Source of the DNA: Ornatilinea apprima
Lineage (GTDB): Bacteria; Chloroflexota; Anaerolineae; Anaerolineales; Anaerolineaceae
Assembly: GCF_001306115.1 (NCBI RefSeq)
Contig: NZ_LGCL01000018.1
Location: 1-47,190, forward strand
Length of the DNA: 47,190 nt
Reading direction: 5' to 3'
The position numbers and the translations under genes were made by a program. Positions 1-47,190 of the stretch are shown here, in pieces (position 1 is the stretch's first letter; the number at the start of each line of letters is the position of its first letter). Under the pieces are notes generated by a model, which did not search any database, was not told the DNA's origin, and was given only the letters and a program-made list of their open reading frames with translations.

Positions 1-1
1 C

Positions 2-97
2 TTCGAATACATCGAGGTTTGGTACAATCGCCAAAGGCTACATTCATCTTTGGGCTATCTCAGCCCTATCGAGTTCGAACTTCTTTCTGGACATTAA
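2..97 (+). CDS. IS3-family transposase (OrfB), C-terminal fragment
   Basis: The window opens inside a reading frame that ends at the TAA at 95-97. The 31 visible residues contain the [20 protein letters not shown] block typical of the C-terminus of IS3-family OrfB (rve integrase core, after the third catalytic residue). The catalytic DDE residues lie outside the window. The gene is therefore partial here and its intactness cannot be judged. The element ends just downstream, and its insertion appears to have cut the first repeat of the adjoining CRISPR-like array. Confidence 0.85.
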
Positions 98-125
98 CCG
101 TGTCCACTTTTTAAGGGATATTCCA
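98..125 (+). mobile_element. Probable right end of the IS3-family element
   Basis: After the transposase stop comes TGTCCACTTTTTAAGGGATA and then a CA at 124-125, the kind of terminus seen at IS3-family right ends. The next bases, from about 126, already match the inner part of the neighbouring repeat (ACAGGGTATTAAGAC). The boundary is therefore placed near 125. The left end and the target duplication are outside the window. Confidence 0.5.
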
Positions 126-406
126 ACAGGGTATTAAGACTCAGGGGATAAGCTCTCTCCCTCCTCGTCCCCGAACATGTCCAAATCCCCCAATACCCGA
201 CAGGGTATTAAGACCTAAGGGAATCAAAAAATCAGCCCCCGACTTGCAATCGGGGTCCAAATCCCCCAATACCCGAACCCGCAAGGGGCGCTTGCGCGAG
301 GGTATTAAGACTGTAGGGTGGGTTTCGCTGGCGCTGCACCCACCCTCTTCCAGAATCCCCCATACCCGAACTTGAAAATGAGCGCTTTTGCAAGGGTACT
401 CTAAAG
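126..406. CRISPR. Degenerate CRISPR-like array, first block (four repeats)
   Basis: Repeats end in GGGTATTAAGAC and start in AATCCCCCAATACCCG, so each has a central dyad AATACCC/GGGTATT. R1 is truncated by the IS (126-140), R2 is 183-214 (32 bp), R3 259-311 (53 bp), and R4 352-about 406 is degenerate. The unique stretches between them are 42, 44 and 40 bp. R3 carries about 21 extra bases inside the dyad, forming an inner hairpin CGCAAG-GGGCG-CTTGCG. No cas gene is in the window. The regular spacing with non-repeated spacers argues for CRISPR. The variable repeat length and the hairpins inside spacers 2 and 3 leave a dispersed palindromic element possible. Confidence 0.5.
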
Positions 407-527
407 TACAATATTCATAAGCAGTACCAGGAATCACATTCCTCCTTAACCGCGAGGTTATTAAGGCCAACGAGAAGGCTTTTTCCGATTCAATTACAAG
501 CGAAGAAATACGACGAAAGGGTTGGAT

Positions 528-746
528 ATGGGAAAATTCAAGGAGCCTGATAGCAATAGTTTTGAAGAGCCCGGCGAGAGCAATCAGGATAAAAGCGGCG
601 CGAAAAACTTGCCGGAGCGAGTGGATTTTGACCACTCCATGAGCATTGACGAGATCCTTGATGTTATCGAAAAGATGTCCGATGATTACAAGAAAAGCAA
701 GGCCAAGCAGAATGATGAAAAAGAGGGGAAAGAAAATAAAAAATAG
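528..746 (+). CDS. Small highly charged hypothetical protein (72 aa)
   Basis: ATG at 528 is preceded by GAAAGG at a good distance; an in-frame TTG lies two codons upstream. The product is very acidic/basic and ends in a Lys/Glu-rich tail (KSKAKQNDEKEGKENKK), with the only hydrophobic patch around SIDEILDVIEKM. No family is recognised. The frame sits exactly between the two blocks of the CRISPR-like array. The opposite strand also has an open, hydrophobic frame over the same bases, which is what antisense of Lys/Glu codons would give, so I prefer the plus strand. It could still be a chance ORF. Confidence 0.35.
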   Translation: MGKFKEPDSNSFEEPGESNQDKSGAKNLPERVDFDHSMSIDEILDVIEKMSDDYKKSKAKQNDEKEGKENKK

Positions 747-751
747 CATTA

Positions 752-971
752 CAATCCCCCAATACCCGAACCCGCAAGGGACGCTTGTGCGAGGGTATTA
801 AGACAATGAGGCCACTTGAACCGGCTCGCATCTTGCCACCATCAGAATCACCCAATACCCGCACCCGCAAGGGGCGCTTGCGCGAGGTATTAAGACATCC
901 AAACACGATCCTCTGCATCCAATGTGATTGTGCCAACCTCCCCCAATACCCGCCTGTCGAGGGTATTCTCG
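752..971. CRISPR. Degenerate CRISPR-like array, second block (three repeats)
   Basis: R5 752-804 and R6 844-896 (both 53 bp) have the long form with the internal hairpin. R7 935-971 is a short form with a decayed 3' end (GGGTATTCTCG). The spacers are 39 bp (805-843) and 38 bp (897-934). Repeat sequence and spacing match the block at 126-406. The two blocks were probably one array, now separated by 345 bp holding a small ORF. Confidence 0.5.
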
Positions 972-990
972 TAATTTAAGCTTGCAGCAC

Positions 991-1036
991 ATACCCGCCC
1001 TGGCGCATATACCCTCCCCTGGCTTGCCGGGGGAGG
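991..1036. repeat. 46-bp direct repeat, copy 1, containing a GC-rich hairpin
   Basis: Matches 1495-1540 at 43 of 46 positions. The inner part folds as CCTCCCC/GGGGGAGG around a short loop. The two copies flank the small gene at 1157-1441, so that gene and its flanks form a repeat-bounded unit. Confidence 0.7.
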
Positions 1037-1156
1037 GCAGGGAGGGGGTCAAGAATAAGTCTCAACAATCTCTCCATACCAGCCATAGTCGCCCGGTGTT
1101 TACCACCCACAGCCGCCTGAGCGTTGCCACACCACACAAACCCAGGGAGGAAAATC

Positions 1157-1441
1157 ATGAAAGACAAAGAAATCAAATACACAGGCGAATACGAAGACAA
1201 CATTCTCAAAATGGAAGCGCCGGTCCAATTGAACGAGCGCGAAATCCAGGCCTTCATCGACCTGGCCAACCGGCACCCTTTTGTCGAGAATTGTTCCTAC
1301 AGCCATCCTGACCAAATCTTCATCATCGAGTTCGACCCCGGCCAGGAATTGGAACCCATGGACATGGTCATGCTCGGCACCCGTTTTATGGATGATGCCA
1401 TCTTTGGCTATCCGGTCAAAATCAACACCCCAAAAGATTAG
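1157..1441 (+). CDS. Hypothetical protein (94 aa)
   Basis: ATG at 1157 follows GGGAGGAAAATC, a strong ribosome-binding site. The soluble, acidic 94-residue product has no signal peptide or membrane segment. Visible features are a predicted helix NEREIQAFIDLANRHPF and a beta-rich C-terminal half (QIFIIEFDPG, FGYPVKIN). I do not recognise the family. It stands alone, flanked by the 46-bp direct repeats, upstream of the Lon-like protease gene on the same strand. Confidence 0.65.
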   Translation: MKDKEIKYTGEYEDNILKMEAPVQLNEREIQAFIDLANRHPFVENCSYSHPDQIFIIEFDPGQELEPMDMVMLGTRFMDDAIFGYPVKINTPKD

Positions 1442-1494
1442 CCTGAGGTTGGTAAAAGAACCGCCTACCAGCCCGCTGCAATCCAAATTCCTCA

Positions 1495-1540
1495 ACACCC
1501 GCTCTGGCGCATATACCCTCCCCTGGCTCGCCGGGGGAGG
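1495..1540. repeat. 46-bp direct repeat, copy 2
   Basis: Second copy of the 991-1036 repeat with three substitutions, again with the CCTCCCC/GGGGGAGG hairpin. It lies between the hypothetical gene and the Lon-like protease gene and might also work as a transcript-end hairpin, though no T-run follows. Confidence 0.7.
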
Positions 1541-1616
1541 AAAACCCGCACAGCCTTGAATACCACACTGACCTCGTGCAATAATGGTATTAAGTCATAA
1601 ATAAGGAGGGTGTGGT

Positions 1617-4004
1617 ATGGACTCCGAGTTTGATTTCCGTTTGCTGCCCGAACAGCTATCCCAAAAATGCGATCCAGACAGTTTTGCCTTCACCACCACT
1701 GATGAACTACCAGAGCTGGAAGACGTTGTAGGCCAGCCCCGCGCGTTTCAGGCATTGCAACTCGGCAGCGAATTGAAGGGCAGCGGATTCAATATTTTTG
1801 TGCTTGGCCTGCCCGGTTCTGGAAAACTGACCCTCACCCGCCAGTACCTGGAGAGAAAAGCCAGAAAGCAGGCTACACCCCCCGACTGGTGTTACGCCTA
1901 CAATTTCAAGAACCCCCACCACCCTAAAGCCATCTGCCTGCCCGCCGGCCAGGCAATAGAACTGCGAGAAGACCTGAAAAACCTGATCCTCCAGGCGCAA
2001 AAACAGATCATCAACGCCTTTGAGAGTAAAGAATATACCTATCAGAAAGAAAAAATCGCCGAGAAGCTCAACCAACAGCAAGAAGCAGAACTGTCCAGAT
2101 TGCAGCAGCTCGTCAGCCAGCATAATTTTCTACTCATCAAAGCCCCGTTCGGATTTGTCATTGTGCCGGCCAAAAACGGCAAGCCCTTAGAGGCACAAGA
2201 CCTTGAAAACCTGCCACCCGAAAAACACCAGGAGTTGGATGAGCTGCGGCTGCAGTTCAACGCCGAATCACAAAAAACAGTGGAAAAGCTGCGCCAGATG
2301 GAACAGGAAGCCTATAAGGAAGTTCACAACCTGGACGAAAAAACCGCTGCGTTCATCCTCGAGCCGTTAGTCTCCCATTTGGTTAAGAAATATCAGGATA
2401 TTTCCGGGGTAGTGGAGCATTTCAGCGCGCTCCAAGCGGATATCATTGAGAACCTGGAAACGTTTCGCCAGGAAGAAGAACACGGCCTGTCGCGCGAAGA
2501 TTTGCTCAAGCGCTACGACCTCAACATCCTGGTGAACAATCAAGATCAAAAAGGCGCGCCGGTCATCACCGAAAACCAGCCCTCCTATTCCAATCTATTG
2601 GGCAGAATTGACCACGAAATTGTGATGGGCGTTACACGCACCAATTTCACGCTGATCAGCCCCGGGGCCCTTCACCGCGCCAACGGCGGCTACCTGCTCA
2701 TCCCCGCCCGCGACCTGCTGCTCAGCCCCTATGCCTGGGAAGGCCTCAAGCGCACCCTGCGCGAAGAAGCCATCCGCATTATCAGCCTGGAGATGCAGTA
2801 TGGGCTTTCTGGCACATCCACCATGGAACCGGAAGCCATTCCCCTCAACGTCAAAATTGTGCTCATCGGCACGCCGTTGTTGTATTACCTGCTCCAGGCA
2901 AACGATGAAGATTTTGACAAACTGTTCAAAATCCGCTCCGAGTTTGCCTCCAGCATGGAGCGCACCCAAGACACCGAATATGAATATGCGTTGTTCGTCA
3001 AGTCTGTGGTTAAAAAGAACAACCTGCCGCCCTTTCACCGCTCTGCGGTCGCGAAGATCATCGACCAGGGATCCTGGCTGGTGGATGATCAGCAAAAACT
3101 CTCCACCCGCTTTGGAAAAATTGCCGACCTGATTCAAGAAGCAGCTTATTGGGCAGGCAGCCACAATCATTCCATCGTTACCGCCGAAGATGTTAACTAC
3201 GCCATTCAGAAAAGCACGTTCCGCAATAACTTGATGGAAGAAAGAATCCACGAAGCCATCGCGCGGGAAAGCATTCTCATCAACACTACCCACAGTGTCG
3301 TCGGGCAGATCAACGCGCTCTCGATCATTTCCATTGGAGATAACCAGTTCGGTTTTCCCAGCCGCATCACTGCATCGGTCAGCCCGGGCAGCGCGGGGAT
3401 CATCGACATTGAAAACGAAGCCAGTCTGGGGGGGCCCATCCACACCAAAGGTCTTCTGATTGTGAGCGGCATTTTGCGGGAGCGCTACGGAAAAAGCAAA
3501 CCCATCAATCTATCGGCGAGCATCACCTTCGAGCAGTCTTACGGCGGCGTCGAGGGAGACAGCGCCTCGGCCGCCGAAGTGATCGCCCTGCTATCGGCCA
3601 TCGGCGGGGTTCCCATCCGGCAAAACGTGGCCATCACCGGGTCGGTCAACCAAAAGGGAGAAATGCAGGCCGTGGGGGGCGTCAACCAGAAAATTGAGGG
3701 CTTTTTCACCATTTGCGCCCAAAAAGAATTGACCGGTTCGCAGGGCGTGATCATCCCCTGGAGCAACCGCCAGAACCTGATGCTCACTCAACAGGTGATC
3801 GACGCAGTCGCCAGCGGAAAATTTCACATCTGGGCAGTGAAATATTTGGATCAGGCCATTGAATTGATAACTGGTCTTCAAATAGGATTGCCTTCAGAAA
3901 AAGAAGAAGAATTTGAACCCGGCACATTCAATTACCTGGTCAATGAAAAAATAATTGAGTTTAATCAATCGCTGAAGGAACAAGAAGCGGCAAAAAAGAC
4001 CTGA
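1617..4004 (+). CDS. Lon-like ATP-dependent protease (AAA_32 / S16 family)
   Basis: A 795-residue protein. The N-terminal AAA region has Walker A GLPGSGK at residues 64-70. A long helical, glutamine/glutamate-rich stretch at about 115-260 probably forms a coiled coil. An AAA+ core (ALHRANGGYLLIPA, then VKIVLIGTP) and a C-terminal S16 protease domain follow. The catalytic dyad is visible as Ser649 in EGDSAS and Lys692 in GGVNQKIEG, 43 residues apart as in classical Lon. The architecture matches the Lon-related AAA_32 proteases, not LonA, because no LonA substrate-binding N-domain is present. ATG 1617 has AAGGAGGG upstream. Expected role: cytoplasmic degradation of damaged or regulatory proteins. 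Substrates cannot be told from context. Confidence 0.93.
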   Translation: MDSEFDFRLLPEQLSQKCDPDSFAFTTTDELPELEDVVGQPRAFQALQLGSELKGSGFNIFVLGLPGSGKLTLTRQYLERKARKQATPPDWCYAYNFKNPHHPKAICLPAGQAIELREDLKNLILQAQKQIINAFESKEYTYQKEKIAEKLNQQQEAELSRLQQLVSQHNFLLIKAPFGFVIVPAKNGKPLEAQDLENLPPEKHQELDELRLQFNAESQKTVEKLRQMEQEAYKEVHNLDEKTAAFILEPLVSHLVKKYQDISGVVEHFSALQADIIENLETFRQEEEHGLSREDLLKRYDLNILVNNQDQKGAPVITENQPSYSNLLGRIDHEIVMGVTRTNFTLISPGALHRANGGYLLIPARDLLLSPYAWEGLKRTLREEAIRIISLEMQYGLSGTSTMEPEAIPLNVKIVLIGTPLLYYLLQANDEDFDKLFKIRSEFASSMERTQDTEYEYALFVKSVVKKNNLPPFHRSAVAKIIDQGSWLVDDQQKLSTRFGKIADLIQEAAYWAGSHNHSIVTAEDVNYAIQKSTFRNNLMEERIHEAIARESILINTTHSVVGQINALSIISIGDNQFGFPSRITASVSPGSAGIIDIENEASLGGPIHTKGLLIVSGILRERYGKSKPINLSASITFEQSYGGVEGDSASAAEVIALLSAIGGVPIRQNVAITGSVNQKGEMQAVGGVNQKIEGFFTICAQKELTGSQGVIIPWSNRQNLMLTQQVIDAVASGKFHIWAVKYLDQAIELITGLQIGLPSEKEEEFEPGTFNYLVNEKIIEFNQSLKEQEAAKKT

Positions 4005-4177
4005 AGAAAAACACCACAAAGCGCACACAAGGGGGCCTGGATGCCATTTGGGTGATCAGCCGGGAGGGTGCTATCGCGACACCCAATCTGTCAAGACCGT
4101 GAGAATTTTCTGCTGCGTCCGGCAGGCCAAAACCGCTTAACCCCGTCAATTGGGCGCTCAAAAAACCATATTCCTTC

Positions 4178-4190
4178 TATAATAATAAAA
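4178..4190 (+). promoter_or_regulatory. -10 element giving a leaderless gluconokinase mRNA
   Basis: TATAAT at 4178-4183 is followed by six bases and then the ATG at 4190, so the expected start of transcription coincides with the start codon. No Shine-Dalgarno sequence precedes the ATG. The -35 region is weak. The same TATAAT-to-ATG geometry occurs before the two leader peptides at 15313 and 36359. Confidence 0.5.
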
Positions 4191-5716
4191 TGATGAAAAC
4201 CCTTTCTTTTGCCATCGGCATCGACCTGGGAATCGGGTCTTGTAAAACAGTTCTGCTGGACGAATCGGCCCGCATCTTAAGCCAGGCATCGGCCGCTTAC
4301 CCCGCCTCCGACACGGCCAGCCGCTGGCAGGAACAGCGTCCCGAAAGCCTGCTGGAAGGGCTGATCACCTCTGTGCGCAGCGCCGTTCAAACCAGCGGCC
4401 TGAACCCGGCCAACTGTCTGGGCATCACCATCGGCGGGGCCCTGCACAGCCTCACCGCCCTGGACAAGCGCGATCAACCATTAATGGGCCTGCTCACCTG
4501 GGCCGACAGCCGCGCCCACCACCAGGCCGGGCAAATTCGCCAGTCCGGGCGCGCTCACGACCTGTATCTGCGCACCGGCTGCCCCAGCCATCCCCTTTAC
4601 CCTTTCTACAAAATTTTGTGGCTGCGCGAGAATCACCCCGATGCATTCGCCAAAGCAACCTGGTTCCTGTCTGCCAAAGAATATGTTCTCTACCGCATGA
4701 CCGGCAAGCGCATCGTCGATTACAATGTGGCGGCCGGTTCGGGGTTATTAAACACCCTCAACCTCGGCTGGGATAAAGAAATGCTCTCGCTGGCGGGCAT
4801 CAGCCCCGAGCAGCTTTCCACCGTCGCCGATCCGCGTGAATTTGTTGGCTGGCTTAAACCCGCCCTGGCCACCCAAATGGGTCTTAACCCGCACACGCCG
4901 GTGATTTTGGGCAGTTCCGACGCCGTCAATGACAGCCTGGGCGCCGGGGCAGTTTCGCGCCGCCAGGCAGCCTGCATGGTGGGCGTCAGCGGAGCCATCC
5001 GCTGCCTGCAAACCCAGCCCGCCTTAGACGCGCTAGAGCGCGTATGCTGCTACGCCGTCGACCAAAAGCACTGGCTGGTGGGCGGAGCGATCAACAACGG
5101 CGGCCTGGCCGCCAGCTGGTTCAAAGACGCGCTCTCCAATGGAAAGGCCGACAGCCCCTCCACGCCCGACTTCGACGATCTGCTGGCCTGGGCCGCCGAA
5201 ATCCCGGCCGGTTCCGAGGGGGTCTTATGCCTGCCCTTCTTCACCGCCGAACGCAGCCCCTATTGGAACACCGATGTGCGCGGAACTTTTTACGGCCTGC
5301 AGCTCGGCCACGATCAACGCCACCTCAGCCGCGCGCTGCTGGAGGGCGTCGCGTTCCGGCTGCGGTCGGTGCTGGACTCGCTCGATGAAACCATTCCCAA
5401 CCTGATGGAACTGCGCGCCTCCGGCGGGTTTGTGCAGTCGCCCATCTGGCTGCAAATCACCGCCGATGTGCTCAACCGCCCCCTCCACATCCCGGCGGTC
5501 AAAGAGACCTCGGCCATGGCCGCGGCTTTCTGGGTGTTTCTCAACGCGGGTGTGTTCTCCTCGTTTGAAGACCTGGCAAAACTGGTGCCCATCGCGAAGC
5601 AGGTCGAGCCGCTCGCTGAGCACCAGCCCATCTACCACCAGCAGTACCAGAGATACCAGGAACTCTACCGCGCTTTGCTGCCGGTGTTCAAACCACCATC
5701 TACTCCATCTTCCTGA
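4190..5716 (+). CDS. FGGY-family carbohydrate kinase, gluconokinase-like
   Basis: 508 residues, the usual FGGY length. The N-terminal GIDLGIGSCKTVLLD is the first phosphate loop. GGALHSLTALDKRDQPLMGLLTWADSRA closely follows the gluconokinase pattern around the sugar-binding site. The C-terminal half has GGAINNGGLAASWF and the FGGY signature region (RALLEGVAFRLRSVLDSL, then RASGGFVQSPIWLQITADVL). The predicted reaction is ATP-dependent phosphorylation of gluconate or a related sugar acid. Xylulokinase is the main alternative. No ribosome-binding site precedes ATG 4190 and the mRNA looks leaderless. A LarA-family gene starts 71 bp downstream on the same strand, suggesting an epimerase-kinase pair. 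Confidence 0.85.
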   Translation: MMKTLSFAIGIDLGIGSCKTVLLDESARILSQASAAYPASDTASRWQEQRPESLLEGLITSVRSAVQTSGLNPANCLGITIGGALHSLTALDKRDQPLMGLLTWADSRAHHQAGQIRQSGRAHDLYLRTGCPSHPLYPFYKILWLRENHPDAFAKATWFLSAKEYVLYRMTGKRIVDYNVAAGSGLLNTLNLGWDKEMLSLAGISPEQLSTVADPREFVGWLKPALATQMGLNPHTPVILGSSDAVNDSLGAGAVSRRQAACMVGVSGAIRCLQTQPALDALERVCCYAVDQKHWLVGGAINNGGLAASWFKDALSNGKADSPSTPDFDDLLAWAAEIPAGSEGVLCLPFFTAERSPYWNTDVRGTFYGLQLGHDQRHLSRALLEGVAFRLRSVLDSLDETIPNLMELRASGGFVQSPIWLQITADVLNRPLHIPAVKETSAMAAAFWVFLNAGVFSSFEDLAKLVPIAKQVEPLAEHQPIYHQQYQRYQELYRALLPVFKPPSTPSS

Positions 5717-5787
5717 TCGCCAGCCCAGAAAATGAGCAGCCGCCGCACCCGGCTCTGATCCGCCGGTACGCGCGCTGAGGAGTTGGT

Positions 5788-7047
5788 ATGCTGCAGCACC
5801 AGATCATTGCCCCGGCCGGGCAGACACTCATCGAAGACGAGATTCGCTCCGCGCTGTTCCTGCACCTCGAAAAACAGTTCAGCGGCCAGCGGGTCCTGGT
5901 TCTAATCCCCGACCACACCCGCTCCATGCCCCTGCCGTTCCTCTTCCGCGGCCTGACAGAAGCCCTGCGGGGTGTCCGCCAGTTGGACTTCATGGTCGCC
6001 CTGGGAACGCACGCCCCGCTCTCCGAAGCAAGTCTCAACCAGTTGGTGGGCATCAGCGCCGAAGAACGCCGCGCGCGCTGCGCGCACATCGGTCTGCTCA
6101 ACCATGCCTGGAACGACCCTTCGGCCCTGGTCTCCATCGGCGCCATCGAGAAAGACGAAATGCGCCAGCTTGCCGGGAATGATTGGCACGCCTCCCTGCC
6201 AGAGCGGGTGGATATCCGCATCAATCAGGCCGCCCTGGCTTATGACCACATTCTGATTCTTGGCCCCACCTTCCCGCACGAAGTGGCCGGTTTCTCCGGC
6301 GGGGCAAAATACCTGTTCCCCGGCATCTCCGGCCCCGACATGATCAACGCCACCCACTGGTTGGGCGCGCTGGCCGGTGTATTGAAAACCATCGGCGTGA
6401 AAGACACGCCGGTGCGCGCCATGATCCATGCCGGGGCGCAGAAAGTTCGCACGCCCATCACCCTGCTGGCGGCGGTGGTGGAAAACCAGGCGTTAAGCGG
6501 TCTCTTCATTGGCGATTACCGCTCGGCCTGGAGCGCCGCCGCCGACCTCTCCGCGCAGCGCCACATCCGCTGGTGTGACCGCTCGTACCAGCGCGTGCTT
6601 TCCTGCGCCCAGCCCATGTACGACGAATTGTGGACCGGCGCCAAAGCCATGTATAAATTGGAGCCGGTTGTCGCGCCGGGCGGGGAGCTGATCATCTACG
6701 CGCCGCACCTCGATACGGTCAGCCGGGTGCACGGCAAATCCATCTACGAAATTGGCTACCATACCCTGCCCTACTTTGTGCAGCAGTGGGACCGGTTCAA
6801 GCACGTCCCGCTGGGTGTGCTGGCTCATTCCACGCATGTGCGCGGCGCGGGGAACATGGAAAATGGCATTGAAAAACCCAATATCCGCGTCACGCTGGCC
6901 AGCAAAATCCCCGCCGAAGACTGCGCCCGCCTTAACCTGGGCTATCTCGACCCGGCCAGCATCCACGCGGCCGACTGGCAGAACCGCGAAGAGGAGGGCA
7001 TTCTCTATGTGCCCCATGCCGGCGAGATTTTATACCGGCGGCGGTAA
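5788..7047 (+). CDS. LarA-family nickel-dependent racemase/epimerase
   Basis: 419 residues with the lactate-racemase fold signatures. Residues matching the Lactobacillus plantarum LarA active site are Arg45 (DHTRS), His75 (LGTHAPL), His164 (FPHEVAGFSGG), Lys174 (GGAKYLFPG) and His190 (ATHWLG). The 164/174/190 spacing equals that of LarA 174/184/200, where Lys carries the nickel-pincer nucleotide and the last His binds nickel. The residues needed for catalysis therefore appear present. LarA homologues act on many 2-hydroxy acids, including gluconate; the neighbouring gluconokinase makes a sugar acid the likely substrate (inference). The cofactor genes larB, larC and larE are not in the window. 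Start ATG 5788 has GAGGAG upstream. Confidence 0.88.
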   Translation: MLQHQIIAPAGQTLIEDEIRSALFLHLEKQFSGQRVLVLIPDHTRSMPLPFLFRGLTEALRGVRQLDFMVALGTHAPLSEASLNQLVGISAEERRARCAHIGLLNHAWNDPSALVSIGAIEKDEMRQLAGNDWHASLPERVDIRINQAALAYDHILILGPTFPHEVAGFSGGAKYLFPGISGPDMINATHWLGALAGVLKTIGVKDTPVRAMIHAGAQKVRTPITLLAAVVENQALSGLFIGDYRSAWSAAADLSAQRHIRWCDRSYQRVLSCAQPMYDELWTGAKAMYKLEPVVAPGGELIIYAPHLDTVSRVHGKSIYEIGYHTLPYFVQQWDRFKHVPLGVLAHSTHVRGAGNMENGIEKPNIRVTLASKIPAEDCARLNLGYLDPASIHAADWQNREEEGILYVPHAGEILYRRR

Positions 7048-7078
7048 GCCTTCCCCCAAATTTCCTTCGTGTTTCAGA

Positions 7079-7119
7079 AAAAACCTGCCCTTGGAATTTG
7101 CCATCCGGGCAGGTTTTTT
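7079..7119 (+). terminator. Intrinsic terminator after the kinase/LarA pair
   Basis: AAAACCTGCCC pairs with GGGCAGGTTTT across a 16-base loop, and the 3' arm runs into a T-tract. It closes the 4190-7047 transcription unit. Confidence 0.85.
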
Positions 7120-7227
7120 CATTGTTTATGCAATTTTTATGGTTTTTTTGCTTTTGGCGGAAAATTTTACGCGGTTTTGTAACGAATCTTTATGTTTATC
7201 GTCTCAACATCTAGAGAATTAATTGCA

Positions 7228-7674
7228 ATGAAACCACTTTTGAAGCGCTTCGTTCTCTTTGGCATACTGCTGCTCCTCCTGCTGGCTCTTCCCGCCTGTA
7301 ACGGCAGCCCAACCGGCAGCGAATCAACTGATTCAGAACAGCCGCCCATCGCGCCCCATGTCATCACGAACAGCCAAACCCCTTTGCAGAGCGCCCCGCC
7401 CACGCCGATCCCCGCCGATGAAGACATCATTGACGAAGCCATCTGCGCCGACGCCGAACCCGATCCCATTGCCGAAAGCATCGCCAGCACCTATGAAGTC
7501 CCTTACCAGCAAATCATCGACTGGTACTGCGCGGGCAGCAGTTTTGACGACATTCTGGTGGCTCTTGAAACCAGCCTGGCAACCGACATTCCGGCAGAAA
7601 CGCTGCTGAGTATGCGGGAAGAAAAAGAGTGGGAAGATATTTGGGTAGAGATCGGTTTTACCAACGATCTTTAA
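7228..7674 (+). CDS. Lipoprotein with a two-cysteine module
   Basis: 148 residues. The N-terminus KRFVLFGILLLLLLALPAC is a lipoprotein signal with lipobox LPAC, giving lipidated Cys24. A Ser/Pro-rich linker (25-66) follows, then a module at about 73-144 with Cys73 and Cys101. That module (pattern Y-x-V-x-Y-x2-I-x2-W-Y-C-x-G, then AL-x-T, LL-x2-R, E-x-x-x-IW-x-E-x-G) is clearly related to residues 124-197 of the next gene. No database family is recognised and the function is unknown. ATG 7228 has no good ribosome-binding site, but the signal peptide fixes the start. Surface-exposed location is expected. Confidence 0.8.
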   Translation: MKPLLKRFVLFGILLLLLLALPACNGSPTGSESTDSEQPPIAPHVITNSQTPLQSAPPTPIPADEDIIDEAICADAEPDPIAESIASTYEVPYQQIIDWYCAGSSFDDILVALETSLATDIPAETLLSMREEKEWEDIWVEIGFTNDL

Positions 7675-7733
7675 TCTCTTTTTCGTAATCCAAACGAATT
7701 GAAAAACAGCCTGTAAGTCAATGGAGGCAAAAA

Positions 7734-8510
7734 ATGAAAAGTTTGAAAAAAGCGAACCTGTTTCTAACGATATTGATTGCCCTGACAATGGTCTTTGCCG
7801 CTGTGCAGCCGGCCTTCGCGCAAGAAGAGACCGGGCCCACCGAAATCACCGGCGAGGTAGTGGCCATTGTACTGCCCACCGAAACCGAACCCGGCAGCTT
7901 TGACGTTCAAACCGAAACGGGCATTGTCACCGTGTTCCCCGCTGAAGGCTACGACTTCACCCTGCTGGAAGTGGGCGACATGGTGGTGGTATCCGGCACC
8001 GAGAACGAAGACGGCAGCCTGGCCGCGGAAGAAATCACCATTGAAGAACCGCAAGAGCCCGAAGAACCCGAAGAGCCCATGTACCCCAACCAGGGCTACT
8101 ACTGCACCCAGTCTGAAGACATGCACCCGATGGGCGCGCGCCTGGCCGAACGCTACGGAATGGACTACGCCACCCTGCAGGGCTGGTTCTGCGAAGGACA
8201 CGGCTGGGGCCAGGTGATGCTGGCGCTGCAAACCGGCGCGGCCATGGAGATGGACCCCGCCCTGCTGCTGGAAGCCCGCGATGCTGGCGAAGGCTGGGGC
8301 AACATCTGGAAAGAGCTGGGGCTGATTGGCAAGCCGGATAAAGACAAGGACGATGACGACGACATGGAAGAGCCTGAAATGGGCGCCGATGATGACGACA
8401 AAGGCAAGCCCGATTTCGCCGGCCCGCCCAGCAACAAAGACAAGGATAAGGACAAGAACAACACTCCCAACCCTAACAGCTATAAAGATAAAGATAAGAA
8501 AAATAAATAA
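7734..8510 (+). CDS. Exported protein with OB-like domain, two-cysteine module and charged tail
   Basis: 258 residues. A signal peptide ends near AFAQ (27-30). A small beta domain at 36-103 (ITGEVVAIVLP, GDMVVVSGTE) resembles DUF5666/OB-like folds found in Chloroflexi exported proteins. A Glu/Pro linker follows, then a module at 124-199 with Cys124 and Cys153, homologous to the preceding lipoprotein. The tail at 200-258 is almost entirely Asp/Lys/Asn/Pro (KDKDKDK runs), low complexity and probably disordered or cation-binding. AUG 7734 follows GGAGGC. It lies 59 bp after the lipoprotein gene and is probably co-transcribed. Function unknown. Confidence 0.85.
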   Translation: MKSLKKANLFLTILIALTMVFAAVQPAFAQEETGPTEITGEVVAIVLPTETEPGSFDVQTETGIVTVFPAEGYDFTLLEVGDMVVVSGTENEDGSLAAEEITIEEPQEPEEPEEPMYPNQGYYCTQSEDMHPMGARLAERYGMDYATLQGWFCEGHGWGQVMLALQTGAAMEMDPALLLEARDAGEGWGNIWKELGLIGKPDKDKDDDDDMEEPEMGADDDDKGKPDFAGPPSNKDKDKDKNNTPNPNSYKDKDKKNK

Positions 8511-8555
8511 CCCGGGCAGGTGAGCTTCACCCAAGGGCCTTATTGGTAGAAATTG

Positions 8556-8589
8556 AAAAGTCGGCGTCCTCTTTCAGGACGCCGACTTT
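8556..8589. terminator. Bidirectional terminator between convergent units
   Basis: AAAGTCGGCGTCCT pairs perfectly with AGGACGCCGACTTT across a 5-base loop. A/T runs flank both sides, so it can stop the plus-strand unit ending at 8510 and the minus-strand arginine operon ending at 8625. Confidence 0.9.
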
Positions 8590-8624
8590 GATTTTCGCAC
8601 TGTTTATGTGTGCATTGAAGAGCA

Positions 8625-9662
8625 TCAATCCATTATACGCGCCAGCACGCGGGTCAGCACCCGCACCGCCGCGGCGTACTCGCTCAACGAGATGTGTTCG
8701 TTGGGCGCGTGGTCCAGGTTCGAATCGCCCGGCCCGTAAGCCGCGATGGGGCACTGCCACAACGGCGCAACCACGTTCATGTCGGCCGTGCCGGTCTTGA
8801 GCACAAAGCCCGGCTTGCCCCCCTCATTGCGGATGCCATCCAGCAGGGCGCGCACCAGCGGGGTGTTGCGCTCGGCGCGGTGCGCCGCGATGGCATAGCC
8901 CATTTCCATCACCTGCGCCTCGGGCAGCCGAGCGCGCGTCTGCGTTACAAATTCCTGCGGCGACATGTCAACCGGCAGGCGCGCGTTGACCTTCAACTTC
9001 GCCCAATCCATAAAACCGTCATCGCCAGAGTTCATTCCACGCAGCGAGATCAAGAGCTGCTCAAACGCGCCCTGGCGTTCTTCATTAAATATGTTAGCCC
9101 AATCGACCAACTGCTGCCAGCCGGCCACCGCCCGCTCACAGACTGGCCGGGTATTCCCGGCACTGTGGCCCACCGCCTGTTGCCAGGTCAGTTCCAGCCA
9201 GACGCTGCCTTTATAGCCCAGTGTTACCCGGTCCCAGCGGCTCGGTTCGCCGATCACGGCCATCTCCGGGCGATAGACGTCCTTCACATAGCGCGCGCCC
9301 GGTGAATCAGCTTCCTCGCCTACCGCGCCGATCACCACCACCTGCCAGCCCGCCCGCGCGCCCGCGGCGGCGGCCGCGTCGGTGAATGCCGCCAGCGGAC
9401 CCTTGGCGTCCACGCTGCCGCGCCCGTAGAAGTCGTCGCCGTCCACCCGCAGCGCAATCTCGCCTGGAACGGTGTCGATATGGCCCAGCAGCACAATCTG
9501 GCGCGGACCGCGGCCCAACACGCCCACCGCGTTGCCGGCCGGGTCAACAAAGGCTTTATCATATCCCAGCGCGCGCATGCGCTCGACTAAAAAGCGCACC
9601 GCCGCGCCTTCCGCGCCAGAAGGGCTGTACGCCGCCACCAGGCCGGTGAGGGTTTGGCTCAT
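8625..9662 (-). CDS. lysK: [LysW]-ornithine/lysine hydrolase, M20 family
   Basis: 345 residues, M20 metallopeptidase. It releases the free amino acid (here most likely ornithine) from the LysW carrier in the cytoplasm. Visible metal-site signatures are VLLGHIDTVPGE (His and Asp), GRGSVDAKGPLAAF (bridging Asp) and VGEEADSPGARYV (Glu-Glu). GEPSRWDRVTLGYKG begins the dimerisation-domain boundary. It is the last gene of the operon, and its start codon overlaps the lysJ stop by four bases. The bacterial ArgE family is an alternative name, but the company of lysW and lysX points to the carrier-dependent enzyme. Because argG is in the same operon, the pathway product is read as ornithine for arginine. 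Confidence 0.9.
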   Translation of the reverse strand: MSQTLTGLVAAYSPSGAEGAAVRFLVERMRALGYDKAFVDPAGNAVGVLGRGPRQIVLLGHIDTVPGEIALRVDGDDFYGRGSVDAKGPLAAFTDAAAAAGARAGWQVVVIGAVGEEADSPGARYVKDVYRPEMAVIGEPSRWDRVTLGYKGSVWLELTWQQAVGHSAGNTRPVCERAVAGWQQLVDWANIFNEERQGAFEQLLISLRGMNSGDDGFMDWAKLKVNARLPVDMSPQEFVTQTRARLPEAQVMEMGYAIAAHRAERNTPLVRALLDGIRNEGGKPGFVLKTGTADMNVVAPLWQCPIAAYGPGDSNLDHAPNEHISLSEYAAAVRVLTRVLARIMD

Positions 9663-10828
9663 GCGCTTAATACCTCGATCAAGGCCTGTTTGACGGTTTG
9701 CAGCTGCTCCCCGCTGATCACCAGCGGCGGCAGCAGGCGGATGACGGTCAGCCCGGCCGGTAAGGCCAGCACGCCCTTCTCGGCCAGCGCGCCCAGCAGC
9801 CCGGCCACTTTGCCGCGCGTCTCAATCCCAATCATCAGGCCCTTCCCGCGCACTTCGCGCACCGCCGGCAGATTAAGCGCGGCGATCTCGTCCATCAATG
9901 CCTTGCCCAGACGAGCCGCGCGCTGCGGGAGCTGCTGGCCTTCCAGCAAATCCAGCACCGCCAGGCCGGCCGCGCAGGCCACCGGGTTGCCGCCAAAGGT
10001 GGAACCGTGCACGCCGGGGGAAAGCTGCGTTACGCGCTCGCCCAGCAGCACCGCCCCCATCGGAATGCCCGCCGCGATGGATTTGCCCATCGCCACCAGA
10101 TCGGGCTGCAGGCCGTGATGCTGAAAGGCAAACATCTGCCCCGTGCGTCCAAAACCGGTCTGCACCTCGTCGATGATCAGCAGCGCGCCGCGCTGGCGGC
10201 AGATCTCCTGCGCGCCTTGCAGAAACTCGGCGCTGCCGGGGTACACCCCGCCTTCACCCTGCACCACCTCCAGCAGCACTGCCGCGGTGCTGTCATTCAC
10301 CGCTTCTTGCAGCTTTTCCAGGTTGTCATACGGCACATGGCTGAAGCCCGGCACCAGCGGCTCAAACCCATCGCGATATTTCTTATTCCAGGTGGCCGAG
10401 AGTGAGCCCAGCGTGCGCCCGTGGAAACCGCGCATGGCGGCCACAATCCCCGGCCGCCCGGTGGAATAGCGAGCGAACTTGATCGCCGCTTCCACCGCCT
10501 CGGTGCCGGAATTGCACAGATAAGCCCGCTGCATTCCCGGCACCAACCCGCACAGGCGTGCCTGGAATTGGGCGCGGGTGGGGTTGTGAAACATCTCCGG
10601 GCAGATCATCAATTTTTGAATCTGCTCCTGAATGGCGGCGATCACGGTGGGCTGGCAGTGTCCCACATTGGCGGTGCCCTGGCCGCCCACACAGTCAATG
10701 TACTCGCTGCCCTGCTCGTCGTAGAGCAGCGCGCCGCTGCCGCGCGTGATCACCAGGTCGCGTTTAGCGTAAATTCCCGAAGAATATTGGCCTTCGAGCG
10801 CTTTAATATCCAACATCGTTTCCATCAT
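9659..10828 (-). CDS. lysJ: [LysW]-aminoadipate/glutamate semialdehyde aminotransferase
   Basis: 389 residues, class III PLP aminotransferase (ArgD/LysJ). [36 protein letters not shown] and [15 protein letters not shown] (PLP-ring Asp) are visible, followed by the Schiff-base lysine in [18 protein letters not shown] and [17 protein letters not shown]. It transfers an amino group from glutamate to the LysW-bound semialdehyde. ATG 10828 has GAAGGAAGG upstream. It lies 15 bp after lysZ and overlaps lysK by four bases, so translation is probably coupled. Confidence 0.92.
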
Positions 10829-10843
10829 TGCCTTCCTTCCCGG

Positions 10844-11662
10844 CTAGCGCGCGGTGATGACCGTGCCCTGCCCCTTCAACGCCGCGCTGATCGGCTGCGC
10901 CACGCGCCCGTCGGCGATGATCACGCGCCCCACGCCGCCTTCCAGCGCCTCTTGCGCGCCCAACACTTTCTTTTTCATGCGCCCTTCGGCCACCTGCAGC
11001 GCGTCATCCAGGCGCGCCAGGGTCAGGCTGTGAATCAGGGTGCTCTCATCGGGGAAGGAGCGCATCAGCCCCGGCACAGCGGTCAGCAGCAGCAGGTTTT
11101 CGGCTCCCAGCGCGGCCGCCACCATGGCGGCCGCGCGGTCGGCGTCTACATTCAGCGCCTCACCCTTCTGGCTGGCCGCCAGCGGCGCGATCACCGGAAC
11201 AAAACTGCCTTGCAGCAGCATCTCCAGCAGTCCGGCGTTGACCTGCTCGATCTTGCCGGTATAGTCGTCGCGGATCAGTTTGACTTTGCCGTTTTCCACG
11301 CTGCGGATGGTATCTTTGCGCGTGGCTTGCAGCAGGCGGCCGTCCAGGCCGCTTAAACCCAACGCGTTCACGCCCAGCATTTGCAGCTGCTCCACCAGAA
11401 AGGTGTTCACCTTGCCGTTCACCGCCATGGCGAAGACTTCCAATGTGGCACGGTCGGTGTAGCGCGAAGAAAACCCGGAAGGCGAAACCACAAATTTGGG
11501 CGGGGTGCCCAACTGCTCGCCCAGCGCATTGGCCTCCGCCGAACCGCCGTGCACCAGCACCAGCCGCTGCCCGCTTTGCACCAACTGCTGCGCGTCCGCG
11601 CAAATCGCGCCAAAATCCACACCTTCGGTGCCGCCCAGTTTCACTACGGTAATCGCTTCCAT
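10844..11662 (-). CDS. lysZ: [LysW]-aminoadipate/glutamate kinase
   Basis: 272 residues, amino acid kinase family (ArgB/LysZ). VVKLGGTEGVDF is the phosphate-binding N-terminus. LVLVHGGSAEANALGEQLGTPPKFV is the substrate and glycine-rich loop. The Asp-containing NVDADRAAAMVAAALGAENLLLLTAVPGL and KKKVLGAQEALEGGVGRVIIADG follow as in LysZ/ArgB proteins. It phosphorylates the side-chain carboxylate of glutamate (or aminoadipate) held on LysW. ATG 11662 is preceded by GGAGGAATC. It sits between lysY (9-bp gap) and lysJ. Confidence 0.92.
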   Translation of the reverse strand: MEAITVVKLGGTEGVDFGAICADAQQLVQSGQRLVLVHGGSAEANALGEQLGTPPKFVVSPSGFSSRYTDRATLEVFAMAVNGKVNTFLVEQLQMLGVNALGLSGLDGRLLQATRKDTIRSVENGKVKLIRDDYTGKIEQVNAGLLEMLLQGSFVPVIAPLAASQKGEALNVDADRAAAMVAAALGAENLLLLTAVPGLMRSFPDESTLIHSLTLARLDDALQVAEGRMKKKVLGAQEALEGGVGRVIIADGRVAQPISAALKGQGTVITAR

Positions 11663-11671
11663 GATTCCTCC

Positions 11672-12706
11672 TTATACCGGGTGCAAACCGGGGAAGCTCA
11701 GCCCCAGCGTCTCGTCGAAGCCCAGCATCAGATTCATGCACTGCACCGCCGTGCCAGACGCGCCCTTCATCAGGTTGTCGATGGCGCAAATGGTGATCAC
11801 ATGCCCGCTCTCGGGGTCCAGATCAAAACCCAGGTCGGCGTAGTTGGAGCCGGCCAAAATTTTCGGCTCCGGCACGCGGTACACCCCGCGGCGCTCCTTG
11901 ACCACCCGCAAAAAGGGATTACTTGCCGCCGCTTCGCGGTAGGCTTTCCACAGGTCTTTGGCTTCCACCCCGGCTTTCACCGTGGCATGGCCGGTGGCCA
12001 GCGCGCCGCGCACCAGGTCTACCGAGGTCATCGTCAACGAAACTTTACTTAATCCCAGTTCCTGAATCACTTCGGCGGTGTGGCGGTGGCCGTAAGGCGC
12101 GTAGGTGCGGATCACGCTGCTGCGCTCGGGATGGTGGCTGCCGGGGTTTTCACTGGCCCCGCCCTCCGATGACCCTACCTTGATTTCAAAAATCACCGGC
12201 AGGCTGGTGTCGATCAGCCCGGCCTGCAGCAGCGGGTACATGGAAAGGTTGCAGGCGGTGGCATTGCAGCCCACCCCGCTCACATAGCGCGCGCTTTTCA
12301 GCTCTTCGCGGTGCAGTTCGGGCAGGCCGTAGGTAAATTTGGGCAGCCATTCCGGCGCGGCGTGCGGCTCGCCATACCATTTCTGGTAAGCGGCCGGGGC
12401 CTTGAGGCGGAAGTCGGCCGACAGGTCAATAATATATTCAAATTTCTGTGCCAGTTCTTCTATTTTGTGTTGCGCTTCGCCGTGCGGCAGCGCCAAAAAG
12501 CACACCGGGGTCGGTTCCAGCACGTCGGGAGAAATAAATTTAAGCTGGCTGACTTTGCGTAAATTGGGGTGTGTCTGGTACACATACTCGCCCATGCTGC
12601 GCCGCGAGGTTACTTGGGTCACTTCCACCTGCGGGTGAAAGGCCAGAATGCGCAGCAGTTCGCCGCCGGTATAGCCGGTGCCGCCAATAATGGTTGCCTG
12701 AATCAT
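11672..12706 (-). CDS. lysY: [LysW]-glutamyl/aminoadipyl phosphate reductase (ArgC-like)
   Basis: 344 residues. The N-terminal Rossmann fold reads [33 protein letters not shown] and [11 protein letters not shown] precede the active-site segment [22 protein letters not shown], where Cys in GCNAT is the thioester nucleophile. The substrate-binding His lies in the [21 protein letters not shown] region. It reduces the carrier-bound acyl phosphate to the semialdehyde with NADPH. The start overlaps the argX stop by four bases (ATGA), so the two are probably translationally coupled. Confidence 0.93.
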
Positions 12707-13605
12707 AGGGCGCTCTCCTTAACCAGCTCGCCGCGGCGTTCAAAATGCTCTTTGGCCACCGCCAGGGTATAGTCCACGATAATTCCCGCGATGTCCACGC
12801 CGCTGGTTGGCTGGGCGGTATGAAACTCCATGGTGTGATTGACTTCATTGATCAAAAAGCCGCGCTGCGGGTGCTCCAGCACATCAATCGCCAGCACCCC
12901 GCCGCCCACGGCCTGGGCGGCGCGCACGCAGATCTCTTCCAGGTCGGGCGTGATCGGGCAGACCTCGCCCTCCCCGCCGCGCGCCGTGTTGGTGATCCAA
13001 TGCGGCGATTTGCGGTAGATGGCGGTTACCGCCCGGTCGCCCACCACAAAGATGCGAATATCGCGGCCCGGTTTGTCGATGAACTCTTGAATGTAAAAGA
13101 TCGAGTGCTGGTACGAGCCCAGGGTGGATTTATGCTCCAGCAGGGCTTCGGCCGCGTCGCGGTCGTTGACCTTGGCCAGCAGCCGCCCCCACGAACCCAC
13201 CGAAGGCTTGAGCACCACCGGATAGCCAAACTCTTCTATCGCTTCCAGCGCCGACTCCGGGGTAAAAGCCACTTTGGTACGCGGCTGCGGCACGCTGGCC
13301 GCCGCCAACGCGGCGCTGGTAGCGATCTTATCTCCGCACACTTCGGCCACTGCCAGGCGGTTCACCGTGGGAATGCCCCACGCGCCGAACACCCGCAGCG
13401 CGTACAACCCGCGCGCGTAACTGATGCTCCGCTCCAGCAGCGCGTCATAGTCCAGCCAGCTGCCGGGATGGTCCAGGTCAAAATAGACATTGCGGTCATC
13501 CAGCCGCTCGTAATCCACGCCGCGCTCTTCCAGGGCGGCAAAGATCCATTTTTCTTCCACGCGCACGCGCGAGTAAAGCACACCGATGCGGGGACTGTTG
13601 TGCAT
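12703..13605 (-). CDS. argX: LysW-glutamate (or aminoadipate) ligase, LysX/ArgX family
   Basis: About 300 residues, ATP-grasp fold. It joins the alpha-amino group of glutamate (ArgX) or aminoadipate (LysX) to the C-terminal Glu of LysW. Visible: ATP-grasp lysine strands [33 protein letters not shown], the LysX-type loop [16 protein letters not shown], and metal-binding [13 protein letters not shown]. The start is set at ATG 13605, which has AGAGG five bases upstream; a GTG two codons earlier would sit on that site. I name it argX because argG is in the same operon and the operon leader is rich in Arg codons. A dual-function LysX cannot be excluded. Confidence 0.88.
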
Positions 13606-13632
13606 GGCCACCTCTTTACAAAAGTTGATGAA

Positions 13633-13803
13633 TTATTCGCCCCAGTCTTCTTCTTCCATCGGGGCCGCTTCCACTGCGGGCGGGTCCAGTGAAATCACTT
13701 CCAGGTCCAGGCCGCAATCGGGGCAGACGATGATTTCATTCTGCTCTACACCGGCTTCCAGTTCAAATTCGGCGGCACATTCGGGACAGGTTACAGTAGA
13801 CAT
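13633..13803 (-). CDS. lysW: Amino-group carrier protein LysW
   Basis: A 56-residue acidic protein. It has a zinc ribbon with two Cys pairs (CPEC at 6-9 and CPDC at 27-30) and the diagnostic C-terminal EDWGE, whose final Glu is the attachment point for the biosynthetic intermediates. It shields the alpha-amino group and presents the substrate to ArgX, LysZ, LysY, LysJ and LysK through its acidic surface. ATG 13803 follows AGGAGAAAAAACC. The gene lies 44 bp after argG and 27 bp before argX. Confidence 0.95.
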
Positions 13804-13847
13804 GGTTTTTTCTCCTAAAAAAATGAAATTTGGTTATGAGACCTGCG

Positions 13848-15110
<1,263 letters not shown>

Positions 15111-15158
15111 GCAACCTCCATCTTTCCAATGACCAGCCAACTAAATTTTGATCATAAT

Positions 15159-15183
15159 AAAAAAACCTCCCCATTCGGGAAGG
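15159..15183 (-). terminator. Intrinsic terminator in the argG leader (attenuator)
   Basis: On the minus strand AGGCCTTCCC, loop GAAT, GGGGAGGTTT folds into a 10-pair stem with wobble pairs and runs into seven T residues. It sits after the leader peptide stop and before argG. The 3' arm GGGGAGGTTT is repeated exactly inside the leader peptide ORF, so the 5' arm has a second partner. Confidence 0.8.
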
Positions 15184-15226
15184 CCTGGTGTGCGTAAGCA
15201 GGATTAAGATCGTCTGATCGCGTGCG

Positions 15227-15313
15227 CTATCTCACCCAACGGCAAACCTCCCCGGTGGCAAAAGCCAGGGGTCGTCGCGCGATTCGGGTAACCAACAGAT
15301 TCACATTGATCAT
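15227..15313 (-). CDS. Arg-codon leader peptide of the arginine operon (28 aa)
   Basis: ATG 15313 to TAG 15227. Five of 28 codons are Arg: residues 10, 13, 14, 25 and 28, including adjacent CGA-CGA at 13-14. There is no ribosome-binding site. The predicted transcription start is about two bases before the ATG, so translation would be leaderless. The segment GGGGAGG (15247-15253) lies after the tandem CGA codons and can pair with the terminator 5' arm. A ribosome stalled at codons 13-14 would leave it free (antitermination). A ribosome that reaches the stop would cover it (termination). The mechanism is inferred from sequence; expression is not shown. Confidence 0.65.
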   Translation of the reverse strand: MINVNLLVTRIARRPLAFATGEVCRWVR

Positions 15314-15321
15314 TGCGGTTT

Positions 15322-15350
15322 ATACTAACAAATTCACACCCGCGCGTCAA
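15322..15350 (-). promoter_or_regulatory. Sigma-70-type promoter of the arginine operon
   Basis: Minus strand -35 TTGACG (15345-15350), 17-base spacer, -10 TAGTAT (15322-15327). The expected start is near 15315, two bases before the leader peptide ATG. Confidence 0.75.
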
Positions 15351-15404
15351 GCACCCGCGCGGAATCCTTAACCAACTCTTAATAAAATGCGGGCTTCCAC
15401 CCGC

Positions 15405-15926
15405 TCACAGGCTGATAAGCAACAGCCACCACGGGTCTCCGCGCCCGGCCAGGGGCGGGCAGCCAAGCGCGTCGGGAAAGCATTGGTAGTAGCCGAGCTG
15501 GTCGGTCATCTGCCAGAAATTGCCGGCGCTGTGCGCGGCCACCGCCAGCGACACAAACGCAGCCGCCGCCAGCAGCATCCAGCCGCGGGTCAACCTGCCG
15601 CTGCGCTGGTACAAGAGAATGCCCACACTGACGATCAGCGTGCAGACCAGAATGAAGGGCGTTTTATAGACGGTTGAAATTTCATCCAACAGGTAGAGAA
15701 ACGCGAAGGGAATGTTATAACTCAACACCACCGCCGGGCCGATCCATTTTTTCCACAGCAGCAGCATGGCAATCGCCACCGCCGCCAGAAACAGGCCCAT
15801 CGCCGCTTGGACCGAAATGGGCGCGGGTGGGAAGCCCTCCGCCGAAACCGCCAGCGCCAGCAGCCACAGCGGCAACAGACTGGCCGCGCTTACACTCCAG
15901 GAACGTGGATGCCGATTGTCTTCCAT
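15405..15926 (-). CDS. Hypothetical multi-pass membrane protein (173 aa)
   Basis: Several hydrophobic segments are visible: SAASLLPLWLLALAVSA, AMGLFLAAVAIAMLLLW, AVVLSYNIPFAFLYLL, FILVCTLIVSVGILLY, MLLAAAAFVSLAVAA. The C-terminus DALGCPPLAGRGDPWWLLLISL may re-enter the membrane. No conserved catalytic pattern is recognised. AAGG lies upstream of ATG 15926. It is transcribed toward the arginine operon promoter and may be downstream of cbiO, which ends 145 bp before it. Function unknown. Confidence 0.7.
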   Translation of the reverse strand: MEDNRHPRSWSVSAASLLPLWLLALAVSAEGFPPAPISVQAAMGLFLAAVAIAMLLLWKKWIGPAVVLSYNIPFAFLYLLDEISTVYKTPFILVCTLIVSVGILLYQRSGRLTRGWMLLAAAAFVSLAVAAHSAGNFWQMTDQLGYYQCFPDALGCPPLAGRGDPWWLLLISL

Positions 15927-16071
15927 TGTCTTACCTTGCGATCAGCCGCAACGCCAATTCCAATGAACAAACCCCGCTTAACCGCCGCGGGTGATGGTCC
16001 GGCCAATGCCTTGATTCCATTATAGCGAGTTTTCAGGGAGTCAGATGAACGCATCCAGAAATTCGAAGAAC

Positions 16072-16791
16072 TTATAACCCGTTCGCCAGCAGCAGAGTTT
16101 CGTCGTCCAGCAGTTTCTCTGTCGGTCCGTCGGCCACAACGCGGCCTTTGTGCAGCAGCACCGTCCGCGGCAGCAGATCGCGCGCCAGGGCCAGGTCGTG
16201 GGTGGCCACCAGCATGGTCTGCGGCATTTCTTTAAGCAGGTGAATCAGCTCGCGCCGCGCGCGCGGGTCCAGTCCGGCGCTGGGCTCATCCAAGGCCAGC
16301 ACCTGCGGCTGCATGGAAAGCACCGTGGCCAGGGCGATGCGCTTCTTCTCGCCAATGCTGAGGTGATAAGAAGAGCGCCGGGCAAAATCATCCATGCCCA
16401 CTGCCTCCAGCGCGGTGCGCACGCGCTGCTCAATCTCGGCTGGCGGCAGCCCCTGGTAAACCGGCCCGTAGGCCACGTCTTCAAACACGGTGGGCGAGAA
16501 AAGCTGGTCATCCGGCGACTGGAATACCATCCCCACCAGCGCGCGCACGCGCGGCAGGTTGGCCTGGGTCAGCTCCATACCGGCCACCCGCAGCGCGCCG
16601 TCTCCATTCAGAATGCCGTTAAGATGCAGCAGCAGGGTCGATTTACCCGCTCCGTTGGCGCCGATCAGAGCCACTTTCTCGCCGGGCGACACCTGCAGGC
16701 TTAAATCGTGCAGGGCCTGGCGGCCGTCAGGGTAAGTGTAATTCAGCCGTGTGATCTCAATCACATGCGAAAAGGTAGAATCTATTTCCAT
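16072..16791 (-). CDS. cbiO: Cobalt/nickel ECF transporter ATPase
   Basis: About 240 residues, ABC ATPase of the CbiO/NikO type. Walker A GANGAGKSTLLLHLNG, Q-loop VFQSPDDQLFSPTVFEDVAYGP (the QSPDDQLF motif is typical of ECF ATPases), signature LSIGEKKRIALA, Walker B VLALDEPSAGLDP and the H-loop THDLALA are all present. It energises uptake of Co or Ni ions together with CbiQ and CbiM. The start is set at ATG 16791, ten bases into the end of cbiQ; an in-frame ATG at 16827 would add 12 residues. Last gene of cbiMQO. Confidence 0.92.
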   Translation of the reverse strand: MEIDSTFSHVIEITRLNYTYPDGRQALHDLSLQVSPGEKVALIGANGAGKSTLLLHLNGILNGDGALRVAGMELTQANLPRVRALVGMVFQSPDDQLFSPTVFEDVAYGPVYQGLPPAEIEQRVRTALEAVGMDDFARRSSYHLSIGEKKRIALATVLSMQPQVLALDEPSAGLDPRARRELIHLLKEMPQTMLVATHDLALARDLLPRTVLLHKGRVVADGPTEKLLDDETLLLANGL

Positions 16792-17585
16792 AAGAGTGCC
16801 AGAAGATTGACCATTAGAAAAACCCATAATCCGCCAACCAACAGCCAGCGGTCCGCGGCGGCCAGCGGATGGTGCTGCGCCTCACGCGCTTCGCCGTCGT
16901 AACCGCGCGCCAGCATGGCCTGGTACACCCGCTCGCTGCGCTCCAATGAGCGCAGCATCAGGCTGCCAGCCATACCGCCGGTTACTTTGGCGCGCCAGGC
17001 CAGCGTCCCGCCTGTTCTCAACCCTGGCTGCGCGGAACGGGCGCTGCGGCTGGCGCGCGCCCGCAGCAGGCGGCGGGCTTCGGCCAGCATCAGGTCGAGA
17101 TAGCGCCACATCAGGCCCATCACCGCCACCAGCAGGCGCGGCAGTTTGAGGGCGCGCATGGCTGCCAGCAGGGCCGTTTGCCGCGTGGTAGCCGAGAGCA
17201 GAATACCCGCCTGCACCGAGAGCCACACCTTCAGCAGAATGGATGCGGCCCGCTCCGCGCCGGTCAGGCTGGCCGTCAGCGAAAGAGAGCCCAGCCTCAG
17301 GCTGAACCAGGCCGGCCCCGGCAGGCTGAACACCAGCGGCATGGCGGCCAGCGCGAACGGCACGGCAATCAACGAGCGCCGGTAAACCCAGCCCACCCCC
17401 AGCTCCGAAAGCACCGCCGCCGCCGTGATCAGCGCCAATAAAAGCACATACACCGCCCAGGCTCCCTGCGGAGCGAGGGCGGTGGTTAGAATGTACGCCA
17501 GCGCCAGCGCCAGCTTCACCCGCGCGTCGAGCCGGTGAAGCGGGCTGGAGAAAGGCTGTGGGGGAGCAAATACAGACGCGCTCAC
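16782..17585 (-). CDS. cbiQ: Cobalt/nickel ECF transporter transmembrane coupling protein
   Basis: 267 residues, EcfT/CbiQ family. The hydrophobic N-terminal half has [19 protein letters not shown]. Two coupling-helix motifs lie in the C-terminal half: [14 protein letters not shown] and [18 protein letters not shown], the latter being the classic A-R-G signature that contacts the ATPase. It overlaps cbiM by four bases at its start and cbiO at its end, so the three genes form one operon. Confidence 0.92.
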
Positions 17586-18541
17586 GCCTGTTCAGAAACC
17601 GCTTGCTTGCGGCGCGCCAGGGTAACCCCGCTCACCGCGGCCAGCACAATCATCACGCCAATCACGCCCGCCAGAATGGTGGCCAGCGCTTCGTTTTGGA
17701 TACCCGGCAGCACATAGTCGGGGATAATTTCAAACCAGGGACCGCGGGCAGCCTCAAGGAAGCCAGCCTGTTCAGCCACCCACTCCAATCCATCGGGGTG
17801 CGAAGAAGCCAGCGGAGAGAGCACCGCCAGCAACGTCGCGATCCCCAACCCGCCAACCAGTAGTCCGCGGCTGTGTTTGGCCGGGGTTTGCGCGGCAGAG
17901 AGCAGGTCTGGGCGCGCCGCCAGCACAAAAGCCAGCGCGCCAATGGTGATCAGGCCTTCACCCACCCCGATCAGGGCATGAATGCCCGCCATGGCCGGTA
18001 CGGCCACCTGCACCGGAGACGTGCCGGAAAGCGCCAGCTGCAGCGCGCAAGACAGCGAAGCGATAAAGATCGAGGCCCAGGCCGCCAGAAATCCGCTGGC
18101 TAAAATGCCCCAGCGCTGCCCGCCGGTGAGCTTTTGCGCCAGGCGGTAGACGGCGTAGCCCACCGCCACGCCCACCACCGCCATGTTGAAGAGATTCGCG
18201 CCCATCACCACCAGACCGCCGTCCTGGAAGATCAGCGCCTGAGTGGCCACCACGGCGGTCATCACCAGCACCGCCGCCCAGGGACCCACCAAAATCGCCG
18301 CCAGCGCAGCACCCAGCAGGTGACCCGAGGTGCCGCCCGAAACTGAGAAGTTGAGCATTTGCCCGGCAAAAATGGCCGCGGCCAGCACGCCCATCAGGGG
18401 CGCTTCACGCTCGCCCAGATCGCGCGAAACGCGCCGCAGGGCCACCGCGATGACCAGCACCGAAATAACCCAGAACAGGGCCGAGACCAGCACCGAAAGA
18501 AAACCGTCGGGAATGTGCATGGGAGTAGGTGAAAAATGCAT
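17582..18541 (-). CDS. cbiM: Cobalt/nickel ECF substrate-binding membrane protein, CbiM fused to a PDGLE domain
   Basis: 319 residues. The CbiM/NikM part (residues 8-225) begins with MHIPDGFLS, whose N-terminal Met-His binds the metal in studied homologues. It then shows [33 protein letters not shown] (metal His). The C-terminal part has [12 protein letters not shown] and two further membrane segments, the PDGLE (NikN/CbiN-like) domain, so the accessory subunit is fused. ATG 18541 has a good AGGAGA site and starts [13 protein letters not shown]. The family start would be ATG 18520, which lacks a ribosome-binding site. Metal specificity (Co versus Ni) cannot be read from sequence alone. Confidence 0.9.
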
Positions 18542-18576
18542 GATTTCTTTTCTCCTTGGATCGTGAAGTTTGAGGT

Positions 18577-18634
18577 ATTATAACGCAAATCTTTGCATTT
18601 GCGAATTTTCGCGTTTTTGATCTTGCGGTATAAT
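18577..18634. promoter_or_regulatory. Divergent promoters and palindromic operator between cbiM and the Fur-family gene
   Basis: Between the two genes lies a perfect 7-6-7 inverted repeat, CGCAAAT-N6-ATTTGCG (18584-18603), overlapped by a second palindrome GCGAATTTTCGC (18601-18612). Toward cbiM, -10 TATAAT (minus strand of 18577-18582) and -35 TTCGCA (18600-18605) are 17 bases apart, with the palindrome in the spacer. Toward the regulator, -10 TATAAT is at 18629-18634. The 7-6-7 layout is usual for Fur-family boxes, so the adjacent regulator is the likely binder (inference). Confidence 0.65.
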
Positions 18635-18652
18635 CAACTCCGGAGGCAAAGC

Positions 18653-19033
18653 ATGCGCACATCATCTGTGGATCAGGTCATCCTCGATGTTCTGGCGGAA
18701 GAACATCACCATCTCACCGCTCAGCAGGTGTACGAACACATCCGCGAGCGCATGCCCGCCGTCAACCCCTCCACCATTTACCGCTCGCTGGAACGCCTGG
18801 CCTCCGAAGGCAAAATCTCCGTCTCGGATATGGGCCAGGGCGCAACGGTGTTTGAATCGCTGGCCGACGGCATGCACCATCACCTGGTCTGCCAGAGCTG
18901 CGGAAAATGCATCACCGTCGATCACCAGCTCGTGGGGCAATTCTTCGCCCAGGTGGAAAAGCAGCTTGAGTTTCAGGTTCTGACCAATCATCTGATCTTG
19001 TTCGGCATTTGCAAAGAATGCCAGGCTAAATAA
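18653..19033 (+). CDS. Fur-family metal-responsive regulator
   Basis: 126 residues. The N-terminal winged helix includes HLTAQQVYEHIRERMPAVNPSTIYRSLERLASEGKI. The metal-binding C-terminal part includes ADGMHHHLVCQSCGKCITVDH and ends FGICKECQAK, giving two Cys pairs (CQSC, CKEC) for structural zinc and a His cluster for regulatory metal. ATG 18653 has GGAGG upstream. It is divergent from cbiMQO and shares the palindromic operator, which suggests a nickel- or cobalt-sensing repressor of the importer and of itself. Zur or Fur identity cannot be excluded. Confidence 0.88.
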   Translation: MRTSSVDQVILDVLAEEHHHLTAQQVYEHIRERMPAVNPSTIYRSLERLASEGKISVSDMGQGATVFESLADGMHHHLVCQSCGKCITVDHQLVGQFFAQVEKQLEFQVLTNHLILFGICKECQAK

Positions 19034-19037
19034 GTCC

Positions 19038-19063
19038 AACGCCCCCGGCCTGGGGGCGTTTCT
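19038..19063 (+). terminator. Intrinsic terminator after the Fur-family gene
   Basis: AACGCCCCC pairs with GGGGGCGTT across GGCCT, followed by T-rich sequence. Confidence 0.8.
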
Positions 19064-19320
19064 ATTTCTGGCTATTGCATCAGATATCGATCCTGGAGGG
19101 TCAGTGTTGCGGGCGTAATGCTTAACTCGGATGGCGTCACGCACCTGGTCCAGGCGTTTTTTGGGGCGGTTTTGCATGGTTATGTTCTGGAAAATTGCAT
19201 GCAAGATTGGATGGCTGTATAATTTTCGCATGATCATTTTGAACCACTCTGATGGTTCAGAATACTACTGAATATCGTAGTAAATCAGTGGTATATACGG
19301 ATATTTTTCGTATATATATT
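19064..19320. other. Intergenic stretch with three consecutive AT-rich hairpins
   Basis: No gene is supported here. Three short inverted repeats lie in a row just before the AT-rich island: TGAACCA/TGGTTCA (19240-19259), TACTAC/GTAGTA (19263-19282) and TATATACG/CGTATATA (19292-19316). A TATAAT at about 19217 could be a promoter. The GC-rich sequence before 19200 and the AT-rich sequence after it mark the edge of the island. Confidence 0.5.
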
Positions 19321-19327
19321 GTTGGGC
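19321..19327 (+). repeat. Possible attI/attC right box (GTTGGGC)
   Basis: GTTGGGC fits the integron core consensus GTTRRRY and lies where the first cassette should begin, 32 bases before the AbiGi-like start codon. On its own it is weak. It matters because two attC-like palindromes follow the next two genes. Confidence 0.3.
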
Positions 19328-19358
19328 TGAAAAAGCATAAGCAAAGAGAAAAGTCAAC

Positions 19359-20072
19359 ATGCCATTAATTCATACTTTAGCAAGTTACATAAAGGGCGAT
19401 GGGGAGTTTTCAGGATTATCTGGCATTCAAGCAGACCAACGAGACTTTAGCCCCTTTTTAGTGCATTTTACTTCTTATATGAGTATGGAAATTTTAAGAA
19501 GGGCAATTGAGTTGGAAGCACTTCCTAAAGATATTCATCAATTGTTAAGTGTGGCAGATAACGAATCGATGAATATAGTAAGGAGAATTTCCGAATCTAA
19601 TAGTTTACTTTCGTCCAAGCCAAAAAATAAAGATGGTACAGAGCAACAAATTAGCAAATGTATTTGCTTTTCAGAATGTAACATATCAGGCATCATTTCT
19701 CACGCTGAAAGATATGGACGATTCGGTTTCATTTTCAGCAAAAGTGTTTTATTTGGTCTTGGTTGCAGGCCTTGTTTATATGTAGACGAAGAAATTTATA
19801 CAATTATTTCAAAAAACTTTAGCAGCGACGATATAACCACGCCAACAGGAAGGCTTTATTCGTTGGCTAATATTTACACCCCGCCAGGCCATGGAAAAGT
19901 ACAGGACTTTACTCATGAAAGAGAATGGCGGTTATTTCAAGATTTAAGTTTTGACGTTGCGTCACCTATTATGTTAATTACACCGTCTCAATATGCTAGT
20001 GAAGTTTCAAGGTTGTTCGATTCTGTAGACAACATCATTCCACTAAATTATTTGTATCAAATGGGCGCATAA
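19359..20072 (+). CDS. AbiGi-like protein (putative abortive-infection family)
   Basis: 237 residues, clearly AT-rich compared with the flanking genes. FLVHFTSYMSMEILRRAIE near the N-terminus, ISKCICFSECNISGIISHAERYGRFGFIFSKSVLF in the middle and FTHEREWRLF near the C-terminus match the pattern of AbiGi/DUF2743-type proteins. In such proteins a short CF-x-E segment, an H-x2-RYG-x-FG segment and an EREWR motif are conserved. AbiGi was named as an antitoxin component of phage abortive infection; activity here is unknown. The next gene is on the same strand but separated by an attC-like palindrome, as for a mobile cassette. Family assignment is by motif memory only. Confidence 0.55.
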   Translation: MPLIHTLASYIKGDGEFSGLSGIQADQRDFSPFLVHFTSYMSMEILRRAIELEALPKDIHQLLSVADNESMNIVRRISESNSLLSSKPKNKDGTEQQISKCICFSECNISGIISHAERYGRFGFIFSKSVLFGLGCRPCLYVDEEIYTIISKNFSSDDITTPTGRLYSLANIYTPPGHGKVQDFTHEREWRLFQDLSFDVASPIMLITPSQYASEVSRLFDSVDNIIPLNYLYQMGA

Positions 20073-20106
20073 ATGCTTTGCCAGCGAGTCGTCATCCCAA
20101 GACCGC

Positions 20107-20237
20107 ACCCGACACAGCGTGCACCTAACGCGGGGGATTCTGCGCCGCTTTCGGGCTTTTTCCTACGCCCAAGCAGAATCCTGCACCCAAGCCGACTCCA
20201 ACGCCCGCCCACACGCAGGTAACGTAAACCGTCAGGC
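20107..20237 (+). repeat. attC-like imperfect palindrome after the AbiGi-like gene
   Basis: 131 bp. The outer ends ACCCGAC and GTCAGGC are near-complementary, then GCGTG pairs with CACGC. The centre has GGATTCTGC/GCAGAATCC and GGGC/GCCC. The right end (CACACGC, TAACG, AAACCGTCAGGC) closely matches the right end of the site at 21298-21413, while the centre differs, which is the usual behaviour of attC sites. The right box is GTC, not GTT, so it is degenerate. Confidence 0.45.
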
Positions 20238-20265
20238 GCTGTCAGTTTAGTTCCATTTATTTTAT

Positions 20266-21303
20266 ATGCAACAAATAACCCACAACAATCACTTTGTTCC
20301 CCAATTGTATTTGAAACAATGGAGTGATGACGGGATTCATATATGGTCATATCGTATTTTGGTTTCTCATGAGAAGGTACAGGAATGGAGGCTTCTCCCT
20401 ATTAGTGGCGTAGCCTATCAGCGTGACTTGTATACAACTTCTGTTAATGGGAATGAAGTTGATGAATTCGAGAAATGGTTAGAACGAGAATTTGAAAACC
20501 CAGTTCAGGAAAGCATCAACAAAGTTCTGAGGGATGAGGGCTTGGCAACTTCAGATTGGGAACGCTTAGCCACATACTTAGGTGCTCAAGATGTTAGAAC
20601 TCCATTAAGTTACGTGGAAATGACGGAACGCTGGAGAAAGACTTTGCCGCATTTAATGCAAGATACTTTAGAAAAATCTATAAAAAAACTTGAGCAAGCA
20701 CGAAACGATGGTGAAAAAACTCGCCTGCGTTCAGAGAATAACGAATTTTTCAACAACGCATTTGATATCCAAATCCATCGAGCTAGCGAAATAGATGAGA
20801 AACAAGGGTATATTGAAGTAAAGGTCGTTGCAGGGCGAGCACTTTGGCTAGAGAGTCAGAAAATGTTGTTGACAAAAACGGTAGAAGCATTAAAAAAGCA
20901 CAAATGGAGCATTGTTTACCCAACACAAGGTTATCAATGGTTTACATGTGACCATCCAGTTGTAAAGTTAAACTATTATGGGAACGGTAACTACGATTTA
21001 ATGGGTGGATGGGGAAATAAAGGGACAAATATAATTATGCCTCTTTCTCCACGTCATCTACTTTTTACGCAAATTGGGGATGAGTTTCCAGAACGATTTA
21101 CCCTAACTCCCAAGCAAACTAAACTGTTTCAAAGATTTATTGCTGAAAGGTCAATGAGATGGATTTTTGCCGATAAGCCCCTAGGTATAGTGAGAAAGTT
21201 ACGGCCTCGTCACATTGACCCTGAAGCATATAGTCAAGAAATAGAACAGTGGAAAAAGTGGCATGAAGAGCAAAGCAAAGCAGAAAACAACAAAAGCGAC
21301 TAA
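20266..21303 (+). CDS. DUF4238 protein
   Basis: 345 residues. The N-terminal ITHNNHFVPQLYLKQWSDDGIHIWSY is the DUF4238 hallmark (H-x-VPQ-x-L-x-F/W-S). WFTCDHPVVKLNY and IIMPLSPRHLLFTQIGDE are the further family segments around a conserved D-x-P and P-L-SP. DUF4238 proteins have no established function and often occur in accessory or defence-rich DNA. The gene is AT-rich and its TAA stop lies inside the left box of the following attC-like site. No clear ribosome-binding site precedes ATG 20266. Probable integron cassette gene. Confidence 0.75.
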   Translation: MQQITHNNHFVPQLYLKQWSDDGIHIWSYRILVSHEKVQEWRLLPISGVAYQRDLYTTSVNGNEVDEFEKWLEREFENPVQESINKVLRDEGLATSDWERLATYLGAQDVRTPLSYVEMTERWRKTLPHLMQDTLEKSIKKLEQARNDGEKTRLRSENNEFFNNAFDIQIHRASEIDEKQGYIEVKVVAGRALWLESQKMLLTKTVEALKKHKWSIVYPTQGYQWFTCDHPVVKLNYYGNGNYDLMGGWGNKGTNIIMPLSPRHLLFTQIGDEFPERFTLTPKQTKLFQRFIAERSMRWIFADKPLGIVRKLRPRHIDPEAYSQEIEQWKKWHEEQSKAENNKSD

Positions 21304-21413
21304 CACCGCGTGCCGTTGACAAGTGCAGGCTTTGCCCCACTTTCGGGGAATAGGCAGCCGGTAGTTTTTCCTGCCAATCCCCCACCACACGCCGCTAACG
21401 CAAACCGTTAGGC
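21298..21413 (+). repeat. attC-like palindrome after the DUF4238 gene
   Basis: 116 bp. The left box GACTAAC is complementary to right box GTTAGGC at six of seven positions. Inner steps are GCGTG/CACGC, GCAGG/CCTGC, TGCC/GGCA and CCCC/GGGG around ACTTTC. Size, stepwise imperfect stem and the GTTRRRY right box fit an integron attC. No integrase gene lies in the window. Confidence 0.5.
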
Positions 21414-21595
21414 ATCCATCCTGCCTGTCAACTTACTTAGCCCAAATTCCAGTCTGCTATCAACAATCTTTGCCGCGTTCGTAGAACCGTCAACGAATTT
21501 GTCTGGAAAAATTCAGCAATTTCACAATCGGGGTTCTAAGATTTATTTCTGCGCCATTGCCAACCCCTTCCCTTTTCGCGAAGGGTGAGGCGCTC

Positions 21596-23200
21596 TCAGG
21601 CCGCCGCGGTTTGCGGATTCTCTTCCCAGACGCACACCTGGTTGCGCCCGCTGTTCTTGGCCTGGTACAGGGCCTGGTCGGCGCAGTCAATCAACTGATT
21701 CAAAGTTCGCCCCGGAGATTGAGAAAGGCTGGCCACACCCAGACTGATCGTGATTTGAATCTCGCCCTGATCGGTATCAACGCGCAGCTTTTCAGCGCGC
21801 GCGCGCAGGCGCTCGGCCGTCTGGCTGGCCGCGTCCAGGTCGGTTTCGGGCAGAGCGATGATGAATTCTTCGCCGCCAAAGCGCGCGCTGATATCAAAGG
21901 CGCGCAGACCCAAAAAGCATTCCTGCGCCAGCTGGTTGAGCACCTGATCACCCACCAGATGCCCATGCGTGTCATTGACCAATTTGAAGTAATCAATATC
22001 CAGCAGAATAACCGAGAGATCGTGCCGGTAGCGCAGGGCGCGTTCCAATTCCTGGTTGGCCAGCAGCGAGAAGTAGCGCCGGTTGAACAAGCCGGTCAGG
22101 TCATCGGTAATGGCCAGATGGCGCAGCTTTTCCTGAACGCGAATCCGGTCGCTGATATCACTCAACGCCACCACCTGCCCTACCACCGCTCCCGAAGCAG
22201 TTTGCAGGCTGGAAATATGAATCTCGTAAGAAGTCTCCTCCCCTGCCGGGTACAGCTTGAAATCCTGAATCAAAGGGCTGCTCTGCGCGGCCAGCTTGAA
22301 CCACTCAGCGGGGATGGGCAGCACCTCATATAGCGGCTTGCCCACACATTGGTTCAAACTCATCCCCAGAATGCGCTCGCCAGCCGGGTTCACATCCATA
22401 ATGCAGGCCTTGTCATTGAGCACAATCACCCCGCTCTGCAGGCTGTCAATTAACAGGTCGCGGGCCACCGGCACCAGGTCAAACAGGTGATAGCGAAACA
22501 GCGCCCAGGCCATCACCAGGTTGCTCAACCCAAAGGTTAAGGGGGTCGCGTCATGCAGGCGCAGCGGCAGCCAGCCCAGGGCAGTTACCACACTGGTCAC
22601 CCAGGGAATCAGAATCCCCACCAGCAGAACGCCAATCTGCAGGCGGTATAGATGGTTGGCGATCAGGTAATGCACCAGAATCAGGAGTGTGGTAATGACG
22701 ATCAGAGTGTAAGCGTAAACCGTAAACACGCCGAACAGCGGACCGTCGGTAAAGCGCAGGTGCGTGAACAGGCTGCCCTGCGCCAGCGCCGGCTCTACCC
22801 GAAACAAATGGTGAGCGCCGTCCGTCCAGATCAGGCCCAGCACCGCCAGCGAAACGGGCGTCAGCCATCGCCAGTCGAAGCGCGAAAGCAGGCCGGAGCG
22901 GCGGTTATACTCCACGCCAAACGCCAGGTAGAACAACGGCGCGGCCACCGCGCCGAAAAACTGGGCGTTGTTCCAGAAGAGCTTACCCTCCAGACTGGGG
23001 GAGAGCAGCTGCAACAAGTAGGTCAGGCACCATTCGGCTTCAACAAAGGCCAGCATCGCCAGCGGCTTCGCCCCCGGAACCGGCTTGCGCAGCCAGGCAT
23101 ACCAGCCAATTGCGACGCAAATGCTGGCCGAGAGGAGGTATGCGAAGATAGAAAGCAGTCGAAGCGCAGTCACAATTAAGTTATCGGCAGGAGTTCCCAA
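21596..23200 (-). CDS. Membrane diguanylate cyclase (7TM - PAS - GGDEF)
   Basis: 534 residues. The N-terminal part (about 1-225) has seven to eight hydrophobic segments like the histidine-kinase-type 7TM sensor. A PAS domain at about 230-355 (GVIVLNDKACIMDVNPAGERILGMS) follows, and then a GGDEF domain starting at LRHLAITDDLTGLFNRRYF. The active-site motif is FGGEEF, so cyclase activity is expected. It converts two GTP into cyclic di-GMP at the membrane. The start is uncertain: TTG 23200 with weak upstream sequence, or GTG nine codons later. It lies 78 bp after an HD-GYP gene on the same strand, pairing synthesis with possible degradation. Confidence 0.88.
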   Translation of the reverse strand: MGTPADNLIVTALRLLSIFAYLLSASICVAIGWYAWLRKPVPGAKPLAMLAFVEAEWCLTYLLQLLSPSLEGKLFWNNAQFFGAVAAPLFYLAFGVEYNRRSGLLSRFDWRWLTPVSLAVLGLIWTDGAHHLFRVEPALAQGSLFTHLRFTDGPLFGVFTVYAYTLIVITTLLILVHYLIANHLYRLQIGVLLVGILIPWVTSVVTALGWLPLRLHDATPLTFGLSNLVMAWALFRYHLFDLVPVARDLLIDSLQSGVIVLNDKACIMDVNPAGERILGMSLNQCVGKPLYEVLPIPAEWFKLAAQSSPLIQDFKLYPAGEETSYEIHISSLQTASGAVVGQVVALSDISDRIRVQEKLRHLAITDDLTGLFNRRYFSLLANQELERALRYRHDLSVILLDIDYFKLVNDTHGHLVGDQVLNQLAQECFLGLRAFDISARFGGEEFIIALPETDLDAASQTAERLRARAEKLRVDTDQGEIQITISLGVASLSQSPGRTLNQLIDCADQALYQAKNSGRNQVCVWEENPQTAAA

Positions 23201-23277
23201 TAGTTAATCCCAGAGGCTATGGACGGTCTGTTCTCTGCCAGCCCGCGCCAAAAACGGCTGGCGGACAGATACCCCCA

Positions 23278-24870
23278 TCATTCGTCCAATCCGCAAATAT
23301 CCACCACCCGGGAGAAAAAGACATTGACCAATGCCGGGTCAAACTGCGTTCCGGCATTGTCTTGGATGTAAGCCACCACCTGATCGAGCGGCCAGGCGGC
23401 GCGGTACGGCCGGTCCGAGAGCAGCGCGTCCCACACATCCACAATGCTGAAAATCCGCGCCGTCAGCGGAATCTCTTCGCCTTTCAGCCCGCGCGGGTAA
23501 CCCGACCCGTCCCAGCGCTCGTGATGGCAGTAGGGAATATCCAGGGCGGACTGCAAGAACGTGATCGATGAGAGCATGTCGTAGGCCAGCCGCGGATGCT
23601 GACGCATCACATCCCACTCTTCGGGGCTGAGCGGCCCCGGCTTGAGCAAAATATGGTCGGGGATGCCCATTTTGCCAATATCATGCAGCAGCGCGCCGCG
23701 CCCAATATGCTCCAGCGCCTCGCGGTCGAAGCCCATTTCCCGCGCCATGCAAATCGTCAGGTCGCGCACCCGGCGGGTGTGCTGGCCGGTTTCGTGCTCG
23801 CGCAGTTCCAGCGCGTTGGCCCAGCCTTCCAGCGTAGCCGCGTAGGCCTGCGCCATCTCCAGGTTCGACTTTTCCAGGTTCGCGTACATCTGTCCATTAT
23901 CGATGGCAATCGCGATTTGCGAAGCGAAATTTTCCAGGTAGCCAAACCACTCATTGGTGGGGTGAAAAGGAACGCGCTGAAACAGTTCCAGCACGCCCAG
24001 CACCTGGCTCTTGGCGTGCAGGGGCAGGCCCACATAAGCGATAAAGCCCTCATCTGCCACCACCTCATCAAAACAAAACTGATTGCGCAGGTTCTGCATA
24101 TCCGCCAGAAAGGTCAGGTGCTGCAGCGACTGCGCCGGCAGGCAGCGGCGCTGGCTGAGATGCCGCGGCTGCACGCCTTCCAGCGATTTGGAAAAACCCA
24201 CCCAGGCCGCCGGAAGCAGGTTTTTCTTCTCGTCCAGCAGATAAATCACCGCCGCGTCCGATTTTAAGGACTCGACGGTCATGGTAAGGATGCCATCCAG
24301 CATCGATTTGAACTGGTGATTGGAAGAGATTTGCAGGTCGATCTGGTGCAGCGTGTTGAGATGCTCCATCTGGCGCTGCAGGCGGTTTTCCGTCTGCAGG
24401 CGCGTGCGGATCTCCCTGCCCACCACAATCATATAGTGCTCTTCATTAAATTTAACCGGTGTGCTGTTCAGCTCAAAGGGAAGGTTCTCGCCGTTGGCAG
24501 AGCGCAGCCAGACGTGCATGCTATGGCAGCCCGCCTCAGGATTACTGGCCGTGGGATTCAAACAGTCGCGGATCTGTTCAGGCGAGGGCGAAGAGACCAG
24601 GCTAACAAAATCGCTGCCCAGCAGTTCCTGGCTGGGATAGCCCAACTGCTTTTCCACCGAGAGCGTTACATCGCGGATGCGTCCGTCGGGAATACTGATG
24701 AGAAAGAAACATTCCCTGCTCTGGTCAAGCAGGGCGCGAAAGCGTTCCAACTCATTCAGCCTTGATTGAAGCTGCGGATAATAGCTCTTTCGGTAAGAGG
24801 TCTCCCCCAGACCGATGATCTTATCGCGCAGTTCGTTGGACTGCCAGTTGGAATTAGAATGCTCTTCCAT
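23278..24870 (-). CDS. PAS - GAF - HD-GYP phosphodiesterase
   Basis: About 530 residues, no membrane segment. The PAS domain (CFFLISIPDGRIRDVTLSVEKQLGYPSQELLG) is followed by GAF (MLDGILTMTVESLKSDAAVIYLLDE). A C-terminal HD-GYP domain contains HETGQHTRRVRDLTICMA, the HD pair in GALLHDIGKMGIPDHILLKPGPLS, PYCHHERWDGSGYPRGLKGEEIPL with the GYP motif, and DVWDALLSDRPYR. These residues support cyclic-di-GMP hydrolysis. The start ATG 24870 overlaps the 3' end of the alcohol dehydrogenase gene by 17 bases; a longer start at 24918 would overlap by 65. It is likely co-transcribed with that gene. Confidence 0.88.
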   Translation of the reverse strand: MEEHSNSNWQSNELRDKIIGLGETSYRKSYYPQLQSRLNELERFRALLDQSRECFFLISIPDGRIRDVTLSVEKQLGYPSQELLGSDFVSLVSSPSPEQIRDCLNPTASNPEAGCHSMHVWLRSANGENLPFELNSTPVKFNEEHYMIVVGREIRTRLQTENRLQRQMEHLNTLHQIDLQISSNHQFKSMLDGILTMTVESLKSDAAVIYLLDEKKNLLPAAWVGFSKSLEGVQPRHLSQRRCLPAQSLQHLTFLADMQNLRNQFCFDEVVADEGFIAYVGLPLHAKSQVLGVLELFQRVPFHPTNEWFGYLENFASQIAIAIDNGQMYANLEKSNLEMAQAYAATLEGWANALELREHETGQHTRRVRDLTICMAREMGFDREALEHIGRGALLHDIGKMGIPDHILLKPGPLSPEEWDVMRQHPRLAYDMLSSITFLQSALDIPYCHHERWDGSGYPRGLKGEEIPLTARIFSIVDVWDALLSDRPYRAAWPLDQVVAYIQDNAGTQFDPALVNVFFSRVVDICGLDE

Positions 24871-26002
24871 AGATTTCTTCAATGTTGGCCAGTTGTACCG
24901 GTTTTGGATTGGTGGCAATACAAGGGTCGTGGACGGCCTTGCCGGCCAAAGCGTTCAGGTCGCTCATCGACACGCCGATCTCATGCAGCGAACCTTCGAT
25001 TCCCACCTGGCGGCGAAACTGCCGCAAAGCCTGAATGATCTCGGCGCGCTGCTCCGCGGGCGGCAGAGCGGCCAGATCCAGCCCCATGGCGCGGGCAATA
25101 TCAAGATAGCGCCCAGACGCCTGGTCAAAATTATACTCCACCGCGAATTCCAGCAGTAAAGCGTTGCATTCGCCGTGCGCCAGGTCCAGGTAGCCGCCCA
25201 GGCTGTGCGCCATGGCATGCACAATTCCCAGGCTGGCGTTGGAGAAGGCCAACCCTGCATGCATGCAGGCCAGCATCATCTGGTTACGCAGATCAAGGTT
25301 CTTCAGGTCCTTAAACAGGGCCGGCAGCGCCCGCCAGGCGATGCGGATCGCCTCCAGCGCGTGCAGATCGGTAATCGAAGAAGCGGCATTCGACACATAC
25401 GCCTCAAAGGCGTGGGTCAGCGCGTCCATACCGGTGCAGGCCGTCAGGTAAGCGTCTTTGGTGGTGGTGGTTACCGGGTCAATCAACGCCACATCGGGCA
25501 CCACCGTTTTCGAGATGATGGCAATTTTCACCTTGCGGCGGGTATCGTTGATGATGGCAAATTGCGAAATATCAGCCGCGCTGCCGGCGGTGGTGGGAAT
25601 GCAGATCAGCGGCGGGCCGGGAATGGGTACCTCATCCACGCCTTCAAAGTCCAGAATCGAGCGCTGGTTGTAGCTGACAATCCCAATTCCTTTGGCGCAG
25701 TCCATTGGGCTGCCGCCGCCGATGGCGATGATCAGGTTGCAGTTCTCGCGCAGAAACAGTTCAGCCCCGGCCATCACCTGGCTGTCGCGCGGGTTGGGAG
25801 AAACATCAGAAAACACGGTGGACGATAACCCGGCCTCGCGCAGATTGGCCAGCAGCGCATCCACCCAGCCGGCGCGGATAACGCCCTCATCGGTTACCAC
25901 TAAAACTTTTCGACCGCCAAAATTATGGGCATAGCGCGCTGCCATATCGCGTGCGCCTATGCCGTAGACGATTTCCGGCGCGACAAACTTTCGCAGTTCC
26001 AT
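24854..26002 (-). CDS. Iron-containing alcohol dehydrogenase
   Basis: 382 residues, group III (Fe-ADH) family. The NAD(P)-binding segment is IIAIGGGSPMDCAKGIGI, and IPTTAGSAADISQFAII follows. The metal-binding region includes TGMDALTHAFEAYVSN, MAHSLGGYLDLAHGECNALLL (two His ligands) and the C-terminal HDPCIATNPKP. It oxidises or reduces a primary alcohol/aldehyde such as butanol or 1,3-propanediol; the exact substrate is not deducible. TTCCCAGCGCA upstream gives no strong ribosome-binding site. Its stop overlaps the HD-GYP start, an unusual partner. Confidence 0.92.
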   Translation of the reverse strand: MELRKFVAPEIVYGIGARDMAARYAHNFGGRKVLVVTDEGVIRAGWVDALLANLREAGLSSTVFSDVSPNPRDSQVMAGAELFLRENCNLIIAIGGGSPMDCAKGIGIVSYNQRSILDFEGVDEVPIPGPPLICIPTTAGSAADISQFAIINDTRRKVKIAIISKTVVPDVALIDPVTTTTKDAYLTACTGMDALTHAFEAYVSNAASSITDLHALEAIRIAWRALPALFKDLKNLDLRNQMMLACMHAGLAFSNASLGIVHAMAHSLGGYLDLAHGECNALLLEFAVEYNFDQASGRYLDIARAMGLDLAALPPAEQRAEIIQALRQFRRQVGIEGSLHEIGVSMSDLNALAGKAVHDPCIATNPKPVQLANIEEIYGRAF

Positions 26003-26207
26003 GGTTCACCTGTATTTTTCCCAGCGCAAATCGCCGCGTTTGATTGATATTGAAAGTATATCGGTTTCTGAAACGCCGCGCAACTACATGCAAACAGACA
26101 GGCCGGCAACCAACCTTCGCGACCTAACTTTGGATAGGCGCGCACCCAACCCTACCGGGGGTATAAAAAAAGCGTTGGCATCAAACGTATTTGTAAGGAG
26201 ATAGACC

Positions 26208-26837
26208 ATGATTACTGAAGATATCTGGAGTCATTTTGGCAGTTGGTGGGCAGTTGCCCTGTGGATTGTATTGTACGGCGTGTTTCTGCTGTTCATGCCC
26301 TTCTACAAGAAGAGCCAGCGCAAGCCCTCTACGGCTTACATGGCCTTTGTGGTCGCCTACGCCCTGGAGATGTTCGGCATCCCGATGAGCATGTTCATCA
26401 TCGGCTGGGCGTTTGGCATCACCCTGCCCGAAGGCGTGCTGTGGGGCCACACCCTGGGCCAGTGGATCGGCTACTGGGGTATGTACCTGGGAATCGCCAC
26501 CAGCCTGCTGGGCGGTATGCTGATCTTCTTTGGCTGGCGGCGCATCTATAAGGAATACTGGAGCCGGAATGAAGGAACGGGCAAAATCGTCACCGGCGGC
26601 ATTTACCGCTACATCCGCCACCCGCAGTACACCGGCTTTATGCTGGTCACCCTGGGCATGATGATGGAATGGGCCACCCTGCCTCTGCTGATCATGTGGC
26701 CAATCCTGGGCGTCATCTATTACCGCCTTGCCCTGCGCGAAGAAAAAGATATGCTGGCCGAGTTCGGTGAGGCCTATGCCCAATACCGCCAGCAGACCGG
26801 CATGTTCCTGCCGCGATGGGGAAAAGCAAAAGCTTAA
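26208..26837 (+). CDS. ICMT/PEMT-like membrane methyltransferase
   Basis: 209 residues with about five membrane segments. The C-terminal signature GGIYRYIRHPQYTGFMLVTLGMMMEW and ALREEKDMLAEFGEAYAQYRQQTGMFLP is that of isoprenylcysteine carboxyl methyltransferase-like bacterial enzymes (R-x2-R-H-P-x-Y, then E-E-x2-L-x3-FG-x2-Y). These use S-adenosylmethionine; substrates in bacteria are mostly unknown and may be lipids or small molecules. ATG 26208 has GGAG upstream. Monocistronic, followed by a terminator. Confidence 0.85.
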   Translation: MITEDIWSHFGSWWAVALWIVLYGVFLLFMPFYKKSQRKPSTAYMAFVVAYALEMFGIPMSMFIIGWAFGITLPEGVLWGHTLGQWIGYWGMYLGIATSLLGGMLIFFGWRRIYKEYWSRNEGTGKIVTGGIYRYIRHPQYTGFMLVTLGMMMEWATLPLLIMWPILGVIYYRLALREEKDMLAEFGEAYAQYRQQTGMFLPRWGKAKA

Positions 26838-26867
26838 ACCACAGCCCAATACAGGGTGGGTGATCAT

Positions 26868-26898
26868 CAGGGCGCGGCGCTGCCGCGCCCTGTTTTTT
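26868..26898 (+). terminator. Intrinsic terminator after the ICMT-like gene
   Basis: CAGGGCGCGGC pairs with GCCGCGCCCTG across a short GCT loop, followed by TTTTTT. Confidence 0.9.
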
Positions 26899-26964
26899 GC
26901 CCGAGCGCAGGGTTTACAACCGGGAGTACAATAGAAAAAAATCCACCCGCAGCGAGGTTAAAGT

Positions 26965-27423
26965 ATGACAAACTCCCCTTATCATCAAGATAATGCCGCA
27001 ATGCTCGAACGCCTGCGCGAGTTCGCGGCGCGCGCTACTCAAGCCGATCTATGCCAACCCATGCCCGCTGGCTGGACGGTAAGCGCGGTACTGGCGCATC
27101 TGGCCTTTTGGGACACGCGCGCCAGCACCCTGATGCGCCAATGGCAGGCTGAGGGCATCACCCCCTCGCCCATTGACGTGGACGTGATCAACGAGGTAAC
27201 CCGCCCGCTGTGCCTGGCGATAGAGCCGCGCGCCGCGCTGGAGCTGATGCTGCGCTGCGCTGCCGAAGTGGACGCGCTGATTGAGGCCAGCGACCCGGCC
27301 TTTCTGCGCCAAATGGAAACCGACGGCCAAACCGTGCACCTGAATCGCGGTCAGCACCGCCGCACCCACCTGACCGAGATCTACCAGGCGCTCGGCTGGG
27401 CGCCGGACGCGCAGCAGGAATGA
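26965..27423 (+). CDS. DinB-superfamily protein
   Basis: 152 residues, predicted four-helix bundle. It starts ERLREFAARATQADLCQPMPAGWTVSAVLAHLAFWDTRASTLM, the DinB/maleylpyruvate-isomerase-like pattern with a metal-ligand His in AHLAFWD. The further His residues HRRTHLTEIYQALG near the C-terminus complete the possible site. Such proteins are thiol- or metal-dependent transferases or stress proteins; the substrate is unknown. GAGG precedes ATG 26965. Its end overlaps the next gene by four bases, and another DinB-like gene lies at 28851. Confidence 0.8.
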   Translation: MTNSPYHQDNAAMLERLREFAARATQADLCQPMPAGWTVSAVLAHLAFWDTRASTLMRQWQAEGITPSPIDVDVINEVTRPLCLAIEPRAALELMLRCAAEVDALIEASDPAFLRQMETDGQTVHLNRGQHRRTHLTEIYQALGWAPDAQQE

Positions 27424-27986
27424 CAGCGGCCCCCGCTCCCCTGCCGGTAGACATTGCCAACCTGATGTGGCTGCTGCCGGTGGTCTTTATGCTGCACGAC
27501 TTTGAAGAAATCATCATGATCAAACCCTGGCTGGCGCGCGGCCTGCCAGCGATTCAGGAGCGATACCCGCGCCTGGCGCGCCTGATCGCGGGCAGCACCG
27601 GCGGGCTGTCGCAGCCGGCCTTTGCCCTGATCGTCGCCGAAGAGTTTGTAATCATCAGCCTGCTCACCTGGCTGGCAGTGGCTGCGTCCAACCTCACCCT
27701 CTGGCTGGCCCTGTTGATGGGCTTCTTCGTGCATCTGCTGATGCACATCGGCCAGTTCATTGCCGCGCGCGCCTACGTGCCGGTGATCCTCACCAGCCCG
27801 CCCGCGGCGGCCTACTGCCTCTACGCGGCATGGCAAATCAACCAGCTTTATCCCATCGACTGGCCAAAAATCTGGCTCTGGTCTGCCGCCGTGGCCGCGT
27901 TGATCGTCATCAACCTGGCCGCCGCCGTGCGCCTGGCAAAAGGCTTCGACGCCTGGCTGCAGACCCATTTTTCCGCCGCTACCTGA
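27420..27986 (+). CDS. HXXEE domain membrane protein
   Basis: 188 residues with about five membrane segments. The name-giving motif is visible as MLHDFEEIIMIKPWL (His-x-x-Glu-Glu), with IVAEEFVIISLLTWL and LLMGFFVHLLMHIGQFIAARAYVP as the second and third conserved parts. Function of the family is unknown. The start overlaps the preceding gene stop (ATGA), so coupled translation is likely; the nucleotidyltransferase gene follows after 12 bp. Confidence 0.85.
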   Translation: MTAAPAPLPVDIANLMWLLPVVFMLHDFEEIIMIKPWLARGLPAIQERYPRLARLIAGSTGGLSQPAFALIVAEEFVIISLLTWLAVAASNLTLWLALLMGFFVHLLMHIGQFIAARAYVPVILTSPPAAAYCLYAAWQINQLYPIDWPKIWLWSAAVAALIVINLAAAVRLAKGFDAWLQTHFSAAT

Positions 27987-27998
27987 AAGGACCCACCC

Positions 27999-28832
27999 AT
28001 GCAAACCAACACCCGCCATCTTCAACTCGCGCAAGAGATTGCCCGGCGCCTGGAGCCATTCCCCGCCGTTCAGGCCGTGGCTGTGGGCGGCTCGCTGGCC
28101 GGCGGGCACGCCGACGAGACATCCGATATTGACCTGTACGTCTTCACCACCGCCGAGATTCCCCTGGCCTTCCGTAAAGCCATCATCGAAGAACTGGGCG
28201 CGTCCCACGCCGACCTGGACCTGCGCTTCTGGGACCCCGGCGACGAGTGGGTGCACGCTGACACCGGCATCGAAGTGGACATGGTGTATTGGGACACAGC
28301 CTGGATCAGCGAGCAGTTGGAGCGCGTGCTGGGACAGCAGCAGGCCGGCACCGGCTACACCACCTGCTTCTGGCACACCATCCGCCTCATCCAACCCCTC
28401 TTCGACCGCCAGGGCTGGCTGGCCGCCCTGCGGGACAAAGCCGCCCAACCTTACCCGCCCGCCTTGCGCCAGGAGATCATCGCCAAGAATATGGCCGTCA
28501 TCCGCGGCTGCATCCCCGCCTACGAGAGCCAGGTCAACAAAGCCTTGCGGCGCGGCGACGCGGTCAGCGTCAATCACCGCCTGGCGGCCCTGCTGGCCAG
28601 CTACTTCGACGCCCTGTTTGCCTACAACTGGCTCACCCACCCCGGCGAGAAACGTCTGGTAGAATATGCCTTAAAGCACTGCCGCCGCGCCCCCGCCGGC
28701 ATGGCCGCAGAGATCAACACCGTGCTGCGCCTGGCCGGGGACATGCGCCCCGAACTGAGCGGCGCGCTGGCCGGGCTGATCGACGGGCTGGAGGCGTGCC
28801 TGGCTTCCGGCGAACTGCCGCCGCTGGATTGA
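27999..28832 (+). CDS. Nucleotidyltransferase-fold protein
   Basis: 277 residues. The N-terminal nucleotidyltransferase motif is VGGSLAGGHADETSDIDLYVF (G-S-x-A-G and D-x-D), with a further acidic residue in GIEVDMVYWD. The C-terminal helical part (VNKALRRGDAVSVNHRLAALLASYFDALFAYN) resembles the DUF4037-type or aminoglycoside-adenylyltransferase-type helical domain. It may transfer a nucleotide to a small molecule or protein; the substrate is unknown. ATG 27999 has GAAAGGACCC upstream. Within the 26965-29336 unit. Confidence 0.78.
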   Translation: MQTNTRHLQLAQEIARRLEPFPAVQAVAVGGSLAGGHADETSDIDLYVFTTAEIPLAFRKAIIEELGASHADLDLRFWDPGDEWVHADTGIEVDMVYWDTAWISEQLERVLGQQQAGTGYTTCFWHTIRLIQPLFDRQGWLAALRDKAAQPYPPALRQEIIAKNMAVIRGCIPAYESQVNKALRRGDAVSVNHRLAALLASYFDALFAYNWLTHPGEKRLVEYALKHCRRAPAGMAAEINTVLRLAGDMRPELSGALAGLIDGLEACLASGELPPLD

Positions 28833-28850
28833 TCAACCAGGAGGAAACCA

Positions 28851-29336
28851 ATGACCGCAGCAATGACCAAAAAGGAATTTTTACGCACCCTGCGCGCCCA
28901 ACGCGCCCAATGGGAAGCCCTGGTGGCGTACATTGACGCGCGCGACATGCTGAAACCCGGCCCCGACGGCGGCTGGAGTGTGAAAGACATCATCGCCCAC
29001 ATCACCTGGTACGAGCGCGAAACCGTGGGCATGCTGCGCGCCCGCGCCCTGGAAGGCTCGGACTGGTGGTACCTGCCCCTCGACGAGCGCAACCAGCGCA
29101 TTCATGAGGAAGTGAGCCGCCTGCCCCTGGACGCCGTGCTGGACGAAGCCGACATGGTCTTTGCCGACCTGCTCAACGAGGTTGAACAGCTCAGCGAAGC
29201 AGACCTGCACGACGTAACCCGCTTTGAAGGCTGGCCCAGCGACTGGGTACCGTGGAAAGCCATCGCCAGCAACAGCTACGAACATTACCAGCAGCACCTC
29301 CCCGACTTGCTGCGCTGGGTCAAGCTGGAAGAGTAA
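28851..29336 (+). CDS. DinB-like / ClbS-DfsB family protein
   Basis: 161 residues. TKKEFLRTLRAQRAQWEALVAYID and GPDGGWSVKDIIAHITWYERETVGML match the DinB-like helical bundle; the C-terminal NSYEHYQQHLPDLLRWV carries the second His set. The ClbS/DfsB branch contains a self-resistance enzyme for colibactin, but a general stress role is equally possible. GGAGG precedes ATG 28851. It ends the four-gene plus-strand group and is followed by a MITE-like repeat. Confidence 0.8.
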   Translation: MTAAMTKKEFLRTLRAQRAQWEALVAYIDARDMLKPGPDGGWSVKDIIAHITWYERETVGMLRARALEGSDWWYLPLDERNQRIHEEVSRLPLDAVLDEADMVFADLLNEVEQLSEADLHDVTRFEGWPSDWVPWKAIASNSYEHYQQHLPDLLRWVKLEE

Positions 29337-29363
29337 CCCCCGCTTACGCCTTTCGGGCGCTCT

Positions 29364-29447
29364 TGTAGGGTGGCGTTGGCTGCGAATCCGCGGCCCGTTG
29401 ACTGCCCCCGTGGAACTGCGCGGCGAGTCCAACGCAGCCAACCCACC
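29364..29447. repeat. 84-bp MITE-like palindromic repeat, copy 1
   Basis: Starts TGTAGGGTGGCGTTGGCTGC and ends GCAGCCAACCCACC, so the ends form a long stem. Nearly identical to 29821-29904 (about five differences). Related elements occur in the tandem repeats at 41711 and 41867, and a miniature form lies in CRISPR-like spacer 3 (312-351). No coding capacity. Confidence 0.75.
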
Positions 29448-29531
29448 GTCTTCTTTTGCCTTGCTAACCTTGATTATCCACTTAACTTTTGAGTATGATC
29501 AACTTGCGAACAAATTCAGAGGGGAATAGCC

Positions 29532-29825
29532 ATGAAAGACGAAATCTTCCAGGAGCTTATAGCCAGTGTATAAGTAGGCGGACAAATTCTTCGCGGGGAG
29601 AAAGAACCCTCGCGCCGTTTTCAGCTCGACAGCCTGGATATTAAAAACATTCGCGAAAAATATAACCTTACTCAGCAGCAATTCGCCGCCATGCTGGGAA
29701 TCAGCGTGCGCACCCTGCGCAACTGGGAGCAGGGACGGCGTGTACCCAAAGGCCCTGCGATGGTATTGTTGCGCGTGGCCGATAAGCACCCCAAGGCAGT
29801 GTTGGATGTGGTGAGCGAGATGTAG
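29532..29825 (+). pseudogene. NadS-type antitoxin (XRE family) interrupted by a nonsense codon
   Basis: From ATG 29532 (GAGGGGAATAGCC upstream) the frame reads MKDEIFQELIASV, then TAA at 29571-29573, then continues open to TAG at 29823-29825. The remainder includes GEKEPSRRFQL, IREKYNLTQQQFAAMLGISV and RTLRNWEQGRRVPKGPAMVL, the helix-turn-helix and tail of NadS/HigA-like antitoxins. Codon 14, usually Lys or similar here, is changed to TAA by what could be a single substitution. No toxin gene is adjacent. The stop codon lies inside the repeat at 29821. A short N-terminally truncated product from an internal start cannot be excluded. Confidence 0.75.
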
Positions 29826-29904
29826 GGTGGCGTTGGCTGCGAATCCGTGGCACGTTGACTGCCCCCGTGGAACTGCGCGGCGAGTCTACCGCAGCCAACC
29901 CACC
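29821..29904. repeat. 84-bp MITE-like palindromic repeat, copy 2
   Basis: Second copy, same orientation as 29364-29447, with TGTAGGGTGG at one end and CCAACCCACC at the other. It supplies the stop codon of the broken antitoxin gene. It is followed up to about 30040 by another GC-rich hairpin (CTCCCCCGC/GCGGGGGAG near 30000-30020); no gene lies in 29826-30115. Confidence 0.75.
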
Positions 29905-30115
29905 GGCTTGTTCCATGCAACGTTGGCGCGGCGGGTCCGCACCCTTAGAACAGGCAACAAGCATGCCAGGAGCGCCAAACCCGCCCCGCCATTCTTCCTC
30001 TCCCCCGCTTCGCGGGGGAGGCGGAGGGGGCATTCCTCATTTCCCTCTTGCATTAATAGAAATTAAGTTCTATAATCAATTCAACGTCAAATCTTTTTCT
30101 ACCAAGAGGGAAGTA

Positions 30116-30574
30116 ATGAACACACCATTTGAAAAAATCAGCGTGCCCGCGCGGCCAGTGTTATCTGTCCGCAAGACCACCAGCGTGGAGAACCTGCCCG
30201 CCGAACTGGGGCGCGCCTACCAGGCGGTTATGCTCTACCTGCAAGAGCTGAACGAGCAGCCCGTAGGCGAGCCTTTCGCCATCTACTACAACATGGATAT
30301 GCAGGCCCTGGATGTGGAAATGGGCTTTCCGGTGCGCGCCGGGCTGCCGGGCCGCGGCGAGGTGCAGGCCAACCTGCTGCCGGCGGGTGAGATCGTCACC
30401 AGCGTGCATCAGGGCCCCTACCCAAGCATGGCACCCACCTACGAGGCCATGACCGCCTGGATGCAGGAAAACCACTACCAGCCCAGCGGCGTCGTGGGCG
30501 AGTTTTACCTCAACGACCCCGAAGAAGTGAAACCCGAAGAAGTCTTAACCCGCATCGAGTTCTACCTGTTGTAA
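30116..30574 (+). CDS. GyrI-like / AraC effector-binding domain protein
   Basis: 152 residues, a stand-alone ligand-binding fold. The N-terminal repeat starts ISVPARPVLSVRKTTSVENLPAELG, followed by GEPFAIYYNMDMQALDVEMGFPV. The second half has VTSVHQGPYPSMAPTYEAMTAWMQENHYQP and EFYLNDPEEVKPEEVLTRIEFYL, the conserved GyrI-like segments with the catalytic/ligand Glu and Tyr positions. It may bind or hydrolyse a small hydrophobic molecule. AGAGGG precedes ATG 30116; an upstream open frame through the repeat is not expected to be translated. Confidence 0.85.
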   Translation: MNTPFEKISVPARPVLSVRKTTSVENLPAELGRAYQAVMLYLQELNEQPVGEPFAIYYNMDMQALDVEMGFPVRAGLPGRGEVQANLLPAGEIVTSVHQGPYPSMAPTYEAMTAWMQENHYQPSGVVGEFYLNDPEEVKPEEVLTRIEFYLL

Positions 30575-30582
30575 ACGCAAAC

Positions 30583-30620
30583 AGCGGGGCTGTCGTTGAT
30601 GCGGCAGCCCCGCTTTGAAT
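30583..30620. terminator. Bidirectional terminator
   Basis: AGCGGGGCTG pairs with CAGCCCCGCT across an 11-base loop, followed by TTGAATTTTT. It separates the plus-strand GyrI-like gene from the convergent ABC exporter operon. Confidence 0.8.
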
Positions 30621-30626
30621 TTTTGG

Positions 30627-31418
30627 CTAACTCGACGCGCTGGCGTAACGCCGCGTGGCGCGGTCGAAGACCCAAGACGCCCCCACCAGCATCACCGCCG
30701 CCAGCGCCAGCCCGCCCGCCAGCATCCAGGGGTTCAACTGCCCGGTGAGCGCCTGGGCGGGGATGCTGGTCATCATACCCACCGGCACCAGCCAGGTGAG
30801 CGCGAAGCGCAGCGCGGGCGGGTAGATCTGCACCGGGTAGCGCGCCAGTTGAAACACGGCGTCAAACACCCAGGTGAACACCATCCCCGGGCTTTGAAAG
30901 GCCAGCGAGGTGAAAGCCAGCAGCGCGGCGTAGAGCAGCACCACCGCCGCCAGCAGCGCCAGCCCAAACAGCAGCCAGTTTTCCAGGCCAATGGGCTGCT
31001 GCGCGCGCGTCACCGCCGCGGCCAGCACCCCCACCCCCAGCAGCAAGTCGAACAGGGCAAAGAAGCGCCAGCGCCGGAAGGTCACCAGAAAGCGCGTGTT
31101 GGCCGGGCGCAGCAGGGTAAAGTCAAACTGCCCGTTCCAGATCTCCTGTCCCAACCCGGCCAGCGCCTCCAGACTGGGGCCGATGAACAGCCCGCGCAGC
31201 GCGCTCACCACCAGGTACACCCCCAGAATGGCCAGCGCCGAAGCGTAGTCCCAGCCGCTGATCTGCCGCACCTGAGCGAAAAGCACGCTCATCCCCAGCA
31301 CCCCCACCCCCAAATTGAGCAGCGAATGCAGCACCTGCATCCAGAAGTTCTCGCGGTAGGCCAGTTCTTCCTGCGCCGAGGCGCGCATTAACGCGCCGAT
31401 CAATTTCATCCAGTACAT
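30627..31418 (-). CDS. ABC-2 type transporter permease (second subunit)
   Basis: 263 residues, six membrane segments. MYWMKLIGALMRASAQEELAYRENFWMQVLHSLLNLGVGVLGMSVLF is typical of ABC-2 permeases of the DUF990/YhaP-like group, and LAGLGQEIWNGQFDFTLLRPANTRFLVTFRR is the characteristic cytoplasmic loop. ATG 31418 lies two bases after the stop of the upstream permease gene; a longer upstream frame is not needed. It forms a heterodimeric export channel with the next gene and the ATPase at 32209. Substrate unknown. Confidence 0.85.
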   Translation of the reverse strand: MYWMKLIGALMRASAQEELAYRENFWMQVLHSLLNLGVGVLGMSVLFAQVRQISGWDYASALAILGVYLVVSALRGLFIGPSLEALAGLGQEIWNGQFDFTLLRPANTRFLVTFRRWRFFALFDLLLGVGVLAAAVTRAQQPIGLENWLLFGLALLAAVVLLYAALLAFTSLAFQSPGMVFTWVFDAVFQLARYPVQIYPPALRFALTWLVPVGMMTSIPAQALTGQLNPWMLAGGLALAAVMLVGASWVFDRATRRYASASS

Positions 31419-31420
31419 GC

Positions 31421-32212
31421 TTAACCTCCCACCGCGCTGTAACGTTTGATCCCCGCGCGCCACATCAGCGCCGCCAGCAGCAGCGCCAGCGCTGCCCAAC
31501 CGGCCTGCACCGCCAGCCCAAAGGCCACCTCACCCGCCGGCAGACCGTCCATCAGCACCTCCACCGGGAAGCCCACCATGTAGCGGAACGGCAGCAGCCG
31601 CGCCGCGCCCTGCAGAAGGCCGGGCAGCAGCGTTACCGGGGCGACCACGCCGGAGAGCAGAAAGACCAGCGCGTCTTGCACGGCCAGCAGCGCGTCGGCG
31701 CGCGTGTACCAGAAGGCCAGCAGTGCCAGCCAGTAACCCCACACAAAGCGCAGCAGCCAGGCCAGCGCCAGCGAGAGTAGAAACAGCAGCAGCGCGGATC
31801 CGCTCACCTGCATCTCCGGGCGCAGAATCAAGGCCAGCGCGCCGGCCACCGGCAGCACAAAGGCCAGGGTTACCGTCTTCCCGGCCGCCTCGGACGAGAG
31901 CACCTGGTACACCGCCGGCAGCGGCTGCAGCAGCCAGGTGTTCAGCTCGCCCATGCGGATCACGTCGCCCAGCGTCCAGTTGGCCTGGGCGTAGGTGAAC
32001 TGGTTGACGAAGATCAGCACCAGGTAATAGGCCGCGAACCCGCCGCGGCTGTACCCGCCCAGGCTGCCCTGCCCGGCCGCCGCCGACCAGACCAGCAGCG
32101 AGACCAGCGGCGGCACCATCCAGCCGAAGGCCAAAATGAAAAAGAAAGCGCGGTGCTGCATCCAGCTCAGCCAGGTGCGGCGGATTAACGCCCATCCTCC
32201 CCGCAGGTTCAT
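31421..32212 (-). CDS. ABC-2 type transporter permease (first subunit)
   Basis: 263 residues, six membrane segments. It resembles its downstream partner: LTWLSWMQHRAFFFI-like N-terminus, then a loop with ANWTLGDVIRMGELNTWLLQPLPAVYQVL, matching the GE-x-x-x-LLQPL pattern of this permease family. The ATG overlaps the ATPase stop by four bases. The trio (ATPase, two permeases) is a common exporter set, sometimes linked to drug or lipid export. Confidence 0.85.
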   Translation of the reverse strand: MNLRGGWALIRRTWLSWMQHRAFFFILAFGWMVPPLVSLLVWSAAAGQGSLGGYSRGGFAAYYLVLIFVNQFTYAQANWTLGDVIRMGELNTWLLQPLPAVYQVLSSEAAGKTVTLAFVLPVAGALALILRPEMQVSGSALLLFLLSLALAWLLRFVWGYWLALLAFWYTRADALLAVQDALVFLLSGVVAPVTLLPGLLQGAARLLPFRYMVGFPVEVLMDGLPAGEVAFGLAVQAGWAALALLLAALMWRAGIKRYSAVGG

Positions 32213-33195
32213 AGCGATCCCTCCTGATAAATCTGGTCAATCACCGCCTCAATCGGCGGGTCTTCCACCCCCAGGTCGGCCACCGGCAGGGCGTTGAGCA
32301 GGGCGGCAATCGTCTCGGTGGCGTATTCGCGGCGCACGCGCAGGCATTGGCGCTCATCCGCGCCCTCCTGCCATTCCGCGCCGTCGGGCAGGCGCACAGC
32401 GGCCAGCGCCTCGGCGCTGGTCTGCGCCAGGCTGAACTGGATCAGCTTGAACGGCGAGAGGCGCTGCGCCAGTCCATTCAGCGCGCCGTCATAAAGCACC
32501 ACCCCGTGGTGGATGAGGATCACCCGCGGGCAGAGCGCCGAGACGTCGCCCATGTAGTGGCTGGTGAGCATCACCGTGCAGCCGTGCAGCTGGTTGTAGC
32601 GGCGCACAAAAGCGCGCAGGCGCGCCTGCATCGACACGTCCAGACCGAGGGTGGGCTCGTCGAGGAAGAGCACTTGCGGGCGGTGGATCAGCCCGGCCAC
32701 CAGCTCGCACTTCATCCGCTCGCCCAGCGAGAGGTTGCGCGCCGGTTTGCGCAGCAGGTCTTGCATCTCCAGCAGCTCCACCAGTTCGTCAATCACCTGG
32801 TCCTGCTCGGCGCGCGGCACAGAATAGATCTCGCCCAGCACGCGGAAGGTGTCCAGCGGGGGAATATCCCACTGCAGCTGGCTCTTGTTGCCCAGCACCA
32901 TGCTGATGCGGCGCAGGTAGGCGGGCTTGCGCTCCCAGGGGATAAAATCGGCCACGCGCGCCGATCCGCCGCTGGGGTACAGCAGCCCGGCGAGCATTTT
33001 CAGCGTGGTGGTTTTGCCCGCGCCGTTGGGCCCGATCAGCCCCACCATCTCGCCAGCCTGCACCGAGAAGCTCACCCCGCGCACGGCGGGCACTTCTTCG
33101 TAGGTGGGCTTGAACAGACTGCCCAGCGCGGATTTCAGGCCGGCCTGGCGCACCGGCACGCGATAGGTTTTGGTTAAATTCTGCACTTCGATCAT
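32209..33195 (-). CDS. ABC-2 exporter ATPase
   Basis: 328 residues. Walker A is GLIGPNGAGKTTTLKML, the Q-loop is near MVLGNKSQLQWDIPPLDTF, the signature is LSLGERMKCELVAGLI, Walker B is VLFLDEPTLGLDVSMQ, and the switch region is VMLTSHYMGDV. A C-terminal extension of about 90 residues is usual for this export family. ATG 33195 is chosen because it matches the family start MIEVQNLTKTY; an in-frame ATG at 33219 adds eight residues. First gene of the three-gene exporter operon. Confidence 0.9.
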   Translation of the reverse strand: MIEVQNLTKTYRVPVRQAGLKSALGSLFKPTYEEVPAVRGVSFSVQAGEMVGLIGPNGAGKTTTLKMLAGLLYPSGGSARVADFIPWERKPAYLRRISMVLGNKSQLQWDIPPLDTFRVLGEIYSVPRAEQDQVIDELVELLEMQDLLRKPARNLSLGERMKCELVAGLIHRPQVLFLDEPTLGLDVSMQARLRAFVRRYNQLHGCTVMLTSHYMGDVSALCPRVILIHHGVVLYDGALNGLAQRLSPFKLIQFSLAQTSAEALAAVRLPDGAEWQEGADERQCLRVRREYATETIAALLNALPVADLGVEDPPIEAVIDQIYQEGSL

Positions 33196-33274
33196 GCGTT
33201 TGATTTCCTTTCCAAACAAAGAATCTCCTTATTGATGGTACAACATTGGTGTGCAAGTGGAGGGTTTGGAAAGA

Positions 33275-33303
33275 GAAAAAACCGCCGGGGATACCGGCGG
33301 CTT
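33275..33303 (-). terminator. Terminator of the selenium-associated operon
   Basis: On the minus strand GCCGCCGG, a short loop, CCGGCGG and TTTTTT, lying 27 bp after the DUF3343 stop. Confidence 0.85.
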
Positions 33304-33329
33304 TCTTGAACCAACTGTGTCAGGCTAAC

Positions 33330-33557
33330 TCAGGCGTAATCGAAAACAATTTCGCGGTAGGCGGCTTTAGCCGCGGCCAGCAATTTGACCGCCGGTTCCA
33401 GCAAGGATTTCGGCACGCGCGCGCACAGGCCGCAGTCCGAACTGAACTGGCGCGGCACAGGCACCAGTTTGCATTCCACGCCTTTATCCATCAAGATTTT
33501 TTCAAGGCGCATGGCCTGAGCAGTCGAATCGACCAGAAAATAGGCGTACTCAGTCAT
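33330..33557 (-). CDS. DUF3343 protein (putative Se/S carrier-like)
   Basis: 75 residues: MTEYAYFLVDSTAQAMRLEK at the start, SSDCGLCARVPKSLLE in the middle with a CGLC Cys pair, and VFDYA at the end. This is the DUF3343 family, which in many genomes sits beside yedE, yedF and a selenium-linked cysteine desulfurase. A role as thiol or selenide carrier is suggested by that context but is unproven. ATG 33557 overlaps the desulfurase gene end by eight bases, so translation is probably coupled. Last gene of the operon. Confidence 0.85.
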   Translation of the reverse strand: MTEYAYFLVDSTAQAMRLEKILMDKGVECKLVPVPRQFSSDCGLCARVPKSLLEPAVKLLAAAKAAYREIVFDYA

Positions 33558-34728
33558 TGGCAATCCTTTCCACAGCCCGCAGGGCCGCGTCCACATCCTC
33601 TGCAGATGTAAAGAATCCGATTCCAAAGCGCACGGTGCCCCGCGGCAGGCTGCCCAGGCTGCGATGCGCCGCCGGGGAACAGTGCAGCCCCACCCGGCAT
33701 AGAATATTGAATTCTTCGTCCAGGCGCAGCCCCACCTGAGAAGGCTCAAGCCCCTCCAGGTTAAACGACACCACCGCCACACGCTCGCCGGGGTCCAACG
33801 GGCCGTACAGGCGCGCGCGTCCGATCTGCTGCAGCTCCGCCAGCAATTGGGCGCAGAGCCGCTGTTCATGGGCGCGAATCGATTCCACCCCGCGTGCCAG
33901 CACCACCCTCACCCCAGCGTTCAGACCAGCCAGCCCCACCCCATTGGGCGTGCCGCTTTCAAAACGGTCGGGCAAAAAATCGGGGTGAATTTCGCTTTCG
34001 GAGCGGCTGCCCGTGCCGCCCTGCAGAACCGGCCGCAGACGGCCCAAATCCACCCGCTCGCCAAGGATCAGGCCGCCCGTGCCCATGGGACCCAACAGGC
34101 CTTTGTGCCCGGTGAACGCCAGCAGGTCAATCTGATCGCGCCGCATGTCCACCGGCAGGGTACCGCCCGTCTGGGCCGCGTCTACCAGCAGCATAATCCC
34201 ACGGCGGCGGGTGATCTCGCCCACCTCGCGCACTGGCAAAATCGTACCGCTGACATTCGAGGCATGGTTGAGCGCCACCATCACGGTATTGTCGCGCAGG
34301 GCGTCTTCCACACGCTGGGCGTCCAACCGTCCGGCCTGGCCACACGGCACCACGCTGACCTCTACTCCCTGGCGTTCCAGATCCCTCAGCGGGCGCATCA
34401 TTGAATTGTGCTCCATCCCGCTGGTAATCACATGATCGCCTGCACGCAGATAGCCATGCAAGGCCTGGTTGAGCGCCCAGGTAACATTCGCGCCGAACAC
34501 CACGCGTAGCGCGTCTTCGCAGCCAAATAATTCTGCCACGGCCTCGCGTGCCGCGAACACAATCCGCGCCGCTTCCACCGAAAGGCGGTGCCCTGACCGG
34601 CCGGGGTTCGCGCCCACATTCTGCAAGAAATTCAGCATCGCCGCTGCAACCTCAGGCGGTTTAGGCCAGGATGTCGCCGGGTGGTCCAGATAAATCATCG
34701 CGTTATTGTCAGATGAAATGGTATTCAT
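33550..34728 (-). CDS. Cysteine desulfurase family protein (selenium-cluster type)
   Basis: 392 residues, class V aminotransferase fold. MIYLDHPATSWPKPPEVAAA at residues 11-30 is the family start. PLP-binding residues are in EHNSMMRPLRDL (His107) and LLVDAAQTGGTLPVD (Asp183). The Schiff-base Lys209 is in FTGHKGLLGPMG, and the catalytic Cys is in GLHCSPAAHRSLG. Members of this branch cluster with yedE/yedF in selenium-using bacteria and may release sulfur or selenium from cysteine/selenocysteine. The start ATG 34728 overlaps the yedF stop (ATGA); ATG 34698 would give the more usual N-terminus. Confidence 0.9.
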   Translation of the reverse strand: MNTISSDNNAMIYLDHPATSWPKPPEVAAAMLNFLQNVGANPGRSGHRLSVEAARIVFAAREAVAELFGCEDALRVVFGANVTWALNQALHGYLRAGDHVITSGMEHNSMMRPLRDLERQGVEVSVVPCGQAGRLDAQRVEDALRDNTVMVALNHASNVSGTILPVREVGEITRRRGIMLLVDAAQTGGTLPVDMRRDQIDLLAFTGHKGLLGPMGTGGLILGERVDLGRLRPVLQGGTGSRSESEIHPDFLPDRFESGTPNGVGLAGLNAGVRVVLARGVESIRAHEQRLCAQLLAELQQIGRARLYGPLDPGERVAVVSFNLEGLEPSQVGLRLDEEFNILCRVGLHCSPAAHRSLGSLPRGTVRFGIGFFTSAEDVDAALRAVERIAND

Positions 34729-34934
34729 TTGGAAATCGCCAGAACAAATTCACCATCTTGCTCTTGAATGGTTACATTATATCCCTTGCGCTCAGCAATG
34801 CGGCGCACATTCTCACGCGATGTTACCGAATCCACCCACACTTCAATGGGAAAATCACCTGCCCGCATGGCCTGTTGAGCCAGCATAATCGGCTGCGGAC
34901 AAGACAAACCGCGCGCGTCCACTTTTGTTGCCAT
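34725..34934 (-). CDS. yedF: TusA/YedF-like sulfur(selenium)-carrier protein
   Basis: 69 residues. DARGLSCPQPIMLAQQAM has the conserved CPxP of the TusA/SirA/YedF family; the Cys accepts persulfide or perselenide. The size equals the single-domain TusA type; longer YedF proteins carry an extra C-terminal domain missing here. GGAGGAAACG precedes ATG 34934. It sits between the transporter and the desulfurase, the standard order of the selenium-associated cluster. Confidence 0.88.
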   Translation of the reverse strand: MATKVDARGLSCPQPIMLAQQAMRAGDFPIEVWVDSVTSRENVRRIAERKGYNVTIQEQDGEFVLAISK

Positions 34935-34953
34935 CGTTTCCTCCTTTTAGCTG

Positions 34954-36078
34954 TTACGCCAGCTTTTCACGCATTGAAAAACCAATCAGAATACAAACCA
35001 CAATTCCCAGAATCACTGCCGCCATTCCGGCCGGGGTCAGGCCGCCCACCTGCAGGGTGCCCTCCACCAGTTTATCGGGGGTGCCAGCCAGACCAAAATT
35101 GTGAGAAAAACCCGCTCCCACAATCATTCCCAAAACAAAGACCCCCGCGTCGCTGTCGCCTTCTCCAGTCAAAAAGAGCTGCCGCCCAGGGCAGCCGCCC
35201 GCCAGGGCATACGCCAAACCAGAGAGCACCATTCCCAGCACATTCCAGATCAGATTGCTATGGGCAACCGGCTGGGCCGTATAGCCGGGGTGAAACTGAC
35301 CAAATGCCAGGTTGGTTAAAAACGCGGTCACCAGCAAGGCGCCCAGCCCGCTGATCAGGTGTGTGTCGCCCATTAAAATCACGTCGCGCACCGAGCCCAT
35401 GGTGCAGAAGCGTGTGCGCTGGGCTAAAAAGCCAATCACCAAACCAACTCCTAAAGAGATTCCCCATGCGGCATGTAGAGCGCCGGGGCCTTTTCCTTCG
35501 GGGGTGTTAAAGATGGGACCGCCTTCAGCAAACACAGGCTGAATGACGGCCAACAGCAACAATCCGACCATCAGCAGCGGAAAAATCCACCCAACCGCGG
35601 CATACGTCTTTTGGCTGCGTCCCAGGTTATATCCATTTTTCAAAAAGATCACGCCCAGCCAGATGCCGACAGCCAGCCCAACCAGCGCCGGCAGTGCGGT
35701 CAGATCGCCGCCCGCCAGCCGAAAGTTGGCGCGCCACGGGCAGCCTAAAAACGCCAGCGCGCCGATCATCGCAAAGGCTCCGAGCACAAAGCGCACCAAA
35801 GGAGCGGAACCCGCCCGCGCCTTGAACTCGCGAAACACCAGGGCGGCTATCAGCGACCCCAGCACAAACCCGATGATCTCCGGACGGATGTACTGCACCG
35901 CTATAGCGCGGTGCAAGCCCAGCGCGCCGGCAATATCGCGCTCAAAGCAGGCCACGCAAATGCCCATGTTGGGTGGGTTTCCCAGCTTTTGCAGCAGCGA
36001 GCCAAGCGCGCCAATGATCGCGCCCACCAGCACAATTCCCCGGCGGGACGCGAAAAAACGGGTCAAACGTTCCGACAT
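34954..36078 (-). CDS. yedE: YedE-family putative selenium transporter
   Basis: 374 residues with about ten membrane segments, YeeE/YedE (Sulf_transp) family. Two internally related halves each carry conserved Cys motifs: GICVACFERDIAGALGLHR and LGCPWRANFRLAGGDL in the first, AQRTRFCTMGSVRDVILMGD and AGGCPGRQLFLTGEGDSDA in the second. YeeE members import thiosulfate; the YedE branch next to YedF, DUF3343 and this desulfurase is the one linked to selenium. AGGAGG lies five bases before ATG 36078. It is the first full gene of the operon, behind the leader at 36198-36371. Confidence 0.9.
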   Translation of the reverse strand: MSERLTRFFASRRGIVLVGAIIGALGSLLQKLGNPPNMGICVACFERDIAGALGLHRAIAVQYIRPEIIGFVLGSLIAALVFREFKARAGSAPLVRFVLGAFAMIGALAFLGCPWRANFRLAGGDLTALPALVGLAVGIWLGVIFLKNGYNLGRSQKTYAAVGWIFPLLMVGLLLLAVIQPVFAEGGPIFNTPEGKGPGALHAAWGISLGVGLVIGFLAQRTRFCTMGSVRDVILMGDTHLISGLGALLVTAFLTNLAFGQFHPGYTAQPVAHSNLIWNVLGMVLSGLAYALAGGCPGRQLFLTGEGDSDAGVFVLGMIVGAGFSHNFGLAGTPDKLVEGTLQVGGLTPAGMAAVILGIVVCILIGFSMREKLA

Positions 36079-36197
36079 ACATTCCTCCTGTACCAAGAAT
36101 TAAAATACCCCGCTTTTCCCGGTGAAAAACGGTGGTTTCCCAAACCAAGAGCACGTATTTGCGCGAAAGGATGAAAATTCAAGGCATCCCTCCAAAC

Positions 36198-36227
36198 AAA
36201 AAAAACTGCCAGCGCTTGCTGGCAGTT
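36198..36227 (-). terminator. Intrinsic terminator in the yedE leader (attenuator)
   Basis: Minus strand: AACTGCCAGC, loop AAGC, GCTGGCAGTT, a perfect 10-pair stem running into eight T residues. It lies between the leader ORF and yedE, so it must be bypassed to express the operon. AACTGCCGCTT at 36277-36287 can pair with the loop and 3' arm through 11 pairs with one bulge. GCTGGTCAG in the SECIS-like hairpin can pair with the 5' arm CTGCCAGC with one bulged base. Confidence 0.85.
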
Positions 36228-36245
36228 CGCCGGAGGGAAGGAGGA

Positions 36246-36359
36246 TTAGACCTTCACCAAACGAAACAGCCCGATCAAGCGGCAGTTCAGGTCCTGGCGC
36301 TGACCAGCGCCAATGTGGATCACTCAGCGTAAGCGATTGCGGTTCATCAGATTCATCAT
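36246..36359 (-). CDS. Putative selenocysteine-containing leader peptide upstream of yedE (37 aa, UGA at codon 12)
   Basis: ATG 36359, then MMNLMNRNRLR, TGA at 36324-36326, then 25 more codons in frame to TAA 36246-36248 (the later part reads QRQDLNCRLIGLFRLVKV). The UGA is followed by a hairpin with apical GGUC at +19 to +22, matching the fdhF SECIS geometry. The ORF starts at the predicted transcription start, without a ribosome-binding site. If UGA is a stop, the product is 11 residues, and the GTG right after it could restart translation. The cluster context (selenium transport) favours selenocysteine. Expression, readthrough and conservation are not shown. Confidence 0.55.
36295..36312 (-). 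promoter_or_regulatory. SECIS-like hairpin after the leader UGA
   Basis: RNA UGGCGCU-GGUC-AGCGCCA: seven pairs closing a GGUC loop. The loop lies at +19 to +22 after the UGA, the position and loop sequence I recall for the E. coli fdhF selenocysteine insertion element. An outer UCC/GGA step with a bulged ACAU on the 5' side extends it. Confidence 0.6.
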
Positions 36360-36371
36360 AGGTCTATTATA
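36359..36371 (-). promoter_or_regulatory. -10 element of the yedE leader
   Basis: Minus strand TATAAT (36366-36371) with six bases to the ATG at 36359, predicting a leaderless transcript. The -35 is poor: GAACTT at 17 bases, TTGAGA only at 21. Confidence 0.5.
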
Positions 36372-36433
36372 GAAGAACTAAGAAGAAAAAGTTCTCAAAA
36401 AACAATCCGTGCACGCTGAAAAAAAAGGCCAAT

Positions 36434-37213
36434 TCATACCGACATTGAAAACACCACCCATCCCGCCGAAAGATCCAGCAGGGCGTGAATCACCATCAGG
36501 TAGGGCAGCAGGCGCGGACGCAAGCGCAGGGCGATGCCCAGCAGCAGCGCGAAAGGCAGGAACATAATTAAGCGCCAGAGCGCGAAACGCCAGTCAAAAA
36601 TCAGCGGCAGCGTGCAGTGCTGCGCGCCCAGAAAGAAAGCCGGAATCAGCACCGCCAGCCATTTCGGCGCGCCGTGCGCCTCGATGCGCGGCATCAGGTA
36701 GCCAAAATAGAGCGGCAGTTCCGCAAAGGCAATCGTAGCCGGGAAAACCACCAGCCCAATAATCGCCGCCCACAGCGGCAGGGGCAGAATCATCATCGCA
36801 TTCGCCGCTTCCAGGCTGCCAAAGAGGGCCTGCGCGGCAAAATAATTCGGGGCGACGGATACCGGCCCGGCCAGCACCAGCAGGCCCAGCACGGCCAGCA
36901 GATCTTTGCCCAGGTGCTGGCGATCCAGGGCCACCATTTCGCGATATCTTCCCCCTTCAACGCGCAGGAAAACGATCAACACCCCCAGGGTGATCAGGTT
37001 GGCGGCGGCAGCAGCTACCGTCCACCACGCAGTCGAAGCCTGCCAGGGATCGGGCACGCGGTTGATGAAATAGATCAGGGCGATCAGCGCCTGGACGGCC
37101 GCGAACAAGAACCCGCGCATCAGCAGGCCAACAATCAGGCGCGCGCGGGGAATCTTCCCGTCTGCAACACGCTGCCGGATGAGTTCAAGTGGATTCAGAG
37201 TGGATTCAACCAT
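36434..37213 (-). CDS. CPBP-like membrane protein (atypical motif 1)
   Basis: About 259 residues, seven to eight membrane segments. The layout follows the CPBP intramembrane protease family: FAELPLYFGYLMPR where motif 1 (E-E-x3-R) is expected, FFLGAQHCTLP as motif 2 (F-x3-H) and HALLDLSAGW as motif 3 (H-x3-D/N). Motif 1 has only one Glu (EL in place of EE), so proteolytic activity is doubtful. The start is ATG 37213 (or TTG 37219, better spaced from GGGAGG). Its 3' end lies only 63 bp from the yedE leader promoter, with no terminator seen between. Confidence 0.65.
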   Translation of the reverse strand: MVESTLNPLELIRQRVADGKIPRARLIVGLLMRGFLFAAVQALIALIYFINRVPDPWQASTAWWTVAAAAANLITLGVLIVFLRVEGGRYREMVALDRQHLGKDLLAVLGLLVLAGPVSVAPNYFAAQALFGSLEAANAMMILPLPLWAAIIGLVVFPATIAFAELPLYFGYLMPRIEAHGAPKWLAVLIPAFFLGAQHCTLPLIFDWRFALWRLIMFLPFALLLGIALRLRPRLLPYLMVIHALLDLSAGWVVFSMSV

Positions 37214-37373
37214 GTTCAAACGCGCCTCCCGATGATGCTAGAAGAATAAACTCATTTTACCAACAATCCATCACCCACAGAAAACAAACAGGATCAAATC
37301 TGAAGGGTTTTTGATACAATCAAATGAATAACCCTTACCCATTGTAGAGCATTTGGAAAGCGTGGTATTTTTT

Positions 37374-38240
37374 ATGAATTTGATCACCTTGATTAGATGG
37401 CAGCTGGCGGAATATCTGCGCCTGCCCGGAATTGTCTACCGCGGGCTGCGCATCACCTTCGCGCCGGCGCGTTCTTATGAATGCAAGGTGCAGTACGGCC
37501 CGCAGGCCCGGCAGTATGTGTACTACATTGCCCCCTACCCCAACACGCCCGCCCGCCGCGAGATCATCTTCTTCGCCCACGGCGGGGGCTGGAAGTCGTA
37601 TAACGCGATGATTTTTCGCTTTGTGGGGCGCTTCTTCGCTGCGCGCGGTTACCACGCCTTGCTGGCCGGCTACCGCCCCTCGCCGCGCTTTATCCACCCC
37701 GCCCAATTGGATGATATGTACGCCTGTTTGATCACCGGCGAGCAGATTTTAGAATCGCGCGGCGTGGATTACAGCCGCATCGTGCTGGGCGGCCAGTCCG
37801 CTGGGGCACAGCTCACCGCGCTGATGGCCTACGATCAGGACGACGCCTGCCGCCGCGGCCTGGATTTGAGCCGCATTGTGGGCCTCTTTCTGCTCAGCGG
37901 ACCGCTGGATTTTGCCGAATGCACCACGCGGCGCATCGGCCGGCTGGTGCGCGACTACGCCAACACGCCCACCCTCTACCAGGAAGCCAACCCTTCATTT
38001 CATGTTAAAGGTACAGAGCGCTACCCGGTGCTGTGCATTCACGGCAAGCACGATCCGCTGGTACCGTTAAGCAATTCAGTTTCGTTTGTCTCGCGCCTGA
38101 ACGGTAAGGGACAGTTGCGCGTGATTGACAACGGCCACCATGCTGATCTGGCGGCGGTGTTTATCGACAAAGACGACCCGGCCACCCCCATTCTGACCGA
38201 GTGGTTGGATCGCATCGCCGCCGAGCACCCCACCCCGTGA
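37374..38240 (+). CDS. Alpha/beta hydrolase (esterase/lipase, HSL-like)
   Basis: About 288 residues. The oxyanion motif is FFAHGGGWKSYN, the nucleophile elbow is VLGGQSAGAQLTALMAY, and the acid and His are in CIHGKHDPLVPL and IDNGHHADLAA. This fits a GDSAG-like (BD-FAE/HSL) carboxylesterase. No clear signal peptide, though the N-terminal LIRWQLAEYLRLPG could be membrane-peripheral. The start is uncertain: ATG 37374 lacks a good ribosome-binding site and TTG 37353 is an alternative. Substrate unknown. The next gene follows after 90 bp. Confidence 0.85.
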   Translation: MNLITLIRWQLAEYLRLPGIVYRGLRITFAPARSYECKVQYGPQARQYVYYIAPYPNTPARREIIFFAHGGGWKSYNAMIFRFVGRFFAARGYHALLAGYRPSPRFIHPAQLDDMYACLITGEQILESRGVDYSRIVLGGQSAGAQLTALMAYDQDDACRRGLDLSRIVGLFLLSGPLDFAECTTRRIGRLVRDYANTPTLYQEANPSFHVKGTERYPVLCIHGKHDPLVPLSNSVSFVSRLNGKGQLRVIDNGHHADLAAVFIDKDDPATPILTEWLDRIAAEHPTP

Positions 38241-38330
38241 GTCATCCGGCAGGTTCAAAAAAAGCCCAAAAACACCCCCTCAAGGTATAATTAGCCTCGC
38301 AAGGTTATATCCACATGATGGGGGAAAGAC

Positions 38331-40190
38331 ATGCCCTGGAAAAGAATCTTCTGGCTGGTTCTCATCACCGCTCTGGCTGCCTTCACACTGGCCTACACCT
38401 CACCGGCGTTTACGCACATCACCGATATTGACAGCGCCATTTTCCAGTACGCCGGGCGCGGCATCCTGCAGGGCCAGCTGCCCTACCGCGACCTGTACGA
38501 CCACAAACCTCCGGCCATCTTTTATCTCGACGCGCTGGGCCTGGCGCTGGGCGGCGGCAGCCGCTGGGGCATCTGGACCCTGGAAGTGCTCTCGCTGACC
38601 GCGGCCGGGGCGCTGTGCGCCCTGTATCTGCGGCGCTTTTTTGGCAAAGTCCCCACCATTATCGCCACAGCGGCGTTTCTGCTTAACCTGACCTTTTTTC
38701 ACCAGGGCGGCAACCTCACCGAAGAATACGCCCTGCCGTTTCAATTCGGCGCGCTGCTGTGCCTGGCCTGGTGGAGCAGCGGCCGGCGCCCGCGCCTGAG
38801 CGCCTTTGCGCTGGGGGCGTGCGTGGCAGCGGCGTCCACGTTTAAGCAGCCCCTGGGCGCGCTGGCGGTGAGCATTGGCCTCTTCATTTTGCTGGAAACC
38901 CTGGAAAAGCGCGATATGCGCCGCCTGCTGCCGGCCGTGCTGTGGGCGGGGCTGGGCTTTACCGCGGTGTGGGCGGGCTGGTTCGCCTTCTTCGCGTTCA
39001 GCGGCGCGCTGCCCGAATTTTGGGAGGCGGCCTTCGCCTACAACTTTGCCCTTTCGGGTATTTCCACCGTGCGGCGCTTGCAGGCGCTGGGCCGCGCCCT
39101 GGTTACCCTTTTCAACACCGCCCCATTCTTTATGCTCAGCCTGCTGGCCTGGCTGGCAGCGCTGCCATTCCTTTTACTCAACGACCAGGGGCTGCACAAG
39201 CTTGTCACCGCGCGCTGGCTGGGCTGGCTCTTCCTTTTAATGGGCGCGCTCAGCGTGTACAACGGCATCTTCCGACGCGGACTCACCCCCTACCCGGCAG
39301 AGATGTTCGGCGCGCGGCAGGTGATGGAGATCATTCTCGGCGCCGCGCTGCTGCTGCTGGGTGCGGTCTGGCTGCGCTCGCATCTACCAGAGAAGCTCTC
39401 TACGCGCCTGCATGCCCTGCGCGAAAAAAGCCACACGCCTTTACGCCTGCCGTTGCTGGTGGCCGCCATCGACCTGCCGGTGCAGTTGGTTATGATCTCG
39501 CTTTCAGGCAATAACTTCGGGCATTACTTCATGGCCGCCCTGCCCTCGCTGACGGTGCTGTGCGCTTTCTTTTTCTGGTCGCTGCTCAACTTGCCGCATA
39601 AACGCCAGGCGGCGGTATGGGCTGCAGTGCTGGCTCTGCCGGTGCTGCTGGTAGGCGCAGGGGCCGGGATTCAAAAAGACCGCGTCAGCGAAGACCGTTA
39701 CACACGCCTGCTGGCGCAGTACGTGCAGTCGGTCACCCGGCCAGACGAGACCATCTTCTACTGGGGCAACCTGGTGCCGCTGTATATAGAAAGCCAGCGC
39801 CAGTCGCCAAGCTGCTTTTACTTCACCGATCCGCTGTTTCTAAAAGGCTATACCAGCCGCCAGCACACCGCTCATTTTTTGCGGGAGCTGCAATCCGCGC
39901 CGCCAGCCTTGATCATCTCCTCCGCTGGGGTAGAACGCCCATTAATCCTTCGCGATGATCCGGCGGACTGTGCCTCGCTGGCCGATATGCAGACGGTTCA
40001 GGCCCTGGCCGCCGAGCAGTTCCACACCACAAAATTCTTCATCCCCGAGGGCATGCCCGAAGTGTACGCCTGGATCTGCGCCAATTACACCGCCGAAGAG
40101 GTGGTGCTGTCGGAGAAAGACAACTGGGTCAAGACCTTCTATCACTACACCCCCGAGCGCCAGGCCCGTTCTCAGACGGACGCTCCTTAG
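38331..40190 (+). CDS. Membrane glycosyltransferase of the GT-C (GT39/ArnT-like) superfamily
   Basis: 619 residues, about twelve membrane segments. The first luminal loop has THITDIDSAIFQYAGRGILQGQLPYRDLYDHKPPAIFYLDAL, the acidic D-x-D and YDHKPP pattern of GT39/PMT-related enzymes that use polyprenyl-phosphate sugars. The soluble C-terminal part (TRPDETIFYWGNLVPLYIESQRQSP onward) is extracytoplasmic. It probably glycosylates lipids, cell-wall polymers or proteins. GGGGGAAAGAC precedes ATG 38331, and a TATAAT lies near 38286. Followed by a terminator. Confidence 0.83.
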   Translation: MPWKRIFWLVLITALAAFTLAYTSPAFTHITDIDSAIFQYAGRGILQGQLPYRDLYDHKPPAIFYLDALGLALGGGSRWGIWTLEVLSLTAAGALCALYLRRFFGKVPTIIATAAFLLNLTFFHQGGNLTEEYALPFQFGALLCLAWWSSGRRPRLSAFALGACVAAASTFKQPLGALAVSIGLFILLETLEKRDMRRLLPAVLWAGLGFTAVWAGWFAFFAFSGALPEFWEAAFAYNFALSGISTVRRLQALGRALVTLFNTAPFFMLSLLAWLAALPFLLLNDQGLHKLVTARWLGWLFLLMGALSVYNGIFRRGLTPYPAEMFGARQVMEIILGAALLLLGAVWLRSHLPEKLSTRLHALREKSHTPLRLPLLVAAIDLPVQLVMISLSGNNFGHYFMAALPSLTVLCAFFFWSLLNLPHKRQAAVWAAVLALPVLLVGAGAGIQKDRVSEDRYTRLLAQYVQSVTRPDETIFYWGNLVPLYIESQRQSPSCFYFTDPLFLKGYTSRQHTAHFLRELQSAPPALIISSAGVERPLILRDDPADCASLADMQTVQALAAEQFHTTKFFIPEGMPEVYAWICANYTAEEVVLSEKDNWVKTFYHYTPERQARSQTDAP

Positions 40191-40230
40191 CCGGGCAAGC
40201 GGTTTGATCCACTGCCCCCTCTTAAACCAA

Positions 40231-40260
40231 CAACTGGCCCTTGCGGGCCAGTTGCCTTTC
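40231..40260. terminator. Bidirectional terminator between convergent genes
   Basis: AACTGGCCC pairs with GGGCCAGTT across TTGC, with T-rich sequence on the plus side and TTGTTGGTTT on the minus side. It separates the glycosyltransferase and Hsp20 genes. Confidence 0.8.
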
Positions 40261-40272
40261 AGAGAGAATATA

Positions 40273-40746
40273 TTATTTGGTTTTGGCTTCGATGCGCTTG
40301 CCGCTGCCCTTGTCCAGTACGCTGATGCGGCGCGGGCGGGCCTCTTCGGCCTTGGGCAGATGCAGCTCCAGCACGCCGTTCTCATAGCTGGCTTCGATCT
40401 TGTCCTGGGCAACCGGGTCGGGCAGAGAGATGCTGCGCAGGAAGCGGCCAAAGCGGCGCTCGCGCATGTGATAGCGCTCGTTTTCCTTGGATTCCTCCAT
40501 CTGCGTCTCGCCCTTGATGGTCAGGGTGTGCTCAGAGTAGGTGATCTCCAGGTCTTTGGGGTCAATGCCGGGCACCGAGGCGCGCACGATATAGCCGTCT
40601 TCACGCTCGACTACATCGAGGGGGAGCTTCCAGTCAAAGTCGACCTCACCGCGCAGCGAGGGGTAGTCGCGGTAGAACAGATCGTCCATGGCGCGGCTCA
40701 GCTCCAACATCTCACGGAATGGGTTATAGCGGGTAATTTCAGACAT
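40273..40746 (-). CDS. Hsp20/alpha-crystallin small heat-shock protein
   Basis: 157 residues. N-terminal arm YNPFREMLELSRAMDDLFY, alpha-crystallin domain WKLPLDVVEREDGYIVRASVPGIDPKDLEITYSEHTLTIKGE, and GRFLRSISLPDPVAQDKIEASYENGVLELHLPK with the conserved A-x-x-x-NGVL motif. ATP-independent holdase that keeps unfolding proteins soluble. GGAGG lies before ATG 40746. No CIRCE element is seen upstream. Confidence 0.95.
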   Translation of the reverse strand: MSEITRYNPFREMLELSRAMDDLFYRDYPSLRGEVDFDWKLPLDVVEREDGYIVRASVPGIDPKDLEITYSEHTLTIKGETQMEESKENERYHMRERRFGRFLRSISLPDPVAQDKIEASYENGVLELHLPKAEEARPRRISVLDKGSGKRIEAKTK

Positions 40747-40884
40747 CTCAACACCTCCATTTGAAGTGAATTTGAATTGGATTGGTTATCCTTACATCCT
40801 GATTAAACCCCTCAAATATCGGAAGATTGTAAACAAATTATCTATAATTTATATGAATCCATTGTTTGCGAAAGGAAACAAGCC

Positions 40885-41571
40885 ATGAGCACGCAACTGA
40901 CCTGGTATGGACATGCCGCCCTCGGGTTGTGGACGGGCGGTTTTCACCTGTTGGTCGATCCTTTTCTTAGCGGCAACCCGGCCGCCAGCTCGCCCGGCGA
41001 ATCCCTGAGCGCGGACTATATTCTCATCACCCACGGTCACGGCGATCATGTGGGCGACGCGCTGAAGATCGCGCGGCGCTGCGGGGCCAAATTCATCAGC
41101 GTCTATGAAATCGCGGAATGGTTGAAGAAACAGGGCTTCGACGCGCACGGCCAGCACCTCGGCGGCGGTTTTCACCACCCGTTTGGCTACCTTAAGCTGA
41201 CCCTGGCGCTGCACGGCTCGATCTTGCCCGACGGCTCGTATGGCGGCAACCCGGCCGGCTTTCTGCTCACCACCCTGGAGGGGCACAAAATCTACATCGC
41301 CGGGGATACCGGTCTGTTCGGCGACATGCGCCTGATCGGTGAAGAGGGCATTGACCTGGCCGTGCTGCCCATCGGCGACAATTACACTATGGGCCCCGCC
41401 GATGCCCTGCGCGCGGTCAAGCTGCTGGAACCGAAGCATGTCATCCCCTACCACTACAACACCTTTGGCCTCATCCAGCAAGACGCGCCCGCCTGGGCAA
41501 AACAGGTGGAAGCCGAGACCAGTACCAAAGTGCACGTCCTGCAGCCCGGCGATACGTTTGAGTTGGGGTAA
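40885..41571 (+). CDS. UPF0173 metal-dependent hydrolase
   Basis: 228 residues, metallo-beta-lactamase fold. LTWYGHAALGLWTGGFHLLVDPFLSGNP is the family start. Metal ligands are in LITHGHGDHVGDAL (H-x-H-x-D-H), YIAGDTGLFGDMRLIGE (Asp) and HVIPYHYNTFG (His). The reaction is unknown. GAAAGGAAACAAGCC precedes ATG 40885, and TATAAT at 40843-40848 could be its -10. Followed by a GC-rich repeat field. Confidence 0.92.
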   Translation: MSTQLTWYGHAALGLWTGGFHLLVDPFLSGNPAASSPGESLSADYILITHGHGDHVGDALKIARRCGAKFISVYEIAEWLKKQGFDAHGQHLGGGFHHPFGYLKLTLALHGSILPDGSYGGNPAGFLLTTLEGHKIYIAGDTGLFGDMRLIGEEGIDLAVLPIGDNYTMGPADALRAVKLLEPKHVIPYHYNTFGLIQQDAPAWAKQVEAETSTKVHVLQPGDTFELG

Positions 41572-41585
41572 CCCTTATGCACCCC

Positions 41586-42170
41586 CTCCGGCTCCCCCGC
41601 ACAGCGGGGGAGTGAATCTCGATCATCAAAGCACCCGATTTTCAGCCCCGTCCCTGCATCGCGGGGAAGGGGCGGCGGCGCAGCCGCGGGGATGGGGTTT
41701 ACGCATCAATTGTAGGGTGGGCTGGCCGCGAATCCAGCAGAAGTTCGACCCGCCAGTTCATCTCCGCATTCAGAAGCGCGCGGCCACCCCACCAACAGAA
41801 GCCCCGTCCCTGCGCAGCGGGGAAGGGGCGGCGGCGCAGCCGCGGGGATGGGGTTTACGCATCAATTGTAGGGTGGGCTGGCCGCGAATCCAGCAGAAGT
41901 TCGACCCGCCAGTTCATCTCCGCATTCAGAAGCGCGCGGCCACCCCACCAACAGAAGCCCCGTCCCTGCACCGCGGGGAAGGGGCGGCGGCGCAGCCGCG
42001 GGGAAGGGGTTTACGCATTAGACAAAACCTTTACAACCCCCGCCCCGTGCCCATACAATTAATACAGCTTCATATCAAAACCCTTCACTTTGATCGCTTT
42101 TACCAAAAAGCCCCGTCCCTGCGCAGCGGGGAAGGGGCGGCGGCGCAGCCGCGGGGATGGGGCCATTTTT
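41586..42170. repeat. Repeat field with a 156-bp tandem duplication
   Basis: No gene is supported in 41572-42232. It begins with a hairpin CTCCCCCGC/GCGGGGGAG (41591-41613). A unit made of a GCCCCGTCCCTGC hairpin block and an 84-bp TGTAGGGTGGGC element starts at 41645 and again at 41801, exactly 156 bp apart. The hairpin block alone recurs at 41957 and 42110. The TGTAGGGTGG parts are relatives of the repeats at 29364 and 29821. An open frame runs through the field but only because the repeat length is a multiple of three. Confidence 0.85.
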
Positions 42171-42232
42171 GATAGCTTTTGCGAGGGTTTCGTGTTTAAC
42201 ATTGGGGCAGTTCAGCTCCACAGGGAGGCGGT

Positions 42233-43528
42233 ATGCCATCAAAAGCGCGCAACAGCGGCGCGGTCAAATTTTACAACCTCAGCGTGGAAGAGCGCCTGCG
42301 GGTATTGGCTGACGAAAGCGGCCTGCAAGAAGGCGCTTTGCAGGCCTTCACCGCGCAGGGCGGCCTTAACGTGGAACAGGCCGACCACATGATTGAAAAT
42401 GTGGCCGGGCTGCACGCGCTGCCGCTGGGCATCGCCCGCAACTTCATCGTCAATGGGCGCGAGGTGCTGGTGCCGATGGCCATTGAAGAACCTTCGGTGG
42501 TGGCCGGCGCGTCGTTTATGGCCAAGCTTGCCCGCCCGGCGGGGGGCTTCTTCACCCACGCCGACCCGCCCCACATGATCGGGCAAATGCAGATTTTGGA
42601 CACAGTTCACCCCCAAGAGGCGCGCCTGCGCCTGCTGGAACAAAAAGAGCGCCTGCTGGATGATGTGCGCGAGATCGACCCACTGCTCAAGAAACTGGGC
42701 GGCGGTCCGCGCGACCTGCAGGTGCGTGTGATCGAAGACTCGCCCATCGGCCCCTTCCTGGTGGCGCACCTCATCTACGACGTGCGCGATGCGATGGGCG
42801 CCAACGCGGTCAACACCGCCGTGGAGCGCATTGCCCCGGCCGTGGAAGCCATCACCGGCGGGCGCGTGCTGCTGCGCATTCTCTCCAACCTGGCCGACCA
42901 GCGCCTGGCGCGCGCGCGCTGCACCATCCGCCTGGCAGACCTGGGCTTCGACGCCTTCACCCCCGAAGAGGTGCGCGACGGCATCATCGCCGCCTGGGCT
43001 TTTGCCGCCGCCGACCCCTACCGCGCCGCCACCCACAACAAGGGCATTATGAACGGCGTGGACGCGGTGGTGCTGGCCACCGGCAACGACTGGCGCGCCG
43101 TGGAAGCGGGCGGGCACGCCTACGCCGCCCGCGCGGGGCGCTACACCAGCCTGAGCACCTGGGGCAAAGACGCCGAGGGAAACCTGATAGGCACGCTGGA
43201 AATGCCCATGGCGGTGGGTCTGGTGGGCGGGGCGACCAAAGTGCACCCCACCGCCCAGGCCGCGCTGAAGTTGATGGGCGTGCAAACCGCCGCCGAACTG
43301 GCGCAGATCATTGCGGCCGTCGGGCTGGCGCAAAACCTGGCCGCCCTGCGCGCCCTGGCCACCGAAGGCATTCAGCGCGGGCACATGAGCCTGCACGCCC
43401 GCCAGGTGGCCATCGCCGCCGGCGCGCCCGCGGAGCTGGTGGAAAAACTGGCGCAGCAACTGGTGCAAGAAAAAACGGTACGCATCGACCGCGCGGAAGA
43501 AATTCTGCGCGCGTGGCAAAATCAATAA
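42233..43528 (+). CDS. Hydroxymethylglutaryl-CoA reductase, class II (degradative-type sequence)
   Basis: 431 residues. Class II HMGR reads: EEPSVVAGASFMAKLA (catalytic Glu), DAMGANAVNTAVERIAP (dinucleotide site), AATHNKGIMNGVDAVVLATGNDWRAVEAG (catalytic Lys and Asp region) and GHMSLHARQVAIAAGAP (catalytic His). It interconverts HMG-CoA and mevalonate with NAD(P)H. The gene order with HMG-CoA synthase suggests biosynthetic use even though class II enzymes were first known from degradation. AGGGAGG precedes ATG 42233. First gene of the mevalonate cluster. Confidence 0.93.
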   Translation: MPSKARNSGAVKFYNLSVEERLRVLADESGLQEGALQAFTAQGGLNVEQADHMIENVAGLHALPLGIARNFIVNGREVLVPMAIEEPSVVAGASFMAKLARPAGGFFTHADPPHMIGQMQILDTVHPQEARLRLLEQKERLLDDVREIDPLLKKLGGGPRDLQVRVIEDSPIGPFLVAHLIYDVRDAMGANAVNTAVERIAPAVEAITGGRVLLRILSNLADQRLARARCTIRLADLGFDAFTPEEVRDGIIAAWAFAAADPYRAATHNKGIMNGVDAVVLATGNDWRAVEAGGHAYAARAGRYTSLSTWGKDAEGNLIGTLEMPMAVGLVGGATKVHPTAQAALKLMGVQTAAELAQIIAAVGLAQNLAALRALATEGIQRGHMSLHARQVAIAAGAPAELVEKLAQQLVQEKTVRIDRAEEILRAWQNQ

Positions 43529-43580
43529 CTCGCGGGGGGCTCGCCCCGCTTCGCAAACCAACATTCCGGGAGAAGACTGA

Positions 43581-44672
43581 ATGGAAACACCTGAAACCCA
43601 ACCCCAACCCTCGCTGGCGCTCAAACCCAACCGCGCCGTCGGCATCACCGGCTATGGCGCGTACGTGCCGCAGTACCGCCTGCCCGCCGCGGAAGTCGCG
43701 CGCATCTGGTCCGGCTCGGACGAAGACGGCGGCGGTCCGGTGATCGAGAAATCGGTGCCGGGCATGGACGAAGACGTGATCAGCATGTCGATCGAGGCCG
43801 CCCGCAACGCGCTGGCGCGCGCCGAGATCTGCGCCTGCGAGCTGCGCGCGGTGTGGGTTGGCTCCGAGTCGCACCCCTACGCGGTCAAGCCCAGCGGCAC
43901 CATCGTGGCCGAGGCTATCGGCGCGGGCAATCACATTCAGGCCGGCGACTGGGAGTTTGCCTGCAAGGCCGGCAGTGAAGCCATGATCGCCGCCATCGGC
44001 CTGGTGGGTTCGGGCATGGCCAACTACGCCATGGCTATCGGCATGGACACCGCCCAGGGACGCCCCGGCGACCAGCTCGAATACACTGCCGCGGCGGGTG
44101 GGGCGGCTTACATCATCGGCCCGGCCGAGAACGCCTTGGCGACCATCGAGGCCAGCTATTCCTACGTCTCCGACACCCCGGACTTCTGGCGGCGGCCTTA
44201 CCAGAAGTACCCCGAGCACGGCCAGCGCTTCACCGGCGAACCGGCCTACTTCAAGCACATCACCAGCGCCGCCAAGACGCTGATGAAAGAACTGGGCGCG
44301 CAACCCGGCGACTTCAAGTATGCCGTGTTCCACCAGCCCAACACCAAATTTCCCACCCGCGTGGCCGGCCTGCTCGGCTTCAGCAAAGAGCAGATCCAGA
44401 CCGGGCTGCTCTCGCCGCGCATTGGCAACACCTACGCCGGGGCGGCGCTCATCGGTTTGACGGCGGTGCTGGATGTGGCCCAGCCCGGCGATCGCATTTT
44501 GATGACCTCCTTCGGCTCCGGCGCGGGTTCAGACGCGCTGGTGCTGACTGCCACCGAGGCCTTGCTGGCGCGCCGCGAAAAAGCCCTCAGCACCGAGCAG
44601 TATATCGCCCGCCGGGTGGCCATCGACTACGCCCAATACGCGCGCATGCGCGGCATTCTTACCTTGAAGTAA
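43581..44672 (+). CDS. Hydroxymethylglutaryl-CoA synthase, archaeal type
   Basis: 363 residues. [23 protein letters not shown] is the archaeal-type start. [23 protein letters not shown] holds the acidic residue region, [14 protein letters not shown] has the acylated Cys128, [19 protein letters not shown] has His251, and [17 protein letters not shown] is the CoA-site segment. It condenses acetyl-CoA with acetoacetyl-CoA. In archaea this enzyme forms a complex with a thiolase and a DUF35 protein, and both partners are encoded next. GGGAGAAGACTGA precedes ATG 43581. Confidence 0.94.
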
Positions 44673-44681
44673 GGGGGACGC

Positions 44682-45845
44682 ATGACCGAAGTGATTATCG
44701 CCGGAATTGGCCAGACCCCCGTGGGCGAGCATTGGGAGCTTTCGCTGCGCACACTGGCCGCGCGCGCCATTCGCGCCGCCCTGCGCGACGCGGGCGACCT
44801 GCAGCCGCAGGCCGTCTACATCGGCAACTTCCTCAGCTCGCAGATCATCCACCAGTCCAACCTGGGCGCGTTGATCACCACCAACAGCGGCCTGGAAGGG
44901 CTGGAAGCCTTCACCCTCGAAGCCGCCAACGCCTCTGGCGCGGCCGCTTTCCGCATGGGTTATCTGGCCGTGGCCTCCGGCTATGTGGATACGGCCGTGG
45001 TGGTGGGCGTGGAAAAGGTCAGCGACGTGGCCCCCCAGGAATTGGAAGCCTACGCCGCCCAGGCCATGGATTACGACTATGAGATCATGCAGGGGCTGAC
45101 CCTCAGCGCGCAGGCCGCGCTGTTGATGCGCCGCTACATGCACGAATTTGATGTGCCGCGCGAGGCCTTCGCCGCCTACCCCATGCTGGCGCACGCCAAC
45201 GCGGCCGGCAACCCCAACGCCTACTTCCGCCGCCCGATGAAGCTGGAATCGTACCAGCGCGCCGGGATGGTGGCCGACCCGCTCAACCTGTTCGACACCG
45301 CCCCCCTGCTGGACGGCGCGGCCGCCGTGGTGCTGACCCGCTCGGGCAAGCTGCCCGCCGATTACCCCCACCCGCTGGTGCGCGTGGTCGGCTCCAGCCT
45401 GGTGACCGACGCCATCTCGCTGCACGACCGCCCCGACCCGCTGGCCTTCCGCGCCGCCGCTCTCTCGGTGGAACGCGCCTGCCGTCAGGCCGGCATCCTG
45501 CCCGAAGATATCGACTTCTTTGAGTTGAGCGACAACTACTCGTTTTACGCCCCGCTGGCGCTGGAAGCGGCCGGCTTCGCCAAACGCGGCGAAGGCTGGA
45601 AGCTGGCGCAGAGCGGCGCGCATGCCCGCGGCGGACGCCTGCCGCTCAACACGATGGGCGGCGCGCAGGGGCGCGGCAATCCGCTGGCTGCCTCGGGCGT
45701 GTACCAGATCGTCGAAGCCGTGCAGCAGCTGCGCGGGCATGCGGGCGACAATCAACTGGCCAGAGCGCACCGCGCCATGACCCAGAGCCTGGGCGGCGCG
45801 GCCGGCACCGCCGTCACCCATATTCTGGAGCGCTGGCAGCCCTAG
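44682..45845 (+). CDS. Thiolase-like protein lacking the catalytic Cys and His residues
   Basis: 387 residues with the whole thiolase fold (SCP2/archaeal type): VIIAGIGQTPVG, then EAANASGAAAFRMGYLAVASGYVDTAVVVGVEKVSD, DGAAAVVLTRSG, and LPLNTMGGAQGRGNPLAASGVYQI. In active relatives the first segment reads CASG, a later one H-D, and the last GHP. Here Asn83 replaces Cys, Ser283 (ELSDNYSF) replaces His, and Asn333 (GNP) replaces His. It is unlikely to make acetoacetyl-CoA by the normal mechanism. It lies 9 bp after HMG-CoA synthase and may act as a structural subunit of that complex. Confidence 0.88.
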   Translation: MTEVIIAGIGQTPVGEHWELSLRTLAARAIRAALRDAGDLQPQAVYIGNFLSSQIIHQSNLGALITTNSGLEGLEAFTLEAANASGAAAFRMGYLAVASGYVDTAVVVGVEKVSDVAPQELEAYAAQAMDYDYEIMQGLTLSAQAALLMRRYMHEFDVPREAFAAYPMLAHANAAGNPNAYFRRPMKLESYQRAGMVADPLNLFDTAPLLDGAAAVVLTRSGKLPADYPHPLVRVVGSSLVTDAISLHDRPDPLAFRAAALSVERACRQAGILPEDIDFFELSDNYSFYAPLALEAAGFAKRGEGWKLAQSGAHARGGRLPLNTMGGAQGRGNPLAASGVYQIVEAVQQLRGHAGDNQLARAHRAMTQSLGGAAGTAVTHILERWQP

Positions 45846-45984
45846 CCTTACGGGATTGAAAGCTTTTTAGAGCCTTCTGATAGCTTTTGATAGGTTTTTA
45901 TTTTTACAATGGTCGAGCAATACAAAAAATAAAGGTTCCCCGGCGCGCTCAACCCGCCGGGATTGATTGGAAGGAGCAGTACAC

Positions 45985-46383
45985 ATGGAAAATCCACGCC
46001 ACTGGAGACTGAAAAAACAACGCTACGCCCTGGTGGGCGAAGAATGCCCGCACTGCCACGTCAAACTCTTCCCCCCGCGCGACGTCTGCCCGCACTGCGG
46101 CGGCGAAGCCAAAGAAGAATTCGCCTTCAGCGGCAAAGGTGAAGTCTTCTCATACACTGTGATGCACGACGCCCCCACCGGCTACCAGGAAGCCACCCCC
46201 TTCACCGTGGCGCTGGTCAAATTAGCCGAAGGCCCCGTCGTCACCGCGCAGCTCACCGACCTGGGCGACCAGCCCGTGCGCATCGGCATGCCGGTCGAGA
46301 TGGTCACGCGCAAAATCCGCACCGATGATGGGGATCGAGGGATGATTTTGTATGGGTATAAATTCCGGCCGGTGATGGGATAA
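45985..46383 (+). CDS. DUF35 OB-fold zinc-ribbon protein of the HMG-CoA synthase complex
   Basis: 132 residues. The zinc ribbon is CPHCHVKLFPPRDVCPHCGG (two C-P-H-C pairs), followed by an OB fold: GKGEVFSYTVMHDAPTGYQEATPFTVALVKLAEGPVVTAQLTD. This family bridges thiolase and HMG-CoA synthase in archaea and forms a shared CoA-binding channel. AAGGAG lies nine bases before ATG 45985. It is 139 bp after the thiolase-like gene and closes the cluster. Confidence 0.92.
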   Translation: MENPRHWRLKKQRYALVGEECPHCHVKLFPPRDVCPHCGGEAKEEFAFSGKGEVFSYTVMHDAPTGYQEATPFTVALVKLAEGPVVTAQLTDLGDQPVRIGMPVEMVTRKIRTDDGDRGMILYGYKFRPVMG

Positions 46384-46409
46384 GCTGTTTACCGATTGAT
46401 AAAAAATGG

Positions 46410-46443
46410 AAAGCGCTCTCTATTGATGGAGGGCGCTTTTTTG
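46410..46443 (+). terminator. Terminator of the mevalonate cluster
   Basis: AAAGCGCTCTC pairs with GAGGGCGCTTT (one wobble pair) across an 8-base loop, followed by a T-run. Confidence 0.85.
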
Positions 46444-46594
46444 TTGCGCGGAATGGGGGGTGAGTATAATAAATAGCAGTGGGGAAATATAGAAGGATTA
46501 TTTTCCCGGATAAAAACTATATCTGCCCACCCGAAGGCCTGTACCCCGCAGGGGTGTAACACAAACCAATGGGAGTTTAATAAATGGGGTTAGT

Positions 46595-47095
46595 ATGAAA
46601 AAATGGCTTCAAAAACTTACGCCTGGACAAATTGTTACACTTTTTGTAGGTTTTATTACAGCATTTGCCGTTATTGTTGCTGCAATTGTCCAAAGTTCTA
46701 AAGACAAGGAAGCAGTACAATTATCAATTAACGCTACCCAAACCGCTGAAGCCAAGTTTACAGAAATTGCACTATCAGCGACTTTGCCTCCTACAGATAC
46801 ACCATCGCCCACCCCCACGCCATCGCTAACATCCACGTCATCGCCAACACTCACACCTTCACCGACAACCACAGAACTCCCTACATTATTCTCAGATGAT
46901 TTTGAAGCAGGAGGGCAAAAGTGGACAAGCAATAGCGAAGGAATTTGGATGATACAAGGTGACAGTGGAAACCATTTTTATTGTGTTGACTCAAAGAACT
47001 ATGCAAAAGCCTATCCAAACAATAAGCCTACTTGGGATAATTTTGTTCTTGAATTTGATATTCTGATTAGAAGTCATCTCAAAAATAGTGTTTGA
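46595..47095 (+). pseudogene. Exported/anchored protein with Thr/Pro-rich linker, truncated by an IS
   Basis: The open frame gives 166 residues: a single N-terminal membrane segment (IVTLFVGFITAFAVIVAAIV), a helical stretch, then a Pro/Thr/Ser linker of about 35 residues (TDTPSPTPTPSL). After that begins a beta-rich domain, FSDDFEAGGQKWTSNSEGIWMIQGDSGNHFYC, of the kind seen in laminin-G or glycosidase accessory modules. The frame then runs into the IS5-family element near 47060-47080, adds a few residues and stops at 47093-47095, so the domain is cut short. AT-rich relative to neighbours. Function unknown. Confidence 0.65.
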
Positions 47096-47189
47096 GTAAG
47101 ATCACCAAGCAGCCCAAATGGACAAAGCCGATATAGTTCTCAACCAAGCGATCAAACCGAACCAGGATACGACGATAATTCTGAAGCCA
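47079..47189 (-). CDS. IS5-family transposase, C-terminal fragment
   Basis: The minus-strand frame entering from the right edge ends with NYRRILVRFDRLVENYIGFV, then HLGCLVILL, and stops at 47079-47081. The R-R-x-LVR-x-E-x-x-x-NY-x-x-F-x-HL-x-C pattern is the usual C-terminus of IS5-family DDE transposases. The rest of the element is outside the window. Its end, probably around 47060, interrupts the plus-strand gene at 46595. Confidence 0.75.
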   Translation of the reverse strand, partial: WLQNYRRILVRFDRLVENYIGFVHLGCLVILLKHYF

Positions 47190-47190
47190 T

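What the first reader, a model, noticed from the sequence alone, without database searches (positions are those of the whole stretch)
36198..36371. Putative selenocysteine-decoding leader peptide and attenuator in front of a selenium-transport operon
Seen: a TATAAT followed after six bases by ATG 36359; a 37-residue ORF with in-frame UGA at codon 12; a hairpin with apical GGUC at +19 to +22 after the UGA; a stop 114 bases from the start; then a perfect 10-pair terminator with eight T residues before yedE. AACTGCC occurs twice, in the terminator 5' arm and at 36281-36287, so the earlier copy extended by GCTT can capture the terminator loop and 3' arm. The SECIS-like GCTGGTCAG can instead pair with the terminator 5' arm. 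Known: as I recall, E. coli fdhF has GGUC in the same position after its UGA; YedE/YedF/DUF3343 clusters go with selenium use. Inferred: ribosome behaviour at the UGA (stop when selenium is scarce, selenocysteine when plentiful) sets terminator folding and thereby transporter expression. I know of no described leader peptide of this kind.
Basis: partly seen in the sequence, partly recalled or inferred. Interest (0 to 1): 0.95.

Follow-up and report, generated by a model that had tools for sequence, protein, structure and literature searches.

The report
Selenocysteine-reading switch for selenium genes
In front of a likely selenium-transport gene, this bacterium and many relatives carry a short conserved leader with an in-frame UGA codon, a hairpin of the selenocysteine-insertion type and two predicted RNA folds that exclude each other, and it is predicted to turn selenium-uptake genes down when ribosomes can read the UGA as selenocysteine, which would be a new way for a cell to sense selenium.

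Summary
The genome encodes SelA, SelB, SelD and tRNA-Sec. I located leaders of this design before 42 of 54 yedE genes over the family cut-off in sampled genomes of the window's class and family: short ORF, in-frame UGA, hairpin loop mostly at +19 or +21, second in-frame stop. In 27 leaders with a usable terminator the first stop after the UGA falls inside the switch in frame 0 in 27/27, against 6/27 and 8/27 in the other frames. Hairpin, terminator and a mutually exclusive antiterminator helix co-vary across 24 sequences. Many leaders can also pair with the Shine-Dalgarno sequence. A model trained only on yedE leaders also finds leaders before selD, a Sec-lyase operon, YedF-type DsrE genes and a putative selenate ABC transporter in relatives. 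Nine genomes of a genus that includes Flexilinea keep yedE but lack SelA, SelB and tRNA-Sec; no leader was seen there. Most likely mechanism (inferred): Sec decoding carries the ribosome over the antiterminator, the terminator or SD-blocking fold forms, genes go off; termination at UGA leaves them on. No experiment exists; in the window itself the antiterminator is weak (p=0.106).

The parts
36366..36371 (-). TATAAT, putative -10 box; would place the transcript start at or next to the ATG (leaderless)
   Evidence: read directly; no promoter by scanner
36246..36359 (-). leader ORF: ATG 36359, 11 codons, UGA, 25 codons, TAA 36248-36246
   Evidence: first stop after the UGA inside the switch in 27 of 27 leaders with a usable terminator in frame 0, 6 and 8 of 27 in the other frames
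36324..36326 (-). in-frame UGA, predicted selenocysteine codon
   Evidence: the 42 yedE leaders were located by their UGA, so its presence there is by construction; among R1 hits read outside yedE one leader has UCA instead (L195)
36295..36312 (-). SECIS-type hairpin, loop GGUC 36305-36302 at +19 after the UGA
   Evidence: 98.8% of cells paired over 24 sequences, 6 of 7 pairs with changes on both sides; own selD UGA is followed by a GGAC-loop hairpin at +18 (read by eye)
36263..36284 (-). antiterminator strand, inside the part of the ORF reached only if the UGA is decoded
   Evidence: family helix 84.1% paired, 10 of 11 pairs with changes on both sides, slid controls 19-44%; in the window itself weak, E -16.3, z -1.4, p 0.106
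36232..36245 (-). two pyrimidine stretches TCCTCCT (36245-36239) and TCCCTCC (36238-36232): candidate anti-Shine-Dalgarno strand
   Evidence: complementary by eye to AGGAGGA 36089-36083 (yedE SD) and GGAGGGA 36193-36187; in the window p 0.093 (SD) and 0.306 (behind the terminator); p<0.05 in 12 of 17 leaders outside the window's subgroup
36198..36227 (-). intrinsic terminator, 10-pair stem and eight T
   Evidence: terminator helix 91.7% paired over 24 sequences, 7 of 10 pairs with changes on both sides
36083..36089 (-). yedE Shine-Dalgarno AGGAGGA
   Evidence: read directly
34954..36078 (-). yedE, putative selenium transporter
   Evidence: TIGR04112 457.5 bits, cut-off 200
34725..34934 (-). 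TusA/YedF-like protein
   Evidence: PF01206 57 bits; TIGR03527 50.5 bits, below its cut-off 110
33550..34728 (-). cysteine desulfurase / Sec-lyase-like protein
   Evidence: TIGR01977 449.6 bits, cut-off 377
33330..33557 (-). DUF3343 / Se_S_carrier protein
   Evidence: PF11823 67 bits, cut-off 25

Best explanation
The leader is a conserved RNA element with an in-frame UGA, a SECIS-type hairpin and two predicted folds that exclude each other, and it most likely senses selenocysteine supply: when the UGA is decoded the ribosome would run to the second stop and cover the antiterminator strand, so the terminator (and, in many relatives, a Shine-Dalgarno-blocking helix) would form and the selenium genes would go off; when the ribosome terminates or stalls at the UGA the antiterminator would stay free and the genes would be on. 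Shown by sequence: the anatomy, its conservation, the frame after the UGA, co-variation of hairpin, terminator and antiterminator, its place before several selenium genes in relatives, and joint absence with Sec machinery in one genus. Inferred: that SelB decodes this UGA, that transcription and translation are coupled here, the direction of the switch, and the extra translational layer. The two leader subtypes look like one sensor on two outputs: subtype A (loop mostly at +19) mostly with an intrinsic terminator, subtype B (loop mostly at +21) mostly without one and with predicted Shine-Dalgarno sequestration.
For: Sec machinery in the genome: tRNA-Sec 68.2 bits, SelB 318.7 (356.2 joined), SelA 549.5, SelD 359.1 with an in-frame UGA. 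Leaders before 42 of 54 yedE loci over the cut-off. Frame test 27/27 against 6/27 and 8/27. Co-variation: hairpin + terminator 94.6% paired, 13 of 17 pairs changed on both sides, 0/500 shuffles on all five measures; antiterminator 84.1%, 10 of 11 pairs, 0-1/500 on four measures and 28/500 on the fifth. Antiterminator against shuffles: 20 of 27 at p<0.05, mean z -2.96. Folding: ribosome at UGA, arm captured upstream before the 3' arm exists in 26 of 27, still so in the full-length minimum-energy fold in 18 of 27; ribosome at second stop, terminator in 27 of 27. Anti-SD pairing p<0.05 in 12 of 17 and in 11 of 17 (three leaders are in both sets), against 1 of 9 no-leader controls. Regulon by a model trained on yedE leaders only: selD, Sec-lyase operon, four YedF-type DsrE genes, TIGR04553 selenate ABC protein at 357 bits. 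Genus g117: 9 of 9 genomes without SelA, SelB over cut-off or tRNA-Sec; no leader in the 7 with enough upstream sequence. In Methanococcus maripaludis yedE transcript rises on selenium starvation (PMC11097638, passages).
Against: No experiment. In the window the antiterminator is weak (p 0.106), the full-length fold with a ribosome at the UGA keeps the terminator, and the naked-RNA minimum fold pairs the SECIS strand elsewhere. L021 has no antiterminator beyond chance (p 0.947), and L030, L035, L053, L072, L075 and the window also exceed p 0.05. 15 of 42 leaders gave no terminator, or only one that I dropped. Mere openness of frame 0 is less striking: 18 or more codons in 37 of 42, against 23 and 20 of 42. 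L026 and L016 fit poorly. L070 and L013 lie in genomes with Sec machinery and showed no leader before yedE (in L013 yedE is inside an operon). R1 missed most subtype B leaders, and in the window's own genome it found only this one leader. PMC5322559 (passages) calls it an attractive hypothesis that YedE exports selenium, which would not fit an off-when-plentiful switch. Coupling of transcription and translation in these bacteria is unknown to me. Related sequences make the p values non-independent.
Confidence: 0.8

Rival explanations
1. SelB (with or without Sec-tRNA) binds the hairpin and regulates by binding alone, as recalled for the SECIS-like element before E. coli selAB; the UGA is merely the stop of a leader peptide of about 7-15 residues.
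For: The hairpin is of the SelB-binding type and co-varies; SelB is in the genome.
Against: The first stop after the UGA falls inside the switch in 27 of 27 leaders in frame 0 but in only 6 and 8 of 27 in the other frames, and the antiterminator lies inside that second ORF part, which binding alone does not need.
Confidence: 0.08
2. The same Sec-decoding sensor acts only on translation initiation (Shine-Dalgarno sequestration); the terminator is constitutive or secondary.
For: Anti-SD pairing in 11 of 17 mostly terminator-less leaders and in 12 of 17 others (three shared); an upstream partner of the anti-SD stretch in 7 of 13.
Against: The antiterminator helix co-varies with the terminator arm in 24 sequences, which a constitutive terminator would not need. 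In the window's own subgroup the SD pairing is not significant in any of 10.
Confidence: 0.07
3. The leader encodes a small functional selenopeptide, with an ordinary terminator behind it.
For: The Sec-extended ORF (very roughly 30-45 codons) is conserved in position.
Against: By eye the peptide after U is not conserved beyond what the hairpin dictates, and in L035 the hairpin is read in another frame while the second stop is retained; identity drops only mildly at third codon positions.
Confidence: 0.03
4. Chance alignment of features, or an unrelated attenuator whose leader happens to end in UGA.
For: Each single feature (TATAAT, short ORF, terminator) is common.
Against: 29 of 51 against 0.23 expected; leaders before selenium genes.
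Confidence: 0.01

Closest known systems
Ribosome-mediated transcription attenuators (trp, his, phe leader peptides; general knowledge)
   Same: Leader ORF, ribosome position chooses between antiterminator and terminator, amino-acid supply is sensed by decoding; 7 of 27 leaders here end in CCC-UGA, as E. coli pheL does (PMC5009743, passages)
   Different: The sensor is one stop codon that must be recoded, with a SECIS-type hairpin downstream, instead of a run of sense codons; the signal would be selenium/Sec-tRNA; decoding would turn the gene off by masking the antiterminator near a second stop
SECIS-like element in the E. coli selAB leader (Thanbichler and Boeck 2002, recalled; the DOI that I tried is not held)
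   Same: SECIS-type hairpin in a 5' leader of a selenium gene
   Different: As recalled, that element works by SelB binding, without a Sec codon or attenuator
Bacterial SECIS elements in selenoprotein genes (fdhF recalled; selD of this genome)
   Same: UGA followed after about 11-14 bases by a hairpin with G in the apical loop; own-genome selD has GGAC at +18 (by eye)
   Different: Here the product would be a regulatory leader peptide, not an enzyme
Selenium-dependent nonsense-mediated decay of eukaryotic selenoprotein mRNAs (recalled)
   Same: UGA decoding efficiency reports selenium status
   Different: Acts on decay of the selenoprotein's own message in eukaryotes; no attenuator
Riboswitches with terminator or SD-sequestering platforms (general knowledge)
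   Same: One sensor on two kinds of output
   Different: No Rfam family matches

Membership tests
Bacterial Sec insertion site (UGA + SECIS) | in-frame UGA in an ORF whose frame continues | tested here: met
   ATG/GTG start before the UGA and frame kept after it; translation itself not shown
Bacterial Sec insertion site (UGA + SECIS) | hairpin at near-fixed distance after UGA with G in the apical loop, supported by co-variation | tested here: met
Bacterial Sec insertion site (UGA + SECIS) | SelA, SelB, tRNA-Sec, SelD in the same genome | tested here: met
Bacterial Sec insertion site (UGA + SECIS) | SelB binds the hairpin and Sec is inserted | not testable with these tools
   needs ribosome profiling, 75Se labelling or a reporter
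Ribosome-mediated transcription attenuator | intrinsic terminator between leader ORF and first gene | tested here: met
   window and 26 further leaders; the other 15 of 42 gave none or one that I dropped
Ribosome-mediated transcription attenuator | antiterminator that excludes the terminator and lies under the translating ribosome | tested here: met
   family; for the window alone inconclusive (p 0.106)
Ribosome-mediated transcription attenuator | expression depends on leader translation and on the sensed amino acid | not testable with these tools
   no expression data
E. coli selAB-type SelB-binding leader | regulation by SelB binding without decoding of a UGA | tested here: inconclusive
   the conserved frame after the UGA argues against binding alone; not excluded
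Known Rfam RNA family or riboswitch | match to an Rfam model | tested here: not met
   0 matches in the whole window at gathering score; in 10 leader-bearing loci only one tRNA up to E 0.5

The most novel reading that the evidence does not exclude
This is the first selenium sensor built from recoding itself: a Sec-decoding attenuator that runs a selenium regulon (transporter yedE, selD, Sec lyase, YedF-type proteins, a putative selenate ABC transporter) across Anaerolineae, with interchangeable transcriptional and translational outputs. Its logic implies that YedE and the TIGR04553 ABC protein are importers.
Probability: 0.75. Interest if true: 0.96.

Novelty: new variant of a known kind. Interest (0 to 1): 0.93.

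Why it matters
How bacteria sense selenium is largely open. [quoted passage not shown] A leader that reads Sec-tRNA supply would answer the sensing question for many members of a large bacterial class, would mark selenium genes by their leader (here YedF-type DsrE genes and a TIGR04553 ABC transporter), and predicts that these genes are induced by selenium scarcity, as expected for importers. It also extends attenuation from sense codons to a recoded stop codon. Nine answered literature searches listed no paper whose title or abstract start describes such a leader; the library holds open-access papers only and no bioRxiv preprints, so a description elsewhere is not excluded.

Tried and rejected
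DNA similarity to the leader found no relative in 60 other genomes (only the window itself), so homologues were found through yedE. Model hits L202 and L204 show a terminator but, by eye, no leader anatomy and were rejected; so was the 21-bit hit in L049, by eye a terminator before another gene. The E_noT column came from a faulty constraint and is not used. A looser scan also hit 4 of 60 records not labelled Chloroflexota nor set aside (L099, L114, L124, L153), with unrelated loops, which I take as chance; L083 (labelled Caldithrix, no hit) and L084 (unnamed bacterium, a hit with loop at +18) were left out of the 58, as were L100 and L125 for too little upstream sequence.

Rows dropped: L010, L016, L019 and L023 were left out because their terminator call was not convincing, and the 11 leaders without any terminator call could not be tested; 27 of 42 remained. 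For the doubled-UGA leaders L027 and L029 the second UGA was used, for L010, L019 and L022. In some searches only 11 and 24 leaders were aligned (subtype A with terminator; L020 left out as near-copy of L014; L097 added from named contigs). 34 of 42 UGA positions came from the scan and 8 were set by hand (L009, L010, L019, L022, L023, L026, L027, L029). The first stops of L016 and L026 lie beyond the yedE start. Of R1 hits I fetched 13 not at a known yedE; hits with E above 1e-6 were not read. The functional-selenopeptide idea was tested by codon position and frame and set aside.

Full report
OBSERVATION. The genes behind it are yedE (TIGR04112 457.5 bits), a TusA/YedF-like gene, a cysteine desulfurase/Sec-lyase-like gene and a DUF3343 Se/S-carrier gene.

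SEC MACHINERY. The genome (98.8% complete, 8.7% contaminated) has tRNA-Sec (68.2 bits), SelB, SelA and SelD with an in-frame UGA. That selD UGA is followed by an AGCGC-GGAC-GCGCT hairpin with its loop at +18 (read by eye): a likely selenoprotein site of the same genome looks like the leader's.

RELATIVES. TIGR04112 over its cut-off occurs in 30 of 150 class genomes and 25 of 147 family genomes, each count with the window's own: 54 distinct loci. I located leaders before 42: 34 by a scan, 8 by hand. The 12 without are nine loci of genus g117, two of them with little or no upstream sequence (L067, L073), plus L013 (yedE inside an operon), L070 (divergent yedE) and L076 (contig end). Subtype A (27 leaders) has its loop mostly at +19 (GGUC, GGUU, AGUU, GGAC and the like). 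Subtype B (15) has it mostly at +21 (mostly C-G-G/U-G-N); in one fixed register all seven pairs form in 8 of 15 and the inner six in 12 of 15, while L011, L016 and L034 fit only in another register. Among 80 named yedE contigs a looser scan and model R1 found leaders in records labelled Chloroflexota or Anaerolineae and in one Phototrophicales record, L151; the strict scan hit 1 of 58 records with other labels, and none at the higher threshold. The class name is inferred: one family genome has a YedE identical to that of Flexilinea flocculi, which is Anaerolineaceae.

FRAME. In the window's subgroup (10 sequences) the second stop lies exactly 20 codons after the UGA in 8, at 18 and 25 in the others. 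Over the 27 leaders with a usable terminator the first stop after the UGA falls between +48 and the terminator arm in 27 of 27 in frame 0, in 6 and 8 of 27 in the other frames. By eye the amino acids are not conserved beyond the hairpin, and in L035 the hairpin is read in another frame while the stop is retained. So what is kept is where a ribosome that passes the UGA would stop.

CO-VARIATION. On 24 aligned subtype A leaders, hairpin and terminator are paired in 94.6% of cells, with changes on both sides in 13 of 17 pairs; none of 500 shuffles reaches this, and slid versions pair 33-53%. The antiterminator helix, which uses the terminator's 5' arm and loop, is paired in 84.1%, with changes on both sides in 10 of 11 pairs; slid versions pair 19-44%. 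On the 11 leaders nearest the window it is 82.6% and 8 of 11. Against shuffles, 20 of 27 antiterminators reach p<0.05. The sequences are related, so these are not independent probabilities. The window's own antiterminator gives p 0.106.

SWITCH GEOMETRY. The antiterminator strand begins at +38 to +49, just behind the hairpin, and ends before or within the second stop in 26 of 27 (in L057 the best duplex runs 20 bases past it). A ribosome at the UGA would leave it free, one at the second stop would cover it. Folding with those footprints (13 bases assumed) gives upstream capture of the terminator arm, before the 3' arm exists, in 26 of 27 and in the full-length minimum fold in 18 of 27; with a ribosome at the second stop the terminator forms in 27 of 27. 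In 10 of 27 the codon before the second stop is a proline codon; CCC-UGA at the end of E. coli pheL is a frameshifting site (PMC5009743, passages). A slow stop would help to hold the ribosome there (inference).

SECOND LAYER. Between second stop and terminator lies a pyrimidine stretch that can pair with the yedE Shine-Dalgarno sequence: p<0.05 in 12 of 17 leaders outside the window's subgroup, 0 of 10 inside it; inside it the partner is more often a GGAGG-like stretch behind the terminator (4 of 10, against 2 of 17 outside). In a set of 17 leaders, 14 of them without a usable terminator (the other three shared), SD pairing reaches p<0.05 in 11, against 1 of 9 no-leader controls, and a stretch between hairpin and anti-SD strand can pair with the latter in 7 of 13. 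I read this as one sensor on two output platforms.

REGULON. Model R1, trained on yedE leaders only, was run on class and family genomes. In the window's own genome it found this leader only. I fetched 13 hits that are not at a known yedE. With UGA and full anatomy: before selD (L192), before a Sec-lyase / DUF3343-like (by eye) / selD operon (L193), before YedF-type DsrE genes (L196, L198, L199, L200; TIGR03527 90-100 bits, under its cut-off of 110; they match only its C-terminal part), before a TIGR04553 putative selenate ABC substrate-binding protein, 357 bits (L203), before an AP_endonuc_2 gene and an ABC transporter (L194), and before an unclear gene (L197). In these nine the second stop lies 24-26 codons after the UGA. 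L195 has UCA in place of UGA and a damaged hairpin but keeps antiterminator and terminator, before a Sec-lyase/YedF operon; whether that genome decodes Sec was not tested. L201 is a contig end; L202 and L204 are false.

NATURAL CONTROL. Nine genomes of genus g117 keep yedE but have no SelB over cut-off, no tRNA-Sec and no SelA; no leader was seen in the seven with enough upstream sequence. All 42 leader-bearing genomes have at least one of SelA, SelB or tRNA-Sec over cut-off (SelA was sought in only 20 of the 54 genomes). This is one clade, hence one or few events. G263 (L070) and G044 (L013) have Sec machinery but no leader at yedE.

VERDICT. Anatomy, frame, co-variation and regulon together make a Sec-decoding attenuator the best explanation (0.8). 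Direction (off when Sec is plentiful) follows from geometry and fits yedE induction by selenium starvation in Methanococcus maripaludis (PMC11097638, passages), but not the exporter idea in PMC5322559 (passages), and is not shown here. It works like a ribosome-mediated attenuator; the sensing principle is new as far as nine literature searches reach. Other papers of which I saw passages: PMC9312934, PMC13188914, PMC8659212, PMC11097638 also; in those passages I saw no such leader.

Noticed in passing
L010, L019, L022 (subtype B) and L027, L029 (subtype A): Two in-frame UGA codons two positions apart (UGA-xxx-UGA); the second has the usual distance to the hairpin. If both must be decoded this would make the switch steeper; unexplained.
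   Followed up: partly
L195, 4084-3941 minus strand: Leader with UCA instead of UGA and a damaged hairpin, but antiterminator and terminator kept, before a Sec-lyase/DUF3343-like/YedF operon; its genome's Sec genes were not tested.
   Followed up: partly
L203:2518-3531 minus: A TIGR04553 putative selenate ABC substrate-binding protein stands behind a Sec-type leader: independent hint that it handles selenium.
   Followed up: partly
L194: The leader stands before an AP_endonuc_2 (TIM barrel) gene and an SBP_bac_6 ABC transporter not known to me for selenium: candidate new selenium genes, or a rearranged contig.
   Followed up: no
window 36193-36187 and equivalents in L058-L061, L063-L065, L072, L075: In the window's subgroup a GGAGG-type stretch behind the terminator can pair with the pyrimidine stretch before it (4 of 10 at p<0.05), and 102-155 bases lie between terminator and yedE; function unknown.
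   Followed up: partly
L049, selD on the + strand: SelD of this genome is itself a selenoprotein candidate with an in-frame UGA and a GGAC-loop hairpin.
   Followed up: partly
window 36434-37219, minus strand: ORF upstream of the leader, hydrophobic by eye, no Pfam or NCBIfam match.
   Followed up: no
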